From positions 1-64,000 of the forward strand of contig CH672375.1 in assembly GCA_000153385.1 (NCBI GenBank): a DNA stretch of 64,000 nt, given 5' to 3'. The stretch comes from Flavobacteria bacterium BBFL7 (GTDB lineage: Bacteria > Bacteroidota > Bacteroidia > Flavobacteriales > Flavobacteriaceae). The notes below the pieces were generated by a model. The model saw only the letters and a list, made by a program, of their open reading frames with translations. It made no database searches and was not told the origin of the DNA. Below, piece by piece: positions 1 to 64,000 of this stretch (the stretch's first letter is position 1; each line of letters begins with the position of its first letter). Position numbers and translations under genes: made by a program.

Positions 1-176
1 TCTTTTATTAATAGGAAATATCAATTGCGAAGATGTGAAACACCTATGAATTAAGTAAATCCCAAACAATTTTTTAAAAAGTAAAAACAATTAAAATGAA
101 ACAAGCACTACCTACAACAAAGAACTGAGGTAAAAAACAACACTTTTCTTCGTTAATTTGAGACATTATTATTCTG

Positions 177-216
177 GGCTCATAGAATCGATCAGTTGAT
201 TCTGGAGCCTTTTTTA
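177..216. terminator. Hairpin plus T-run in the IS end
   Basis: An outer stem GGCTC/GAGCC (177-181 and 205-209) encloses an inner stem AGAATC/GATTCT, followed by a T-run to 216. The same hairpin occurs in the relics at 3871-3910 and 30432-30470. It may be a plus-strand terminator, or part of a structured RNA encoded by the element downstream of the transposase. Confidence 0.6.
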
Positions 217-232
217 TTTCTATTTTTACTAA

Positions 233-679
233 TTATCGAATCAAGATGGAAACGTGTGTTTCGTCATATGGCCTGCCCGATCTCGCTATGGCAAAACATT
301 GTTTCAACAGCTTGTTGGCCACTGCGATTAAGGCTAGTTTTTTACTCTTTCCTTTGTTAACAATCCGCTGGTAAAGATCTCGACATGCTTTATTATGTTT
401 ACAAGCATTAAATAAGCATAGAAACAATAAATTGCGTAGTTTTCTATTTCCTACTTTACTGATCCTCGCTCGTCCTCTAACGCTACTGCCAGACTCGCGT
501 ATGGTAGGTGTGATGCCTACATAGCTGCATAGCTGACTGGCATTGACGGTTATCGCTTTCGCGAAAGCGATAAATCCAGACTCATCATTGTTATATTGAT
601 GGTGACCTGTTTCACTACCGTGTACATCAAAGACATCTTTACTGATGCCTACTCCAAAAGTTTCTTTATATTTATTCAA
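233..679 (-). pseudogene. IS110-family transposase with a large internal deletion
   Basis: Residues 1-40 carry the start of the IS110 RuvC-like DEDD domain (GVGISKDVFDVHG). Residues from about 46 onward are the C-terminal transposase_20 part (NASQLCSYVGITPT, then RISKVGNRKLRNLL). Family members are about 310-330 aa, so roughly 190 residues, including most of the catalytic domain, are missing although the frame stays open. The protein should be inactive. The junction between the two parts coincides with the palindrome CGCTTTCGCGAAAGCG at 554-569, read here as AFAKA. The family call is firm from the conserved C-terminal block; the deletion size comes from memory of family lengths. Confidence 0.85.
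554..569. repeat. 16-bp palindrome CGCTTTCGCGAAAGCG (exact)
   Basis: Exact copy; the perfect palindrome extends to 22 bp at 551-572. It lies inside the broken transposase at the deletion junction. Confidence 0.95.
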
Positions 680-965
680 ATCATTTATTTAACGAAAGAA
701 CTAGCTACTTTACTCACAACAACTTAAAAACGAGATTTCAACGTCTCACAGAACTGAACGTGATTGCAGTAGTAAAAGAGATAGGATTATCAATGTTGTC
801 GAAGTCTGGAGCTTCACCGTGTATCATAACCTTAATTCTCTCTTTTATTCTTTTTAATTACTATCTAAATTTATTGAGATCCAAACTTAAGACGTGTATA
901 ATTAATGGCTATGGCAATTGACTATAAGACCCTTATCATATGAAACCTGACTCTAACTATTAAAA

Positions 966-1769
966 ATGAATGTTAACCGAGCAATATTGATATCTTTCCT
1001 ATTTACCACACTTTTTTCTTGTTCTTCTATTTTAAAATCTAACGAAACTAGAAGTAAACAATATGTAATACTAAAACTAGACGATCTTTGGAATGAAGAA
1101 GATTTAGTTCATAATGGTTGGATTGAAGTCATTAATTTTTTAAACCAAGAAAATATCAAAGGAACCATAGGAATAGTTGGAAATTCTCTAGAAACTGATG
1201 ATAATGAATATTTCCAATGGATTAAAACAAGGAATAATGAAGGACATGAAATTTGGAATCATGGATTTTGTCATTGTAAGCGACTGGAAGGTGAAATTGA
1301 TATACGAGAATATAGAGGAGAAGGACTCGAAGAACAATTTGAAAGCATTTTTAAAACACAAAATTTGGCCAAAGAAAAATTGAATATAACTCTTCGTTCA
1401 TTTGGAGCGCCTTATAATTCAACGGATAAAAACACGATAGTCGCTCTTGAGAAAATTCCAGAGATTAAAGTTTGGCTTTTTAAAGAAAATTCTAGTCAAA
1501 CTGAAAAATTTGTAATCAATCGAATAAATGAAATAAACATTGAATATCCAGTGCACATTCCAGATTATGAAAAGTTCAAAGAAGGTTATCTCAATCATTC
1601 CTCAGAGCCAATTATTATAATACAAGGACATCCAAGAAGTTGGATGGAAGACAAAATACGATTTGAGGAATTTAAAAAAATTGTACTTTTTTTAAAGAAT
1701 AGAAATGTACAATTCGTTACTCCATATGAATATTACCAAATAAAAGAATTGAAATATGACTCTATTTGA
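966..1769 (+). CDS. Polysaccharide deacetylase-like (NodB/CE4 or DUF2334) lipoprotein
   Basis: The product has 267 aa. The N-terminus is a signal peptide with lipobox LFSC (Cys19), so it should be a lipoprotein of the cell envelope. The body resembles polysaccharide deacetylases: paired aspartates D39-D40 in LKLDDL, a metal-type HGFCH motif at H99/H103, FGAPYN near residue 145, and IIQGHP near residue 219. Known relatives remove acyl groups from cell-wall or capsular sugars; the substrate here is unknown. The gene is AT-rich, has no recognisable promoter and is followed by an attC-like inverted repeat, so it may be the first gene of a cassette. The fold call is fairly good, activity unproven. 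Confidence 0.7.
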   Translation: MNVNRAILISFLFTTLFSCSSILKSNETRSKQYVILKLDDLWNEEDLVHNGWIEVINFLNQENIKGTIGIVGNSLETDDNEYFQWIKTRNNEGHEIWNHGFCHCKRLEGEIDIREYRGEGLEEQFESIFKTQNLAKEKLNITLRSFGAPYNSTDKNTIVALEKIPEIKVWLFKENSSQTEKFVINRINEINIEYPVHIPDYEKFKEGYLNHSSEPIIIIQGHPRSWMEDKIRFEEFKKIVLFLKNRNVQFVTPYEYYQIKELKYDSI

Positions 1770-1930
1770 GCACGAATACATCTATAGACTTATCTAATAT
1801 TAATGAACCTTAAATATCTTTGTTGAATCAACATTCTGTACATGACAATAGATATAATTGCATATCTGCTCGTACCTCACAGAAACGATTTATCATTCAC
1901 CATTCTCGCCAGCCGCTAGGAAACAAACAA

Positions 1931-2085
1931 GAACGTTGTATAATGGCGATTGAGTCGTTTTAAAGGCTTATAGCGAGGCTGTGATCATTCCAAAATTCAG
2001 TAACTTCACAACCAATAACCAACAACCAAAAGGGCAACGCGTACCGGCTAAAACGCTTCACTCGCCTTATACCTTTGCCGTTGCC
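1931..2085 (+). repeat. attC-like imperfect inverted repeat 1
   Basis: The left arm (about 1932-1966) pairs with the right arm (about 2046-2084). AAC at the left edge mirrors GTT at the right. After an unpaired spacer the arms match as TATAA(T)GGCGA...CGTTTTA with single-base bulges, and about 80 bp lie between the arms. AAC/GTT boxes, an unpaired spacer, bulged stem bases and a variable centre are the plan of integron attC sites. It follows the deacetylase gene and precedes the next gene by about 10 bp. The gap 1770-1930 holds nothing else recognised. Confidence 0.5.
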
Positions 2086-2096
2086 AATAATTTAAA

Positions 2097-2387
2097 ATGA
2101 ACAGAAATCAAATCAAGAAAGAGTTACAAGAAAACTTCCGAGAATTAAGAAAAATCTTGAATTCGTGGGAATTAATTCCTGGTTCGCCATCAGACGAGTT
2201 TGATTCTATAAATCATCAAATTTTAAGTCATTTATACAAAGGAGCGGATTTCGAAAAGGTATCTCGTGTTTTAGATAGCGAATTGACTGTGACTTATGGA
2301 TTATCGACTGATTTAAAAGATGCGGAAAAAATAACTGACGAAATTATGGAATGGTGGAATTTTAAAATCAAAGAGAACTTTAGATGA
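2097..2387 (+). CDS. Small hypothetical protein, DUF1871-like
   Basis: A 96-aa soluble acidic protein without signal or membrane segment. The pattern SWELIPGSPSDEFDSI...YGLSTD, followed by a short helix with EIMEWW, recalls the DUF1871/YugE fold, whose role is unknown; the match is from memory and weak. It starts about 10 bp after the attC-like repeat, as a cassette gene would. After its stop the +1 frame stays open to 2460 and reads as a plausible continuation (LDEVKEKQKGLEHLYKS), so a frameshift may have shortened the protein by about 30 residues. Confidence 0.6.
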   Translation: MNRNQIKKELQENFRELRKILNSWELIPGSPSDEFDSINHQILSHLYKGADFEKVSRVLDSELTVTYGLSTDLKDAEKITDEIMEWWNFKIKENFR

Positions 2388-2469
2388 AGTAAAAGAAAAA
2401 CAAAAAGGATTAGAACATCTTTACAAATCGACAGTTTTTGAAAACGGAATAATAAAATAATTTAATAAT

Positions 2470-2778
2470 ATGGAAATAAAATATTGCTGGAGATGCAAAA
2501 TGGACGTTCCAATGCTTGATAAAGAAGAACACGCAATCGCATCAAAACTTTATGCAAAAGGGTTTAAAGTTTTAAAAAAGGATAGACAAGAGCGTTTCAA
2601 GGAATTATTGGATTATTATAATGATTTGACTGGGTTTGGAGAAACTGAACCTAATGCAATTGTACATCACGCAATCGGAATGTATGGTCCTGATTGCGAA
2701 AATTGTGGTAAACCATATAGAACACCAGAAGCTAAACTATGTGCAGCTTGCGGAAATAAAAGAAAAATAACTGAATAA
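2470..2778 (+). CDS. Small zinc-ribbon protein of unknown function
   Basis: A 102-aa protein with two pairs of cysteine knuckles: CWRC at residues 6-9 near the N-terminus, and CENCG (about 76-80) with CAACG (about 92-96) at the C-terminus. These could bind one or two zinc ions. The middle is a charged helical stretch. There is no signal peptide. It lies 82 bp after the DUF1871-like gene, on the same strand, and just before the second attC-like repeat, so both genes may travel in one cassette. Function not recognised. Confidence 0.65.
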   Translation: MEIKYCWRCKMDVPMLDKEEHAIASKLYAKGFKVLKKDRQERFKELLDYYNDLTGFGETEPNAIVHHAIGMYGPDCENCGKPYRTPEAKLCAACGNKRKITE

Positions 2779-2783
2779 AAACG

Positions 2784-2920
2784 CACTACAACAATGGCTA
2801 TAAGTAATTGCTTGTTCTCGCCTACTTCTGAAAATCCTTTCGGATTTTCAGTTTGGTGTGTACTTGCAAAGTTAAGTGCTAAACCACGCAACTACTCATA
2901 GCCGAGACCGTTGTGGTTAA
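2784..2920 (+). repeat. attC-like imperfect inverted repeat 2
   Basis: The left box CTACAAC (about 2786-2792) is complementary to the right box GTTGTGG (about 2910-2916) with one mismatch. After an unpaired spacer, GGCTATAAGTAATTGC pairs with the reverse complement of the right arm, GGCTATGAGTAGTTGC. The centre holds its own 10-bp perfect hairpin (CTGAAAATCC/GGATTTTCAG, 2828-2851). This is a convincing attC-type layout, about 135 bp, placed between two plus-strand genes. Confidence 0.6.
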
Positions 2921-2951
2921 TTAAAGAACCGATATTCCATATTAAAATTTT

Positions 2952-3782
2952 ATGATAAAACTACTTTACTATCCAGCGTTATATTTTTTCATTTTATTCG
3001 TACAGTACTTTATTATTTATATTTTTTCAAAAGATGTAAAAATTTCCTTCCTTAAGGACAACCTACTCTCTATGTTATTAGCATCTATTTTTTTAGGTGG
3101 AATAATGAACATATTTTCAAAATATTTTGAGTTTTTTGATAATAAAGTTTTATTTTATATCACATTAGCAATTACAATTTATGGGTTTTGGTTTATTATA
3201 AATCCACTTCTAAATGTAATCTTTTCAAAAAAACACTTACGGGATTATAATATCGAAAATCAACTTAAAATGGAAAACCAAAATTTTAAAGTTTATTTTA
3301 CAGATAAAATGAGTTCAAATGCAATAGCTACTGGAATTATTCCATTTTACAAAATCATAATTATATCAAAAAATTTAAAGTCGAGTTTAAATGATGCGGA
3401 ATTAAAAGCTATAATCTATCACGAAATTGGACATCATAAGAAAAATCACATTTTCACAATGTACATTCTAAATGTGATTATTTTTACTACCTATCTTTAT
3501 GGGTATTCATGGTTATCTGATTATGAATTTCAATCTAAGTTTTATGAAGGTTTATCTGTGTTTTTATCAGGAGCAATGTTTGGTTTAGCTTGCTATTACA
3601 TACCGAATAAAATCCTATATTTTTTAGAGTATCAAGCAGATTCATTTTCTGCATCTATAAACGATAAAGAAAGTATGATTAAAGCACTAATAAGTTTGGA
3701 TAAACTAACTGATGGTAAGTTAACTAAAGGAAATATTAATCATCCTAATTTAGAAAAACGAATTGCTAATTTAGAAAACTGA
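2952..3782 (+). CDS. M48-family membrane zinc metalloprotease
   Basis: The product has 276 aa with two or three N-terminal membrane helices, a zinc motif HEIGH at 157-161 and a further pair near 170-210. A third metal ligand E226 lies in EYQAD, as in the Ste24/HtpX-type M48 families. Such proteases cleave membrane or envelope proteins. The gene starts about 32 bp after the attC-like repeat and ends 30 bp before an IS-end relic, fitting a cassette. It is markedly AT-rich. The BlaR-type M56 family is an alternative; the EYQAD spacing favours M48. Confidence 0.75.
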   Translation: MIKLLYYPALYFFILFVQYFIIYIFSKDVKISFLKDNLLSMLLASIFLGGIMNIFSKYFEFFDNKVLFYITLAITIYGFWFIINPLLNVIFSKKHLRDYNIENQLKMENQNFKVYFTDKMSSNAIATGIIPFYKIIIISKNLKSSLNDAELKAIIYHEIGHHKKNHIFTMYILNVIIFTTYLYGYSWLSDYEFQSKFYEGLSVFLSGAMFGLACYYIPNKILYFLEYQADSFSASINDKESMIKALISLDKLTDGKLTKGNINHPNLEKRIANLEN

Positions 3783-3812
3783 TTAACTAAAAAAAGAAAA
3801 ACTAACCACAAC

Positions 3813-3996
3813 AAAGAACTGAGATAAAAAACAACCCATTTCTTCAATAAATTTAGATACTATTTATTGAGGCTCATAGAATCGATCAGTTGATTCTGGA
3901 GCCTTTTTTATTTCTATTTTTTACTAATTATCGAATCAAGTTGAACGTTTGTATCGTTATATGGCCTATCTTATTAATACATAAAAAGGGCAAAAC
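3813..3996 (-). repeat. Relic of the IS110/IS1111-type end
   Basis: This stretch matches the non-coding end at 119-232 base for base over long runs, including the GGCTC...GAGCC hairpin (3871-3903). It continues into a decayed C-terminus of the transposase (minus-strand reading ends in NLIR, compared with SILIR in the other copy). The outer edge abuts CCACAAC at 3806-3812, which looks like the left box of an attC-like site. The rest of the element is lost and the relic runs into the end of the LysE-type gene. Confidence 0.75.
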
Positions 3997-4623
3997 TCAA
4001 GTTTTAGCTAATGCTATTTTTATTCCCATAACTATAAAAACCAAACCACTCAATTTATTTATCCAACGCCCTGATTTAGGAATACTTTTTAACTTTTGAC
4101 TGAAAATACTAGCGAATATTGTCAAAATCAAAAACCATATAATTCCAATTGCGGCATAAGTTATACCCAATAACAGGAATGGAATAGGATTATCCATTTG
4201 GTCTACATCAATGAACTGAGGAAAAAAAGCCAAAAAGAATAATGCAACTTTCGGATTTAAAGTGTTAGTTAAAAAACCAGACCAAAAGTCACTTTTTGAA
4301 TTTTTGTTTGACTTTTTGTAATCAGTTGGAAAAAATTCACTCTTAGTCTTCAATTTTAAAAAACCCAAATAAATCAGATATCCCGCACCAAGAAATTTGA
4401 TTAAAGTAAATGTAAAAGCAGAATTTGCGATAAGTACAGATAAGCCTAATGCAGCAAAAAATGTATGTGCCAAAACACCTGCATTTATCCCAAATGTAGC
4501 AGAAACACCTGACTTTCTTCCTTGACCTATTGACTTGTTTAAAACAAAAATGGTGTCAATTCCAGGCGTCATAATAAAAAACAATGCCGTTACTATAAAT
4601 GTCATTAAATTTTCAATTCCCAT
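3997..4623 (-). CDS. LysE/RhtB-family amino acid exporter
   Basis: A 208-aa membrane protein with about six helices and the family's N-terminal MTPGIDTIFVLNKSIGQGRKSG region and central GFLTNTLNPKVALFFLAFFPQF. The family exports amino acids such as lysine, threonine or homoserine lactone. It is divergent from a LysR-type regulator 107 bp away, which probably controls it. Its 3' end abuts an IS relic, but the length is normal for the family. Confidence 0.88.
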   Translation of the reverse strand: MGIENLMTFIVTALFFIMTPGIDTIFVLNKSIGQGRKSGVSATFGINAGVLAHTFFAALGLSVLIANSAFTFTLIKFLGAGYLIYLGFLKLKTKSEFFPTDYKKSNKNSKSDFWSGFLTNTLNPKVALFFLAFFPQFIDVDQMDNPIPFLLLGITYAAIGIIWFLILTIFASIFSQKLKSIPKSGRWINKLSGLVFIVMGIKIALAKT

Positions 4624-4672
4624 AATGTATTATCTTTTAGAATTAATAAAATATTTCAACAAAGAAACGGTT

Positions 4673-4702
4673 TTGATATACTTTAAGAAATACATATTTT
4701 TG
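4673..4702 (+). promoter_or_regulatory. Bacteroidota promoter for the LysR gene
   Basis: TTG at 4673-4675, 19-bp spacer, TATTTTTG at 4695-4702: an exact fit to TTG-N19-TAnnTTTG, 28 bp before the start codon. Confidence 0.7.
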
Positions 4703-4730
4703 ATCAACTAATGCAAAAACAGCATTACTG

Positions 4731-5597
4731 ATGACAATTCAACAAATAAGATATTTTTTAGTACTTGCCAAAGAGCTCCACTTTTGGAATACGGCAGAAA
4801 AAGTTTTCATATCGCAATCTTCATTGAGCAGACAAATACAAGCTTTAGAAGATGAATTACAAATACAACTTTTTGAACGGGATAAAAGAAATGTCAAACT
4901 AACCAATGCTGGTAAATTTCTTCAAGAGCAATGGATAGAAAAAATCAACGAGTTTGACCAAATAATAAGACAGGCAAAAAAAATTGACGATGGAAAAGCA
5001 GGAACTATTTCTATAACGTATCCGGGCTCTATTACTTATGATTTTTTACCAAAATTCTTGGAGGTTTTAAACAATAATATACCAGAATTAAAATTAGAAT
5101 TAACGGAACCGACAGACGAAAATCACGAAAAACTCTTATTAAGCTTTGAAACCGACATCGCATTTAGTAGAGACAAAATCAAAAACGCAAATATTGACTC
5201 ACTGAAACTTTATTCTGAACCGATATGTTTAGTCGTGCCTAAAAACCATAGGTTTCTCAAAAATAATATAGCAGAAATAGAAAACGAAAAATTCATCATT
5301 TCAGGTTTGCACCAAACCACTTTTTTTGCTTCGCTATTAAGGACTTGGTTTTCAAAAAATAGAATTGAACCTAAAATCATAATTGAATCAGATTTTGGAG
5401 GAATGATACTAAACCTTGTTTCTAAAGGACTTGGAATTTCAATTTTACCGTTGTCTTTTAAATCGGCTCTAATAGAAAACATTGAATTCATAGAATTAGA
5501 GGAAACTATAGATTTATACATAAACTGGCGACAAAACGAATTAAATAATGCAATTAAAAAGGTAATAGAACTAGCTGAAGGCATTAGAGAAAGATAA
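4731..5597 (+). CDS. LysR-family transcriptional regulator
   Basis: A 288-aa protein with an N-terminal winged helix-turn-helix (residues 1-60; FWNTAEKVFISQSSLSRQIQALE, then LFERDKRNVKLT) and a C-terminal substrate-binding domain (about 90-285). It is transcribed away from the LysE-type exporter, a common pairing in which the regulator senses the exported compound. Its stop is followed after about 10 bp by another IS-end relic. Confidence 0.9.
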   Translation: MTIQQIRYFLVLAKELHFWNTAEKVFISQSSLSRQIQALEDELQIQLFERDKRNVKLTNAGKFLQEQWIEKINEFDQIIRQAKKIDDGKAGTISITYPGSITYDFLPKFLEVLNNNIPELKLELTEPTDENHEKLLLSFETDIAFSRDKIKNANIDSLKLYSEPICLVVPKNHRFLKNNIAEIENEKFIISGLHQTTFFASLLRTWFSKNRIEPKIIIESDFGGMILNLVSKGLGISILPLSFKSALIENIEFIELEETIDLYINWRQNELNNAIKKVIELAEGIRER

Positions 5598-5607
5598 CCA
5601 AGCTATT

Positions 5608-5680
5608 TAAAAGAACTGAATTAAAAAACAACACATCGATTCGTTTAGTTAAGTTTTTATTATTGCTGAGCTATATCGTT
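5608..5680 (-). repeat. Short degraded relic of the IS110/IS1111-type end
   Basis: AAAGAACTGAATTAAAAAAC and the following TTCGTTTAGTTAAG...TTATTATTGCTGAGCT match the outer part of the end at 119-180. The hairpin and the rest are lost. It lies just after the LysR stop codon. Confidence 0.5.
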
Positions 5681-5794
5681 ATAGTAAAAAATATAATCAA
5701 TACCTCTTTTATTGCTTAATTTAGAGGCGCTAAACTGGTGTTTCATGATTCACTTCATAATCATTTTTTTTAAATTTATACTTAACTAAATCCA

Positions 5795-7102
5795 ATGCAA
5801 AAACTTACACCTTTCACACTCATTACGCTAGTTATCTTGTTTGCTCTTCAGTCTTGTCAACAACATGATATCAAGAATCAATTAGAATTTGCCGATACGA
5901 CCAAAATTGATGAAGTATTAGACCAGTATGTGGATGAAGATTTTTATCCTTTCGTATATGCGAGAATAGAAGATTTAGATGGTAATTTAATGTACGAACA
6001 TAGTGCTGTAAACAAAACACTGCTACCTAATACTGATGTGAATGGCGATACTTGGATACGTATATGGTCCATGAGTAAAATTGTAACTATTTCTACCGTA
6101 TTAGATTTAATTGAAGATGGTGCCTTACAACTAGATGATCCAGTAATTAATTATATCCCAGAATTTAAAAATCTTAAAGTTGCTGTTTCCGAAGACGGAT
6201 CGAGTTTATTAGATACCAAATGGGAGAATAAAGAAAACGCATGTCCTATAAAATTGGTTTCTAATGACTCTGTAATGACTGTGCGTCATTTAATAAATCA
6301 TCAGGCTGGTTTTTATTATGCCACAACTGGTTTTTCTTGTATTGATTCTTTAATTGCAAAACAAAACTTACCCAAGGCTAAGAATTCTGATGAATTAATT
6401 AAAAAGATGTCCGAGTTACCATTAATTCAACATTCGGGTACAGATTATTTTTATGGTACCAACACCACAGTATTAGGACTTGTAGCTGAAAGAGCAACTG
6501 GCAAAAATTTAAATGAACTGGTAAAAGAACACATCACTGATCCTATGCAAATTGAAGGTTTACAGTATAGACTACCGGAAAACATTGATCTACTGCCTCG
6601 CTATACAGGAAGAGATTCTGTATTAAGAGTTGCTCGTAAAGGTGAGCTAGATATTTTTGGTCCTGATGTACCTGACTATGATGTTAACCATCCTTTATAC
6701 CTAGGTGGAGAAGGAATGGTCGCTACGGCAGATGGATATGCAGATTTTGTGCGAATGCTTTTAAAAAGAGGTGAATTAAATGGTTATAGATTTCTGGATA
6801 AGGAAACCGTAGAAGATATTTATGCTCCACATACTCAAAAAGACAGCCCTTATGGTTATAATGGCTATAATTTATGGATCAGCGGTGAGTCCATGGAGAC
6901 CAAAAAGCAGGGAGAAGCAGGACTTTGGATAGGTGGCGGATATGAATGCACCTATTTCTGGGCCGATCCTAAAAGGAATTTTGTAGGTATCATTATGTCA
7001 CAGAATAACGAAGTCCGTGAGCCTGGATATGAGTTGAATGACTCTTTTCGTAGTGCCGTATATCAACAGATTTGGGCAAGTGAGAAAAATGACAAGCAAT
7101 AA
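5795..7102 (+). CDS. Serine hydrolase lipoprotein, class C beta-lactamase/esterase family
   Basis: The product has 435 aa with a lipobox LQSC (Cys21). The PF00144 fold is shown by the catalytic S92-x-x-K95 (WSMSK), the second motif YGTN before VLGLVAERATG, and a C-terminal WIGGGYECTYFWADP block in place of the KTG box. Related proteins are esterases, D-aminopeptidases or penicillin-binding-like enzymes, so it should not be read as antibiotic resistance. It stands alone and is followed by a hairpin terminator. Confidence 0.85.
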   Translation: MQKLTPFTLITLVILFALQSCQQHDIKNQLEFADTTKIDEVLDQYVDEDFYPFVYARIEDLDGNLMYEHSAVNKTLLPNTDVNGDTWIRIWSMSKIVTISTVLDLIEDGALQLDDPVINYIPEFKNLKVAVSEDGSSLLDTKWENKENACPIKLVSNDSVMTVRHLINHQAGFYYATTGFSCIDSLIAKQNLPKAKNSDELIKKMSELPLIQHSGTDYFYGTNTTVLGLVAERATGKNLNELVKEHITDPMQIEGLQYRLPENIDLLPRYTGRDSVLRVARKGELDIFGPDVPDYDVNHPLYLGGEGMVATADGYADFVRMLLKRGELNGYRFLDKETVEDIYAPHTQKDSPYGYNGYNLWISGESMETKKQGEAGLWIGGGYECTYFWADPKRNFVGIIMSQNNEVREPGYELNDSFRSAVYQQIWASEKNDKQ

Positions 7103-7121
7103 TAAATCCATACGACAAACA

Positions 7122-7151
7122 AAACAACCCTATAAATTCATGGGGTTGTTT
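7122..7151 (+). terminator. Terminator-like hairpin after the serine hydrolase
   Basis: AAACAACCC (7122-7130) pairs with GGGTTGTTT (7143-7151), followed by an AT-rich stretch without a long T-run. Confidence 0.5.
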
Positions 7152-7261
7152 AAATTAATTATATGCTTTCAACACTAACACCCCATAAAAAAATACCTTC
7201 AACTCTTTAATATTCCGATTTTTAATTACACCTTAGTCATTCATTAAAAAAATGACATGAG

Positions 7262-8347
7262 ATGATTGTTGGAATTCCCAAAGAAATAAAGAATAATGAA
7301 AGCAGAGTTAGTATGACTCCTGCCGGTGTTTTTGAGCTTACTAAAAACGACCATGAGGTTTACATTCAGTCCACTGCCGGTAAAGGAAGTGGTTTCTTTG
7401 ATAAAGATTATGAAAACGCTGGAGCCACAATCGTTAATACAATTGAAGAGGTATATGCGATAAGCGATTTAATCGTTAAAGTAAAAGAGCCTATTCAGTA
7501 TGAATATAACCTAGTTAAAGAAGGTCAGTTATTATTCACCTATTTCCATTTTGCCTCTAGTGAAGCTCTTACCAATGCAATGATTAAAGCCAAAGCAATT
7601 TGTATCGCATATGAAACCGTTGAGGATCAAGAAGGCACCTTACCACTACTCACTCCTATGTCTGAGGTTGCAGGAAGACTTGCCATACAGCAAGGAGCAA
7701 AATATTTAGAAAAACCCGTAAAAGGAAGAGGTGTTCTATTAGGTGGTGTACCTGGCGTTGCTCCTGGTAAAGTATTAGTTTTAGGTGCTGGTGTAGTAGG
7801 CATTCAAGCGGCTAAAATGGCTGCAGGTTTAGGGGCACATGTAACCATCATGGATATTAACATGAAAAGACTACGTTATGTTAATGATGTCATGCCACCG
7901 CACGTGGTCACAGAATTTTCAAACGAATTCAATATTAGAAAGCATATCAAAACGCATGATCTTATCATAGGCGGAGTTTTATTAAAAGGAGCAAAAGCTC
8001 CTAACCTTATTACTCGCGATATGCTTAAAGAGATGAGACCAGGCACTGTAATCGTAGATGTAGCCGTAGATCAAGGTGGTTGCGTAGAAACTACAAAACC
8101 TACAACACATGAAAATCCAACCTATATCATAGACGATGTAGTACATTATACAGTAGCAAATATGCCAGGAGCAGTACCATACACCTCTACGGTAGCACTT
8201 ACTAATGTCACATTACCTTATGTACTTCAACTGGCTAATTATGGGTGGGAAAAAGCATGTAGCCAAAACCCTAGCCTAGAAAAAGGACTGAATATTATAT
8301 CAGGAAAGGTAGTTTATCGTGAGATTAATGAGGCCTTTGGATGGTGA
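7262..8347 (+). CDS. ald: Alanine dehydrogenase
   Basis: A 361-aa enzyme converting L-alanine, NAD+ and water to pyruvate, NADH and ammonia. The start MIVGIPKEIKNNESRVSMTP, the substrate residues in LIVKVKEP and FTYFHFAS, and the NAD-binding GAGVVGIQAAKMAAGLGA are all typical. VDVAVDQGGCVETT contains the catalytic aspartate and NMPGAVPYTST is intact. The length is close to the usual 370. It stands alone between two hairpins, so it is probably monocistronic. Confidence 0.95.
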   Translation: MIVGIPKEIKNNESRVSMTPAGVFELTKNDHEVYIQSTAGKGSGFFDKDYENAGATIVNTIEEVYAISDLIVKVKEPIQYEYNLVKEGQLLFTYFHFASSEALTNAMIKAKAICIAYETVEDQEGTLPLLTPMSEVAGRLAIQQGAKYLEKPVKGRGVLLGGVPGVAPGKVLVLGAGVVGIQAAKMAAGLGAHVTIMDINMKRLRYVNDVMPPHVVTEFSNEFNIRKHIKTHDLIIGGVLLKGAKAPNLITRDMLKEMRPGTVIVDVAVDQGGCVETTKPTTHENPTYIIDDVVHYTVANMPGAVPYTSTVALTNVTLPYVLQLANYGWEKACSQNPSLEKGLNIISGKVVYREINEAFGW

Positions 8348-8510
8348 TAGATAATAAAATCTCAATAAGTAACAATCCAAGACTACTGTAATAAGAATTA
8401 GACACAGACGCAAGAAACTTTTCCAGATACTATAGAAAGAAGAACCTTTAAAATTATATGAGAAAGCTCACTTATAGGTTTTACTCATTTCACTATAGAA
8501 AACAAAAAAA

Positions 8511-8530
8511 GCCTCGCTTGAAGCGAGGCT
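8511..8530 (-). terminator. Terminator of rpmE2
   Basis: GCCTCGCTT pairs with AAGCGAGGC. On the minus strand it is followed by a run of seven T, so it ends the L31 transcript. Confidence 0.8.
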
Positions 8531-8558
8531 TTTCAGTATGATTAAAATTCTAAGAAGA

Positions 8559-8810
8559 TTACTTCTTGAATTTAGCATATTTAGTTTTGAACTTGTCAAT
8601 ACGACCAGCTGTATCTAAAAGTTTAGTCTCACCAGTATAAAAAGGATGAGAAGTACGAGAGATTTCCAATTTAATAAGTGGATACTCGTTACCTTCAAAC
8701 TCAATCGTTTCCTTAGTTGGAGCTGTCGATTTAGTTATAAATATTTGCTCATTAGACATGTCTTTAAAAGCTACTAGTCTATAATCTTCTGGGTGAATTC
8801 CTTTTTGCAT
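8559..8810 (-). CDS. rpmE2: 50S ribosomal protein L31, type B
   Basis: An 84-aa protein starting [11 protein letters not shown]. It lacks the zinc-binding CXXC pairs of type A L31, which identifies the zinc-independent form, and retains [10 protein letters not shown]. An in-frame ATG 30 bp upstream was rejected because the promoter box 8838-8845 would lie at or inside that longer gene. It has its own promoter and terminator. Confidence 0.93.
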
Positions 8811-8837
8811 GATCTTAATCTTATTCTTTTGCGGCTG

Positions 8838-8867
8838 CAAATTTAATCATTATAATTAAATCTACAA
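8838..8867 (-). promoter_or_regulatory. Promoter of rpmE2
   Basis: On the minus strand, TTG (8865-8867), 19-bp spacer, TAAATTTG (8838-8845). Exact Bacteroidota consensus; it fixes the downstream start codon. Confidence 0.75.
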
Positions 8868-8924
8868 ACAGATTGCTTAAATATATCTATGCAATTTATA
8901 GCTTTAGTACGTAATCCAAACCAT

Positions 8925-8932
8925 TATATTTG
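8925..8932 (+). promoter_or_regulatory. -7 box TATATTTG before the DUF4199 gene
   Basis: Matches TAnnTTTG and lies 23 bp before the TTG start codon of the DUF4199 gene. Confidence 0.55.
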
Positions 8933-8955
8933 TATTTCTTAAAAAAAAGAACATT

Positions 8956-9453
8956 TTGGATCAAATAGTAAAGAAAAACTCATTCATTATAGGTCTCATA
9001 GGTGCGATAGCAAATCTAGCTTTAGTAATCTATATATGGCAAATTCAAGCATTTAGCAGTGTAAGTTTAGGTATTGCCATGATGATTTTACCTATTCCCT
9101 TTGGGATAGCCGCACAATGGTGGAGCAAGTCTAGCTTGAACAGTTATCTGTCCTTGAAACAAGGAGTCCTCGCCTTTTTCTTATGTATGTTGGTTATTTT
9201 TCTAGTTGATTTTATCGCAAATTATTTGATTTATGTTCAAATTGATCCAGGTGCACAAGCTATAGCCGAAAAAGCCACGGAAGAATTTGCCCAAAAAAAT
9301 GAAAACGCATTAGCAAATCAAGATGTTTTTAAAAAACCAGTGTATAGCTTAGGTAGTTACTTCACAGGATTCATTTCTAAACTATTGTTCTACACTATTT
9401 TTGGAATTTTATCATCTCTCATTTTCAGAAAAGAAGCGCCTAAACAAGCCTAA
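8956..9453 (+). CDS. DUF4199 membrane protein
   Basis: A 165-aa protein with four hydrophobic helices (about 10-30, 35-55, 70-95 and 138-160) and the DUF4199 layout, function unknown. The start codon is TTG; no in-frame ATG precedes the first helix. It is 28 bp upstream of a glycosyltransferase gene on the same strand. As I recall, DUF4199 genes commonly precede this glycosyltransferase in Flavobacteriaceae, so the two are probably cotranscribed. Confidence 0.8.
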   Translation: MDQIVKKNSFIIGLIGAIANLALVIYIWQIQAFSSVSLGIAMMILPIPFGIAAQWWSKSSLNSYLSLKQGVLAFFLCMLVIFLVDFIANYLIYVQIDPGAQAIAEKATEEFAQKNENALANQDVFKKPVYSLGSYFTGFISKLLFYTIFGILSSLIFRKEAPKQA

Positions 9454-9481
9454 TTTTCAAATCAACCATAGAATACACTGC

Positions 9482-10432
9482 ATGAATTTATCCATTGTCA
9501 TACCACTGTTAAATGAGGAAGAATCTCTTCCTGAATTGCATGCTTGGATTCTTCGTGTTATGGATACCATGGATATTGAGTATGAAATTATTTTTATCGA
9601 TGATGGCAGTACAGATAGCAGTTGGGATGTTTTAAATACGCTTTCGCGTAAGCATGCCACCACACATACTATTAAGTTTTTAAGTAATTATGGGAAATCA
9701 CAAGCCTTACATGCTGGTTTCCACAAAGCGCAAGGAGATGTCGTTATTACCATGGATGCAGATCTACAAGACAGTCCAGACGAAATCCCTGAATTGTATA
9801 GAATGATAGCCCATCAAAATCATGATCTAGTCAGCGGCTGGAAGAAAAAAAGATATGATAGTGTTATCGCAAAAAATTTACCTAGCAAATTATTTAATTG
9901 GGCTGCACGTAAAACGAGTGGCGTACAATTAAATGATTTTAACTGTGGTTTAAAGGCTTACAAATCATCTGTTGTTAAAAATATAGACGTACATGGTGAG
10001 ATGCATCGTTATATACCGGTACTTGCTAAAAATGCAGGATTTAGTGATATCACACAAAAGGAAGTGATCCATCAAGCTAGAAAGTATGGAATGACTAAAT
10101 TTGGTTATGAACGATTTATTAATGGATTTTTAGATTTGATTACTATTGCTTTTATTTCAAAATACGGTAAACGTCCTATGCACCTTTTTGGAGCGTTAGG
10201 TGTTATCATGTTCATTCTAGGTTTTATTACCGCTGGTTATGTAGGCTTTTCAAAACTTTATAAAATGGCAAACGACATCCCATATGGATTAGTTACAGAT
10301 AACCCATGGTTCTTTATTGCCTTAACCATCATGTTACTAGGTGTTTTGTTCTTTATTGCAGGATTTTTAGGTGAATTAATTCTTAGAAATGGTAATCAAG
10401 TAAATCGCTACCATATTGAAAAGGAAGTATAA
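9482..10432 (+). CDS. Family 2 glycosyltransferase (polyprenyl-phosphate sugar type)
   Basis: A 316-aa protein. The GT-A domain begins at once (LSIVIPLLNEEESLPEL) with FIDDGSTDSSW and a metal-binding D92-A-D94 in MDADLQDSPDEIPEL. Two C-terminal membrane helices lie near 237-260 and 280-305, as in GtrB/DPM1-like enzymes that load sugars onto polyprenyl phosphate. The frame is open upstream to 9401, but that would overlap the DUF4199 gene, and the domain begins at this ATG. A diverged copy of the palindrome lies inside at 9639-9654. Confidence 0.88.
   Translation: MNLSIVIPLLNEEESLPELHAWILRVMDTMDIEYEIIFIDDGSTDSSWDVLNTLSRKHATTHTIKFLSNYGKSQALHAGFHKAQGDVVITMDADLQDSPDEIPELYRMIAHQNHDLVSGWKKKRYDSVIAKNLPSKLFNWAARKTSGVQLNDFNCGLKAYKSSVVKNIDVHGEMHRYIPVLAKNAGFSDITQKEVIHQARKYGMTKFGYERFINGFLDLITIAFISKYGKRPMHLFGALGVIMFILGFITAGYVGFSKLYKMANDIPYGLVTDNPWFFIALTIMLLGVLFFIAGFLGELILRNGNQVNRYHIEKEV
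9639..9654. repeat. Degenerate copy of the 16-bp palindrome
   Basis: CGCTTTCGCGTAAGCA, two differences from the consensus, in the glycosyltransferase coding sequence (read TLSRKH). Confidence 0.5.
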
Positions 10433-10534
10433 ATAATCCTATTAAACATACCTAGTTTCTAGCATCAATATAGTAGGTAATTATTGCATTACTGAGTACA
10501 ATTTGTATCCTGCCTTCTACCTGCTATTTTCTGT

Positions 10535-10542
10535 TATCTTTG
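10535..10542 (+). promoter_or_regulatory. -7 box TATCTTTG of the phosphohexomutase operon
   Basis: Matches TAnnTTTG, 23 bp before the ATG at 10566. It supports that start over an in-frame TTG at 10503. Confidence 0.65.
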
Positions 10543-10565
10543 TAATTCATTCATACGTCATAACA

Positions 10566-12278
10566 ATGGATAAGGAAGCTATTCTTAAAAACGCTCAATC
10601 ATGGACTAAAGCTCCATTTGATACCGATACAATTACTAAAACACTTGCCTTAATAAGTGCCAATAATGCTGATTTCCAAGAATCTTTTTATAAGGATTTA
10701 GAATTTGGAACTGGTGGTATGCGCGGCATTATGGGTGTAGGGACTAATCGTATTAATAAATACACTTTAGGTAAGAACACACAAGGACTTTCTCAATATT
10801 TAAAAGAAACCTTTATAGATGAGCAAATCAAGGTAGCTATTGCCTATGATTGCCGTCATAATTCTAAAGAATTAGCACAAGTCGTTGCAGACGTATTTAG
10901 TGCAAATGGTATACATGTATATCTTTTTGAAGACTTGCGCCCTACTCCATTATTATCGTACACGGTAAAAGCAAAAAATTGTCATGCCGGTATTGTTCTT
11001 ACTGCCAGTCATAATCCACCAGAGTATAATGGATACAAGGTCTACTGGCAAGATGGCGGACAATTAGTACCACCACAGGATAAAGCTATTTTAGAATTGA
11101 TCGCTTCCCTAAATTTTAAGGACATTAATTTTAACGGTAATGCAGACTTAATTGAATTACTAACTCCTGCAGACGATAATGCATTTATTGTAGATAGTAT
11201 TAAAGCTGGTAAAATCGCTGGAGATGTTGATCGTTCTCGATTAAAAATTGTTTTTACGAGTTTACATGGTACGAGTATCACATTAATTCCTGAAACACTA
11301 AAAAGAGCCGGCTATACAGATCTACACGTGGTAAAGGAACAAGCAATACCAGACGGTAATTTCCCGACGGTAGTTTCTCCTAATCCAGAAGAACCAGAAG
11401 CTCTTAAAATGGCTGTTGAACTGGCAGATAGAGTTCATGCAGACATTGTCATAGGAACTGATCCAGACAGCGATCGACTAGGTGTTGCTGTAAGAGATAA
11501 TGATGGTAAAATGGTCTTGCTTAATGGTAATCAAACCATGATTGCCATGACAGACTTTCTTTTACAACAATCAGATTTAAAAAACGCGACGCAACCATTC
11601 ATAGGCTCTACTATTGTGTCTACACCTATGATGCATGATCTAGCGATGGATTATCAGGTAGAGTGTAAAGAAGGCTTAACCGGTTTTAAATGGATTGCAA
11701 AGATGATTAAGGACCATCCGCAGCAAGACTTTATCGGTGGTGGTGAGGAAAGTTTTGGGTACATGGTTGGTGACTTTGTACGTGATAAAGATGCGGTGAC
11801 TGCAGCATTATTAGCTTGTGAGATGTACGCTTACGCGAAAGCGAACTCATCAACAACATATCAAGATTTATTAAAGCTATATGTTAAACATGGCTGTTAC
11901 CAGGAAAAACTCGTTTCATTAGTTAAAAAAGGGATATCAGGTGCACAAGAAATTAAACAAATGATGATAGACCTGCGTGAAAACACGCCAACGCAAATTG
12001 CAGGACAAGATGTCATTATAGTAGAAGACTATGCCGCCAGCACTAGGGAAAACAAGCATTTAAAGAAAACAGAATCATTAGAAATACCTAAATCTAACGT
12101 TTTAATCTTTTATCTAGCAGATGGCTCAAAGATTGCAGCGAGACCTAGTGGAACTGAACCTAAGATCAAGTTCTACATCAGTGTGAAAGCACCGTTAGAT
12201 CACGTTTCTAACTATCCAGCGGTACAAGAACAACTTAACAAAAAAATTAACGGCATTTTAGCCGATTTTGACATTTAA
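10566..12278 (+). CDS. Phospho-sugar mutase (phosphoglucomutase/phosphomannomutase)
   Basis: A 570-aa enzyme of the alpha-D-phosphohexomutase superfamily, moving phosphate between C1 and C6 of hexoses. It shows the phosphoserine loop TASHNPPEYNGYK (Ser148), the metal loop GTDPDSDRLGV, the sugar loop GGGEESFGYMVGDF, and the phosphate-binding RPSGTEPKIKFY near the C-terminus. The length fits the long PGM form found in Bacteroidota. It lies 3 bp before the ABC transporter, so one operon is likely. A one-base variant of the palindrome is inside at 11828. Confidence 0.93.
   Translation: MDKEAILKNAQSWTKAPFDTDTITKTLALISANNADFQESFYKDLEFGTGGMRGIMGVGTNRINKYTLGKNTQGLSQYLKETFIDEQIKVAIAYDCRHNSKELAQVVADVFSANGIHVYLFEDLRPTPLLSYTVKAKNCHAGIVLTASHNPPEYNGYKVYWQDGGQLVPPQDKAILELIASLNFKDINFNGNADLIELLTPADDNAFIVDSIKAGKIAGDVDRSRLKIVFTSLHGTSITLIPETLKRAGYTDLHVVKEQAIPDGNFPTVVSPNPEEPEALKMAVELADRVHADIVIGTDPDSDRLGVAVRDNDGKMVLLNGNQTMIAMTDFLLQQSDLKNATQPFIGSTIVSTPMMHDLAMDYQVECKEGLTGFKWIAKMIKDHPQQDFIGGGEESFGYMVGDFVRDKDAVTAALLACEMYAYAKANSSTTYQDLLKLYVKHGCYQEKLVSLVKKGISGAQEIKQMMIDLRENTPTQIAGQDVIIVEDYAASTRENKHLKKTESLEIPKSNVLIFYLADGSKIAARPSGTEPKIKFYISVKAPLDHVSNYPAVQEQLNKKINGILADFDI
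11828..11843. repeat. Near-exact copy of the 16-bp palindrome
   Basis: CGCTTACGCGAAAGCG, one difference, inside the phosphohexomutase gene (read YAYAKAN). Confidence 0.7.
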
Positions 12279-12281
12279 TTA

Positions 12282-14102
12282 ATGAATTACTTTAAAGAGA
12301 TTCTTAAGTATGCAAAGCCCTATAGACGTTTTGGTGTTTTAAATATATTCTTCAATATATTATATGCATTATTTGCAGCGTTATCTTTTGCATCTTTAAT
12401 ACCTATGCTGGATGTTTTATTTGATAAAACTAAGTCCATAACAGTAGAACCAGACTGGCCAGGCATTACTAAATTACTAGATTATCTCACAGACTACATG
12501 GGCTGGTATATTACCACACAAGTTGACGGTGGTAAAGAAACGGCACTAATCGTAGTCATAGCACTTGTGATTATACTTTTCTTTTTGAAAAATATTTTCG
12601 GATATCTTGCTATGTATTTCATTGCTTTTTTAAGAAACGGTATTCTCAGAGATATTAGAAATGATCTATATTCTAAAATTGTTAACCTGCCTATTTCATA
12701 CTATTCTGAAAAACGTAAAGGTGATGTAATTGCTAGAACTAGTTCTGATGTTTTACAAATTCAAAATAGTTTCCTATCTATACTTGAACTAATCGTAAAA
12801 GAGCCACTTAACATCATTTTCTCTCTTGCATTCATGCTTATGATAAGTGTTAAACTTACCATTTTCATGTTATTATTTTTACCCATTTCAGGATTCTTAA
12901 TATCTCTTATAGGTAAGAAACTGAAACGTCAAAGCGGTAAAGTCCAAAAAGAACAAGGGATTTTTCTCTCTTTATTAGAGGAGACACTTTCTGGCTTAAA
13001 GGTCATTAAAGGATTTAATGCTGAGGATCGGTTAACGGATACTTTTAAAGAAAGTACCGAGAGGTATAATAAGTATGCTATCCAACTTAATCATAGAAAA
13101 GGTTTAGCTAGTCCTACCAGTGAGTTTCTAGGTATTTTAGTAATTGGTATTCTATTGTGGTTTGGTGGTAGAATGGTTTTAGTTGAAAATGCTATTGATG
13201 GTACTAAATTTATAACGTTTATGTTATTTGCTTATGGTATTTTAACTCCTGCCAAAGCACTCTCTAAAGCAAGCTATGGTGTTAAAGAAGGAAACGCTAG
13301 TGCTGAACGTGTTCTAGAAATCCTTAAAACTAAAAATGAAATCGCAGATCGAGCTGGCGCAGTTTCTATTCCTGCATTTACTACGGCAGTAAAAGTTAAT
13401 GATGTTACCTTTTCTTATGAAGAAGAACCTGTTTTAAAGAATTTCTCGCTCGACATTCCTAAAGGGACTAGCATAGCGTTAGTCGGACAAAGCGGCTCAG
13501 GTAAGAGTACCATCGCTAATCTCTTAACGCGATTCTATGATGTTGAAAAGGGCACCATTACTATAGACGGTAAAAATATTAAAGATGTTACCTTAAAAAG
13601 TCTAAGAGATCAGATTGCAATCGTAACACAGGACTCTATACTTTTTAATGATACTATTGCTACTAATGTAGCTCTCAGTGATAAAAATGCAACCGAAGAG
13701 CAAGTTATAAATGCTCTTAAAATTGCAAATGCTTGGGAATTTGTTAAAGATTTACCGCAAGGTATTCATACTAACATAGGTGATAGTGGTAACAAACTAA
13801 GCGGCGGACAAAAACAACGATTATCTATCGCTAGAGCAGTTTTGAAAAACGCTCCTATTCTTATACTAGATGAAGCCACCAGTGCACTGGATACAGAAAG
13901 TGAACGTCTGGTTCAAGATGCTCTTGAAAAAGTAATGCAAAACAGAACCTCTATTGTGATTGCTCATAGACTTTCTACCATTCAAAATGCCGATAATATT
14001 GTCGTGATGAATAAAGGTGAAATTGCAGAGCAAGGTACACATGCTGAACTTATTGCCATGAAAGGATTATATAATGGCCTTGTAGGATTGCAGAGTCTAT
14101 AA
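12282..14102 (+). CDS. ABC exporter, MsbA-like fused permease/ATPase
   Basis: The product has 606 aa. The membrane domain spans about 1-330 (six helices) and the ATPase domain about 345-606, with Walker A GQSGSGKST (from G402), signature LSGGQKQRLSIARA, Walker B ILILDEATSALD and switch histidine in IAHRLST. The half-transporter should dimerise. MsbA-like proteins flip lipid A core or other lipids; the substrate here is not determined. It starts 3 bp after the phosphohexomutase. Confidence 0.9.
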   Translation: MNYFKEILKYAKPYRRFGVLNIFFNILYALFAALSFASLIPMLDVLFDKTKSITVEPDWPGITKLLDYLTDYMGWYITTQVDGGKETALIVVIALVIILFFLKNIFGYLAMYFIAFLRNGILRDIRNDLYSKIVNLPISYYSEKRKGDVIARTSSDVLQIQNSFLSILELIVKEPLNIIFSLAFMLMISVKLTIFMLLFLPISGFLISLIGKKLKRQSGKVQKEQGIFLSLLEETLSGLKVIKGFNAEDRLTDTFKESTERYNKYAIQLNHRKGLASPTSEFLGILVIGILLWFGGRMVLVENAIDGTKFITFMLFAYGILTPAKALSKASYGVKEGNASAERVLEILKTKNEIADRAGAVSIPAFTTAVKVNDVTFSYEEEPVLKNFSLDIPKGTSIALVGQSGSGKSTIANLLTRFYDVEKGTITIDGKNIKDVTLKSLRDQIAIVTQDSILFNDTIATNVALSDKNATEEQVINALKIANAWEFVKDLPQGIHTNIGDSGNKLSGGQKQRLSIARAVLKNAPILILDEATSALDTESERLVQDALEKVMQNRTSIVIAHRLSTIQNADNIVVMNKGEIAEQGTHAELIAMKGLYNGLVGLQSL

Positions 14103-14185
14103 AATTAATAGATTTAATTAACGAAAAAAGCAAATCCTCACAAGTATCAGAAACCTGTGAAGTTTGCACATACTTAATAATTTTA

Positions 14186-15871
14186 ATGCCTTCATTAGAA
14201 AATTGCTTTACTCCATTTAAAACAGATATTTCTGGGATTTCCATTCCGGAGAAGTTCACGTTTCCCTTTTTTTATGAGCCTCATGAACTCGCTTTAATTG
14301 CAACTCGAGAGCTTCAAGAATACCTTGAAGAACCTCAAGACTGGCAGCATAACTTCTGGAATGAAAAAACAGGTGCTGGAGAAGCTGCAGGAAAAATGTT
14401 TGGTGTGCTAGTGGTGCAAAACGAGAAAGGAAAACTAGGATACCTATCTGCTTTTAGTGGTCAGATAGATCGAAAAATGGATATCGCTCCATTTGTTCCT
14501 GCTGCATATGCACCAGACTTTGATAAGAGCTATTGTGATGGGCAGTTTAAAGAATTTACAAAGTTAAGTAATGAGGTAGCTGCGTTAGAACAAACTCAAG
14601 AGTACACTACAGCTTTAAAGAATCTTAACCATCTTAAAGAAAAGGCATCCCTTTTACTTGAGGCGCAGCGCAAAAAACATAAACTTCAGTCTCGAGAACT
14701 TAAAGCACAACTTAAACAAAGCTCTAAAACTCTAGACGAGCAAGAACTTAAACAGCTTAAAGCTTTACAACACCAGCAACATCTCAATCAGAAGTTTCTC
14801 TATCGTGAATACGAGATCTACCTTTTAGAAAAACAGCAGTCATTTCAAGTTATCGTTGATCAATATCAATCACAAATGGAAGCGCTTACCCAACAACGAA
14901 GGCAGCAATCTCTAGACTTACAAGATTGGATTTTCAAACAGTATGATTTACTCAATGGAAATGGTGATCGTAAAAACGTCTTAGAAATTTTCAAAGAGTT
15001 GAATTTAGGTACTCCACCAGCATCTACTGGAGATTGTGCAGCACCTAAGTTGTTACAATACGCTTTTGCTAACGCGCTAAAACCCATAGCCCTAGCAGAG
15101 TTTTGGTGGGGAAAATCATCTAAATCGCAAATCAGAAAACACCAACAATTTTATCCAGCATGTCGCAGTAAATGTGAACCCATATTGGGACATATGCTAG
15201 AAGGTATCGAGGTAGAAGACAATCCTTTATTGATCAATCCAGGTATTGACAAAACAATGGAAGTGATTTATGAAGATGATGCTATTATCATCGTTAACAA
15301 GCCTGAAGAATTTTTATCAGTTCCTGGGAAAACTATAAAAGACAGTGTTTATAGTAGGCTTAAGGAGTTATATCCAGATGCGACTGGACCTATTCTAGTT
15401 CATAGATTAGATATGTCTACATCTGGAATTTTGGTGGCTACCAAGAATCTAGAATACTATCATTTTATTCAAGAACAATTTATCAATCGTACGATTTCAA
15501 AAAGATATGTAGCGTTGCTCAATGGCGTTTTAGAGAATAACGAAGGAATGATTGAATTGCCCTTGCGCGTAGATCTAGACAACAGGCCTACACAGCTGGT
15601 TTGTTATGAATATGGAAAATCTGCTCGAACTAAATATCAAGTGTTAGAACGTAGGGAAAAAGAAACACTGGTTCACTTCTACCCGATTACCGGTCGTACA
15701 CATCAGTTAAGAGTTCACGCGGCACACGCTAGTGGTTTAAACGCACCAATTGTTGGAGATGATCTATACGGTACGGCAACAAATCGATTACATTTACATG
15801 CTGAATTTATTAAATTCATTCACCCTATAACGCATAAAACGGTTTCTTTTAAAGCGCCAGTGCCGTTTTAA
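14186..15871 (+). CDS. RluA-family pseudouridine synthase with long N-terminal extension
   Basis: The product has 561 aa. The C-terminal third (about 355-560) is the RluA catalytic domain: NKPEEFLSVPGK, then HRLDMSTSGILVATK with catalytic Asp409, and HFYPITGRTHQLRVHAA. It makes pseudouridine in rRNA or tRNA. The first 350 residues are extra: a globular part (1-110), a Gln/Lys-rich coiled coil (about 125-240) and a part with two CRSKC-like cysteines near 330. Ordinary RluA proteins are 220-330 aa; I recall this long form as common in Bacteroidota. Confidence 0.88.
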   Translation: MPSLENCFTPFKTDISGISIPEKFTFPFFYEPHELALIATRELQEYLEEPQDWQHNFWNEKTGAGEAAGKMFGVLVVQNEKGKLGYLSAFSGQIDRKMDIAPFVPAAYAPDFDKSYCDGQFKEFTKLSNEVAALEQTQEYTTALKNLNHLKEKASLLLEAQRKKHKLQSRELKAQLKQSSKTLDEQELKQLKALQHQQHLNQKFLYREYEIYLLEKQQSFQVIVDQYQSQMEALTQQRRQQSLDLQDWIFKQYDLLNGNGDRKNVLEIFKELNLGTPPASTGDCAAPKLLQYAFANALKPIALAEFWWGKSSKSQIRKHQQFYPACRSKCEPILGHMLEGIEVEDNPLLINPGIDKTMEVIYEDDAIIIVNKPEEFLSVPGKTIKDSVYSRLKELYPDATGPILVHRLDMSTSGILVATKNLEYYHFIQEQFINRTISKRYVALLNGVLENNEGMIELPLRVDLDNRPTQLVCYEYGKSARTKYQVLERREKETLVHFYPITGRTHQLRVHAAHASGLNAPIVGDDLYGTATNRLHLHAEFIKFIHPITHKTVSFKAPVPF

Positions 15872-16187
15872 TTAATCAGATTGTTCTTAACGGCCTAATA
15901 ACATAATACGTAAAAAATGAAGTGAAGTGTAGGGTTCAGCAAAAATCGTTTGAAATGAAATAAAACTTAATGAGATGAATCTATTTTTCAGCCTTATCGT
16001 AATTGATATCGACTAATCTTCTTTTTGCGCCGCAGCTAACAAAATTTTTAGTGTTAGGTTCTTAAGCCTTGATTTTTTTTGTTTCGTTTTTTGATCAAGT
16101 AAAAAATGAAAATGAAATCAAAATCAATAATCTTTCTATAATCTAAAATGATTAAAAAATTCATAGCATGAAGTCTTTTAAGTATAC
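15872..16187. other. Gene-free stretch
   Basis: No credible reading frame on either strand. It contains long A/T runs, and a weak inverted pair CTTGAT/ATCAAG lies in the T-rich part near 16070-16100. The segment around 16040-16110 looks like a decayed repeat, but no second copy occurs in the window. Confidence 0.5.
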
Positions 16188-16195
16188 TAAATTTG
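16188..16195 (+). promoter_or_regulatory. -7 box TAAATTTG before the dus gene
   Basis: Exact TAnnTTTG match, 16 bp before the start codon. Confidence 0.6.
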
Positions 16196-16211
16196 ACTGT
16201 CAAATTACCTC

Positions 16212-17162
16212 ATGTCTTTCACCCTACTATCATCGCCGCTACAAGGCTTTACAGAATTTCGTTTTAGGAATGCGCAGCACAAATATTTTGGTGGAATAGA
16301 TACCTATTATGCGCCTTATATCAGATTTAATAATAAGCCAGATATCAGTGCTAAGTATCAGCGAGATCTACAATTAGAGAACAACCATGTTCCTGATTTG
16401 ATACCGCAAGTCATGACCAATAGTGCAGACGAGTTTATTACCGCTGTGAAGTACATCAGGTCATTAGGTTACAAAGAACTCAACTGGAATCTAGGTTGTC
16501 CATATCCTATGGTGACTAAAAAAGGAATGGGAAGTGGTTTGATTTGTGAACCATCTAAGATTGATGCTATTCTCGATCGCGTTCATAATGAAACAGATGT
16601 GATCGTTTCTATGAAAATGAGAATGGGCTATCTAGAACCAACTGAAATACTGGATACATTTCCTATCCTAGAAAAATATCCTATTAAAAGTATAGCCATT
16701 CATGCGCGTATAGGTAAGCAATTGTATAAAGGTGGTGTCGATTTACAATCTTTCCAGCGCTGTCTAGACACTTCTAAAACCAAGCTTTATTACAATGGTG
16801 ATATCACTACGGTTGCCGGTTTTAGAAAAATGCAGGAACAATTCCCTACCATCGACCACTGGATGTTAGGCCGTGGACTCATCGCAGATCCTTTCTTGCC
16901 TAGTATGATAAAGGCAGACACTGAGATCTATCCAGAGAATCGTTGGGAAATCTTCCGTGAATTTCATGATGCGATATATCAAGAATATGATGCTTTCTTA
17001 CAAGGTCCTACACCTATCAAGATGAAGATGCAAGGATTTTGGGAATACTGGTCGCAGACCTTTCCTAATCCACAAAAAGCTTTTAAGGCGATAAAAAAAG
17101 CAAACAATCCTAGAGCTTATAATCAGGCTGTAAATGATAATTTAAAAACGGTAAATAAATAG
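16212..17162 (+). CDS. tRNA-dihydrouridine synthase
   Basis: A 316-aa FMN enzyme of the Dus family, reducing uridine in tRNA. Its N-terminus SSPLQGFTEFRFRNA corresponds to the usual APMxGxTDxxFR. The catalytic Cys96 is in NLGCPYPMVTKKGMGSGL. KMRMGY, IHARIG, YYNGDI and MLGRGLIADPFL follow the TIM-barrel order. The closest type is probably DusC-like. Confidence 0.9.
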   Translation: MSFTLLSSPLQGFTEFRFRNAQHKYFGGIDTYYAPYIRFNNKPDISAKYQRDLQLENNHVPDLIPQVMTNSADEFITAVKYIRSLGYKELNWNLGCPYPMVTKKGMGSGLICEPSKIDAILDRVHNETDVIVSMKMRMGYLEPTEILDTFPILEKYPIKSIAIHARIGKQLYKGGVDLQSFQRCLDTSKTKLYYNGDITTVAGFRKMQEQFPTIDHWMLGRGLIADPFLPSMIKADTEIYPENRWEIFREFHDAIYQEYDAFLQGPTPIKMKMQGFWEYWSQTFPNPQKAFKAIKKANNPRAYNQAVNDNLKTVNK

Positions 17163-17171
17163 TTTGTTTCT

Positions 17172-17187
17172 CGCTTCCGCGAAAGCG
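17172..17187. repeat. Near-exact copy of the 16-bp palindrome
   Basis: CGCTTCCGCGAAAGCG, one difference, 15 bp upstream of the -7 box of the radical SAM gene. Confidence 0.8.
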
Positions 17188-17201
17188 AAATCATAAAAAC
17201 C

Positions 17202-17209
17202 TACTTTTG
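17202..17209 (+). promoter_or_regulatory. -7 box TACTTTTG of the radical SAM gene
   Basis: Exact TAnnTTTG match ending 11 bp before the ATG, so the 5' leader is very short. Confidence 0.6.
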
Positions 17210-17220
17210 TAAACTGCTTT

Positions 17221-19416
17221 ATGGAACAAAGAGATCTACTGCTTATAACACCACCGTTTACCCAACTGAATACACCGTATCCAGCGACGGCTTACATCAA
17301 AGGTTTCTTGAATACTAAAGATGTGAGTGCATTCCAGATGGATTTAGGTATAGAAGTGATTCTTGCTTTATTTTCAAAAGATGGAATGGAATCAATGTTT
17401 GACCTAGCATTTGATAATGAACGTATTACATCTCCAAACAGTCAACGTATTTACGCCTTACAAGAGCAATATTTACAAGTACTGGATCCTGTAATTTCAT
17501 TTTTACAAGGTCATAATCATACGCTTGCACGCCAGATTTGTTCTCATAATTACTTACCGAGAGCTTCTCGATTTGAGCAATTGGATGATATGGAATGGGC
17601 TTTTGGGAATATGGGTATGCAGGATAAAGCAAAGCATCTCGCGACTTTATACTTAGAAGATCTATCTGACTTTATAAAAGAATGTGTCGATGAAAATTTT
17701 GGTTTCAGCCGTTATGCAGAACGTTTAGGAATGAGTGCCAATAGCTTTAATGAGATCTCTGAGCATCTCGAGAGCGTCCTCACTCCTATTGATCAAATTA
17801 CGCTAGATATTCTAGAAAAAAGAATCCTAGAAATACAACCAAAGCTGGTTTGTCTATCCGTTCCATTTCCCGGGAATTTATACAGTTCTTTGAGATGTGG
17901 TCAGTTTATCAAGAAGAATTATCCTCATATAAAAATCGCTTTTGGTGGTGGATTTGCTAACACTGAATTACGTTCTATAACTGATGTACGTGTGTTTGAA
18001 TTCATTGATTACATTTCTTTAGATGATGGAGAATTACCCTTAGAATTAGTGGTAAACGATGTTATAAAAAGTGAAGAACAACGAGTTTTTAAACGCACTT
18101 TTATTGTAGAAAAAGATAAGGTAGTTTATAAAAATAACAGCACGGCTAGCGATTACAAACAAAGTCAAGTAGGTACACCAGATTATAGTGATTTATTACT
18201 CGATCAATACATATCTGTCATAGAAATTGCAAATCCAATGCATAGTTTATGGAGCGATGGCCGCTGGAATAAACTAACTATGGCACATGGTTGCTATTGG
18301 GGAAAATGTACTTTCTGTGATGTCTCACTAGATTATATCAAACTCTATGAACCAGTGGCTGCTGGAATCTTAGTAGATCGCATGGAGCAATTGATCGCTC
18401 AAACTGGAGAAAGCGGTTTTCATTTTGTAGACGAGGCAGCGCCACCTGCATTAATGCGTGCGCTTGCTTTAGAAATTTTAAAAAGAAAACTGTCCGTCAC
18501 GTGGTGGACCAATATCAGATTTGAAAAGAACTTCACTCAAGATTTATGTCATTTATTAAAAGCTAGTGGTTGTATAGCCGTTTCTGGTGGATTAGAAGTA
18601 GCGTCAGATCGTTTATTGAAATTAATTGATAAAGGTGTTACCGTTGCTCAAGTAGCTCAAGTAACCAGAAACTTAACTGAATCTGGTATAATGGTGCATG
18701 CTTATTTGATGTACGGTTATCCTACTCAAACGATACAAGAAACGGTGGATAGTCTAGAAATGGTGAGACAATTATTTGAATTAGGAATAATACAAAGTGG
18801 ATTTTGGCATCAGTTTGCCCTTACAGCACATAGTCCTGTAGGTATGAATCCAGAAGAATTTGGAATTACTCCAAAGCTCAATCCCATAAGTTTTGCAAAT
18901 AATGATGTGCAGTTTGATGATCCAACTGGTGTAGAGCATGAAAAATTCAGTCATGGATTAAAGAAATCTCTTTTTAATTATATGCATGGAATAGGCTTTG
19001 AACTTGATTTACAAGATTGGTTTGATTTCAACATTCCGCAGAGTGAGATCTATCCTCATTATATAGAAGATTGTTTAAATCAAGATGCTTATCGAGCTCC
19101 TAAACCTAATCACAAATTAGTCTGGTTAGGAAATGCACCACTCGTGGGCGCCACGACATTAATTAATAAAGGAAAAGAAATAGCCGGATTAAAACTTCAA
19201 TTTCATAATACTTCAGATTGGTTTATAATTGAGCTGGAAGAATCAAAAGCGGACTGGTTGATCCATCAATTAGAGCAATCTATGCCATCTTCTAGCAATA
19301 CAACTACCTATGGTATGATGAAGAAAAGTTTTGAATCGAATTGGGAAGAGTTTGATTCTTTTTGGTTTTCTCCAGCGATGGAAGAACTTAAGGCAAATGG
19401 GTTTTTAATCTTATAA
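17221..19416 (+). CDS. B12-binding-domain radical SAM protein
   Basis: The product has 731 aa. The segment about 195-290 resembles a cobalamin-binding Rossmann domain (VCLSVPFPGNLYSSLRCGQF, then IAFGGGFANTEL). The radical SAM core begins near 350 with C358, C363 and C366 in HGCYWGKCTFCD, which gives CX4CX2C spacing rather than the classical CX3CX2C. A SAM-domain HAYLMYGYPTQT follows near 500. The last 130 residues are not recognised. The substrate is unknown. It follows dus by 58 bp but has its own promoter box. Confidence 0.82.
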   Translation: MEQRDLLLITPPFTQLNTPYPATAYIKGFLNTKDVSAFQMDLGIEVILALFSKDGMESMFDLAFDNERITSPNSQRIYALQEQYLQVLDPVISFLQGHNHTLARQICSHNYLPRASRFEQLDDMEWAFGNMGMQDKAKHLATLYLEDLSDFIKECVDENFGFSRYAERLGMSANSFNEISEHLESVLTPIDQITLDILEKRILEIQPKLVCLSVPFPGNLYSSLRCGQFIKKNYPHIKIAFGGGFANTELRSITDVRVFEFIDYISLDDGELPLELVVNDVIKSEEQRVFKRTFIVEKDKVVYKNNSTASDYKQSQVGTPDYSDLLLDQYISVIEIANPMHSLWSDGRWNKLTMAHGCYWGKCTFCDVSLDYIKLYEPVAAGILVDRMEQLIAQTGESGFHFVDEAAPPALMRALALEILKRKLSVTWWTNIRFEKNFTQDLCHLLKASGCIAVSGGLEVASDRLLKLIDKGVTVAQVAQVTRNLTESGIMVHAYLMYGYPTQTIQETVDSLEMVRQLFELGIIQSGFWHQFALTAHSPVGMNPEEFGITPKLNPISFANNDVQFDDPTGVEHEKFSHGLKKSLFNYMHGIGFELDLQDWFDFNIPQSEIYPHYIEDCLNQDAYRAPKPNHKLVWLGNAPLVGATTLINKGKEIAGLKLQFHNTSDWFIIELEESKADWLIHQLEQSMPSSSNTTTYGMMKKSFESNWEEFDSFWFSPAMEELKANGFLIL

Positions 19417-19474
19417 AACACTCACTTAAAAGTATTGACCCTATAAAATGTTGACATCAAAGTAGTTTTATGCT

Positions 19475-19481
19475 TACTTTG
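19475..19481 (+). promoter_or_regulatory. -7-like box TACTTTG
   Basis: One base short of TAnnTTTG, with TTG at 19451-19453 upstream. It ends 5 bp before the ATG, suggesting a nearly leaderless message. Confidence 0.45.
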
Positions 19482-19486
19482 TAACT

Positions 19487-20920
19487 ATGAAGAGAGCATT
19501 TAATTTTAAGTACTTCGTACTTATGCTATTGTTGTTAGGGACATCAATAGCTACCGCACAAGACGGACTTAGTAGCATACCGGTTTCTGAGACCTTTTCT
19601 GAGAACGGTTCTTATAAAATAAAATCTATAGCCTTTAATAACACACCTGGTAATATTGATGGTGTATCTTATGTATATAATGGTGAACAATTGATGTATC
19701 AAATACCTAGATCATTTGATATGCTATTGGATAATAGTACTCGAATCGTACTGTCCAATGATGGAAGAATCGTCGTATATTATCATAATAAAAAATACAG
19801 ACCTGAAAAAGAATATGATAATGTAGTAGTTTATAAGGAAGGTGTTCTCTTTGGTAGTTTTACTACTGATCAGTATGCCGCATGTAGCAGTAAAGATAAT
19901 GACTGTACAGTACTGTATAACAACTATGACGCTGTTATCGACTATAAGAGAAGTGATTACGGAAAATCAGATTATAAAAAAGTCTTGCGTAGCATGGATG
20001 AAGATGAAGAATGGCTACATAATAAAATGCTGGTCATAAAGGATAACATCATTTATACCGTTAGTGGCAAGAAAAAAATAAGTGTATTTCATACTGACAA
20101 TTTAGTATTAGAAAAGGATGTTGATTTTGATAAGCTTTACCCATTTATCAAAGATTTCCCAAGTCCTAAAACGACTGTTCTTAACGTCCCTAAGACAAGA
20201 ATGACTATCGATCAGTTTACTGAAAAGAAATCTGGTGAAACACTTAATCAATTGATAGAGAAACGATTCAATTTAAAATCAGTTTCTAGAAATGATAAAT
20301 CCGCTGCACAGGAGTTTAAACTTTATCATGTTTCCATGACCGGTTATATGACGCGTTATGGTTTTTTAGAGCTCACCAGCTTAAATGTTGATCCTATTTT
20401 TAATAAGGAAGAACTAGTACAATACATAGATGACTTAAGGTTTGATCCTTCTACTATTGATGATGTTTTACCTAGACAATACTTCAATTACTATGCAATG
20501 TCTTATCGTAATCCTAATGAAAATGTAGCAAGAGATGAGAAAATAGCCTACGATAAAGCTATTAAGGATGAAAGATTAAGAAGAGAACGCCTAGATACCA
20601 TTAATGGCTTTTTCATTCCTAGATCTCTAGAAGAATCATTTGCTCAGTTAGATAAGATAATGCCTCTAAATGAAAGACAGATTCTAGTATCGTTAGAAAA
20701 TCAACCGGATAAGTATAACTCAGATGCTGGTGGATTAGGAATATGGATTAGAACTAACTGGGGAATAATCGATGGTTCTCGCTTTCAAACATATTTTAAC
20801 GAGCGTAACTTATACGATCCTAAAGAGATATCGGCTATCATCGTTTCCCAGTATATCAAATATTTGAAAAAGGAAAATCAAGTTGCCAGAAACTGGGAAC
20901 GAACTCACCCTAGAATTTAG
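19487..20920 (+). CDS. Secreted protein of unknown function
   Basis: A 477-aa protein with a clear SPI signal peptide (about 1-25, ending IATAQ). The rest is soluble, rich in Asp, Lys and Tyr, without a domain I recognise. A run of charged residues near 360-375 (KAIKDERLRRERLDT) suggests a helix. There is no C-terminal T9SS signature, so it is probably periplasmic. It ends at a strong terminator and is convergent with the BNR-repeat gene. Confidence 0.75.
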   Translation: MKRAFNFKYFVLMLLLLGTSIATAQDGLSSIPVSETFSENGSYKIKSIAFNNTPGNIDGVSYVYNGEQLMYQIPRSFDMLLDNSTRIVLSNDGRIVVYYHNKKYRPEKEYDNVVVYKEGVLFGSFTTDQYAACSSKDNDCTVLYNNYDAVIDYKRSDYGKSDYKKVLRSMDEDEEWLHNKMLVIKDNIIYTVSGKKKISVFHTDNLVLEKDVDFDKLYPFIKDFPSPKTTVLNVPKTRMTIDQFTEKKSGETLNQLIEKRFNLKSVSRNDKSAAQEFKLYHVSMTGYMTRYGFLELTSLNVDPIFNKEELVQYIDDLRFDPSTIDDVLPRQYFNYYAMSYRNPNENVARDEKIAYDKAIKDERLRRERLDTINGFFIPRSLEESFAQLDKIMPLNERQILVSLENQPDKYNSDAGGLGIWIRTNWGIIDGSRFQTYFNERNLYDPKEISAIIVSQYIKYLKKENQVARNWERTHPRI

Positions 20921-20929
20921 AGCAAAAAA

Positions 20930-20953
20930 AAAGAGAGGACTTCTCCTCTCTTT
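20930..20953. terminator. Terminator
   Basis: AAAGAGAGGA pairs with TCCTCTCTTT, flanked by an A-run on the left and T on the right, so it can act in both directions. The rest of 20954-21192 shows nothing recognisable. Confidence 0.75.
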
Positions 20954-21192
20954 CTAAGCGATCTCCACCGCTTTATTTTAATAAACAACGTTTGTATTTC
21001 AAAGACTTTGCTTATTTACTTAAACCGTGTCAAATATACAGTAGTGTTTGAGCTTTCAGCATTTAATCAGTGCTTTTTAACGGATTAATTATCGATAAAA
21101 TGTTAACTACCTGATTTATATAATGTTATTTAAATTGTAAAAATGCATTTCATCGATTAAGCTTTTACACTTTACCTTAGATTAACGGCTTT

Positions 21193-22275
21193 TTATCCTT
21201 GCTTTCTATTGATTTTAAAGCTTGAAATACGATTATTGCCGGCTAGGTAGCCGTTGGTCGAATCAATCATTTTCACAGTGTAAAATCCTTTATCAGATAG
21301 TTGTTTCCAGTCCTTTCCTTGATTATCACTCCACCATATCCCTGGTGAACCTACGGCAAGTAATTCTTGCCCATTCGTTTCTGGAATGAAAATAATATCA
21401 CTACTGTATCCAGGTCCAGCATCATTAGAAAGTAAGTTCCATGATTTACCACCATTGCGAGTTATTGCTTTGTTATACTTATTATCTTCTTTCTTATTCC
21501 AATCGCCACCTATGATAACACCTAGATCCTTATCATAAAAATCTACAGCATAAATTCCAGTCATTTCTCCGCCAGCAATAATAGGTGTATTAAAAATTTG
21601 CCAGTTAGAACCTCTATTATCGCTATAAATAACGCGTGCCATCGCGCCACCGGTCACTAACCACACCTGATCTCCTAAAATTTTGATGTTAGAATTACTT
21701 GCTGCAAATGCTGCCTCACCTGGTACAAAATCTGGCAACTCTGTGCATTGTAGTTTTCCCCATGTTTTACCACCATCATAAGTTTTGATAATGGAGAAAC
21801 AACCACCCATAGGATCACCCATAGCGATACCTTCATCATCATTCCAAAACTTCATAGAATCATAAAAAACACGTTCTTCGATCTCTGTATACACATGCTC
21901 TACCGCTCCATCTTTGTGCGCTATTTTATAAATAAGTGCTGGATTACCAGCAGTTAAGATATAAGTAAAGTTAGAAGTTGTCGCAATCGATCTAAACTCA
22001 ACATCCTCATCTTCATTAAGTTTGATAACTCCACGTGTAGGCGATCCAGTTGCGGCATCGATATTACCATAATTACCTTTACTACCAGCATACCAGTAAC
22101 TTCCATTACCGTAGTCCAGCGCTCGTACACTTATAGAATCTGTTAGTACAGGCATAATTTCGATGGTAGCATCTATAGCTTCAATGTGTTCAACCTCATT
22201 TTCAATAGCCTTATTTTCAGACTCTTTACACGATAACACTGCAATAGCAGCAAGGATATAAATTAGTTTTTTCAT
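21193..22275 (-). CDS. BNR/Asp-box repeat lipoprotein (beta-propeller, Ycf48/sialidase-like fold)
   Basis: A 360-aa lipoprotein with lipobox VLSC (Cys16). At least four Asp boxes of the form S/T-x-D/N-x-G-x-x-W are visible: TYDGGKTW, SDNRGSNW, TRNGGKSW and SDNQGKDW, spaced as blades of a beta-propeller. Such proteins are often labelled oxidoreductase or photosystem assembly-like without evidence of chemistry; no sialidase catalytic residues were identified. It is divergent from the RsmB-like gene. Confidence 0.8.
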   Translation of the reverse strand: MKKLIYILAAIAVLSCKESENKAIENEVEHIEAIDATIEIMPVLTDSISVRALDYGNGSYWYAGSKGNYGNIDAATGSPTRGVIKLNEDEDVEFRSIATTSNFTYILTAGNPALIYKIAHKDGAVEHVYTEIEERVFYDSMKFWNDDEGIAMGDPMGGCFSIIKTYDGGKTWGKLQCTELPDFVPGEAAFAASNSNIKILGDQVWLVTGGAMARVIYSDNRGSNWQIFNTPIIAGGEMTGIYAVDFYDKDLGVIIGGDWNKKEDNKYNKAITRNGGKSWNLLSNDAGPGYSSDIIFIPETNGQELLAVGSPGIWWSDNQGKDWKQLSDKGFYTVKMIDSTNGYLAGNNRISSFKINRKQG

Positions 22276-22279
22276 GTTA

Positions 22280-22287
22280 CAAAAATA
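22280..22287 (-). promoter_or_regulatory. -7 box TATTTTTG of the BNR lipoprotein gene
   Basis: Exact match on the minus strand, only 4 bp from the ATG at 22275. The transcript is likely leaderless or close to it. Confidence 0.6.
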
Positions 22288-22321
22288 ATGACCTTTTTAA
22301 AGTTTTGAAGATTTAATTACA

Positions 22322-22337
22322 CGCTTTCGCGAAAGCG
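22322..22337. repeat. 16-bp palindrome (exact)
   Basis: Exact CGCTTTCGCGAAAGCG, in the 141-bp region between two divergent genes. Confidence 0.95.
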
Positions 22338-22404
22338 AACCTTATAACTACATGATCAACTAAAAAAGGAGCTCTCATTTTTTAAAGATGAGCAGCAATA
22401 AACG

Positions 22405-22412
22405 TATTTTTG
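22405..22412 (+). promoter_or_regulatory. -7 box TATTTTTG of the RsmB-like gene
   Basis: Exact TAnnTTTG match, 4 bp before the ATG at 22417; again nearly leaderless. Confidence 0.65.
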
Positions 22413-22416
22413 CAAA

Positions 22417-23625
22417 ATGAGATTTCATCATAATTTAGTTCAGGCTACCGTAGACGCATTGCATAACATTTTTAACGATGGTAAATATGCAGATCAAGTA
22501 ATTCAAAAAATATTAAAACGTGATACTCGTTGGGGTTCTCGTGACAGAGGTTTTATTGCAGAAACCACCTATGATATCGTTAGATACAAGAGGTTATATG
22601 CAGAAATTGCAAATGTACACGAACCTTTTAAACCTGTAGATCTATGGCGCATGACTGCCGTATGGATTGTTCTTAAAGGTCATGCTGTGCCTGCATGGGA
22701 AGAATATTACAATACTCCAGAAAGGCGTATTAAAGGTCGATTTGATGAATTAAGTAAAAATCGAGTTTTCAGAGAATCTTTACCAGACTGGATGGATGAG
22801 CTAGCCCTTAAAGAATTGGGTGGTATCTGGGAAAAAGAAGCTACAGCATTAAATAAACAGGCCGATGTGGTCTTAAGAGCTAATAGTTTAAAGACAACGC
22901 CAGCAGAGCTTAAAGAAAAACTTCAGTCTGAAGAAATTGCTATAAGTCAGCAAGAGCGCTTTCCAGACGCGTTAATCCTTAAAGAGAGAGCAAACGTTTT
23001 TATGACGCAAGCTTTTAAAGATGGACTATTTGAAGTGCAGGATGCTGGATCACAAACTATCGCTCCATTTTTACAGGTAGAACCTGGAATGCGCGTCATG
23101 GATGCCTGTGCTGGTGCTGGTGGTAAAGCGTTGCATCTCGCAGCATTAATGGAAAATAAAGGCCAGATCATTGCGACAGATATTTACAAAAGCAAGTTAA
23201 ACGAGCTGAAGCGCCGCGCACGTCGTGCAGGTGCTCACAATATAGAAACACGTCTCATAGACTCTACTAAAGTCATTAAGAAACTAGCCGGTAAAATGGA
23301 TCGTTTACTTATCGATGCGCCATGTAGTGGACTCGGTGTTTTACGTCGTAATCCTGATGCAAAATGGAAATTACAACCTGAATTTATAGATGAGATAAGA
23401 GCAACACAACAAGACATCTTACAACGATACAGCACGGTAGTTAAACCAGATGGAATGATGGTATATGCCACCTGTTCTATTCTTGCGTCAGAAAATGAAA
23501 ATCAAGTTCAAGAATTTTTAAAGTCCGAGGCTGGTGCTAGTTTTGAACTAGTAGAAGAGCAATCATTACTAGCTCATAGAGATGGTTTTGACGGTTTCTA
23601 CATGGCTTTAATGAAGAAAAAATAA
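22417..23625 (+). CDS. RsmB/NOP-family rRNA m5C methyltransferase
   Basis: A 402-aa SAM-dependent RNA (cytosine-5) methyltransferase. The N-terminal part (1-130) is a NusB-like helical region. The catalytic part has the SAM loop DACAGAGGKALHLAA, DIYKSKLNELKRRARRAG, motif IV DAPCSGLGVLRRNPDAKW and motif VI VYATCSI, supplying both cysteines used by this family. The target is probably 16S rRNA (RsmB-like), by homology only. Confidence 0.9.
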   Translation: MRFHHNLVQATVDALHNIFNDGKYADQVIQKILKRDTRWGSRDRGFIAETTYDIVRYKRLYAEIANVHEPFKPVDLWRMTAVWIVLKGHAVPAWEEYYNTPERRIKGRFDELSKNRVFRESLPDWMDELALKELGGIWEKEATALNKQADVVLRANSLKTTPAELKEKLQSEEIAISQQERFPDALILKERANVFMTQAFKDGLFEVQDAGSQTIAPFLQVEPGMRVMDACAGAGGKALHLAALMENKGQIIATDIYKSKLNELKRRARRAGAHNIETRLIDSTKVIKKLAGKMDRLLIDAPCSGLGVLRRNPDAKWKLQPEFIDEIRATQQDILQRYSTVVKPDGMMVYATCSILASENENQVQEFLKSEAGASFELVEEQSLLAHRDGFDGFYMALMKKK

Positions 23626-23679
23626 TAATTACGACTATTATTTAAGACAATTTAGCGAAGTTGTCATAATCCCTATTAT

Positions 23680-25698
23680 ATGAAAAACATAGTACTCTTT
23701 TTCCTTTTGATAAGTTTTACAGCTTTAGGACAGATTCCTGCTGGTTATTACAACTCTGCAAATGGGTTAACAGGTTATTCTCTTAAAACAGAATTGAAAA
23801 ATATAATTACAACAGGTCATACTCCTCAAAGTTATGATGCACTATACACTTTATATGCGACATCAGATAATGACGATTACTATGATAATGGAACGCAAAC
23901 CAATACGATTCTAGATATTTATTCTGAAAATCCTGCAGGTGCAGATTCTTATAATTTTGGACTGACACAAGATTGTAGCGGTGTAAGCATTACACAAGAA
24001 GGATTGTGCTATAATAGAGAACATATTTTCCCGCAAGGATTTTTTAATAGCTCAGCAAATCCTACACCACGTCATGATGCGCACCATGTGATTCCTACAG
24101 ATGGTTTTGTTAATAATGGACGTGCAAATTACCCTTTTGGAGAAGTAGGAACGGCTCAAACTACTTATGCAAACGGTAGTAAATGGGGAAATTCTGTATC
24201 ACCAGGTTATACTGATCGAGTTTTTGAACCTATTGATGAGTTTAAAGGCGATGTGGCTCGTATGATGTTATACTTTGCCACTCGTTATGAAGATAACTAC
24301 AACGACTCTTCATGGGATAATCCTAATGCTTCCAACTATGATCCACGTGATGGGTCACAAAATCGCTGGTACGAACAATGGTTTATCGATCAAATGTTGA
24401 TCTGGCATGCACAAGATCCTGTTAGTCCACGTGAGGTAGAACGTAATAACGAGATTTATAATTTTCAAGGTAATAGAAATCCTTATATAGATAATCCACA
24501 ATATGTAGCAATGATATGGAATGGAACTGGTGGTTCTGGTAGCGGAACTTTATTCCCTACTCTATCTGGTACTTATGTGGACATCAATGGAAATACTATT
24601 GTTGATGCTGGTGATGAAATACAGTATACTTATGATATCGCAAACATTGGTACAACAACACTTTATAATTTAAGAGCAACGGCGCCGCTAGGAACATTTA
24701 ATCCTGGTAATCAAGTGGCTAGTCTTGCGGCTGGACAATCTTTAAACAATCCATTTGGTACATTTACCTATGTACTTACGGCTGCAGATGCTACCAATAG
24801 TTGTGGTTGTATCACTAATCAATTATTACTGGCAGCTGATTATAACGCCACAGGAACTAACGGTACGTTGAATGTAGCAAGTGATGATCCTAATAATTTT
24901 ACGAATAACGATTCTGACGGTGATAATCTACCAGATGATTTTACCATTGTAACCTATCCTAATGGTGGTTCTGGTGTTGCTGGTGACTTATTCATATCAG
25001 AATATATAGAAGGTAGTGGAAACAATAAAGCTATTGAAATCGCAAACTTTACGGGAGCTGCAGTAGATTTATCAAATTACACTTTACAAATAAGCACTAA
25101 TGGTAGTGGCAGCTGGGCTAGTCCTAGAACGTTGATGGGTACACTGGCTGATCAGGATGTTTATGTTGTTACCAATAGCCAAGCTAGTGATTCTAACATT
25201 ATAGCTCAATCTGATGAAGTTGTAAGTGGTTCACCTATGAACTTTAATGGTAACGATGCCGTAGGATTGTTTAGAGCTGGAGTATTACTAGATGTAGTTG
25301 GAGATCCTAATAGTAGTGCCGACTCTGAAAAAGACCAAACTCTAGTGCGCAAAGCTAGTGTGACTGGTCCTAATACCGTATTTGATAAAGTAGGTGAATG
25401 GGATGTTTTCACACAAGATACTTCTAGCGATTTAGGCACACACACTTATGGAAGTACTGCTAGTATTGACGATAATGCATTCATCGACTTGACTATATAT
25501 CCTAATCCATCTAATGGAGTCTTTCATTTTAATAATGATGAGTTGATAGAAGACGTAACCGTTTATGACGTTTCAGGAAGAAAAATTAAAAGCAACTATT
25601 CCAATAACAATGGTTTAATTATCAATCATACAGGTATCTATTTTGTGAACGTAATGTCTCAAGGACATAGCAAAACCTTTAAAGTTATCGTAAGGTAA
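23680..25698 (+). CDS. Secreted endonuclease I with lamin-tail domain and T9SS sorting signal
   Basis: The product has 672 aa with a signal peptide (about 1-18). The endonuclease I domain occupies about 30-285 (NREHIFPQGFF, then DAHHVIPTDGFVNNGRANYPFGEV). A DUF11-like segment (about 290-420) with NDSDGDNLPDDF precedes a lamin-tail domain (about 430-585; LFISEYIEGSGNNKAIEIAN). A type IX sorting domain ends the protein (YPNPSNGVFHFNN). It should be secreted through the outer membrane and degrade extracellular DNA, for nutrients or biofilm turnover. Its terminator is directly downstream. Confidence 0.92.
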   Translation: MKNIVLFFLLISFTALGQIPAGYYNSANGLTGYSLKTELKNIITTGHTPQSYDALYTLYATSDNDDYYDNGTQTNTILDIYSENPAGADSYNFGLTQDCSGVSITQEGLCYNREHIFPQGFFNSSANPTPRHDAHHVIPTDGFVNNGRANYPFGEVGTAQTTYANGSKWGNSVSPGYTDRVFEPIDEFKGDVARMMLYFATRYEDNYNDSSWDNPNASNYDPRDGSQNRWYEQWFIDQMLIWHAQDPVSPREVERNNEIYNFQGNRNPYIDNPQYVAMIWNGTGGSGSGTLFPTLSGTYVDINGNTIVDAGDEIQYTYDIANIGTTTLYNLRATAPLGTFNPGNQVASLAAGQSLNNPFGTFTYVLTAADATNSCGCITNQLLLAADYNATGTNGTLNVASDDPNNFTNNDSDGDNLPDDFTIVTYPNGGSGVAGDLFISEYIEGSGNNKAIEIANFTGAAVDLSNYTLQISTNGSGSWASPRTLMGTLADQDVYVVTNSQASDSNIIAQSDEVVSGSPMNFNGNDAVGLFRAGVLLDVVGDPNSSADSEKDQTLVRKASVTGPNTVFDKVGEWDVFTQDTSSDLGTHTYGSTASIDDNAFIDLTIYPNPSNGVFHFNNDELIEDVTVYDVSGRKIKSNYSNNNGLIINHTGIYFVNVMSQGHSKTFKVIVR

Positions 25699-25724
25699 TA
25701 TCACTTCACATACCTCATAAAAAA

Positions 25725-25752
25725 AGAGCCTTTTTTCAAGGCTCTTTTTTTA
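25725..25752 (+). terminator. Terminator after the nuclease gene
   Basis: AGAGCCTT pairs with AAGGCTCT around a short T-rich loop, followed by a T-run to 25752. Confidence 0.85.
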
Positions 25753-25853
25753 TTGATAAACCAAAAATATTGCACAGTTTCAGTAGCCTCATAGAGCTCA
25801 AAGTTGCTTAATTAATACAGTTCACTGCATTGTAAACAAGTCGTTAATAATTC

Positions 25854-25869
25854 CGCTTTCGCGAAAGCG
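25854..25869. repeat. 16-bp palindrome (exact)
   Basis: Exact copy; the symmetry extends to 22 bp (25851-25872). It is 30 bp upstream of the purL -7 box. Confidence 0.95.
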
Positions 25870-25898
25870 GAAACCCTAAAAATAAAGTCCTAAAAAAG

Positions 25899-25906
25899 TA
25901 TCTTTG
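25899..25906 (+). promoter_or_regulatory. -7 box TATCTTTG of purL
   Basis: Exact TAnnTTTG match, 24 bp before the ATG at 25931. Confidence 0.65.
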
Positions 25907-25930
25907 CAATAGCCCATAAAAGCGCTCATA

Positions 25931-28900
25931 ATGATTCATTTTTACGGAAATCCGTCCAAGTCAGTTTACGTAGTACAAACCCAAGCACCGATCTCTGTAG
26001 AGGATGATCAAAAATTACAATGGCTTTTTGCCGATGCTCCAAAACTAGAAGCCGATACGTTATCGGGATTCTTTACAGGACCACGTGCAACTACCATTAC
26101 TCCATGGTCTACAAACGCTGTAGAAATTACCCAAAACATGGAAATTAAAGGAATTCTAAGAATAGAAGAATTCCATGCTTGTGAGGAGAACTCGCAGTAT
26201 GATAAAATGTTATTGCAAAAATTTGACGGTCTTAACCAGTCACAATTTGATATCAATGTAACAGCAGATGGCGTACTAGAAATAGACGATATCGCTGCTT
26301 ATAACATGCAAGAAGGATTGTCACTAAGCGATGATGAAATTGATTACCTGATCCAGCTTTCTGAAAAACTAGATCGTAAGCTTACAGACAGTGAGGTTTT
26401 TGGATTTTCACAAGTAAATAGTGAGCACTGTCGTCATAAAATCTTCAACGGTACTTTTATCATTGATGGAGAAGAGATGCCTACTTCCCTATTCAAATTG
26501 ATCAAAGAAACATCTAAGCGCTGGCCTAATGGTATCGTGAGCGCCTATTCTGATAATGTTGCTTTTGTAGAAGGACCACAAGCAGAACAGTTTGCTCCTA
26601 AAACAGCCAACAAACCAGACGTTTATCAAACCAGTTTATTTGATTCGGTAATATCATTAAAAGCAGAAACACACAACTTCCCTACCACAGTAGAGCCATT
26701 TAATGGTGCTGCAACCGGTTCTGGTGGAGAAATACGGGATCGACTTGCTGGTGGACAAGGTTCTTTACCGCTTGCAGGAACAGCGGTTTATATGACCAGC
26801 TACTCGAGATTAAATGACGAACGACCATGGGAAAACGGTTTTGAAGCACGCAAGTGGTTGTATCAAACACCTATGGACATCTTAATCAAAGCATCAAACG
26901 GTGCGAGTGATTTTGGTAACAAATTTGGCCAACCGTTAATCACAGGTTCTGTATTGACATTTGAACATCAAGAAGGTGATCAAAACTTAGGTTTTGATAA
27001 AGTCATCATGCAAGCTGGTGGAATAGGTTATGGAAAGAAAGAACAAGCCTTAAAGAAAACTCCAGACGCAGGCGATGACATCATCGTAATGGGTGGAGAT
27101 AATTATAGAATAGGAATGGGTGGTGCTGCCGTAAGTAGTGCAGACACTGGCGCACTAGACTCAGGTCTAGAATTAAACGCCGTGCAACGCTCTAATCCAG
27201 AAATGCAAAAACGTGCTGCAAACGCGATACGTGGACTGGTAGAAAGTGATAACAATCCTATCAAATCGATTCACGATCATGGTGCTGGTGGACACTTAAA
27301 CTGTCTGTCAGAACTGGTAGAAGAAACTGGTGGTGTGATCGATGTAGATGCCTTACCAGTAGGTGATCCTACACTATCTCGCAAAGAGTTGATCGGTAAC
27401 GAGTCACAGGAACGTATGGGATTAGTAATGGATTCAAACGATTCACCTGTACTAGAAGAAATTGCTGCTCGCGAGCGTGCACCATTATATAAAGTAGGTA
27501 AAGTTACAGGAGATAATAAATTCACCTTTAGTGAAAAAGATGGTCGCAGTCCTATGGATCTAGCGCTGGAAGACATGTTCGGTTCTAGTCCTAAAACCAT
27601 TATGGATGATAAAACCATTGATCGCACCTATGCACCAGTAACTTATGAAGGTAAAGACTTTAACCTTTACCTCTATCAGGTTTTACAACTAGAAGCGGTT
27701 GCCTGTAAAGATTGGTTGACTAATAAAGTAGATCGTTGTGTAACTGGTCGTGTGGCCAAACAACAAACTTGTGGTGAACTACAACTTCCATTAAATAACG
27801 TCGGTGTGATGGCGATGGATTATAATGGTAAAAATGGAGTGGCGACCACGATAGGTCACGCACCAGTTGCCGCATTAATCGATCCAGCTGCAGGTTCTCG
27901 CAATGCCATTGCAGAGTCGCTTACCAATCTAGTATTTGCGCCATTAGAAAAAGGCCTAAAAGGCGTGAGTCTAAGTGCCAACTGGATGTGGCCATGTAAC
28001 AATCCTGGTGAAGATGCCCGTTTATACAGCGCTGTAAAAGCCGTTAGTGATTTTGCCATTGAATTAGGAATCAACATTCCTACTGGTAAGGACAGTCTTT
28101 CTATGAAGCAAAAATATCCAGATATGGATGTGCTTGCTCCAGGAACGGTGATCATCAGTACCGTTGGGTCATGTGATGATATTTCTAAAGTCGTAGAGCC
28201 TGTATTACAACGTGATGAAAACGCACCTATTTACTACATCAACATGAGTGGCGATGACCATAAATTAGGTGGATCTAGTTTTGCACAAACGCGCAATACG
28301 ATAGGTGATGAATGCCCTACGATTGTGAATAGTGACGCTTTTGCGAAAGCGTTTACCGCAATACAAAATTTAATAAAACAAGGCAAAGTGCTCGCAGGAC
28401 ACGATGTTGCTAGTGGTGGATTGATCACCACATTACTAGAGATGTGTTTCCCATCACTAGGTGTAGGAATGGATCTAGACCTGAGCGGTGTAGGCCATGA
28501 TATGGTAAAAGTCCTTTTTGCAGAAAACGCAGGGATCGTATTACAAGTAACCGATGAAAGTGTGGAAAGCGAGCTATTAAAAGCCGAAGTACCTTTCTAT
28601 AAAATAGGTCACGCGATTGATGAGGCTGTACTAGATATTAACGATCATATCATTGATGTAGATGACATGCGTGATGTGTGGTATGAAACCTCACGACTAT
28701 TAGATCAACAACAATCGTTTAATGGCATGGCCGATGAGCGTGCTGTGAACTATGTAGAGCAACCACTAGAATTCAACTTTCCAGCGCATTTTACAGGAAA
28801 ACTGCCTGAATTGCCGCAAAAACGCATCAAAGCAGCGGTAATACGTGAAAAAGGAAGTAATTCTGAAAGAGAAATGGCACGCGCCATGTACCTCGCAGGA

Positions 28901-29572
28901 TTTGAAGTAATCGATGTGCACATGACCGACTTAATTGCTGGACGTGAGACACTAGAAGATGTACAGTTTATAGCCGCAGTAGGTGGATTCTCCAACAGTG
29001 ATGTATTGGGAAGTGCCAAAGGTTGGGCTGGTGCCTTCTTATATAACGAGAAAGCAAATACCGCATTGAAAAACTTTTTTGCCAGACCAGACACCATGAG
29101 TATAGGTGTTTGTAACGGTTGCCAACTCTTTGTAGAGCTAGGATTAATCAATCCAGATCATGACGAAAAGCCTAAGATGTTGCACAACGCGAGTGGTAAG
29201 TTTGAATGTAATTTTACCAGTGTAGAAATTGCCAAAAACAATTCTATTATGTTACAATCTCTAGAAGGCAGCAAACTAGGAATATGGGCAGCACACGGCG
29301 AAGGGAAATTTCAATTACCTAAAGACCGTAGTGCTTATCAAATCCCAGCAACTTATGGATATGACAGCTATCCAGCAAACCCTAATGGATCTGACTATAA
29401 CGCAGCGATGTTAAACAGTGAAGATGGGCGTCACCTAGTAATGATGCCACACCTAGAACGATCTACATTCTCGTGGAACTGGGCACACTACCCTACCGAC
29501 CGCAAGAATGACGAAGTAACGCCATGGCTAGAAGCATTTGTAAATGCTCGTATTTGGTTAGAAAGCAAGTAA
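25931..29572 (+). CDS. purL: Phosphoribosylformylglycinamidine synthase (large form)
   Basis: A 1213-aa single-chain FGAM synthase, converting FGAR and glutamine to FGAM with ATP in purine synthesis. The N-terminal domain and linker are followed by two AIRS-like halves (SEHCRHKIFNGTF; KAETHNFPTTVEPFNGAATGSGGEIRD; SIHDHGAGGH; GHDVASGGL). The glutaminase domain has nucleophile Cys1061 in GVCNGCQLF and the histidine in MPHLERSTFSW. The length is slightly below the roughly 1290 of enterobacterial PurL and usual for Bacteroidota. It is monocistronic, far from purC and purA. Confidence 0.96.
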   Translation: MIHFYGNPSKSVYVVQTQAPISVEDDQKLQWLFADAPKLEADTLSGFFTGPRATTITPWSTNAVEITQNMEIKGILRIEEFHACEENSQYDKMLLQKFDGLNQSQFDINVTADGVLEIDDIAAYNMQEGLSLSDDEIDYLIQLSEKLDRKLTDSEVFGFSQVNSEHCRHKIFNGTFIIDGEEMPTSLFKLIKETSKRWPNGIVSAYSDNVAFVEGPQAEQFAPKTANKPDVYQTSLFDSVISLKAETHNFPTTVEPFNGAATGSGGEIRDRLAGGQGSLPLAGTAVYMTSYSRLNDERPWENGFEARKWLYQTPMDILIKASNGASDFGNKFGQPLITGSVLTFEHQEGDQNLGFDKVIMQAGGIGYGKKEQALKKTPDAGDDIIVMGGDNYRIGMGGAAVSSADTGALDSGLELNAVQRSNPEMQKRAANAIRGLVESDNNPIKSIHDHGAGGHLNCLSELVEETGGVIDVDALPVGDPTLSRKELIGNESQERMGLVMDSNDSPVLEEIAARERAPLYKVGKVTGDNKFTFSEKDGRSPMDLALEDMFGSSPKTIMDDKTIDRTYAPVTYEGKDFNLYLYQVLQLEAVACKDWLTNKVDRCVTGRVAKQQTCGELQLPLNNVGVMAMDYNGKNGVATTIGHAPVAALIDPAAGSRNAIAESLTNLVFAPLEKGLKGVSLSANWMWPCNNPGEDARLYSAVKAVSDFAIELGINIPTGKDSLSMKQKYPDMDVLAPGTVIISTVGSCDDISKVVEPVLQRDENAPIYYINMSGDDHKLGGSSFAQTRNTIGDECPTIVNSDAFAKAFTAIQNLIKQGKVLAGHDVASGGLITTLLEMCFPSLGVGMDLDLSGVGHDMVKVLFAENAGIVLQVTDESVESELLKAEVPFYKIGHAIDEAVLDINDHIIDVDDMRDVWYETSRLLDQQQSFNGMADERAVNYVEQPLEFNFPAHFTGKLPELPQKRIKAAVIREKGSNSEREMARAMYLAGFEVIDVHMTDLIAGRETLEDVQFIAAVGGFSNSDVLGSAKGWAGAFLYNEKANTALKNFFARPDTMSIGVCNGCQLFVELGLINPDHDEKPKMLHNASGKFECNFTSVEIAKNNSIMLQSLEGSKLGIWAAHGEGKFQLPKDRSAYQIPATYGYDSYPANPNGSDYNAAMLNSEDGRHLVMMPHLERSTFSWNWAHYPTDRKNDEVTPWLEAFVNARIWLESK
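28336..28351. repeat. Near-exact copy of the 16-bp palindrome
   Basis: CGCTTTTGCGAAAGCG, one difference, inside purL (read DAFAKAF). Confidence 0.7.
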
Positions 29573-29760
29573 TATTTTAAGCTTTTTGAGAAACAGATAA
29601 GTCGCTTTCAAGTAAGGGCTTATCCGGATATCTATGTGGAATATAGAGTATATCTAAATTTGATATAAAAAGTTAGCGAACATTTATGGAAGAACAACAA
29701 AGAACAAGCATAGAAGTCTTATTATTAGTTAATGACTTGTAATTTTCGAATCCAATCAGA

Positions 29761-30357
29761 ATGAAAGAATTAATTATACCCTTTGCCACTGCAGTTGGTT
29801 ATATGCTGAAAGTCTTAAAATCTAACGTGAAAATTGACAAGTTTAACCCTGAATTTAAAATGATTAGACACGGAAATTATTTTGAATTTATCAATTCTGT
29901 AAAAGGAGAAATACCCCATTCAGTAGTTTATAATAAAGGGAAAATTACATCCGACAACATCGCAAGAAATGATGACTTTGATTTTTTGGGATTATTTAAT
30001 GCTAATCCATCTCTCCAAAAATTTTATATAGATTGCTACAAAGAGTACGGAAAAATAACTGATACTGATATTCCGGATTCGATATACGGAATTGCCGCAT
30101 TGTTTGAAATAAGCCTCAGAATGCACGCTAACAATCATAACCTGATTGAACCGAGAGAAAACTTAAATGAAGTGATTAATAAATTGACTAAATTCAAAAA
30201 CTTAAATAAAGACGAAACAAATAAATTACATCAAGGAAGAAGGTTTATTAATATGGTAAAACATTTTAACAATCAATTTCCAACATGGAATGAAGGAATA
30301 GATTCTATGACGATCGCTTACGAAATAGTCAAAGAAAAAAAATTGACGATTATATAA
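29761..30357 (+). CDS. Hypothetical protein, accessory
   Basis: A 198-aa protein, AT-rich and rich in Asn, Lys and Ile, without signal peptide and with no domain I recognise. The start has a short hydrophobic stretch (IIPFATAVGYMLKVL). It sits in a 1-kb islet between purL and an IS-end relic that begins about 20 bp after its stop, the same arrangement as the M48 and LysR genes near the left end of the window. Base use differs from purL, which suggests transfer. Nothing else is seen in 29573-29760. Confidence 0.6.
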   Translation: MKELIIPFATAVGYMLKVLKSNVKIDKFNPEFKMIRHGNYFEFINSVKGEIPHSVVYNKGKITSDNIARNDDFDFLGLFNANPSLQKFYIDCYKEYGKITDTDIPDSIYGIAALFEISLRMHANNHNLIEPRENLNEVINKLTKFKNLNKDETNKLHQGRRFINMVKHFNNQFPTWNEGIDSMTIAYEIVKEKKLTII

Positions 30358-30375
30358 AAACTATAGACCCTTCAC

Positions 30376-30535
30376 AAAACTGAGGTAAAACTATTACTAC
30401 CACTTCGCCAATTTGATACAATCTTACCCTAGGCTCATAGAATCAATTCATTGATTCAAGAGCCTTTTTTTTATATGCTTTTTTATGATTAATTAAAGTA
30501 AAATAGAAGCTTGTGCTTCTATATATGGATTAATT
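30376..30535 (-). repeat. Relic of the IS110/IS1111-type end
   Basis: AACTGAGGTAAAA is followed by diverged bases, the hairpin GGCTC...GAGCC with T-run (30432-30471), then a decayed transposase C-terminal region matching 217-290 at lower identity. It is clearly the same end as at 119 and 3813, but older. The preceding CACAA may be what is left of an ACAAC box. Confidence 0.6.
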
Positions 30536-30667
30536 AATAAAACTATCGCTATAGATTAATGCTCGTTTTAATTCTTTCTAGTTTTTATTCATTAAATTAC
30601 AGAAATTGACATAGCAGGCAGACTAAAACTAATATTTATGATTGACAGAATTAACGGAAACACAGAA

Positions 30668-31318
30668 ATGAAATTCCAACATTTAATGGTTCTCGCAACT
30701 ATTTTAATGATAGTATTAACTATTTCTTGCAAGGAAGCATCTCAACCGATCCAAAACACTGACAGCGAAAAAAACACAGCAAGTGATTTAATCACAAAAA
30801 TAAATGCAGTTCAAGAACAAATAATGGTACAAGGCAATATATCAGAAGATGAAGAACAGGCTTTATTAAGTTTATGTAGCATAGTATCTAAAGATGATGG
30901 TATGGCTGTCTATACTTCTGACGATAGTATCATATTAAAAGATGTAGAAATGGCGCCAGTTTATGATGGTTGTGAAGATCTCTCTATAGAAGAAACAAGA
31001 GCATGTTTTGATCATAAAATATCGGCTTTTGTAAAGCGAGAATTCAACTTGAATATCTCTAAAGATTTAAATCTCACTGAGCCTAAAAAGGTAGAAGCAT
31101 TCTTTATCATCGATGAAAATGGAGATGTAACTGGCATGAAAGTTAGAGACTCTGAAGTTAATATTCAGGCAGAAATCTTAAGAGTACTTAGAAAAATTCC
31201 TGTGATGGAACCTGCAACCCAAAATGGAAAAAGTGTTTCTGTATTATGTTCTATAGTCATCACCTATGGAAACGATATTGATGTGGATGTTACCTATATT
31301 CCTGAAAGACCCAACTAA
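30668..31318 (+). CDS. Lipoprotein with a TonB C-terminal-like domain
   Basis: A 216-aa lipoprotein from the ATG at 30668; the ten codons upstream would spoil the signal peptide. The lipobox is TISC. The C-terminal half (about 95-210) resembles the TonB C-terminal domain found in many Bacteroidota envelope proteins: APVYDGCED, a second Cys in ACFDHKISAFV, FIIDENGDVTGMKVRDS, and LRKIPVMEPATQNGKSVSV. It lacks the TonB transmembrane anchor and proline-rich linker, so it is not an energy transducer in the usual sense. Role unknown. Confidence 0.72.
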   Translation: MKFQHLMVLATILMIVLTISCKEASQPIQNTDSEKNTASDLITKINAVQEQIMVQGNISEDEEQALLSLCSIVSKDDGMAVYTSDDSIILKDVEMAPVYDGCEDLSIEETRACFDHKISAFVKREFNLNISKDLNLTEPKKVEAFFIIDENGDVTGMKVRDSEVNIQAEILRVLRKIPVMEPATQNGKSVSVLCSIVITYGNDIDVDVTYIPERPN

Positions 31319-31527
31319 ACTTTTAAATATCATCTAATTAGAAAAGCTGCTACTTAAACACATAGAACTTATAAGGCTACCTCATTTTTTATTGGAAATC
31401 TTACTATTCTAGGTTTCTTGTATAGATAGGTTGATTGCTTCATCTTTCTTTATTTGAATATTGATACTTCAGCATTGAGGTTATTCTAGCTCTTTACCAA
31501 GTGACTGCAAAGAAGTAACTGTGATTA

Positions 31528-31543
31528 CGCTTTCGCAAAAGCG
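31528..31543. repeat. Near-exact copy of the 16-bp palindrome
   Basis: CGCTTTCGCAAAAGCG, one difference, between convergent genes. Apart from this and the terminator, 31319-31605 shows nothing. Confidence 0.8.
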
Positions 31544-31560
31544 AAATAATCAAAATAAAA

Positions 31561-31588
31561 AACCACTATTCTCGTAGTGGTTTTTTGT
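31561..31588. terminator. Bidirectional terminator
   Basis: AACCACTA pairs with TAGTGGTT, with an A-run before and a T-run after, between convergent genes. Confidence 0.8.
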
Positions 31589-31605
31589 TGAAATATGATA
31601 TATGG

Positions 31606-32985
31606 TTATTTCAAAATATTTATTGCTTTAGCATTTACAAATTCTTTGATACCAAATCCTCCATGTTCTCTACCAAAACCAGAATCTTTCACTCCACCAA
31701 ATGGCATATCCACCTGAGCTAGCCCAAAGGAGTTGATAAATACCATTCCTGTATCAAAATGATTTTGTGCTAATTCAACAGCTTTATCTTCATCTTTAGA
31801 GAAGATTCCGCCACCTAATCCAAAACGGCTGTCGTTAGCAATGCGCATGGCATCTTCTTGATCTTTTGCTTTTATTAAAGAAGCAACTGGTCCAAATAGC
31901 TCGTCATCATAAGCCGGTTGTCCTGGCGTTACATTACCTAAAACGGTGGATGGATAATAATAACCATCGCCATCTGGTATTTCCCCACCACACAATACCT
32001 CAGCACCATTTTCTATACTTTCTTGTACTTGATTATGAATTTTTTCTCTTAAATCTTTTCTAGCCATAGGTCCTAATTGAGAGTTTTCATCCATAGGATC
32101 ACCATGTTTAATGTTACTCATACGTTCTACAAAGCCTTTCTTGAATTCTTCATAGACCGCATCTACCACGATAAATCGTTTTGCCGCGACACAGGTTTCA
32201 CCATTATTATAGATACGTCCGCGAGTACAAGTTTTAACGGCTAGTTCAACGTCTGCATCTTCCAGCACGATGTAAGCATCGTTACTACCTAATTCTAATA
32301 CGGTCTTTTTAATATTTTTTCCGGCTTGCTCGCCTATCTTACTTCCAGCACCAGCACTACCGGTAAAGGTCACTCCACGTACAAGATCATGTTCAATGAT
32401 TTTTTCACTAACATCATGGTCAATTATAAGTACAGTAAATAAATCTTTAGGCAATCCAGCTTCTTCATAAATTTCCTTGAGCTTTAAAGCACTACCAGTA
32501 ACGTTTGCTGCATGTTTTAATAAAATACCATTACCTGCCATAAGATTAACAATGGAATAACGTACTACTTGATAGGCTGGAAAATTCCACGGCTGTATAC
32601 CATATATAACACCTAATGGTGAATAGGTCACAATACCTTTTCCTCCATTTTGTAGATCGACTTCTTCATTTGCTAGCTCTTCAGGTCCAATTGCAGCTGT
32701 ATATTCACAGATACCGGCACATAAATCTAATTCCTGTTTACCATGTTTAAATAATTTCCCCATTTCTTCTGTCATCAACTGGGCAAACTCATCTTGATGT
32801 TCTTTGAACTTCTCGCCTATTTTTTTTATAATTTCACCTCTTTCTTTAATAGGTGTTGCTTTCCAATTTTCAAATGCTTTATGACATTTCTCTACAGCTT
32901 GAAGTGTTTGGTCTTCAGTCATTAAATCATATGACTTAATCTCTTTTCCGGTTGCTGGGTTTATAGTTGTGACTTTATCGCTCAT
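31606..32985 (-). CDS. Aldehyde dehydrogenase, succinate-semialdehyde dehydrogenase type
   Basis: A 459-aa NAD(P)-dependent aldehyde dehydrogenase. Catalytic Cys265 is in NNGETCVAAKR and the general base Glu231 in LELGSND; the cofactor segment is VTFTGSAGAGSKIGEQ. The short length and sequence resemble the Sad/GabD-like group that oxidises succinate semialdehyde, but substrate assignment from sequence is only tentative. An AraC-type regulator lies upstream on the same strand. Confidence 0.9.
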   Translation of the reverse strand: MSDKVTTINPATGKEIKSYDLMTEDQTLQAVEKCHKAFENWKATPIKERGEIIKKIGEKFKEHQDEFAQLMTEEMGKLFKHGKQELDLCAGICEYTAAIGPEELANEEVDLQNGGKGIVTYSPLGVIYGIQPWNFPAYQVVRYSIVNLMAGNGILLKHAANVTGSALKLKEIYEEAGLPKDLFTVLIIDHDVSEKIIEHDLVRGVTFTGSAGAGSKIGEQAGKNIKKTVLELGSNDAYIVLEDADVELAVKTCTRGRIYNNGETCVAAKRFIVVDAVYEEFKKGFVERMSNIKHGDPMDENSQLGPMARKDLREKIHNQVQESIENGAEVLCGGEIPDGDGYYYPSTVLGNVTPGQPAYDDELFGPVASLIKAKDQEDAMRIANDSRFGLGGGIFSKDEDKAVELAQNHFDTGMVFINSFGLAQVDMPFGGVKDSGFGREHGGFGIKEFVNAKAINILK

Positions 32986-33160
32986 AATTTTTTTATTTAA
33001 ATATAGAGCTGCACAACAAGATTTCCCGTTAAATAAATAAGAATAGTCACTGTAATCGCAATAAATTAACGAGCTATTATAGGTCTATTAACAACTAAAC
33101 CCATGAATCGTTAAAATAAAAATGATTTAAATATAGAATCACTAAAATGGATGTGCTATG

Positions 33161-34030
33161 TTATTGAAGTATTTGCTTGAGCTCTCGTCGATATTTACTT
33201 GCACTCTTACCGGTAAACTCTTTAAATATTTTATTGAAGTGTGAGAAGTTGTTAAATCCACTATCAAAACAAATGTCTGTTATACTGAGTTGTGTTTCTG
33301 ACAATAGCTTTGTAGCGTGCACTACCCTATATTCATTTACTATCTTAGTAAACGTTTTACCAGAAGTTTTTTTGAAATAACGACAAAATGCAGGTACGGT
33401 CATGCTTACTTGGCTAGCTATTTCTTCTAATGGTATGTGATTTTGAAAATTTTGATTGATGTATTTATATATGATTTCGGTTTTAGAGTTGTCTTGAACC
33501 TCTGTCTCAAACGTAAAACTCTCTGCATTTAAAATCTCATAATCATCAGTGATAGCCAGTTCGTTTAAAATCTCCAGCAACAATAATGTTCTAGCAAATC
33601 CTTTTAAGGTATAAAGCCTATGAATTTTTGCCCCTAGTTGCGCTTGAGTTTTCTTTTTAAAAAGCAATCCATTTTTTGCTCTTTCAAATAGATGTTTGAT
33701 AGGTTCCATTTCTGGAACATTAAGAAAGCCATTACCTAAGAAATTAGGTAAGAACTGCACGAGTAATTCAGACCCATGGTTAGGTCTATCTGTATATCCT
33801 ATATGTGGTAACATAGAACCTATCAATAACAATTGACTGTCATTATAATAGGACATATGATTTCCTATGTGTCTTTTCCCTTGACCTTCATCAACAAACA
33901 CCAACTCTATTTCTGGATGAAAATGCCAGAAAGGTTTAAGCTCACTTCTTTCTGTAGTACTTTTTTGTACATATATAGAATTACCAAAATCTGGATTTAC
34001 CTTTTTGAGCGTTGGTTTTTTAAGTAGCAT
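33161..34030 (-). CDS. AraC-family transcriptional regulator
   Basis: A 289-aa protein with an N-terminal cupin-like sensing domain (about 20-110; FWHFHPEIELVFVDEGQGKRHIG) and a C-terminal double helix-turn-helix (about 190-285; PLEEIASQVSMTVPAFCRYFKK, then ITDICFDSGFNNFSHFNKIFKEF). It is upstream of the aldehyde dehydrogenase on the same strand and divergent from a small secreted protein; the 16-bp palindrome at 34093 in the intergenic region may be its operator. Confidence 0.9.
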   Translation of the reverse strand: MLLKKPTLKKVNPDFGNSIYVQKSTTERSELKPFWHFHPEIELVFVDEGQGKRHIGNHMSYYNDSQLLLIGSMLPHIGYTDRPNHGSELLVQFLPNFLGNGFLNVPEMEPIKHLFERAKNGLLFKKKTQAQLGAKIHRLYTLKGFARTLLLLEILNELAITDDYEILNAESFTFETEVQDNSKTEIIYKYINQNFQNHIPLEEIASQVSMTVPAFCRYFKKTSGKTFTKIVNEYRVVHATKLLSETQLSITDICFDSGFNNFSHFNKIFKEFTGKSASKYRRELKQILQ

Positions 34031-34092
34031 AAAACGTCTATTAAATCATCACAAAGATCGGTCTAATTTTCTTAAATATATGTTATTTTAAT

Positions 34093-34108
34093 ACTATAAC
34101 GTTATAGT
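34093..34108. promoter_or_regulatory. Perfect 16-bp palindrome ACTATAACGTTATAGT, candidate operator
   Basis: Perfect dyad in the region between the AraC gene and the divergent secreted-protein gene, 49 bp upstream of the TTG element of the latter. Operator role is inference. Confidence 0.4.
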
Positions 34109-34156
34109 TTAACCCATAAAGTGAATATAGCACAGAACATAGTCAAATCTGTTGTT

Positions 34157-34185
34157 TTGTATGCGTGCATAGCACTTTAAATTTG
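34157..34185 (+). promoter_or_regulatory. Promoter of the small secreted protein gene
   Basis: TTG (34157-34159), 18-bp spacer, TAAATTTG (34178-34185). Confidence 0.65.
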
Positions 34186-34215
34186 TCATGTAAATCATCA
34201 TTAAAATATAAAAAG

Positions 34216-34785
34216 ATGAAAACAATGAAAAACCTAGTAATTATAGCTCTTATGTTAACGGCGTTAACAAGCTATGCAGCAAAATCGACAAGTACTGTTC
34301 CAGTAAAAAAAGTAACTACAGTACAATTTAATAATGTAAAGAAAGGTCACTTTTTGACTATTAAAGATGCACTAGAGGTAACTTTATATAAGGAGACGAT
34401 TATGTCAAATGGTAATTATACACAACAGTTTGACTTAACAACTCTTGCAAATGGAAACTATAGTATAGAGCTGGATCAAGATAATAAAATCATAAGTCAA
34501 CAATTTAATGTAACAAATGGTGTGGTATCTTTTTCAACTGAAAATGTATTCTATAAACCAGTTGCCGTACAGAAGAATGAACAAATTTTGATTTCACAAC
34601 TAGCATCTAGTGATGAAGTGTTAGATGTACAGATTTACTACAATGACAGTTTGATCCATGAAGATGAAATTTCAGACGCTGCCGTGTTGAACAGAATCTA
34701 TCAATTATCAACTGATATGCAAGGTGAATATCTAATTGTTATGAAATCTGCTGGGAAAACTTTTTATAAGTCTATTACCTTATAA
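34216..34785 (+). CDS. Small secreted protein of unknown function
   Basis: A 189-aa protein starting MKTMKNLVI, with a signal peptide ending at SYAA. An upstream in-frame codon at 34165 was rejected because it lies within the promoter. The mature part looks all-beta and may hold two similar sandwich domains (about 30-105 and 105-189), with NGNYTQQFDLTTLANGNYSI resembling the repeat style of Bacteroidota envelope proteins. It has its own promoter and terminator. Confidence 0.7.
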   Translation: MKTMKNLVIIALMLTALTSYAAKSTSTVPVKKVTTVQFNNVKKGHFLTIKDALEVTLYKETIMSNGNYTQQFDLTTLANGNYSIELDQDNKIISQQFNVTNGVVSFSTENVFYKPVAVQKNEQILISQLASSDEVLDVQIYYNDSLIHEDEISDAAVLNRIYQLSTDMQGEYLIVMKSAGKTFYKSITL

Positions 34786-34804
34786 TTTCTCCTAAGATTA
34801 TAAA

Positions 34805-34836
34805 AAGGCTGCTTTTATAAAGCAGCCTTTTTTTAT
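34805..34836 (+). terminator. Terminator
   Basis: AAGGCTGCTTT pairs with AAAGCAGCCTT, followed by a T-run. Confidence 0.85.
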
Positions 34837-34858
34837 ACCCTATATTCTGTGATATCTA

Positions 34859-36166
34859 TTGATTACATTTACTTCAAATCAAAAAGGTATTTTAACTAAA
34901 CGACAAAAATCCATCAATATAGTTCTCCTCATACTCGCTGGAGAAGCTAACTTTATACTGCCATTTGTACTGGCTCGTATTTTTAGACCTACTGTTTTAG
35001 ATTTATTTCATCTAAGCAATTTGGAGTTAGGAGCATGTTTTTCTGTTTATGGTATTGTTGCCTTTATATCTTATGTACTAGGTGGCAGTCTTGCAGATAA
35101 GTTTCAGCCGCGATATTTAATGGCCATATCTTTATTCATGACAGCAATAGGTGGCATATATATGTCTACTTACCCATCATATATAGGATTGAGCATATTA
35201 TATGGTTATTGGGGCTTTACTACTATTTTTCTTTTTTGGGCTGCCATGATCAAAGCAACTCGAGTTTGGGGCGGAGAAAAACGACAAGGCATTGCCTTTG
35301 GACTACTAGATGGTGGTCGTGGATTGGTATCTTTCAGTTTTGGCTGGTTGGGCATTCTTATATTTTCTCTTCTACTAGTTCAAGATGTTGAAGTATCTAA
35401 TATCACCGAACGTAAAGAAGCCTATCAATATGTGATCATCATTAGTTCTATGATCATTGCATTCATAGGTATTTTATTACTAATCGCCTTAAAAGACACA
35501 TCACAAAGACAACCTACAGTAGTGATGATTTCGACACGTCAAGTGTGGACTAATTATTTAGAAGTACTTAAAATCCCATCAGTCTGGTTATTAATGATTA
35601 TCATTTTATGCGCGTACACTGGTTATAAAATCACAGACATTTATTCTCAATATGCAAATGAAGTCATGGGATTTAATGAGACAGATGCTGCAGCCATAGG
35701 TAGTAATTTACTGGGCATACGTATCATCATTGGTATTATCATAGGCCTACTGGCAGACAAAACTCGATCTTCACTAATGATGATGATCAGCTTTGCTATC
35801 ACCATAATTGGAGCGTTAATATTTGTGTCTGGTATAATAAAACCTCATACTACGATACTTTTCGGTTTTACGATAATAACAGTTGCCACAGGAGTGTATG
35901 CATTTAGAACGCTGTACTTCTCTGCCATACAAGAAGGTAAAATACCCATAGCAGTCACAGGCACAGCTGTTGGATTGATATCATTAGTAGGCTATACGCC
36001 AGATATATTTATGGGTCCAGCGATGGGTATCTTGTTAGATCAATCACCTGGAGCGCTGGGATTTCAAAAAGTATTTTTAATGCTTGCTATTTTTGCTTTG
36101 GTAGGACTAATTGCTGCTTACCTATTCCACTATTTAAACACTAAAAAGCAACCACAAGTGTTGTAA
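34859..36166 (+). CDS. Major facilitator superfamily transporter
   Basis: A 435-aa carrier with about 12 membrane helices. The loop after helix 2 reads GGSLADKFQPRYLM, the MFS motif A, and a second version GLLADKTRSSLMMM occurs in the C-terminal half. The start codon appears to be TTG. Substrate unknown. It ends at a palindrome copy and a terminator and is convergent with the metalloprotease gene. Confidence 0.85.
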   Translation: MITFTSNQKGILTKRQKSINIVLLILAGEANFILPFVLARIFRPTVLDLFHLSNLELGACFSVYGIVAFISYVLGGSLADKFQPRYLMAISLFMTAIGGIYMSTYPSYIGLSILYGYWGFTTIFLFWAAMIKATRVWGGEKRQGIAFGLLDGGRGLVSFSFGWLGILIFSLLLVQDVEVSNITERKEAYQYVIIISSMIIAFIGILLLIALKDTSQRQPTVVMISTRQVWTNYLEVLKIPSVWLLMIIILCAYTGYKITDIYSQYANEVMGFNETDAAAIGSNLLGIRIIIGIIIGLLADKTRSSLMMMISFAITIIGALIFVSGIIKPHTTILFGFTIITVATGVYAFRTLYFSAIQEGKIPIAVTGTAVGLISLVGYTPDIFMGPAMGILLDQSPGALGFQKVFLMLAIFALVGLIAAYLFHYLNTKKQPQVL

Positions 36167-36172
36167 TGGTTC

Positions 36173-36188
36173 CGCTTTCGCGAAAGCG
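36173..36188. repeat. 16-bp palindrome (exact)
   Basis: Exact copy, 7 bp after the MFS stop codon and just before the terminator. Confidence 0.95.
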
Positions 36189-36196
36189 TAAACAAA

Positions 36197-36224
36197 AAAA
36201 AGCAACCTTCTCCGGTTGCTTTTC
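36197..36224. terminator. Bidirectional terminator
   Basis: AAAAGCAACC pairs with GGTTGCTTTT between convergent genes. Confidence 0.8.
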
Positions 36225-36244
36225 TATTGAGTTAAAAAATTTAC

Positions 36245-38683
36245 TTATCGAGGATTTAAAACCAAATCTACTCGAGCCAGCAAATCTTCATAATGAAATT
36301 TGTTAACCTGATTAGAGGCTGAGTTTCTTCTACTACGCAAGGTTGATTGCAAGGTATTTAACTCACCTCTTACTAGTGCTCTAACGTCACTTTGCGTTAT
36401 ATTATAAGAACTGCGAGAAGGATCTTCTGTCATTAGATAAGACATTCTATCTAGATAAACTCTTTGTAAATTTCTTTTATAAATATCTGTTGTAGACTTT
36501 GAAAAAATACCTTTTCTCACATCTTGCAACATCTCTAAAGCAGTATAATAATCAGTATCTACCGTTTCAGAATTAATCAATCTACCGATACGGTCAAAAC
36601 TTAATAAGCTATTTAATTGACGTGCCTGAATAGATCTCAACCTATCAAAATAACCTTGAGCTCCTATATTTTGAACAATATTTTTATCTAGAAGCCAGCT
36701 AGGTGTATTAAACACATTTGAGACAACCCATTGAACAGACTCTTTTTGAGTTGTTTTATCCACTGTACTGTAAACCGTTCCTGATTGAGATGGCTTTTTA
36801 AGATTTTCATACACACCACCTACATTAGTAACTACATGGCCTGCATATCGAGAATACACACCTAATAATTCACCATACAACTCTTTTAAATCATCATAAT
36901 TATCTGTCTGACTTGAAGTCCATTGTGGTAAATTTTGTGCTACGTATTTTAAGTTTTTCATACCATAGGTACTCGCTTTTATAGGATCGTTACCTATTGC
37001 TTCTGTTTGCGATTGTGGATCAAAACGACTGCTCTGACGTCCGAATTTATAAATAGGATCATTTGCCTTTTCCATGATCCAGCTATTTAAAGTCGCAACT
37101 TCTTCTTCTGGCGTTGTTGCGCCAGGAATGACACGATAACCCCAGTTTGCAGCATAATGATCATAAGGTCCCATCTGACGTACAAACCTAATATTCTCAT
37201 CTCCAGGTTGTGCGATATAGTTATAACGAGCATAATCCATTAAACTAGCAGCAATTCCATATTGCTGTGTAAAATCGCCATTTCTATAATCTTCTACATC
37301 ATAAGCATAACTAGCTGCCATGTTGTGAGGGAAACCTAAAGCATGACCTACTTCATGTGCGATAACCTGACGCATCATTTCACCCATCTCCTCTGTATCA
37401 GTATCCAATGTACGTGCACTAGGATTAGCCGCACCAGTTTCTAATAAATATCTATTTCTATAAGATCTCAGGTGATTGTGATACCAGATGATATCGCTTT
37501 CTATAATCTCTCCACTACGTGGATCACTAACTGATGGTCCTACTGCATTACGGGTTGTGCTAGCCACATATCTAACCACAGAATATCTAATATCTTCTGG
37601 GCTGAACTCTGGATCTTCCTCTGGTGTAGGCGCATCTCTAGCGATAATCGCATTTTTAAATCCTGCGGTTTCAAAAGGCTTTTGCCAGTCCTCAATACCT
37701 TGCTTTATATATTCTTTTAGATTTTCTGGTGTTCCTGGATCTAGATAATAGATGATAGGCTTTATAGGTTCTACTAATTCTCCTCGAGCATAAGCTTCTG
37801 GATCTTTAGGCTCTAATCTCCATCGACGTATATAGGTTTTCTCATCTGCTTTTAATGCTTTGCTAGAATAATCGATTTGGTCTATTGTAAAGAAACCAAC
37901 TCTTGGGTCAAATAGTCTTGGTTGCATAGGCACCTCAGGCAGTAAAATCATCGACTGATTAACTTGCATACTGATAGAGCCTACAGAACTGTTTGATGGT
38001 GGCTCTGCAGCGGTATAAGTAAAGTCTTGTTTTACTTCGATATTTTCAGGAAAGGATTTTACTGAATTGATAAAACTGCGGTTTTTATCTAAGCTTCTTA
38101 CTTTATACTGCTTTCTTAACCTAGAACTTAATCCACTTATTGAAGGAACATCAGTACTCAAAAACTTAGTCACATCAATTACTACAGCGGTAGAATCTGC
38201 ACTGAAAGCTTCTATATCAAACGCATATAAAGTAGGCTCATAATTATTTACTTTTACAGAGTTGCCTATCGCTGCGGTAGAATCTAGTGCTACCTCAGAA
38301 TAAGACTTTACTTTAAGTAAAATTTTGTTTTGAAAACGTTCCCATGCAACGACCTGTTGGTTTGTTTTACTACCGGCATTCATATATCCGCCACCTAGAT
38401 TAGAAGGTATTTGTGCAATACGTGTTACCCATAACATGTCTTTTTCTAACATGTCATTAGGTATTTCATAGAAAAAGTCATCTTCTACCTGATGTGTTTT
38501 AAAAAGCCCATCATCTGTTAAGGCATCAGAGGTTATGACCTTTGAATATGTTTTAAATTTTGATTTTTTCTTACTGTCTTTTTCTGATTCTGTTTTTGCG
38601 GCAACTGCCTTTTGGGCCGTTTTACAAGAAGTAGCAAATGCAAACAGCAGCATTAGCGCTATAAGTAAGCCTGATTTCTTCAT
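36245..38683 (-). CDS. Large zinc-dependent metalloprotease lipoprotein (DUF5117/DUF5118 type)
   Basis: An 812-aa lipoprotein with lipobox ATSC (Cys20). The zinc site HEVGHALGFPHN begins at His443 and has the metzincin spacing HExxHxxGxxH. The N-terminal region (about 60-320; YEIPNDMLEKDMLWVTRIAQIP) and the C-terminal region after the zinc site (about 490-800; SLMDYARYNY, a Met-turn-like segment) match the DUF5118-DUF5117-DUF4953 architecture. Members are common in Bacteroidota and probably degrade proteins at the cell surface or periplasm; substrates unknown. Confidence 0.88.
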   Translation of the reverse strand: MKKSGLLIALMLLFAFATSCKTAQKAVAAKTESEKDSKKKSKFKTYSKVITSDALTDDGLFKTHQVEDDFFYEIPNDMLEKDMLWVTRIAQIPSNLGGGYMNAGSKTNQQVVAWERFQNKILLKVKSYSEVALDSTAAIGNSVKVNNYEPTLYAFDIEAFSADSTAVVIDVTKFLSTDVPSISGLSSRLRKQYKVRSLDKNRSFINSVKSFPENIEVKQDFTYTAAEPPSNSSVGSISMQVNQSMILLPEVPMQPRLFDPRVGFFTIDQIDYSSKALKADEKTYIRRWRLEPKDPEAYARGELVEPIKPIIYYLDPGTPENLKEYIKQGIEDWQKPFETAGFKNAIIARDAPTPEEDPEFSPEDIRYSVVRYVASTTRNAVGPSVSDPRSGEIIESDIIWYHNHLRSYRNRYLLETGAANPSARTLDTDTEEMGEMMRQVIAHEVGHALGFPHNMAASYAYDVEDYRNGDFTQQYGIAASLMDYARYNYIAQPGDENIRFVRQMGPYDHYAANWGYRVIPGATTPEEEVATLNSWIMEKANDPIYKFGRQSSRFDPQSQTEAIGNDPIKASTYGMKNLKYVAQNLPQWTSSQTDNYDDLKELYGELLGVYSRYAGHVVTNVGGVYENLKKPSQSGTVYSTVDKTTQKESVQWVVSNVFNTPSWLLDKNIVQNIGAQGYFDRLRSIQARQLNSLLSFDRIGRLINSETVDTDYYTALEMLQDVRKGIFSKSTTDIYKRNLQRVYLDRMSYLMTEDPSRSSYNITQSDVRALVRGELNTLQSTLRSRRNSASNQVNKFHYEDLLARVDLVLNPR

Positions 38684-38831
38684 AAGAGTTATGATAAGTA
38701 AAATTTTAGGACTACAAAATATATCATCATCCTGTTCTTATCATTAACGCTATGAAAACGTTAACAAATTTTAACAAATCCAAGGTGCTCACATCTATAT
38801 CCTATATCTTTAAAAATATATTTTCCAATTT

Positions 38832-39557
38832 ATGATTTCTAGAGTGCTCTATCATCTTTTTTTACTTGTTCTGCTCAGTAGCTCTTGCCATAACACACAA
38901 GATCTAATCATTAAAGATGATCGTTTTCATATTAAAGTGATTGATTTAACAAAACAAAAGCTTCAATTATACTGGCTGGATCAGGACAACAAACCTATAG
39001 AGACATTTGAGCAACTCAATATGCATGTTAAACAACAAGATAAACGCCTAGTCTATGCCATGAATGCAGGTATGTATCTTAAAGATCACTCACCACAAGG
39101 ATTATATATAGAAAATGGCACCATTCATAAACAGCTAGATACAGTAACAGTAGGTTATGGAAATTTTTATCTACAACCCAATGGTGTTTTTTATCTCACT
39201 CAAGATGGGAAAGCTCAAGTAACCGCGACACCACAACTTTCTAATTTTAGTAATATCACCTATGCCACACAATCAGGACCTATGCTGGTCATTAATGATA
39301 CCATCCATCCTGCTTTTAATAAAGGATCTAAAAATGTACATATACGTAATGCTGTAGGTATATTACCCGATGGGCGCATATTACTAGCAATTTCAAAAGA
39401 AAAAATCAACTTTTATGATTTCGCTACATTTTTTAAAAACCAAGGTTGTAAGAATGCGCTTTATCTAGACGGTTTTGTATCACGTATATATGACCCTACG
39501 ATTAATGTTGAACAAATGGATGGACATTTTGGTGTCATGATCGGTGTATCAGACTAG
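38832..39557 (+). CDS. Phosphodiester glycosidase-family (NAGPA/DUF2233) lipoprotein
   Basis: A 241-aa protein with lipobox LSSSC. The conserved parts of the NAGPA domain are present: YAMNAGMYLKDHSPQGLYIENG, FYLQPNGVFYLT, TYATQSGPMLVIND, IRNAVGILPDGRILLAIS, and NALYLDGFVSRIY with the Asp-Gly pair. Relatives cleave GlcNAc phosphodiesters in lysosomes or act on wall polymers in bacteria; the substrate here is unknown. Confidence 0.85.
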   Translation: MISRVLYHLFLLVLLSSSCHNTQDLIIKDDRFHIKVIDLTKQKLQLYWLDQDNKPIETFEQLNMHVKQQDKRLVYAMNAGMYLKDHSPQGLYIENGTIHKQLDTVTVGYGNFYLQPNGVFYLTQDGKAQVTATPQLSNFSNITYATQSGPMLVINDTIHPAFNKGSKNVHIRNAVGILPDGRILLAISKEKINFYDFATFFKNQGCKNALYLDGFVSRIYDPTINVEQMDGHFGVMIGVSD

Positions 39558-39589
39558 GAAATGTAAACGTCTATTATTTAGTTTAATTT

Positions 39590-39605
39590 CGCTTTCGCGA
39601 AAGCG
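39590..39605. repeat. 16-bp palindrome (exact)
   Basis: Exact copy, between the NAGPA-like gene and the rel promoter. Confidence 0.95.
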
Positions 39606-39637
39606 TAATAAAAGCTAACAATCTACCTCTAAAATCA

Positions 39638-39668
39638 TTGTCTTTTAAAAAGAGAAGTGTAACTTTAC
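39638..39668 (+). promoter_or_regulatory. Promoter of the rel-fur-purA operon
   Basis: TTG (39638-39640), 20-bp spacer, TAACTTTA (39661-39668), one base off the -7 consensus, 4 bp before the ATG. Confidence 0.5.
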
Positions 39669-39672
39669 TATT

Positions 39673-41874
39673 ATGACAGAAGTAGAAACTCTAGAAGAGA
39701 ATAAACGCATTGCTCAAGGCTATAAAGATCTGTTGAAGATAAGTTATCAAACGCTTACTGATGAGGATAAAAAGCTGATACGCAAGGCATTTGACATAGC
39801 CGTAGAAGCACATGCACCGCAACGTCGTAAATCTGGAGAAGCCTATATTTTCCATCCCATTGCAGTGGCAAAAATTGTTGCAAAACAAATAGGTCTGGAC
39901 GCCAGTGCCATTGCTGCAGCACTTTTACATGATGTTGTTGAAGACACAGCCTATACACTAGATGATATCGAAAGGCTTTTTGGTACAACCATTGCCAAAA
40001 TTGTAGATGGACTTACAAAGATTGCACATCTTAAAAAAGATGCTGACATATCACAACAGGCAGAGAATTTCCGTAAAATGTTGCTGACTCTAAATGAAGA
40101 TATTAGAGTTATCATTATAAAAATAGCAGATCGATTGCATAACATGCAAACGATGGACAGTATGCCTGACTATAAACAGGTTAAAATAGCTAGTGAAACC
40201 TTATACATCTATGCTCCTATAGCTCACAGGTTAGGGCTTTACAATATCAAAACCGAGCTAGAAGACCTAGGTTTAAAATACACTGAGCCTGAGGTATTTA
40301 ATGATATACAGCAATCAATTAAAGAATCTAAAGAAGAGCAAGATCAATTTATTTCAGATTTTGCTGCAGTCATTGATGATTCACTAGATAAAGAAGGTCT
40401 AGAATACTCAATTAAAGGTAGACCTAAGTCTGTTTTCTCCATACGTCGCAAGATGTTGAAGCAAAATGTGACATTTGATGAAGTCTATGATAAATTTGCG
40501 GTACGTATCGTTTTCCGCAGTGATAGAGCAAATGAAAAATTTCTTGCTTGGAAAATCTACTCTATTGTAACAGACCATTTTAGACCTAATCCAGTAAGGT
40601 TGCGCGATTGGATCAGTAGCCCAAAATCGACCGGTTATGAAGCACTCCACATAACTGTAATGGGTCCAGATGGACGCTGGGTAGAAGTTCAAATACGTAG
40701 TGAACGTATGCATGAAATCGCTGAGAAAGGATATGCAGCACACTATAAATACAAACAAGGTAATCAAGAAGATGGACTAGATGTATGGTTAAATAGATTA
40801 CAAGATGCTCTTGAAAACGCAGATTCTAGCGCTATTGATTTTGTAGAAGAATTTAAACTTAATTTATATAGTAAAGAGATTTTTGTTTTTACTCCAAAGG
40901 GTGAACTAAAATCTTTACCTAAAGGTGCTACACCATTAGATTTTGCTTTTAGTATTCATACTGAGGTAGGTCTTAAAACACGTGGTGCTCGAGTAAATGG
41001 TAAATTAGTGCCGTTATCCCACGAGTTAAAAAGTGGTGACCAGGTAGATATCATCACCTCAGAAAATCAAAAGCCGACTAAAAATTGGTTGGACTATGCT
41101 ACTACCGCTAGAGCGAGACAAAAAATTAAATCTGCATTAAAAGATGACCAGAAAGACATCGCTCTTGAAGGTAAAGCAGTCCTCAATAGAAAGTTACGAT
41201 CATTAAAGATTCCACTGGATGAAAAGTCTATTAATCAAATGGTTAATTTCTTTAAATTAAAGACCAGTCATGATTTATTTTATAGAGTAGGCTTAGGTAC
41301 CATAGATAATAAAATGATAAAAGAATATGCAAACAGTCGTAGCAATGCATTGTATTCTTTTATCAAAAATAAAATTAGGAAACCTAAAGAAAGTCCTGAT
41401 TTACATAAGGAAGAAGTAACAGAGAATTACGACCAATTAGTTTTTGGTAAAGATCAGCAAAAACTAGACTACTCGTTTTCAAAATGTTGCAGCCCATTAC
41501 CTGGTGATGCAGTTTTTGGTTTTATAACCGTAGCAGAAGGGATTAAGGTTCATAAAAATAATTGTCCTAATGCTATTAGTATGCAAAGTAAATTTGCATA
41601 TCGCATTATGAGTGCAAAGTGGATTGACTCAAGTCAACAAGAATATAGAGCAGATGTTATTTTAACTGGTATAGATCGTATGGGACTAGTACAAGAAGTA
41701 ACCAGAGTTATTTCTGAAAATATGCATGTCAATATTAGAAATATTAGTTTTACAAGCAATGATGGAATTTTTAAAGGAGAAATCACTGTTGTGGTGCCTC
41801 ATAAAAATATGCTCGTGAAGTTAATGGAGAATTTAAATAAACTTAACGGGATTGATAAAGTCACGAGAGTATAA
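39673..41874 (+). CDS. rel: Bifunctional (p)ppGpp synthetase/hydrolase
   Basis: A 733-aa RelA/SpoT homologue with HD hydrolase domain (about 50-200; [11 protein letters not shown]), synthetase domain (about 240-360; [24 protein letters not shown]), TGS domain (about 405-465; [22 protein letters not shown]), a CCSPLPGD zinc-finger-like segment and a C-terminal ACT domain. The intact HD box and synthetase motifs indicate both activities. It is the first gene of a tight operon with a Fur-type regulator (5-bp gap) and purA; PurA is a known target of ppGpp in other bacteria. Confidence 0.95.
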
Positions 41875-41879
41875 AAAAT

Positions 41880-42347
41880 ATGAGTAAAATTATTAACAGT
41901 TTAGACAACGAACAGGAAATAGTGAAGAATGTATTCACTCAATTCCTAACAGATAATAAGCACCGTAAGACGCCAGAACGATATGCTATTTTAAAAGAAA
42001 TTTATGCTAGTGATGACCACTTTGATGTAGAGTCGTTATACATAAAAATGAAGAACCAAAACTATCGTGTAAGCCGCGCCACACTTTACAATACTATAGA
42101 ATTATTATTAGCAAGTGGATTGGTAAGAAGACATCAATTTGGTCAAAATCAATCTCATTACGAGAAGTCATTTTTTGATAAACAACATGATCATGTTATA
42201 CTCACAGATACTGGCGAAGTAATCGAATTTTGCGATCCAAGAATAGAGTCAATAAAAAAGACCATAGAAGAGATTTTTAATGTTACGATTACCAATCATT
42301 CTTTATATTTTTACGGCCTTAAAAACACAACTGAAAAACAAGCATAA
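41880..42347 (+). CDS. Fur-family transcriptional regulator
   Basis: A 155-aa protein with a winged helix (about 25-90; [34 protein letters not shown]) and a metal-binding C-terminal part ([22 protein letters not shown]). It lacks the paired CXXC cysteines of Fur/PerR structural zinc sites. Stop and the purA start overlap by one base (TAATG), so expression is tied to rel and purA. Whether it senses iron, zinc or peroxide cannot be read from sequence. Confidence 0.88.
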
Positions 42348-43618
42348 TGGCAGTAGATTTATTGCTCGGCCTTCAATGGGGCGATGAGGGAAAAGGAAAA
42401 ATAGTAGATGTATTAACTGCAGACTATGATATCATCGCTAGATTTCAAGGTGGACCTAACGCAGGACACACTCTAGAATTTGATGGAATTAAACATGTTT
42501 TAAGAACAATTCCTTCAGGAATATTCCATGATAAAGCTATTAATGTAATAGGTAATGGTGTTGTAATTGATCCTGTTGTTTTTGTACAAGAACTAGATGG
42601 ATTAGAACAATTTAAAATTGATTACAAGAGCAAATTAATCATTTCAAGAAAAGCTCATATCATTTTACCTACTCATAGATTATTGGATGCCGCATCTGAA
42701 ACTTCAAAAGGTAAGGCTAAAATAGGCTCTACTCTTAAAGGAATAGGACCTACTTATATGGATAAAACAGGTCGTAATGGTTTACGTATCGGTGATCTAG
42801 AACAGGATAATTGGAAAGAAAAATACCGTAATCTAGCAAACAAGCATGAAGCATTAATAGGCTTTCATGATGTGCAGATTCAATATGATCTTGCAGAATT
42901 AGAAAAAGAATTCTTTACTGCAGTGGAACGCTTAAAAGAGTTGACCTTCATTGATTCTGAAGAATATTTCCAAAACGCACAACGTAATGGTAAAACAATA
43001 CTGGCCGAAGGTGCTCAAGGCTCTTTACTAGATATTGATTTTGGTACCTATCCGTTTGTGACATCTTCTAACACCACTGCAGCTGGAGCCTGTACTGGCT
43101 TAGGTGTTGCACCTAATCAAATAGGTGAAGTGTTCGGTATCTTTAAAGCTTATACTACTCGTGTAGGTAGTGGACCATTCCCTACAGAATTATTTGATGA
43201 AGTAGGTGCCGAAATGGCCAAAGTAGGTCATGAATTTGGTGCCGTTACTGGAAGACCACGTCGTTGTGGCTGGTTGGATTTAATTGCTCTTAAATATACG
43301 TGTCAGATTAATGGTGTAACACAATTAATGATGATGAAAGGCGATGTTCTTTCTGGGTTTGATAGTTTACAAGTATGTACTGGTTATAAATATAAAGGTG
43401 AAACAATCCAGCATTTACCATATAACATTGAGGCAGAAAATGTAACTCCTATTTATACTGAATTCCCATGTTGGAAAGAGGATTTAACTAAAATGACTGA
43501 TCCATCTCAATTCCCTAAAGAATTGAATGATTACATAGACTTCTTAGAAAAGGAATTAGAAATTCCTATTAAAGTAGTAAGTGTTGGTCCAGATAGAACA
43601 CAAACTATCCATAGATAA
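42347..43618 (+). CDS. purA: Adenylosuccinate synthase
   Basis: A 423-aa GTP-dependent enzyme joining IMP and aspartate on the way to AMP. It has the start GLQWGDEGKGKIVDVL, NAGHTLEFDG, the GSTLKGIGPTYMDKTGRNGLR segment, AEGAQGSLLDIDFGTYPFVTSSNT, and VTGRPRRCGWLDLIALKY. It is the last gene of the rel operon, followed by a terminator. Confidence 0.97.
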   Translation: MAVDLLLGLQWGDEGKGKIVDVLTADYDIIARFQGGPNAGHTLEFDGIKHVLRTIPSGIFHDKAINVIGNGVVIDPVVFVQELDGLEQFKIDYKSKLIISRKAHIILPTHRLLDAASETSKGKAKIGSTLKGIGPTYMDKTGRNGLRIGDLEQDNWKEKYRNLANKHEALIGFHDVQIQYDLAELEKEFFTAVERLKELTFIDSEEYFQNAQRNGKTILAEGAQGSLLDIDFGTYPFVTSSNTTAAGACTGLGVAPNQIGEVFGIFKAYTTRVGSGPFPTELFDEVGAEMAKVGHEFGAVTGRPRRCGWLDLIALKYTCQINGVTQLMMMKGDVLSGFDSLQVCTGYKYKGETIQHLPYNIEAENVTPIYTEFPCWKEDLTKMTDPSQFPKELNDYIDFLEKELEIPIKVVSVGPDRTQTIHR

Positions 43619-43623
43619 TTTTA

Positions 43624-43648
43624 AAAGCCTCTTTGAGGCTTTTTTTTG
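43624..43648 (+). terminator. Terminator of the rel-fur-purA operon
   Basis: AAAAGCCTC pairs with GAGGCTTTT, followed by a T-run. Confidence 0.85.
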
Positions 43649-43667
43649 ATACCATAAAAAGAAACTT

Positions 43668-44621
43668 TTGAAAAAATATATCGCAACTGCAATAAAAGGA
43701 ATACTAATGGGCGCAGCAGATGTTGTGCCAGGTGTATCCGGTGGTACTATCGCTTTTATCACAGGAATTTATGAAGAACTCATAAAAACTATTGATGGCT
43801 TAGACCTAGGTATATTTAAATCATTATTCAAAAATGGAATTGTTGTTACGTTTAAACAATATAATCTAGGCTTTCTACTTTCATTAGTTTTAGGTATTGC
43901 CATCAGTGTTTTAAGCTTATCTAAATTAATTACATATCTGTTGGGAGCTCATCCCATCTTGGTATGGTCGTTTTTTTTCGGCCTCGTACTTGCTAGTATT
44001 TTATATATAGGTAAACAGATTACACGCTGGAGTATGGCAGCGATTATTATAATGATTATAGGTGCTGCCCTATCCTACTGGATTACCATTGCAGAGCCTA
44101 TCGCCTCTCCAGAAAGCTGGTGGTATTTAATGTTCTCAGGCTTTATAGCAATCATTGCTATGATATTACCTGGCGTGTCTGGTGCTTTTCTATTGTTATT
44201 ACTAGGTAGTTATGAAACTGTTCTAGGATCGATTACAGGATTTACTGAAGCCATAATTGCAGGTGAATGGGCTCTCGCTTGGGACTATTTCACTAATCTT
44301 TTAATGGTTGCAATAGGAGCTATTATAGGTATTAAATTATTTTCTAGAGCACTTACATGGTTATTTGAAAATTACAAAAATTTAACGCTCGCCTTATTAA
44401 CTGGATTTATGATAGGTTCACTTAATAAATTATGGCCTTGGAAAATGATTCTTAAAACCAGAATCAATTCACATGGTGAGGAAGTCCCTTTTTTAGAAAA
44501 AAGCATCTTACCGCATCAATTTTCCGGTGACGCTCTTATTTTATATGCAGCAATACTGATGGTTCTTGGATTTTTGCTTATACTTATATTAGAAAAAGTA
44601 GCCCATAAAAAAACCGATTAG
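43668..44621 (+). CDS. DUF368 (PopT-like) membrane protein, copy 1
   Basis: A 317-aa protein with about nine membrane helices and the duplicated DUF368 signature: GAADVVPGVSGGTIAFITGIYEE in the first half and MILPGVSGAFLLLLLGSYETVL in the second. Some DUF368 proteins have been shown to carry undecaprenyl phosphate back across the membrane (PopT family), recycling the lipid used for wall and surface polymers; this role is inferred. The start is TTG; the next ATG is inside the signature helix. It overlaps copy 2 by one base. Confidence 0.85.
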   Translation: MKKYIATAIKGILMGAADVVPGVSGGTIAFITGIYEELIKTIDGLDLGIFKSLFKNGIVVTFKQYNLGFLLSLVLGIAISVLSLSKLITYLLGAHPILVWSFFFGLVLASILYIGKQITRWSMAAIIIMIIGAALSYWITIAEPIASPESWWYLMFSGFIAIIAMILPGVSGAFLLLLLGSYETVLGSITGFTEAIIAGEWALAWDYFTNLLMVAIGAIIGIKLFSRALTWLFENYKNLTLALLTGFMIGSLNKLWPWKMILKTRINSHGEEVPFLEKSILPHQFSGDALILYAAILMVLGFLLILILEKVAHKKTD

Positions 44622-45640
44622 TGCGACAACCTACCCGTAGTTTAAGTGATAAATTCTACTTAGTTTTAAAAGGTATTGCTATGGGAACCGCAAATAAGGT
44701 TCCTGGAGTAAGTGGTGGTGTAGTGGCCTATGTTGCTGGATTTTATGAAGAGTTTATCTACTCATTTCAAAAACTCAATCTTAAAGCTCTTAAACTATTA
44801 TTCAATGGTAGATTTAAGACATTCTATGAGTATATCAATGGCCGTTTTCTTTCTTTAATAATCCTAGGAGAGGTTTTGAGCTATTTTACCGTTAGTAAAG
44901 GATTTGATGTGCTTATCAAAAACTACCCTATATTAGTGTGGTCTGCATTTTTTGGAATGATACTAGGTTCTATCTATTATATTTCTAGAGATTATGATGC
45001 ATGGACACGCAAGAATTTAATGATTCTCGCAATAGGAACTGCTATAGGAGTAGGAACCTCATTACTAGATCCGGCGACAGATAATACTAATTTGTTTTTT
45101 GTGTTTTTCTGTGGAATGGTCAGTATTTCAGGAATGACCTTACCTGGTTTAAGCGGTAGTTTTATACTCATATTACTAGGTAATTATGTATTACTATTAG
45201 TGGATAGTATTAATGCTTTTTTTGACACGATGGTCGCAATCATTCAATGGGATTTCTCGTGGTGGTATGATCCTATTCACATGGACTTACTAGCCATATT
45301 GGGTGTCTTTTTATTAGGCTCTTTTGTAGGTTTAATAAGCCTATCCCACCTACTAGGCTGGACTTTTAAACACTACCGAAACGAGACCAACGCCATGATA
45401 ATCGGTTTTATAACAGGATCCTTAGGTGTCGTATGGCCATGGAAAAAGGAAATCTACTCAACTGATTTTGAAGGTCATATAATGACCGACGGAACAGGAA
45501 ATCCTATTCTAGAAAATTACAGTCGATACTGGCCAGATTTAACCACATCACATACTTGGCTAGCAATAGGTCTTATATTTGCTGGTTTCATAATTGTATA
45601 TCTAATAGATAAATATGGACAACAGGCAAATCCCGCATAG
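44621..45640 (+). CDS. DUF368 (PopT-like) membrane protein, copy 2
   Basis: A 339-aa paralogue of the preceding gene with the same repeated signatures in altered form (GTANKVPGVSGGVVAYVAGFYEE; MTLPGLSGSFILILLGNYVLLL). The start is GTG overlapping the previous stop (TAGTG). It ends inside the start of aroE (26-bp overlap), so the three genes are translationally coupled. The two copies differ in length and loops, so they may be divergent in substrate or form a pair. Confidence 0.85.
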   Translation: MRQPTRSLSDKFYLVLKGIAMGTANKVPGVSGGVVAYVAGFYEEFIYSFQKLNLKALKLLFNGRFKTFYEYINGRFLSLIILGEVLSYFTVSKGFDVLIKNYPILVWSAFFGMILGSIYYISRDYDAWTRKNLMILAIGTAIGVGTSLLDPATDNTNLFFVFFCGMVSISGMTLPGLSGSFILILLGNYVLLLVDSINAFFDTMVAIIQWDFSWWYDPIHMDLLAILGVFLLGSFVGLISLSHLLGWTFKHYRNETNAMIIGFITGSLGVVWPWKKEIYSTDFEGHIMTDGTGNPILENYSRYWPDLTTSHTWLAIGLIFAGFIIVYLIDKYGQQANPA

Positions 45641-46406
45641 CGTTTTTGGACTTATAGGACAGCGATTGGACTATAGTTTTTCAAAAGCCTATTTCACAGA
45701 AAAATTTGAAAAACTGGGATTAGACGATCATGAATACCGCAATTTTGAAATAAAAACTGAGGATGATTTATTACGCTTTCGCGAAAGCGTTACCTACAAC
45801 CCTATTACTAAAACCACTAACGGTAAAAATGAAATCATACGAGGACTTAATGTTACGATTCCTTACAAAGAATCTATGCTCAAAATTTGCGATCGATTAA
45901 CACCTGAGGCTCAATCTATAGGAGCTGTTAATACTGTGGTGATAGAAGATAATGAATGGATAGGTCATAATACAGATGTCTATGGATTTGCAAAAAGTTT
46001 AGAACCATTCTTACCTATCAAACAAAATGCTTTGATATTAGGTACCGGCGGTGCCTCTAAAGCTATATCCTATACTTTAGATGCTCTCAAGGTTCCACAT
46101 TTATTTGTCTCACGCAATCCAAAAGGTGAATACTGTATTCCTTATGAAAATATTGATGGCGAGGTGATGAAAATCATATCGTTAATTATTAATTCCACAC
46201 CAGTAGGGACCTATCCCGATGTAGAAGACAAACCAAATTTACCCTATGAACATATGACTAAAAATCATATTTTATATGATCTAGTCTACAATCCTAGCAA
46301 TACGATGTTTATGAAAATGGGTAAGGCAAAAGGCGCCCGAGTAACGAACGGTTATCAAATGCTTGTTCACCAGGCCGAGAAGTCTTGGCAATTATGGAAC
46401 GAGTAA
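45615..46406 (+). CDS. aroE: Shikimate dehydrogenase
   Basis: A 263-aa NADP enzyme making shikimate from 3-dehydroshikimate for aromatic amino acids. It shows GLIGQRLDYSFSKAYFTEKF, GLNVTIPYKE with catalytic lysine, GAVNTVV, GHNTDVYGF, and the nucleotide loop LGTGGASKAI. The region LLRFRESVTYNPITKTTNG (about residues 52-70) looks longer than in usual AroE and begins with the exact palindrome copy at 45774, so it may be an insertion in a surface loop. All catalytic motifs are intact. Confidence 0.93.
   Translation: MDNRQIPHSVFGLIGQRLDYSFSKAYFTEKFEKLGLDDHEYRNFEIKTEDDLLRFRESVTYNPITKTTNGKNEIIRGLNVTIPYKESMLKICDRLTPEAQSIGAVNTVVIEDNEWIGHNTDVYGFAKSLEPFLPIKQNALILGTGGASKAISYTLDALKVPHLFVSRNPKGEYCIPYENIDGEVMKIISLIINSTPVGTYPDVEDKPNLPYEHMTKNHILYDLVYNPSNTMFMKMGKAKGARVTNGYQMLVHQAEKSWQLWNE
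45774..45789. repeat. 16-bp palindrome (exact) inside aroE
   Basis: Exact copy in frame in the aroE coding sequence, read as RFRES; perfect symmetry extends to 18 bp. Confidence 0.95.
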
Positions 46407-46469
46407 TCCGCCTTAATGATTGCCATATCTAGTGATTCTCTTTATCTTGCACACCTTTAAATCTATTAT

Positions 46470-48542
46470 ATGGATACGAATGACAACCTGCATAATGATG
46501 CAGACGGAAATTTACAAAATGTGAATAATACTGACCAGAACCCACAAGACATGCCAGAACAGGACATGAATACCAATCCATCTACAGACGTAGAGGAAAC
46601 CACTGTTCCTACAGAAGAAACGGTAACAAGCGAAGAACATAATCAAGAATCTGTGGAAGTTCCGGCTTCAACAGTAAGTGAGGAAGAAAGCGCTTCAGAT
46701 AATGAAGACGAGAGTGAAGATCATGCAGAAGATGTTGAAGCTCAAACTCTACCAGATACAGATTATAATACCTTAGAGATGCCTGCACTCGTGACATCTT
46801 TAAGAGAATTGATTCAGGACTTTCCTATCAACACAATCAAAACTCACGCAGACGATATTAAGAAAGCTTTTGATTCTAAAGATCAAGAAGCTGAAAAGGA
46901 AGCTCGTGAAGAGTTTACAAAAGCAAATCCTGCGACCGAAGAAACTCCTGCACCAGAATTTGTTTATGATAATCCTATAAGTAAAGAGTTTAACGATTTA
47001 CATAGTTTATATCGCAAACAACGTGGTGAATTCCAACGTCAACAACGTAAGGAACAAGAAGACAATCTCGAAAAAAGAAAGAACATCATTGAGTCTATTA
47101 AAAACTTAATTGATGAAGAAGAAAACATAGGAACTACCTTTAAGAAGTTCAATGCTTTACAGCAAGAGTGGAAAGACACTGGTAAAATACCGCACGATGC
47201 TTATAATATTGTATGGAATGACTATCGTTTACACACTCAAAACTTCTATGATTACATAGACTTAAGTAAAGAATTACGTGATAAAGACTTTGAACGTAAC
47301 TTAGACTTTCACAATAAAATCATTTCTCGTGCTGAAGAGCTAGGTAATGAACCAGATATTCATAAAGCATTACGTGAACTTCAAGAGTTACACCGTATGT
47401 GGAAAGAAGATGCTGGTCCTGTTGCCAAAGAACATAGAGATCCTATCTGGGATAAATTCAGTGCCGCTACTAAGGTGATCCATGATAAACGTCAAGCTTA
47501 TTATGAAGAACGTGATAAACTTGCAGAAAAGAATCAAACCATAAAGCAAAATATCATTGCTGAAATTCAAAAAATCACAGCTGCTGGTGCAAAGAACCAT
47601 AAAGGATGGCAAGATCGCCTTGAAGAGATCAACGCTTTAAAAGAACTTTTTACACAAACTGGACCAGCGACTAAAGCTTTGAATAATCATTTATGGGAGC
47701 AGTTTAGAGTAGTAGGACGTGAATTTAACCATGCCAAAAATGCTTTCTATAAAAATCTTAAAAAAGATCAACAAGCAAATCTAGATAAGAAAATGAAACT
47801 TATCGAGATTGCAGAGCAACATCTTGAAAGTGACGATTTTAATGGCTCTTTACCAGTCATGAAACGTATTCAAAGAGAATGGAAAGAAATAGGTCATGTA
47901 CCTAGAAAAGTAAGTGATAAAATCTGGAAACGTTTTCAGGCAGCATGTAACGGCTTTTTTGATAAGAAAAATGCTCAAAAGAAAGAAGAAAACGCTGAAG
48001 AAGCAGCAAATTTTGAAGCTAAGATGAAAGTCTATGATGCTTTAAAAGAAATGTTACCACAAGACGATCAAAATGCCATGAAAGCTGATGTTGAAAAGCA
48101 TATGGCTGACTGGGCTGCTATCGGTCGTGTTCCTTATTCTAAACGTCATATTCAAGATAAGTTTGATAAACTATTACAAGCAAAATTGAAAGCTGCGGGA
48201 ATGAGTGCCGTGGATGCAGAAATGCTTAAATATCAATCTAAACTATCTAGCTTAGAATCTGGAGATGCACGTGACTTTACTAATGAACGTTTTTATTTGA
48301 GAAAACGACGTGATGAAATTCAAGATGAAAAGAGGCAGCTTGAAAACAACATGCAGTTTATCAATACTAAAGACGATAAAAATCCATTTGTAGTTCAAAT
48401 TAAAAAGAATACTGCAGCATTAGATAAAGAACTAGATTTAATTAAAGAGAAGCAAAAGCAACTCAACATTCTGGAACGACAAATGAAGAAGGCTGATGAG
48501 GAAGAATCTTCTGAAAATGAATCTTCTGAAGCGACAGAATAG
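46470..48542 (+). CDS. DUF349 repeat protein with acidic N-terminus
   Basis: A 690-aa soluble protein. Residues 1-95 are a low-complexity acidic stretch rich in Glu, Asp, Asn and Thr. Residues about 165-590 hold about five or six DUF349 helical repeats, each with a core like LQEEWKDTGKIPHDAYNIVWNDYR. The C-terminal 90 residues are a charged coiled coil ending in Glu/Ser. No catalytic motif is visible; function is unknown, perhaps a scaffold or nucleic-acid-binding protein. Confidence 0.85.
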   Translation: MDTNDNLHNDADGNLQNVNNTDQNPQDMPEQDMNTNPSTDVEETTVPTEETVTSEEHNQESVEVPASTVSEEESASDNEDESEDHAEDVEAQTLPDTDYNTLEMPALVTSLRELIQDFPINTIKTHADDIKKAFDSKDQEAEKEAREEFTKANPATEETPAPEFVYDNPISKEFNDLHSLYRKQRGEFQRQQRKEQEDNLEKRKNIIESIKNLIDEEENIGTTFKKFNALQQEWKDTGKIPHDAYNIVWNDYRLHTQNFYDYIDLSKELRDKDFERNLDFHNKIISRAEELGNEPDIHKALRELQELHRMWKEDAGPVAKEHRDPIWDKFSAATKVIHDKRQAYYEERDKLAEKNQTIKQNIIAEIQKITAAGAKNHKGWQDRLEEINALKELFTQTGPATKALNNHLWEQFRVVGREFNHAKNAFYKNLKKDQQANLDKKMKLIEIAEQHLESDDFNGSLPVMKRIQREWKEIGHVPRKVSDKIWKRFQAACNGFFDKKNAQKKEENAEEAANFEAKMKVYDALKEMLPQDDQNAMKADVEKHMADWAAIGRVPYSKRHIQDKFDKLLQAKLKAAGMSAVDAEMLKYQSKLSSLESGDARDFTNERFYLRKRRDEIQDEKRQLENNMQFINTKDDKNPFVVQIKKNTAALDKELDLIKEKQKQLNILERQMKKADEEESSENESSEATE

Positions 48543-48569
48543 TTCAGTTCTATTTTATATCATAACTTT

Positions 48570-48600
48570 AAAGCACCAGTTGAATCTGGTGCTTTTTTTA
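48570..48600 (+). terminator. Terminator
   Basis: AAAGCACCAG pairs with CTGGTGCTTT, followed by a T-run. Confidence 0.85.
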
Positions 48601-48622
48601 TCTTAATTGGTTAGAAAATAAG

Positions 48623-49351
48623 TTGCCTATGTTTAAATTTTTAAAACGCCTTTTTGAAACACCATCTGGAAAATATGGTTCTTTAATGGATAGCCGTGAT
48701 CCTGAGGTGGAGTTATCTCAATCAACTATTAATACTATTGTTGAGGCTTTAAAACCCATCCTACTTAAAGCTACTCGCATTGATCAATCTAATATTAATC
48801 ATAGCCATCTACCAATGTTACCGTTGAATAGTGAATGGCCTACTAATAAAAAAGACCGACCACTTACCTATCTAGGTACCATTGAAACGGACCAATTTAA
48901 AGTAGTTATTTTTCAACATGTCGATGGAGTGCGTAAAGATGAGCGCAATTTACAATACTTCTATATCACCAAAGATCAATGGAGCAAACTAAAAGAAGTG
49001 ACTCCACCAGATCAAAACTTAATAGCGAGTACCACTTATAATCAATCTACTATCGATTCTCTGCCTATTTGGGAAGAAATCATACATAGATACCCTGAAA
49101 TCCATAAATCAATTGTAAAACTAGCTCCTAACCATCCATGGACACTATATAAACGAGCTAAAAAGGTTTTATGTAAGGAAAACATAACACAGCAAGCACA
49201 AGGCTATCCACAATGGATGGTGAATGATATCGATTTCAGAAAAATAAAAGAGTTACAATTCTTATTTCAAATTGAGGACCTGCATAATACCGTCGTTTAT
49301 TATTACTTTACTAATGGTGAAGAGATTAAACAATTCATCCAGCGTCAATAG
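48623..49351 (+). CDS. DUF1963/YwqG-like protein
   Basis: A 242-aa soluble protein. SHLPMLPLNSEWPTNKKDR followed by PLTYLGTIETDQF, and a C-terminal ELQFLFQIEDLHNTVVYYYFT, resemble the core of DUF1963 (YwqG), in which a residue-by-residue barrel of unknown function is formed. The match is by eye and moderate. It lies alone between two hairpins. Confidence 0.6.
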   Translation: MPMFKFLKRLFETPSGKYGSLMDSRDPEVELSQSTINTIVEALKPILLKATRIDQSNINHSHLPMLPLNSEWPTNKKDRPLTYLGTIETDQFKVVIFQHVDGVRKDERNLQYFYITKDQWSKLKEVTPPDQNLIASTTYNQSTIDSLPIWEEIIHRYPEIHKSIVKLAPNHPWTLYKRAKKVLCKENITQQAQGYPQWMVNDIDFRKIKELQFLFQIEDLHNTVVYYYFTNGEEIKQFIQRQ

Positions 49352-49398
49352 TGTTGATCTATTAAGAAAGAAATCAAGACTGGTTAATGTTGAATAAA

Positions 49399-49440
49399 AA
49401 TTCCCAATCAAAATGGAACAAGATCCAATGATTGGGAATT
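49399..49440. terminator. Inverted repeat between convergent genes
   Basis: AATTCCCAATCA pairs with TGATTGGGAATT across an 18-base loop; it may terminate transcription from both sides. No long T-run. Confidence 0.45.
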
Positions 49441-49479
49441 AATATATAAGAAAAATAGGTCTTATTAAATGATCTAGAT

Positions 49480-50331
49480 CTACAATTTACTTCTGTGGTA
49501 TGCTACCAGCCCTTCAATAGGTCTACGCACTATATTACCTACCTCATAGCCAAATTCTGCAGCAACTTGCTTAATTCTATCTTGAGCAAAATGAGCAATA
49601 CTACCTACAAAATGCACCTCATAAGATTTGATTTCCTCTCTAAATTGTAAAATCATATTGCGAGAAAATTTACGCAATCCTTTCCTTAGTAACTTTTTTA
49701 TATAGCGTTCCTCAAGGTTTTGAAAAATAAACTCTGCATGATGAGCAAGAAAAGCATTAGGATTAGGTTGCTTATAGAGATGAAACTTGAGGTAATCGGG
49801 ATCCATATTATAAGCCTTCTCAAATTTCTTCATTAAATCTGCAGGCATATTTTTAAATCCATAGTCTCTCAATAAATTTTTGCCATACCAGTTTCCACTA
49901 GCTTCATCCATCAATGTATAACCTAGTGAAACAACACGTTGTTCAATTGTTGTCCCATCGCTGAAACAACAATTAGAACCAGTTCCTAGAATACATACAA
50001 TACCAGGCTCATCTCCTACTGCCGCATATACTGCAGCGGCTGTATCTTCCTTAACAGTTACCTGAGCATTTGAAAAATAATCTTTCAATAAATTCTCTAG
50101 GGCTAATCTAGGTTTCTCTGTACCACAACCAGCACCATAGAAAAACACTTGTTCAACCTGATCTTTATGGGCAACAAGCTCTTCACTTTCAAGAATACGT
50201 AAAGGCAGTTCATCTATCGTTAAAATTGCAGGATTCATTCCTCCTGTTTTCACTTTAAACAACTGCTCACCGTTATTATCTAGAGCAATCCAGTCGCATT
50301 TAGTAGAACCACTATCTGTAATTAAAATCAT
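49480..50331 (-). CDS. N-acetylglucosamine kinase-like protein (BadF/BadG ATPase family)
   Basis: A 283-aa sugar-kinase-fold protein. The phosphate-1 motif DSGSTKCDW is at the start; EDTAAAVYAAVGDEPGIVCILGTGSN and EASGNWYGKNLLRDYGF follow. Family members phosphorylate GlcNAc or bind ATP in other contexts. Its place downstream of pfkA and gapA fits sugar metabolism. A hairpin terminator separates it from gapA, so expression may be partly independent. Confidence 0.8.
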   Translation of the reverse strand: MILITDSGSTKCDWIALDNNGEQLFKVKTGGMNPAILTIDELPLRILESEELVAHKDQVEQVFFYGAGCGTEKPRLALENLLKDYFSNAQVTVKEDTAAAVYAAVGDEPGIVCILGTGSNCCFSDGTTIEQRVVSLGYTLMDEASGNWYGKNLLRDYGFKNMPADLMKKFEKAYNMDPDYLKFHLYKQPNPNAFLAHHAEFIFQNLEERYIKKLLRKGLRKFSRNMILQFREEIKSYEVHFVGSIAHFAQDRIKQVAAEFGYEVGNIVRRPIEGLVAYHRSKL

Positions 50332-50378
50332 AAAAAGTTATTTAATAAATCTATCCTTGGGCTGGATAGAAAAAAAAG

Positions 50379-50407
50379 AAGGCTATCGATATAGAATCGA
50401 TAGCCTT
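50379..50407 (-). terminator. Terminator after gapA
   Basis: AAGGCTATCGAT pairs with ATCGATAGCCTT; on the minus strand it is followed by a pyrimidine/T-run. Confidence 0.8.
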
Positions 50408-50415
50408 AATAATAT

Positions 50416-51420
50416 TTATAGAGAGTGTACTTTCTCTGCTAGATCAACCAACTTATTTGAATAACCAAACTCGTTATCATACCAGCTTACTAATTTAAAG
50501 AACGTAGAGTTCAATTCTATAGCAGCACCTGCATCATAGATACTAGTTCTAGCATCACTTACAAAATCCTGGGATACAACAGCTTCATCAGTATAACCTA
50601 CTACACCAGCCATAGCTCCTGTAGAAGCATCTTTAAATGCTTTATTAATTTCTTCTAGAGATGTCTCTTTACTTAATTTAACCGTTAAGTCCACTACAGA
50701 TACATCAACAGTAGGTACACGGAAAGCCATACCCGTTAATTTACCTTTTAATGCAGGGATTACTTTAGTTACAGCTACCGCAGCTCCAGTTGTTGCCGGA
50801 ATGATGTTGTTCATCGCACTACGTCCTAGACGGTAATTTTTCTTACTAGGACCATCTACAGTCGCTTGAGTTGCTGTAGTTGCGTGTACAGTAGTCATTA
50901 AAGCCTCTGCAATACCAAAGTTGTCATCTAGTATTTTTGCCATAGGCGCTAGACAGTTTGTAGTACAAGAAGCATTAGATACAATCTTATGATCTGCTGT
51001 TAATTCATTATCATTTACACCCATAACAAACATAGGAGCTGTTTTAGAAGGTGCAGAAATAACTACCTTCTTAGCACCAGCATCGATATGCGCTTGTGCA
51101 CTATCTAAATCTGTAAAAATACCTGTACAATCAGCAACCACATCTACGTCTACTTCATCCCATTTAAGGTTCTTTGGATCACGTTCTGATGTCACACGTA
51201 CTTGTACGCCATCAATGATTAAGTTACCATCTTTTATTTCTATTGATCCACCGTAACGTCCATGTACAGAATCATACTCAAGTAAGTAAGCTAGTTGCTC
51301 CACATCTACTAGATCATTAATTGCTACTACTTCTACGTTGGCACGTTCTAGAGTTGCTCTAAAAACAATACGTCCTATGCGACCAAATCCGTTGATTGCT
51401 AATTTCAGTTTTTTACTCAT
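50416..51420 (-). CDS. gapA: Glyceraldehyde-3-phosphate dehydrogenase
   Basis: A 334-aa NAD-dependent enzyme of glycolysis. The N-terminus [18 protein letters not shown], catalytic cysteine in [28 protein letters not shown] and WYDNEFGYS are typical. The frame is open upstream to 51480, but that would read through the palindrome; MSKKLKLAI is the proper start. It lies 70 bp after pfkA on the same strand. Confidence 0.96.
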
Positions 51421-51458
51421 CTTATTTAATTGTTTATTCTTAATAATTAGTGTTAGTA

Positions 51459-51474
51459 CGCTTTCGCGAAAGCG
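51459..51474. repeat. 16-bp palindrome (exact)
   Basis: Exact copy in the pfkA-gapA gap; symmetry extends to 18 bp. Confidence 0.95.
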
Positions 51475-51490
51475 TTTCAAAAAAAATCTA

Positions 51491-52477
51491 TTAAACTGTC
51501 ATGATATCAGAAACTCTTAAAAGTTCTTGATCTATTTCAGTTTTACCTTTAACGGCTTTATCTAAAGGACAAAGCTCTATTTTATTATTATTGATACCGA
51601 CCATATAATTAGTCTTTCCTTCTAGTAGGCTTTCTACCGCTTTTACGCCCATACGACTCGCGAGTACACGATCCCAACATGATGGAGAACCACCGCGTTG
51701 CATGTGACCTAAAACAGATACACGCACCTCATATTCTGGCATGTTCTTCTCTACATAATCTTTTAATTCAAACACGTTATCACCGGTCTTATCACCTTCG
51801 GCGACTACTACTATACTAGAAGATTTTCCAGACTCGCGACTACGTTTCAGACTTTCTACTAGACGATCCTTTCCCATATCTTCTTCAGGAATTAGAATCT
51901 CTTCTGCACCAGCGCCTACTCCAGCGTTAAGAGCAATATGACCTACATCACGTCCCATAACTTCTACAAAGAATAATCTATTATGTGAACTAGCCGTATC
52001 TCTAATCTTATCGATACATTCTACTACTGTGTTTAATGCTGTATCAAAACCTAATGTAGAACTGGTTCCATAAATATCATTATCAATAGTACCAGGAATA
52101 CCCATTACCGGAAAATTAAATTCTTCATTAAAAACCATTCCACCAGTAAAACTTCCATCACCGCCTATTACTACTAAGGCGTCCATACCAGATGCTTTTA
52201 CTTTTTCAAAAGCTTTTTTTCTTCCTTCTACCGTACGGAATTCTTGAGAACGTGCACTCTTAAGAATAGTTCCTCCTTTATTAATAATATTATTGACACT
52301 ACGTGCTGTCATTTCCTTGAAGTCACCTTCTATCAGTCCTTGATATCCTCTATAAATACCTAAACATTCTACACCGTGAAATGCACAGGTACGTACCACT
52401 GATCTTAATGCAGCATTCATCCCTGGAGAATCACCTCCAGAGGTCATGACACCTATTTTTTTAATCGTTTGATTCAT
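51491..52477 (-). CDS. pfkA: ATP-dependent 6-phosphofructokinase
   Basis: A 328-aa enzyme from [25 protein letters not shown]; an in-frame ATG seven codons upstream (52498) is possible. [10 protein letters not shown] binds [13 protein letters not shown] holds the catalytic aspartates, [13 protein letters not shown] and [17 protein letters not shown] bind fructose 6-phosphate. It catalyses the committed step of glycolysis and is followed by gapA. Confidence 0.95.
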
Positions 52478-52593
52478 TGCATTTTTAATATAATCCATGC
52501 TAATCTAGCAAAGAATCCTTAATGAAACTCATGTTTTATTCTATATTTAACCAATTCTAATAATTCAAACGTTATCGTTAATAACTTTTACCT

Positions 52594-54324
52594 ATGGCAC
52601 TAGAACTCATTGACTTTCTGATCATCATATCGTTCTTTTTGGTATCACTTTTTGTAGGAATTGCTGTCTCAAAGAAGAGTTCAAAAAATGCATCATCATT
52701 TTACTTATCTGGACGTAATATGCCATGGTGGCTTTTAGGAGTTTCTATGGTTGCGACCACATTTGCGGCAGACACGCCTAATCTTGTAGCAGGTATCGTG
52801 CGTGATACTGGTGTAGCTGGTAACTGGGAATGGTGGGCTTTTCTACTTACCGGAATGCTTACTGTCTTTTTTTATGCCAGGTTGTGGCGCCGTAGTGGCG
52901 TTACTACAGACCTAGAGTTTTATGAACTACGATATAGCGGCAAGAGCGCAGCCTTTTTAAGAGGTTTTAGAGCGATTTACCTTGGTGTCATCTTCAATGT
53001 CATAATAATGGCGACCGTATGTCTAGCCGCAATTAAAATAGGAAATGTAATGTTTGGCTTTACGGCTGGTGAAACATTATGGATTGCATCTATTGTTACT
53101 GTACTATATTCCTTATTAGGTGGTTTAAAAGGTGTATTGATCACGGACTTTATACAGTTTATTATTGCCATGGTGGGATCTATATGGGCAACCTTATATA
53201 TACTAGACTTACCAGAGATAAATGGTATGCAAAATCTTATCACACACCCTAATGTAGTCCATAAGATTGATTTACTGCCCGACTTTTCTAATACAGAGTT
53301 GATGATGGGTATCTTTTTAATTCCGCTAGCCGTTCAATGGTGGAGCACTTGGTATCCTGGGGCAGAACCTGGTGGCGGTGGCTATGTGGCACAACGCATG
53401 CTAGCCGCAAAAGATGAAAAAAATGCCACATGGGCAGTATTATTTTTTAATCTAGCCCATTATGCCTTACGTCCGTGGCCATGGATCATTATAGGTCTTG
53501 CTTCTCTAATTATATATCCTAACCTAGAATCACTAGCTACTGCGTTTCCTAATTTAGACCCTAAATTTGTAAAGGATGATTTAAGTTACCCAGCAATGTT
53601 AACCTATTTACCTGCTGGTTTATTAGGTCTGGTCATTACTAGTTTGATTGCTGCCTTTATGAGCACTATATCCACTCATTTAAATTGGGGTTCTAGTTAT
53701 GTAGTAAATGACTTTTATGCTCGATTTATCAATAAAGATGCCAGCGAGAAGCAAAAGATTATTATAGGTAGGTTATCTATTATAGCCATGATGGCCTGTG
53801 CGGGATTATTATCTTTAGTTTTAGAACAAGCAAAAGATGCCTTTGACTTGGTGATTCAAATAGGTGCTGGGTCTGGATTATTATTTATCATGCGCTGGTT
53901 CTGGCATCGTATTAATCCGTGGAGTGAGATTACCGCTATGGCCAGTTCATTACTAATTGCGATGATATTTTTTGCAGACAGCCGTTTGAATACACAACTA
54001 TTTGCCAACTGGGCAGGATATGAAAAAATATGTTTCAATGTCCTGATTACGACTATAGCATGGCTTATTGCCACATTTGCCACACGACCTACACAATCCA
54101 AAACGTTAGAACACTTTAATCAAGTTATCTTTGGGAAAGAATCAAAATTCCATAATTTCCCAGTTAAAATATTAGGCTTTTTTATGGGAATTATAGGTGT
54201 ATACAGCCTTCTATTCTCCATAGGTAAATTTCTTTATGGAGATACAATAATGGGTTGGAGCTTGATGAGTCTTTTTATTATTTGTGTCCTAGGTTTAGTG
54301 GCCTTAAGGAAGAAGTTATTTTAA
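52594..54324 (+). CDS. Sodium:solute symporter family protein
   Basis: A 576-aa protein with about 13-14 membrane helices and SSS-family features: FYLSGRNMPWWLLGVSMVATTFAADTPN near the start, the sodium-site stretch around ATLYILDLPEI, and AAFMSTISTHLNWGSSYVVNDFYARF. A periplasmic loop near 240-260 reads WWSTWYPGAEPGGGGYVAQRML. The substrate is not evident. Divergent from pfkA. Confidence 0.88.
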   Translation: MALELIDFLIIISFFLVSLFVGIAVSKKSSKNASSFYLSGRNMPWWLLGVSMVATTFAADTPNLVAGIVRDTGVAGNWEWWAFLLTGMLTVFFYARLWRRSGVTTDLEFYELRYSGKSAAFLRGFRAIYLGVIFNVIIMATVCLAAIKIGNVMFGFTAGETLWIASIVTVLYSLLGGLKGVLITDFIQFIIAMVGSIWATLYILDLPEINGMQNLITHPNVVHKIDLLPDFSNTELMMGIFLIPLAVQWWSTWYPGAEPGGGGYVAQRMLAAKDEKNATWAVLFFNLAHYALRPWPWIIIGLASLIIYPNLESLATAFPNLDPKFVKDDLSYPAMLTYLPAGLLGLVITSLIAAFMSTISTHLNWGSSYVVNDFYARFINKDASEKQKIIIGRLSIIAMMACAGLLSLVLEQAKDAFDLVIQIGAGSGLLFIMRWFWHRINPWSEITAMASSLLIAMIFFADSRLNTQLFANWAGYEKICFNVLITTIAWLIATFATRPTQSKTLEHFNQVIFGKESKFHNFPVKILGFFMGIIGVYSLLFSIGKFLYGDTIMGWSLMSLFIICVLGLVALRKKLF

Positions 54325-54403
54325 AAACTCAAATGATCTGATCAATGAATTGATGTTTTTTTGCTTGCGCAAAAAGGTGCTCATTTCAACAATAAATTAT
54401 ACT

Positions 54404-54838
54404 ATGAAAAAAGTAGAAACCATAAGAAACGGCAAAGGAGAAAATTATAACTACTCACAGGATCATTGCTTTGTGAAACTTTCTTCTGATCAAACAAATG
54501 GCGAGCTATGTATCGTGGAAGATACTTTGAAACCAGGTTTTTATTTACCAAGACATCATCATAAAATTATGACTGAAGTCTTTTACATTCTAGATGGTGA
54601 AGTAGAGTTAATATTTGATGATCAAACTGTTGTTTTAAAACAAGGTGACACAATTACAGTACCTGCTCATATCTGGCATGCAGCTCGATGTGAGAATGGA
54701 GGAAAAATGCTAACTATTTTTAAAAATGGGCAATTTGATAAATATTTAGAAAGGTTATCTCAAATGTCTGATCAAGATTTTGAAAATGAAGATTTAATGA
54801 AATCTGTAGCTGCATCATTTGATATCTATAATGACTAA
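54404..54838 (+). CDS. Cupin-domain protein
   Basis: A 144-aa small protein with a single cupin barrel: PRHHHKIMTEVFYILDGEVELIF gives the first metal-binding motif (histidines and Glu), and GDTITVPAHIWHAARC the second. The start MKKVETIRNG was chosen over an ATG 54 bp upstream because the domain begins here. Function unknown, possibly a small-molecule isomerase or sensor. Confidence 0.8.
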   Translation: MKKVETIRNGKGENYNYSQDHCFVKLSSDQTNGELCIVEDTLKPGFYLPRHHHKIMTEVFYILDGEVELIFDDQTVVLKQGDTITVPAHIWHAARCENGGKMLTIFKNGQFDKYLERLSQMSDQDFENEDLMKSVAASFDIYND

Positions 54839-54918
54839 ATGCTAACTCTATTTTAATTGCCCCATTAAACCTTTTGAATTATACGTGGTCTTAGAACCAA
54901 CTTATTTAAAAGACTGAT

Positions 54919-55662
54919 ATGAGATTTATAGGACTATTATTATTTTTTGCAGTAGTACTTGGTACGACTAGTGTACACGCAACGATACAAGAACCTATTA
55001 ACGCTAGTCTTATAACAGATCAACATATTAATTATACTGTAAAAGATGATGATGACTATGTGATATTAACGATTAGCACGTCACATAAGGAGACATCACT
55101 CTCAATCCTCAGACATGGGCTTACCGTTTATTTTGATGACACTGGCGATAAAGAGAAAAATGTATTTGTAAAATATCCTTATCATAGCACACCACAACGT
55201 CCCAATAGATCTAGACCACAAAATAATACTGAAGAGGTAACCTCCATAGATTATGATGAAATCATAGATGATTTACCTGGTGAAGCAGAATTTGCATTTT
55301 ATGGTGATCATCAAGAATTCCATAAAGATTTAAACGCTTTTGACATTTCACTGGGCTATCAAATGACGGGAGAAGAACAAGATGTTCTACAATATTCAAT
55401 AAAAATCCCTAAGAATAGAATTACTCAAGACAAAAAGCTTGATTTATCAAAGCTTACCATAGGCGTATTCACAAATTTACCCCAAAATAAATCAGATAAC
55501 GAGGATATGCGCGGCTCTAGTCCTAACATGCGTGGAGGAAACCAGCGTGGTGGTCGCGGTCGTGGAGGTTCTGGTGGTGGTCCAGGAAACCGTGGTGAAA
55601 GACCGTCGACACAAAATGAACCAGTGCGTATCGACTATTGGTTCCATGCAGATCTGGACTAG
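54919..55662 (+). CDS. Secreted protein with an RGG-like Gly/Arg-rich tail
   Basis: A 247-aa protein with a signal peptide (1-22, ending VHA). Residues 30-190 look like a beta-sandwich, perhaps DOMON/CBM9-like (INYTVKDDDDYVILTISTSHKE, then HGLTVYFDDTGDKEKNVFVKYP). Residues about 195-235 are low complexity with repeated RGG (NMRGGNQRGGRGRGG), followed by a short tail. RGG tracts bind nucleic acid or polyanions elsewhere; here they would act outside the cytoplasm. Function not recognised. Confidence 0.7.
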   Translation: MRFIGLLLFFAVVLGTTSVHATIQEPINASLITDQHINYTVKDDDDYVILTISTSHKETSLSILRHGLTVYFDDTGDKEKNVFVKYPYHSTPQRPNRSRPQNNTEEVTSIDYDEIIDDLPGEAEFAFYGDHQEFHKDLNAFDISLGYQMTGEEQDVLQYSIKIPKNRITQDKKLDLSKLTIGVFTNLPQNKSDNEDMRGSSPNMRGGNQRGGRGRGGSGGGPGNRGERPSTQNEPVRIDYWFHADLD

Positions 55663-55831
55663 AAGTAGTTTTATATTTTTTTCTCCACCCAAATCTCAAA
55701 GGTTCTACTACTGTCTCTTTGGTTTTTTTAAAATTAAGTATTTTTAAGAGGTAGCACCTTGTGAACTTCATTCATACCTATTTATGAACTGATTTATTTA
55801 GATATTTATGGAGATAGAAGTGAGTAAGTTA

Positions 55832-55847
55832 CGCTTTCGCGAAAGCG
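55832..55847. repeat. 16-bp palindrome (exact)
   Basis: Exact copy, 40 bp upstream of the ZIP transporter start. Confidence 0.95.
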
Positions 55848-55886
55848 AACTAATCAACCAAACATAGATCATATAAGGAATTGAAT

Positions 55887-56582
55887 ATGATGACTAGCAT
55901 AGTAATATTAGTAGTATCGATAGCTTTAATAGCAGGAGCCGTTTGGGGAATTTTTGGAAATATCTCAAAAAAGACCGAAGGTTTCCTAGTTGCTCTCGCT
56001 GGTGGCGCATTACTGGTGTCTGCTTTGTTAGAATTGATACAACCAGCATTAGAAAGTAATTCAATTTTCATAACCTTAACTACAGTCTTTATAGGCGCTA
56101 TAATTTTCACAGGATTAGATTATCTGATTAAGCAAAAATGGGGCAATAATAGTGGCGGTGGATTACTAGCTGCTATAACATTAGATGGCATTCCTGAGAA
56201 TCTTGCGCTGGGCGTGGCATTAATAGGTGCTAGTCCACTATCTGTGGCAGCACTTACCGGATCCATACTATTATCGAATTTACCTGAAGCTGCTGGTGGT
56301 GCTAAGGAAATGGCTCAAAGTCATAATAAAATAAAAGTACTATTTATATGGGTAGGAACTGCTGTTATACTTGCCGCAGCTGCATTAGTAGGTCATTATT
56401 TATTAGCCGATGTAGAGCAAGAATACCTCAACTATATTAAAAGTTTTGCAGGTGGTGCTGTAATAGCTTCTCTATCACTAGAGGTGTTCCCTACTTCCTT
56501 TAAAAAGGACCGATACTGGTCTGGAATAGCGACGACTATAGGTTTAATTCTGGCCTTGTTTCTTCATACGCTTGACGCATAA
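55887..56582 (+). CDS. ZIP-family metal transporter
   Basis: A 231-aa protein with about seven membrane helices. ITLDGIPENLALGVALIGA supplies the family's metal-binding His/Asn/Glu-like positions in the fourth helix and SNLPEAAGGAKEM those of the fifth. It should import zinc or another divalent metal. The AAGGAA at 55875-55880 favours the ATG at 55887, although TTG at 55881 is in frame. Confidence 0.82.
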   Translation: MMTSIVILVVSIALIAGAVWGIFGNISKKTEGFLVALAGGALLVSALLELIQPALESNSIFITLTTVFIGAIIFTGLDYLIKQKWGNNSGGGLLAAITLDGIPENLALGVALIGASPLSVAALTGSILLSNLPEAAGGAKEMAQSHNKIKVLFIWVGTAVILAAAALVGHYLLADVEQEYLNYIKSFAGGAVIASLSLEVFPTSFKKDRYWSGIATTIGLILALFLHTLDA

Positions 56583-56683
56583 GATAATTGACTAGAATGA
56601 ATATTTTAATACCTCATACCTCTCTACTCCTTTTCCTTTTTTAAACATCTTGTTAAACCTTCCTCAGACCTTTAATTAATCTA

Positions 56684-56691
56684 TATTTTTG
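56684..56691 (+). promoter_or_regulatory. -7 box TATTTTTG
   Basis: Exact TAnnTTTG match, 19 bp before the ATG of the PLP enzyme gene. Confidence 0.6.
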
Positions 56692-56710
56692 TGTTTCTAT
56701 TTTAATACTT

Positions 56711-58555
56711 ATGAAAGAAAATAAAGTTCTCGATTATATAAAAGAAGTCGTTAAAAATCATCCAGCAGACTGGTTAGGTCTTACCACACATAGGCTAGAT
56801 ATTTATAACGAAGAACTAGCTAAAACACAATTTCTAGATCAGTTCGAAACCCTTTACAAAAAAGATAATGCCACAACAGGTGCTCTTGCTGTACTTCCCA
56901 CTGCATATGATTATATTAGATTAGGACATCCATTATCTTGTGTACTGGAATGGGGAATAGCTCAACTACATGATATCGATGCACAAAATGTAATTAGTTT
57001 TTCTTCTAATACGATTCCTGTTCTCGCTGTTTTAAGAAAAAATCTTCTAGAAGATAGAAAAACACTAATAAACTATACCGGTGAGCTTCCTAGTATTTTT
57101 AATGAAAAACTGTTAAAAGAAATTTATGGTTATCATTTTGAATTGAACAAAGTTACTCAGTCTACAGATGTTGAAGCATTTAACGGCAGTTCAATTTTTA
57201 TATCAGAACAAGAATCCATTAATGCTGTAAAATTGAATGCTAATATTGATTTTTCTATTAGCTTACACGGTGATTTAGGTAGCATTCTTGTTGTTAATAG
57301 TGCACTTGATGAAAGTTATATTTCAGATATACAACATGTGCGTAGAAGAGAAACTATAGCCATGACACCATCTAATTCATTAGTGGCTTTAAAATCTTTA
57401 GTAGATCAAAAACCTATCGTTTTACAAAAGAATAATTTAAGTGCAGATAAAACCAGTGTATTTGAATCTATCAAAGAAATCACAGGTACACCGTTAAAAC
57501 CTATAGTAGCCTCTAGTGGTCTTTCTATTCAGTATGCGATTATGATGGGTCTGATACATGATGCTCGCGAAAATCATTCTGGCAAAGCTATTAAATTTAT
57601 TGTGCCACCTAATTGTTATGGCGGTACTAATGATCAAGCAAGACGTGTCGCGGCCTGTCTAGAAGATGTAGCTGTTGTAGACTTACCGGTAGATGGAGAT
57701 AATGATATGGTACAAAGTATAGATACCGTATTGAATCAAATCGCTGCACAAGATGCAGTTCCTTATATCATTGCCGAAATACCTACCAATCCAAGGGTTG
57801 AAGTACCTAATCTAGTCATGTTAAGAGACGCACTAAGTAAACCACGTCGAACAGCAAATGGTGCTGCTGCCATAGATCCTGTATTTATTCTTGATCAAAC
57901 TTTCTGTCCGAATGTGCACTTTTTAGGAGAAGGCAAAATGCTTTCTACAGTTAGAACAATATCTTATGCCAGCGGTTCTAAATTCCCTAGTGGTGGAAGA
58001 TGTACTGCAGGTTATTGTGTAGGAAATAGCAAGACTAATGCAATAATGGATAAGATAGAATTGCATCTTACATTATGTGATAATGAAGCCACAGATTTAC
58101 AATATGAAATCCTTTCGGATCAGTTACCGTCTATGAATCAACGAATTAAAGACGCATATAAAAACACGCGTGAATTTGTTACTTACATTCAAGAAACCTT
58201 ACCTGAAGTTAAAATTAATTTTGTTTCTGAAGATCTAGCAAACCAAGGCTTTACACCATCTGTCTTTTCTTTAGACTTACCGACTAAAGGAGATACAGAA
58301 GAGGAAAGAGAAACTTATAAAAGAGCTTTAAACTTAAAACTTATTCATTTAATGATTACTGAAATCCCTAATGAAAGTAAATTTTGTGTGAGCTATGGAC
58401 AGTTAAAAGGTTGCTATTGGACGATTCCAGCGACGTCTACACAAGGAACGACTAAGGAAGGAGATAAAGATTATATCGTTCGAGCATCATTGTCACCTAA
58501 TTTAGATCTGGAGTTACATAAAAAAGTCTTTAAGGACTTTGTCGATAGCATCTAG
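56711..58555 (+). CDS. PLP-dependent enzyme of the Cys/Met-metabolism family, long form
   Basis: A 614-aa protein. The region about 265-610 has the cystathionine synthase/lyase layout: AEIPTNPRVEV (compare ETPTNP), FILDQTFCPNVHF (compare DNTF) and ASGSKFPSGGRCTAGYCVG with probable PLP lysine K424. The first 260 residues are an extension not seen in standard MetB/MetC-type enzymes of about 390 aa. The reaction is therefore uncertain; gamma-elimination or replacement on a sulphur or hydroxyl amino acid is the family norm. It has its own promoter box and terminator. Confidence 0.75.
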   Translation: MKENKVLDYIKEVVKNHPADWLGLTTHRLDIYNEELAKTQFLDQFETLYKKDNATTGALAVLPTAYDYIRLGHPLSCVLEWGIAQLHDIDAQNVISFSSNTIPVLAVLRKNLLEDRKTLINYTGELPSIFNEKLLKEIYGYHFELNKVTQSTDVEAFNGSSIFISEQESINAVKLNANIDFSISLHGDLGSILVVNSALDESYISDIQHVRRRETIAMTPSNSLVALKSLVDQKPIVLQKNNLSADKTSVFESIKEITGTPLKPIVASSGLSIQYAIMMGLIHDARENHSGKAIKFIVPPNCYGGTNDQARRVAACLEDVAVVDLPVDGDNDMVQSIDTVLNQIAAQDAVPYIIAEIPTNPRVEVPNLVMLRDALSKPRRTANGAAAIDPVFILDQTFCPNVHFLGEGKMLSTVRTISYASGSKFPSGGRCTAGYCVGNSKTNAIMDKIELHLTLCDNEATDLQYEILSDQLPSMNQRIKDAYKNTREFVTYIQETLPEVKINFVSEDLANQGFTPSVFSLDLPTKGDTEEERETYKRALNLKLIHLMITEIPNESKFCVSYGQLKGCYWTIPATSTQGTTKEGDKDYIVRASLSPNLDLELHKKVFKDFVDSI

Positions 58556-58571
58556 TAAAACAGTAATATAT

Positions 58572-58606
58572 AAAAGCCGCTTGATATTAAATGAAGCGGC
58601 TTTTCT
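58572..58606. terminator. Bidirectional terminator
   Basis: AAAAGCCGCTT pairs with AAGCGGCTTTT between convergent genes. Confidence 0.8.
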
Positions 58607-58628
58607 GTGTCAATAGCTCAAAGGCCAA

Positions 58629-59672
58629 TTATTTTTGCGAACTAATACGTTGTGCTAAATAACGAGCATCATTAGACACACCACCTAAAGTTGCAGATCC
58701 ACGCGTGTACATCCAAGGTAACCCGATAAAATATAATCCCTTTATATTACTGACACCACGGTAGTTTTTAGGATAATTATCTGCATCCAACTCTAATCCT
58801 TCAATCCATGAAAAATTAGGTCTGTATCCAGTTGCCCAAACTATATTTTTGATGGATGATATTTTCTTATTTTCAAAAATAATTTTTTCCTTAAATGCGT
58901 CTTTAGTACGTCCTACAGGAATTACATTGACTCTTGAAAGAATTCCTTTTACATCAGTACCGATCACTGGCTGAGTAGAAGAATTGATCTTCTTCCCTAC
59001 CCAACTGTATTTATTATATTTTAAAAATCCTGTAACCGTAAACCACCACCACAATGTTTTGCCTAAAAACTGCTGTGGTAAGGATTTAACTGTAGTATCT
59101 CCAGAGAAATAAACAGTTCTTGAAGAATCACTAGAAATCTCATTAAGAATTTGATAGCCAGAATCGCCTGCACCTACAACGAGTGTGTCTCCATCTTGTA
59201 ACTGATCTGTATTCTTATAATAATTACTATGAATTTGAAGAATATCGGACGACACTTTAGTATGGCATGGTGGCGTGTAAGGAATATGAAAAGGTCCTGT
59301 AGCGACGACCACGTTTTTTGCTTCAATTATACCATCCTTATGTTCAACAATAAAATTCTTTTTATCCTTGCGTACAGACGTTATTAGGGTATTTAATTGA
59401 ACCGGTATCTTAAATTTTTCTACATAAGATTTAAAATAGTTGGCCACTTCAAATTTTGATGGGTAATGATTCTTTGGAGCTTGAAACTTTAATTCTGGTA
59501 GATGATTATACTCTGTAGGTGTAAAGAGTTTAAGAGAATCCCATCTATTTAACCAAGAAGCGCCTATTTCTTTTTCTCCATCTACTACTACAAATTTTTT
59601 ATTCTGATTCTGTAAATGATACGCCATAGACAATCCTGCTTGAGCGCCACCAATTACTACATAATCTAACAT
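58629..59672 (-). CDS. Flavin-containing monooxygenase-like oxidoreductase
   Basis: A 347-aa protein with two dinucleotide-binding loops: VIGGAQAGLSMAYHLQ for FAD at the N-terminus and VVGAGDSGYQI for NAD(P)H near residue 165. WLNRWDSLKLFTPTEYNHLP and the C-terminal VWATGYRPNFSWI are typical of the CzcO/YUCCA-type flavoproteins. The substrate is not predicted. Confidence 0.85.
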   Translation of the reverse strand: MLDYVVIGGAQAGLSMAYHLQNQNKKFVVVDGEKEIGASWLNRWDSLKLFTPTEYNHLPELKFQAPKNHYPSKFEVANYFKSYVEKFKIPVQLNTLITSVRKDKKNFIVEHKDGIIEAKNVVVATGPFHIPYTPPCHTKVSSDILQIHSNYYKNTDQLQDGDTLVVGAGDSGYQILNEISSDSSRTVYFSGDTTVKSLPQQFLGKTLWWWFTVTGFLKYNKYSWVGKKINSSTQPVIGTDVKGILSRVNVIPVGRTKDAFKEKIIFENKKISSIKNIVWATGYRPNFSWIEGLELDADNYPKNYRGVSNIKGLYFIGLPWMYTRGSATLGGVSNDARYLAQRISSQK

Positions 59673-59696
59673 CTAGATACTCTTTATAATTCTGTG

Positions 59697-59704
59697 CAAA
59701 AGTA
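59697..59704 (-). promoter_or_regulatory. -7 box TACTTTTG of the monooxygenase gene
   Basis: Exact TAnnTTTG match on the minus strand, 24 bp from the start. The remaining 59705-59924 shows nothing recognisable. Confidence 0.6.
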
Positions 59705-59924
59705 AGAACTTAAAAAGTGTTAAGAATGGTAATTTATATTGTAAAGTAACAGGCTATAAATAGTGCTGATACATCTCATATACTTAAATAGTTATTATCG
59801 TTTAATTAGCATTCTAAGAACTATTATTAAAGTTCTAAGTAATATCTTTAATCAATGTACTACTCTTCATTATTGAGTGTATGTAAATTTCAAAAAACAG
59901 GCATAATCTAACTTTTAAACAGGT

Positions 59925-60902
59925 ATGAATCCATTCTTAGCAAATCTTATTGTTCAGTCTACAAAGAAGTTTAGAAATCATAAAAAGGACCCTAATAGTC
60001 AACCATCTGAATATATAATTGCCAAAAAATATCGAGATTTCATTATTTCCTTAAAGCGAAACTTTAAGAATTTTATACTCATCATAATAGGTATATTTTC
60101 TGCTTCTTTTGGATTTAAAGGATTTTTACTAACTAACGATTTTATAGATGGTGGAGCGACGGGTATCTCATTACTACTGGCTGCTGTAACTGGTATTCCT
60201 CTATACTTATTAATCATAGGTGTCAACCTACCTTTTGTAGTATTAGGCTATAAAATAATGGGAAAACGTTTTGCTATTAAAACAGCTCTTGCCATTATGG
60301 GATTAGCACTATGTGTTGCACTTGTTCCTTTTCCTAATGTCACAGATGATGATTTGTTAGTTGCTGTGTTTGGTGGTTTTTTCTTGGGTGCTGGAATCGG
60401 CTTATCGATACGAGGTGGCGCTGTAATAGATGGCACAGAAATTCTAGCTATATTTTTAAGTAAAAAATTCTCTACCACAATAGGCGATATCATCATTCTT
60501 ATTAATGTTATCATCTTTTCTGTTGCCGCCTATTTACTATCCATAGAAATAGCCCTTTATTCTATGATAACTTATATCGCCGCTTCAAAAACGTTAGATT
60601 TTGTAATTGAAGGAATTGAAGAATACATAGGTGTGACCATTATATCTTCACAAAGTAATCGTATTAAAGAAGTGCTTATAGGTAAACTAGGTCGTGGAGT
60701 CACTATTTATAAAGGTCAAGGTGGATATGCAAAAAATGGTGTTTCTAAAGATATGGACATCATTTATACAGTTATCACACGTCTAGAATTGAATAAATTG
60801 AACACTGAAATAGAAAAAATTGAACCTAATGCCTTTATTATTATGAACAGTATTAAAGACATTAAAGGTGGTATGATTAAAAAAAGACCTCTGAAGGGTT
60901 AA
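59925..60902 (+). CDS. YitT-family membrane protein
   Basis: A 325-aa protein with five or six membrane helices (about 45-240) containing GFKGFLLTNDFIDGGATGISLLL and GFFLGAGIGLSIRGGAVIDGTEILA. A soluble DUF2179 domain ends it (about 245-315; LGRGVTIYKGQGGY). The family's transport role is not firmly known. The first 40 residues are a charged N-terminal extension. Confidence 0.85.
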   Translation: MNPFLANLIVQSTKKFRNHKKDPNSQPSEYIIAKKYRDFIISLKRNFKNFILIIIGIFSASFGFKGFLLTNDFIDGGATGISLLLAAVTGIPLYLLIIGVNLPFVVLGYKIMGKRFAIKTALAIMGLALCVALVPFPNVTDDDLLVAVFGGFFLGAGIGLSIRGGAVIDGTEILAIFLSKKFSTTIGDIIILINVIIFSVAAYLLSIEIALYSMITYIAASKTLDFVIEGIEEYIGVTIISSQSNRIKEVLIGKLGRGVTIYKGQGGYAKNGVSKDMDIIYTVITRLELNKLNTEIEKIEPNAFIIMNSIKDIKGGMIKKRPLKG

Positions 60903-61008
60903 ATTTTGAGCTTATTTTAAGTATATACTTCAATGATTAGTAATAACTTAAGCCAGGTAAAGAGTCATTCAATAAATGTCTTGCTCGCATAATCTTCAAA
61001 TTGGTCTT

Positions 61009-61743
61009 ATGAACAAACATGATTTCAGCAACTTAAGTGTTGTATACGTTAACTGTACTTTAAAAAAATCACCTCAACATAGTCATACAGATTCCTTAAT
61101 CAGCGTTTCTCAAGAAATTATGAAAAAGGAAAAGGTGAAAGTTGAAACCATCAGATTTGTAGACTACGATGTAGCAAGTGGTGTCTATCCAGACATGACG
61201 GAACATGGTTGGGATAAAGATGAATGGCCTTTACTGTTTCAAAAAATAATTAATGCAGATATTTTAATTGTTGGGACTCCTATATGGCTAGGAGAAAAAT
61301 CTTCAGAAGCACAAAAACTAATAGAACGTTTATACGCAATGAGCGGACAGACTAACGATAAAGGTCAGTATAAATTTTATGGTAAAGTAGGCGGATGTAT
61401 TGTTACAGGAAATGAAGATGGAGTTAAACATTGTGCCATGGGAATACTTTATTCTTTACAGCATGTAGGCTATTCAATACCGCCACAAGCAGACTGTGGT
61501 TGGATAGGTGAAGTAGGACCAGGACCTAGTTATGGTGATACAGAATGGCAAGGAGATAAAATAAATCCACCAGTAGGTTTTAAGAGTGATTTCACCAATA
61601 GAAATACCACATTTATGACTTACAACTTATTGCATCTAGCAGCAATGCTTAAATCAAATGGTGGATATCCTAGCTACGGAAACTCTAGAGCAGAATGGGA
61701 CAATGGTAAACGATGGGAATTTGAAAACCCAGAATATAGGTAA
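61009..61743 (+). CDS. Flavodoxin-like NAD(P)H-dependent oxidoreductase
   Basis: A 244-aa protein of the flavodoxin/FMN-reductase fold. LSVVYVNCTLKKSPQHSHTDSLI gives the phosphate-binding start, ADILIVGTPIWLGEKSSEAQKLIERL and GKVGGCIVTGNEDGVKHCAMGIL the FMN-contact segments. MNKHDFSNLS was chosen as start over an ATG 33 bp upstream because the fold begins at residue 10. Substrate unknown. Confidence 0.82.
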   Translation: MNKHDFSNLSVVYVNCTLKKSPQHSHTDSLISVSQEIMKKEKVKVETIRFVDYDVASGVYPDMTEHGWDKDEWPLLFQKIINADILIVGTPIWLGEKSSEAQKLIERLYAMSGQTNDKGQYKFYGKVGGCIVTGNEDGVKHCAMGILYSLQHVGYSIPPQADCGWIGEVGPGPSYGDTEWQGDKINPPVGFKSDFTNRNTTFMTYNLLHLAAMLKSNGGYPSYGNSRAEWDNGKRWEFENPEYR

Positions 61744-61798
61744 AGACCATAAAGTAGAGCCTTACTTATTCAAAACAATGATCACAATAGTTAACGGA

Positions 61799-62764
61799 CT
61801 ACATAAAATTTGCTTCAAACCAGTCCTGAACGTTAGATTCAATACGATTTTTTATATCACTCGTATCTGATTTTTCAAATTCTTTGCCTGTGATTTTTTC
61901 ATATAACTCTATATATCGATCGCTTACGGACATAATATAAGCATCATCCATTTCTGGTAAGATCTGCCCTTCTAACCCTTGAAAATTATGAGATATTAAC
62001 CACTGACGTACAAACTCTTTACTCAATTGTTTTTGTGGTTCATTATTATCTTGACGATTCTGGTAACCTTCAGCATAAAAGTATCGAGAAGAATCTGGTG
62101 TATGAATTTCATCTATCAAGACTATTTTACCATCCTTAGTTTTACCAAATTCATACTTTGTATCCACTAAAATTAAACCTCTCTTTTTAGCGAGTTGGCT
62201 ACCTCTTTTAAATAAATCGCGAGTATATTTCTCTAAGATTTCATAATCATGTTCACTTACTATTCCGCGTGAGATAATATCTTCTCTAGAAATGTCTTCA
62301 TCATGGTCACCCATTTCTGCCTTTGTAGCTGGTGTAATAATAGGTTCAGGGAATTGATCGTTCTCCTTCATTCCATCTGGCATAGGCACACCACACAACA
62401 TTCTACGACCTGCTTTATATTCTCTAGCGGCATGGCCACTCATATAACCACGTATTACCATTTCTACCTTAAATGGCTCGCACTGGTAACCTATCGCAAC
62501 ATTAGGGTCTGGTGTAGCTAGCAACCAGTTAGGAACAATATCTTCTGTAGCTTGCATCATTTGTGTAGCGATTTGATTAAGAATCTGACCTTTATAAGGG
62601 ATTCCTCTTGGCATCACAACGTCAAAAGCACTTAACCTATCACTTGCCACCATTACAAGTAAATCGTCATTAATACTATAAACTTGACGTACTTTTCCTT
62701 TATAAACGTTTGTCTGATTTGGAAAATTAAAATCTATATCGGTAATGGTATTGGGTAAATTCAT
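61799..62764 (-). CDS. purC: Phosphoribosylaminoimidazole-succinocarboxamide synthase
   Basis: A 321-aa SAICAR synthase joining CAIR and aspartate in purine synthesis. [56 protein letters not shown] and [14 protein letters not shown] are characteristic. [10 protein letters not shown] is preferred over an ATG ten codons upstream. It lies 146 bp after phoH on the same strand, with a palindrome copy in between. Confidence 0.95.
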
Positions 62765-62883
62765 AAAGCATATACTGTGATTTACAAATTTCAAATATTC
62801 TTCTTAAATTTTAGAGAAAAGTAGAAGGATATTTTAAATAAGTTATCGACCAGATATGAAACATTCAGAAAGCATTTAAAGTT

Positions 62884-62899
62884 CGCTTTCGCGAAAGCG
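62884..62899. repeat. 16-bp palindrome (exact)
   Basis: Exact copy between phoH and purC; the symmetry extends to 20 bp. Confidence 0.95.
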
Positions 62900-62910
62900 A
62901 AATCACATCA

Positions 62911-63864
62911 TCAATTTCTATTTTCAATATCCTTATAGGCTGCAATAACTTTCTTTACTAGTCTATGACGTACCACATCTTTATCATCCAGATACATCAT
63001 CCCTACTCCATCGACATCTTTAAGAATCAATAAAGCTTCCTTAAGCCCAGAAATAACGCGTCGAGGTAAATCAATCTGACCAGGATCTCCAGTAATAAAG
63101 AACTTAGCATCTTTTCCCATACGAGTTAAGAACATCTTCATCTGTGCATGAGTTGTATTTTGAGCCTCATCTAATATTACAAAGGCTCCATCCAGTGTTC
63201 TACCACGCATAAATGCCAATGGAGCAATTTGAATAATTCCTTTTTCTATATAACTGGATAGTTTTTCTCCAGGTATCATGTCCCGTAAAGCGTCATAAAT
63301 AGGTTGCATATACGGATCTAGTTTTTCTTTCAAGTCACCTGGTAAAAATCCTAAATTTTCTCCAGCCTCGACTGCTGGTCTAGTCATGATAATACGTCGC
63401 ACTTGCTTTTCTTTAAGTGCTTTTACAGCCATGGCTACACCCATATAAGTTTTACCAGTTCCTGCCGGACCGATGGCAAACACCATATCGTTCTTTTTAC
63501 ATAAGTCGACTAGTTTGCGCTGGTTAGGCGTTTTGGCCTTAATCATTTTACCACTTACACCATGTACTAAAGTATCACCACTACCTTTTTCATTATCATA
63601 GTCTTCTCTACTATTACTAGTTAAGACACGTTCCATGATATTCTCATCCATGGTATTATATTTACCATAGTGTTCTAACATCATCTGGATGCGTTTATCA
63701 AATTCTGTAAGTTGTTCTTCATCACCAAAAACTTTCATAGTGCTACCACGGGCAACAATTTTAAGTTTAGGGAAATGTTGTTTTAAAAAAGCTAAATTTT
63801 TATTTCTTACCCCAAAAAACTCTCTAGGATTAGATTCTGACAGATCAATGATAAGTTCGTTCAA
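62911..63864 (-). CDS. phoH: PhoH-family ATPase
   Basis: A 317-aa P-loop protein. The Walker A motif GPAGTGKTYMGVAMAVKAL, MTRPAVEAGENLGFLPGDLKEKLDPYMQPI, and the Walker B-like AFVILDEAQNTTHAQMKMFLTRMG match PhoH. A small N-terminal KH-like part (about 1-90) precedes it. PhoH proteins are linked to RNA metabolism, but the exact role is open. The region 63865-64000 upstream contains no complete gene. Confidence 0.92.
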   Translation of the reverse strand: MNELIIDLSESNPREFFGVRNKNLAFLKQHFPKLKIVARGSTMKVFGDEEQLTEFDKRIQMMLEHYGKYNTMDENIMERVLTSNSREDYDNEKGSGDTLVHGVSGKMIKAKTPNQRKLVDLCKKNDMVFAIGPAGTGKTYMGVAMAVKALKEKQVRRIIMTRPAVEAGENLGFLPGDLKEKLDPYMQPIYDALRDMIPGEKLSSYIEKGIIQIAPLAFMRGRTLDGAFVILDEAQNTTHAQMKMFLTRMGKDAKFFITGDPGQIDLPRRVISGLKEALLILKDVDGVGMMYLDDKDVVRHRLVKKVIAAYKDIENRN

Positions 63865-64000
63865 AAGCGTGTGATTATATGAATGATTGCGTTTATTATT
63901 TTATAATTTTGCTAGAGTATGTTACTCTTACAAAACTTGTAACAATTTAAAGAATTGAAACAGGAAAATGGCAATAGTAACAAAATTTTAATCCTTATTT

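What the first reader, a model, noticed from the sequence alone, without database searches (positions are those of the whole stretch)
112..3996. IS1111-type ends abut ACAAC boxes: an attC-targeting insertion sequence
The same IS end follows CTACAAC at 112-118 and CCACAAC at 3806-3812, i.e. the left-box sequence of attC-like site 2. A described subgroup of IS1111 elements inserts specifically into attC sites. Further relics follow accessory genes at 5608 and 30376. This supports both claims at once: the inverted repeats are recombination sites and the IS recognises them.
Basis: partly seen in the sequence, partly recalled or inferred. Interest (0 to 1): 0.65.

Follow-up and report, generated by a model that had tools for sequence, protein, structure and literature searches.

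The report
RNA-guided jumping gene targets cassette junctions
A family of bacterial jumping genes in marine flavobacteria carries a predicted guide RNA that appears to steer it into one fixed spot of the hairpin-like sites separating gene cassettes, and the copies in this window are broken remains of it.

Summary
In detail: the same IS end follows CTACAAC (112-118) and CCACAAC (3806-3812); the relics at 5610 and 30374 lack the box. Intact relatives in Nonlabens (the window's genus) and other Flavobacteriaceae settle the point: 68 of 77 copies start right after ...AAC, and 44 of 77 have a matching second hairpin arm at a fixed distance (1.2% of random segments). Insertion is in the 3-nt spacer between the left R-like and L-like boxes; AAC is not part of the IS.

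Two corrections. (1) It is not IS1111-type: ISEc11, IS4321 and IS5075 (with IS5708) split off in the tree, subterminal repeats are absent, and a ~210-nt leader folds like an IS110 bridge RNA. Its target loop covaries with the target (0 of 10,000 shuffles as good). (2) It appears to read a short linear sequence: some copies lack a hairpin partner.

The sites are attC-like, not canonical: strand-polar hairpins, found on the same stretches as tyrosine recombinases that lack the IntI-specific insertion. A few shared cassettes break at the GTT core. No paper on this IS or site family was seen in nine listings, two of them capped at 20 rows.

The parts
112..118 (+). left R-like box (CTACAAC) of the attC-like site occupied by the IS relic
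   Evidence: the same position ends in AAC in 68 of 77 copies
119..891 (-). near-complete IS110-group relic with internal deletion (RE at 119/120, LE ends CTTAAG at 886-891); intact G010 copies are about 1,300 bp
177..215 (+). hairpin followed by T6 in the RE, terminator-like for + strand transcripts, -18.4 to -18.7 kcal/mol
   Evidence: not listed by the simple scanner
233..679 (-). broken IS110 transposase: N-terminal piece joined to C-terminal Transposase_20 piece, middle missing
680..891 (-). leader (5' non-coding region) predicted to encode the bridge RNA
   Evidence: consensus fold of 54 non-redundant leaders, window included; similar leader length in relatives
816..826 (-). left target guide (RNA UGAUACACGGU); 9 of 11 positions equal its own target TTATACACGTT, whose last T is appended by me for every copy
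791..800 (-). right target guide (RNA GACAACAUUG), complementary to the TGTTGT of the R-like box
   Evidence: read by eye
892..909 (+). target flank at LE (ACGTGTATAATTAATGGC), L''-like box; its partner arm was not found downstream
1931..2086 (+). probable attC-like site (GAAC|GTT|GTATAATGGCGAT ... CTTATAC|CTTTGCC|GTTGCC)
   Evidence: read by eye; begins GAAC, so the YAAC scans did not list it
2786..2916 (+). empty attC-like site (R'' 2786-2792, spacer AAT, L'' 2796-2808, L' 2891-2903, spacer GAGACC, R' 2910-2916)
2952..3782 (+). cassette-like gene, M48 peptidase
3806..3812 (+). left R-like box CCACAAC before the second RE relic
3813..3967 (-). solo RE relic of the same IS with its terminator-like hairpin; LE lost
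5610..5672 (-). degenerate solo RE relic, box and hairpin lost
30374..30528 (-). old solo RE relic, box lost, terminator-like hairpin kept; a relic with a similar flank in G005 (L073)

Best explanation
The element is an IS110-group insertion sequence of Flavobacteriaceae whose transposase is guided by a bridge RNA transcribed from the leader (LE) upstream of its gene. The 5' side of the first internal loop (left target guide) matches the L''-like box (TATAC.., TATAGCC..) and the 3' side (ACAACA) is complementary to the R-like box (TGTTG), so the IS is inserted in the 3-nt spacer between them, with the RE next to the R-like box and so next to the 3' end of the upstream cassette gene. The target is the left arm of attC-like hairpins that end the gene cassettes of integron-like arrays. 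Shown by sequence: ends, flanks, guide-target covariation, leader fold, clade. Inferred: that the RNA is made and used as in IS621, that an occupied site stops working as a recombination site, and that the RE hairpin terminates transcription of the upstream gene. The window holds one internally deleted copy and three solo ends.
For: Flanks: AAC before RE in 68 of 77 unique copies; second arm at fixed distance in 44 of 77 versus 1.2% of random segments. The same target in loci whose titles bear about 30 genus names. Guide-target covariation: 67 unique pairs, 8.42 of 11 matches against 7.39 (sd 0.11) when re-paired, 0 of 10,000 as good; without the constant last T 7.54 of 10 against 6.51, again 0 of 10,000; per distinct guide (30) 8.46 against 6.92, 0 of 10,000; the register used scores 8.4, the other eight registers at most 5.5. 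Natural retargeting: guide CUAUAGCCGU with target CTATAGCCGT (L202); an AUAUAGCC guide in G017 with TATAGCC targets in 6 of 6 copies although GTRTATA pattern matches also exist in that genome; in L225 guide and target share TTAAGCAT and the right guide reads AAACA against TGTTT. The leader is 196-268 nt (206-223 in 68 of 74 measured), whereas the RE non-coding part is 28-37 nt in 29 of 71 and 114-159 nt in 42 of 71, so a guide RNA common to all can hardly lie in the RE. Consensus two-loop fold of 54 leaders with some pairs changed on both sides. IS110 model NF033542 at 217 bits, cut-off 140; IS621 E=2.9e-30 and ISCro4 E=2.4e-29 are the only PDB sequence matches at E<=0.01; separate from IS1111 references.
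Against: 33 of 77 copies show no second arm at the expected distance; some may be decayed, cut off or variant (G001_L060 has an arm at 142 nt), but L074 and L059 look like true off-target sites. Five of 77 have neither AAC nor an arm. The arm was sought only on the LE side, so a reversed insertion among the 9 copies without AAC was not tested. Most guides and targets share TATAC, so much of the match is common to all; the shuffles remove that part but do not control for host or for kinship of the IS. Guide position 1 matches less often than shuffled pairs, position 10 in only 45%, and four positions hardly vary and say nothing. The fold has no significance test, and of six single-sequence folds that of G010_L076 does not show the consensus. 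No expression or transposition data. The long RE was not excluded as a second RNA source in copies that have it.
Confidence: 0.87

Rival explanations
1. A true IS1111-group element (IS1111-attC group) whose 3' non-coding region makes a seekRNA.
For: Same kind of target as ISKpn4, ISPst6 and ISPa25 (PMC11187229); the window copy and 42 of 71 measured relatives have a long 3' non-coding region. The paper notes that a few IS of each group break the rule on where the long region lies.
Against: 29 of 71 relatives have only 28-37 nt there yet use the same target. No subterminal repeat at the 7/3 position: mean 4.7, at most 6 of 12 in 67 elements, shuffled ends 5.8. The IS1111 references lie across a 100/100 split. 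Guides that covary with targets lie in the leader.
Confidence: 0.04
2. The IS recognises the folded hairpin (as an integron integrase does), not a linear sequence.
For: 44 of 77 copies are in sites with both arms; the sites fold better on one strand.
Against: The left arm is the one used in the 68 copies with AAC at RE; guide letters match the linear flank; copies such as G010_L074 and the nested copies in G001 sit where no partner arm was found or where the R box is missing.
Confidence: 0.05
3. The shared flanks reflect duplication or homologous spread of already occupied sites rather than repeated targeted insertion.
For: Solo RE relics lie in clusters (C2:614-619 kb, G003, G011, G019, G020); the nested pair in G001 recurs at three places.
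Against: Near-identical IS copies sit after different genes with different box letters (G010: four copies, four different flanks), and the target recurs in many genera with diverged IS.
Confidence: 0.04

Closest known systems
IS621 and other IS110-group elements with bridge RNA (PMC11208160, passages read)
   Same: DEDD transposase of the IS110 family; guide RNA in the leader; two internal loops, 5' side matching the left target, 3' side complementary to the right target; second-loop sequence CAGUUCU equals the RE end
   Different: target is the left arm of cassette sites; flavobacterial clade, 29.1% identical to an IS621-family transposase; the right donor guide was not resolved here
IS1111-attC group: ISKpn4, ISPst6, ISPa25 (PMC11187229: abstract, Results parts 1-2 of 4 and passages read; Tetu and Holmes 2008 not held, Post and Hall 2009 not looked up, both recalled)
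   Same: inserts at one end of integron attC sites, RNA-guided
   Different: other clade; subterminal repeats and 3' seekRNA in that group, absent or not needed here; exact position within attC not compared
Integron attC sites and IntI (PMC8618304, PMC9668308, passages read)
   Same: cassettes in one direction, imperfect hairpin sites of about 120-190 nt after genes, a more stable bottom strand, tyrosine recombinase on the same stretch
   Different: GTTRRRY fits only 12 of 142 sites; left spacer 3 and right spacer 6 nt; polarity from two fixed A/G positions; recombinase lacks the IntI-specific insertion
NCBIfam NF040815 (XerA-like 'site-specific tyrosine recombinase/integron integrase')
   Same: one of six recombinases tested passes its cut-off (L149, 232.5 against 220 bits), five score 188-197; the family name already mentions integron integrase
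   Different: a sequence model, no statement about sites or cassettes
ISPa11 and REP-targeting IS (named in PMC11187229)
   Same: RNA-guided IS that uses a repeated, foldable chromosomal element as target
   Different: REP sequences are not known as cassette recombination sites (recalled)

Membership tests
IS1111 group | subterminal inverted repeats of 11-13 bp, 7 bp (LE) and 3 bp (RE) from the ends | tested here: not met
   mean 4.7 and maximum 6 of 12 matches at 7/3 in 67 elements, shuffled ends 5.8; definition from PMC11187229. The control printed used one element's ends only and is replaced
IS1111 group | transposase in the clade of ISEc11, IS4321, IS5075 | tested here: not met
   these 3 references plus IS5708 lie on one side of a 100/100 split, 8 of 8 target-clade rows on the other; no ISKpn4-type reference was in the tree
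IS1111 group | longer non-coding region downstream of tnp, giving the guide RNA | tested here: not met
   RE 28-37 nt in 29 of 71; leader 196-268 nt in 74 of 74 measured; guides found in the leader
IS110 group | IS110 family DEDD transposase | tested here: met
   NF033542 at 217 bits, cut-off 140; PF01548 and PF02371 over cut-off. NF033542 is named IS110 family and was not tested on IS1111 members here
IS110 group | bridge RNA in the leader with target loop matching the insertion site | tested here: met
   by sequence only; expression not testable here
IS110 group | donor-binding loop (left and right donor guides) | tested here: inconclusive
   CAGUUCU of the second loop equals the RE end (by eye), but it hardly varies; right donor guide not resolved
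IS1111-attC group | specific insertion into attC-type sites | tested here: met
   for attC-like sites; it works like that group without meeting the IS1111 features
integron attC | R box GTTRRRY and inverse RYYYAAC | tested here: not met
   12 and 11 of 142; consensus recalled
integron attC | imperfect hairpin with a preferred bottom strand | tested here: met
   bottom strand more stable in 126 of 142
integron | IntI with its specific additional domain | tested here: not met
   TIGR02249 under its 265-bit cut-off in 23 of 23 genomes and matches split at about profile 180-240; PDB IntI4 2a3v aligned in 2 stretches with the one recombinase tried
integron | cassettes move with breaks at the GTT core | tested here: inconclusive
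   of 8 informative pairs 3 start within 3 nt of GTT (two of them share one cassette, L191), 1 within 12 nt, 4 run into the site; none starts downstream of GTT

The most novel reading that the evidence does not exclude
Flavobacteriaceae carry their own lineage of integron-like systems: large cassette arrays whose strand-polar hairpin sites, marked by two fixed A/G (G-T wobble) positions instead of GTTRRRY, are recombined by Xer-like recombinases without the IntI insertion, and IS110 bridge RNAs have evolved to read the left arm of these sites, so that each guide sequence records which site type its element uses.
Probability: 0.57. Interest if true: 0.85.

Novelty: new variant of a known kind. 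Interest (0 to 1): 0.72.

Why it matters
It looks like a natural case of bridge-RNA reprogramming: 30 different left guides with the sites they chose, in one clade. It would mean that RNA-guided targeting of cassette sites arose in the IS110 group as well as in IS1111. The IS also acts as a probe for a large family of cassette sites in marine Bacteroidota, for which I saw no description, and which searches built on IntI and GTTRRRY would probably miss.

Tried and rejected
Guide RNA in the 3' non-coding region: rejected, because 29 of 71 measured relatives lack it. ACAAC as part of the IS: rejected (nested copies with TTC). Canonical attC: rejected on the R-box consensus. The GL-P----S(T)G motif as a marker of IS1111: dropped, because the IS621-family transposase has GL as well. 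Partner arm for the copy at 112: not found. The simple terminator scan did not list the RE hairpins; folding did. The scans for two-arm sites with a 3-nt left spacer found none in C2:608-624 kb or C1:312-322 kb, so the relic clusters there are not shown to be arrays. The subterminal-repeat control was faulty (one element's ends re-used) and was redone.

Rows dropped or doubtful: of 91 copies with a leader and flank, L209 (LE mis-called) and L195 (gap) were left out of the guide test, leaving 89 pairs and 67 unique; L209 and L153 were left out of the fold, leaving 93, of which 54 non-redundant were used. In one search L209 and L180 (an end mis-called in each) were kept and weigh against the claim. 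L155 and G005_L081 are the same place, counted once. The two lower bars on sites are looser than; with the bars the shuffled control is 6 against 177 distinct sites in the loci then held, including those.

Papers: PMC11187229 (outline and abstract, Results parts 1-2 of 4, passages), PMC11208160, PMC8618304, PMC9668308 (passages only); the rest as search listings (titles and abstract starts). None of the papers listed was, by title and abstract start, on an IS110 element targeting attC or on this site family.
Full report
What is in the window. The window is the first 64 kb of contig C1 of a 3.1 Mb genome, of the genus Nonlabens as I infer: the same-genus genome G005 has a contig of the length (59,861 bp) of the Nonlabens dokdonensis record listed. 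The left 4 kb hold genes on the + strand (966-1769 polysaccharide deacetylase-like, 2097-2387, 2470-2778, 2952-3782 M48 peptidase) separated by long inverted repeats. The clear one is at 2786-2916; another at 1931-2086 is read by eye. The finding's two boxes and the shared downstream sequence are exactly where it says.

The relic at 112. From 119/120 to 891 lies a broken insertion sequence: RE, a 3' stretch with a terminator-like hairpin (177-209, then T6), a transposase on the - strand with its middle missing, a leader, and LE ending CTTAAG at 891. Of 3 Transposase_20 matches in the whole genome one is over the cut-off, and it is this one, so no intact copy was found in this 7-contig assembly. 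The other three relics in the window are solo RE ends; 3813-3967 and 30374-30528 keep the hairpin, 5610-5672 does not.

Intact copies and ends. Of 23 genomes of the genus (own included) 11 have a Transposase_20 match at E<=0.001. The DNA search rings in 23 of 23, but part of those hits are a genus-wide palindrome inside the query, not the IS. Several IS families share about 30 nt of RE. Four near-identical copies in G010, six in G017 and eight (three nested pairs and two single) in G001 gave the ends: LE CTTAAG (TTAAG in G001), RE ...CTCAGTTCTT, with one A shared by IS and target. The empty site of the window (YAAC-AAT-GGCTATA) and the occupied sites (YAACA|IS|ATGGCTATA) place the insertion in the 3-nt spacer between the left R-like and L-like boxes.

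Flank survey. Of 102 compiled copies (80 named, 22 Nonlabens including the window), 78 had both ends and enough flank, 77 unique. AAC precedes RE in 68 of 77; a second arm complementary to the L-like box with GTT behind it lies at 110-126 or 176-186 nt in 44 of 77 (random segments 1.2%); 5 of 77 have neither. With a free search of the flank the contrast is smaller: arm of at least 9 of 13 in 43 of 78 against 8% of random segments. 33 of 77 lack the arm at the fixed places: some are decayed or variant, some look off-target. The arm was sought on the LE side only. In the three nested pairs of G001 the inner copy is inserted in the leader of the outer one at the left-guide sequence itself (GCTTC|AATGTATATC), which a guide that copies its own target would produce.

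Guide RNA. The leader is 196-268 nt long (206-223 in 68 of 74), whereas the RE non-coding part has two lengths (28-37 nt in 29, 114-159 nt in 42 of 71). Fifty-four non-redundant leaders (of 93) give a consensus fold of two stem-loops with internal loops; some pairs change on both sides and a few cells break (no significance test). Of six single-sequence folds shown there, five have the first stem and G010_L076 does not. In the first loop the 5' side repeats the LE-side flank of the insertion and the 3' side (ACAACA) complements TGTTG. In 67 unique guide-target pairs the mean match is 8.42 of 11 against 7.39 (sd 0.11) after re-pairing, 0 of 10,000 as good; the eleventh target letter is a T that I appended to all, and without it the figures are 7.54 of 10 against 6.51, again 0 of 10,000. 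With one value per distinct guide (30) it is 8.46 against 6.92, 0 of 10,000; shifted registers score at most 5.5. The informative positions are 2, 3, 6, 7, 9 and 10; position 1 matches less often than shuffled pairs, positions 4, 5, 8 and 11 hardly vary. In G017 six of six copies of one IS are in TATAGCC-type sites, as the guide predicts; exact patterns of unoccupied left halves give 8 GGCTATA and 7 GTRTATA matches in that genome (reversed-pattern controls 2 and 1; two of the 8 may be one stretch held twice). [quoted passage not shown] the arrangement here is the same.

Clade. NCBIfam calls the protein an IS110 family RNA-guided transposase; the only PDB sequence matches at E<=0.01 are IS621 and ISCro4. 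In a tree with named references ISEc11, IS4321, IS5075 and IS5708 lie on one side of a 100/100 split; the eight target-clade rows are one group (branch 95/96) on the side of IS621. ISEc11 as IS1111 is from PMC11187229; IS4321 and IS5075 from a reference title seen. ISKpn4-type references were not in the tree. There is no subterminal inverted repeat: mean 4.7 of 12 at the expected place in 67 elements, 5.8 for shuffled ends. So it works like the IS1111-attC group but does not meet the IS1111 features.

The target sites. With free spacers (2-8 left, 3-10 right) 43 hits, many sites counted on both strands, were found in 667 kb against 4 in shuffles, and the sites show a 3-nt left and 6-nt right spacer. 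With the left spacer fixed at 3 and the right at 5-6, 142 distinct empty sites of 100-230 nt came from the loci then held (most about 121 or 184 nt). At L positions 7 and 12, which the search did not fix, the left arm has A where the reverse complement of the right arm has G in 113 and 110 of 142, and the reverse (G where A) in none, so the bottom strand has wobble pairs where the top has A.C mismatches; the bottom strand is more stable in 126 of 142. GTTRRRY fits 12 of 142. Of 17 stretches (7-20 kb) chosen for a TIGR02249 hit, 11 hold sites; these 17, the window and two further loci gave 44 hits against 1 in shuffles. No random genome stretches were scanned as a control for nearness, and in L136, L142 and L143 the sites begin 6-8 kb from the recombinase gene. 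In seven of the 11 the sites lie on the opposite strand to the recombinase gene, and in four (L146-L149) on the same strand. In G010 32 hits on the + strand (2 on the -) follow over about 54 kb. The TIGR02249 matches are under the IntI cut-off in 23 of 23 genomes, and in the six recombinases tested they come as two stretches that leave out about profile 180-240; the closest solved structure for the one tried is XerA, IntI4 second. One of the six passes the NCBIfam model NF040815, named 'site-specific tyrosine recombinase/integron integrase', so recombinases of this kind are already suspected of integron links. The own genome's 4 TIGR02249 hits lie in two genes of 311 and 319 aa, which I take for housekeeping Xer genes (not tested). 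It has 20 GTRTATA-type left-half matches, 18 of them in C2:1.8-19.4 kb and C2:121-133 kb, stretches in which 2 and 6 sites pass the two-arm scan. Whether the window's contig start joins the C2 start is my guess.

Do the sites recombine? A search for cassettes shared between loci gave 9 pairs, one of them a duplicate record. Of the other 8, homology starts within 3 nt of GTT in 3 (two share the L191 cassette) and within 12 nt in 1; 4 extend into the similar site; none starts downstream of GTT. The best case is a cation-efflux-like cassette (name by eye) shared by Nonlabens G017 and Gelidibacter maritimus, 93% over 863 bp, starting at GTTGTGG with unlike sequence before it. This is what cassette exchange predicts, but the number is small.

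Consequences (inference). Insertion between the left boxes puts about 1.3 kb into one arm, which should hinder the hairpin and freeze the cassette; the RE hairpin, where present, would end the upstream cassette's transcript. Loss of the body leaving a solo RE would then be a natural fate; the window shows three such ends, two with the hairpin.

Literature. Searches for IS1111-attC, seekRNA or bridge RNA with attC, and integrons in Bacteroidetes/Flavobacteriaceae listed no paper that by title or abstract start treats this IS or this site family; two searches showed only 20 of their papers. The library lacks most subscription journals and preprints, so this is weak evidence of novelty.

Noticed in passing
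L058 (1852/3066, 13095/14309) and L059 (3725/2511), genome G001: Nested IS pairs: the second copy sits inside the leader of the first, at the left-guide sequence, so the guide gene is a target of its own element. The same nested pair occurs at three places.
   Followed up: partly
L224, L225, L226, L227, L229 (Wocania, Salinimicrobium, a Bacteroidia MAG): Relatives whose flanks do not fit the usual boxes; in L224, L225 and L229 the left guides read TTAAAC or TTAAGC and the flanks read alike, so they seem retargeted to other sites.
   Followed up: partly
window 557-572 and many places: The palindrome CGCTTTCGCGAAAGCG is scattered through the window and the genus; one copy lies in the broken transposase, near its deletion junction.
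   Followed up: no
L136-L145 versus L146-L149: Two kinds of recombinase: 276-293 aa, with sites on the opposite strand where sites were found, or 360-399 aa with an extra N-terminal part and sites on the same strand.
   Followed up: partly
L020 (C2:608000-624000 of the own genome): RE relics lie between genes that include a TIR-like protein (256 aa) and a DUF4062-like protein (names by eye), perhaps defence genes.
   Followed up: no
window 30374-30528 and L073: An old RE relic with the same upstream flank in two species keeps the terminator-like hairpin, as if kept for that use.
   Followed up: partly
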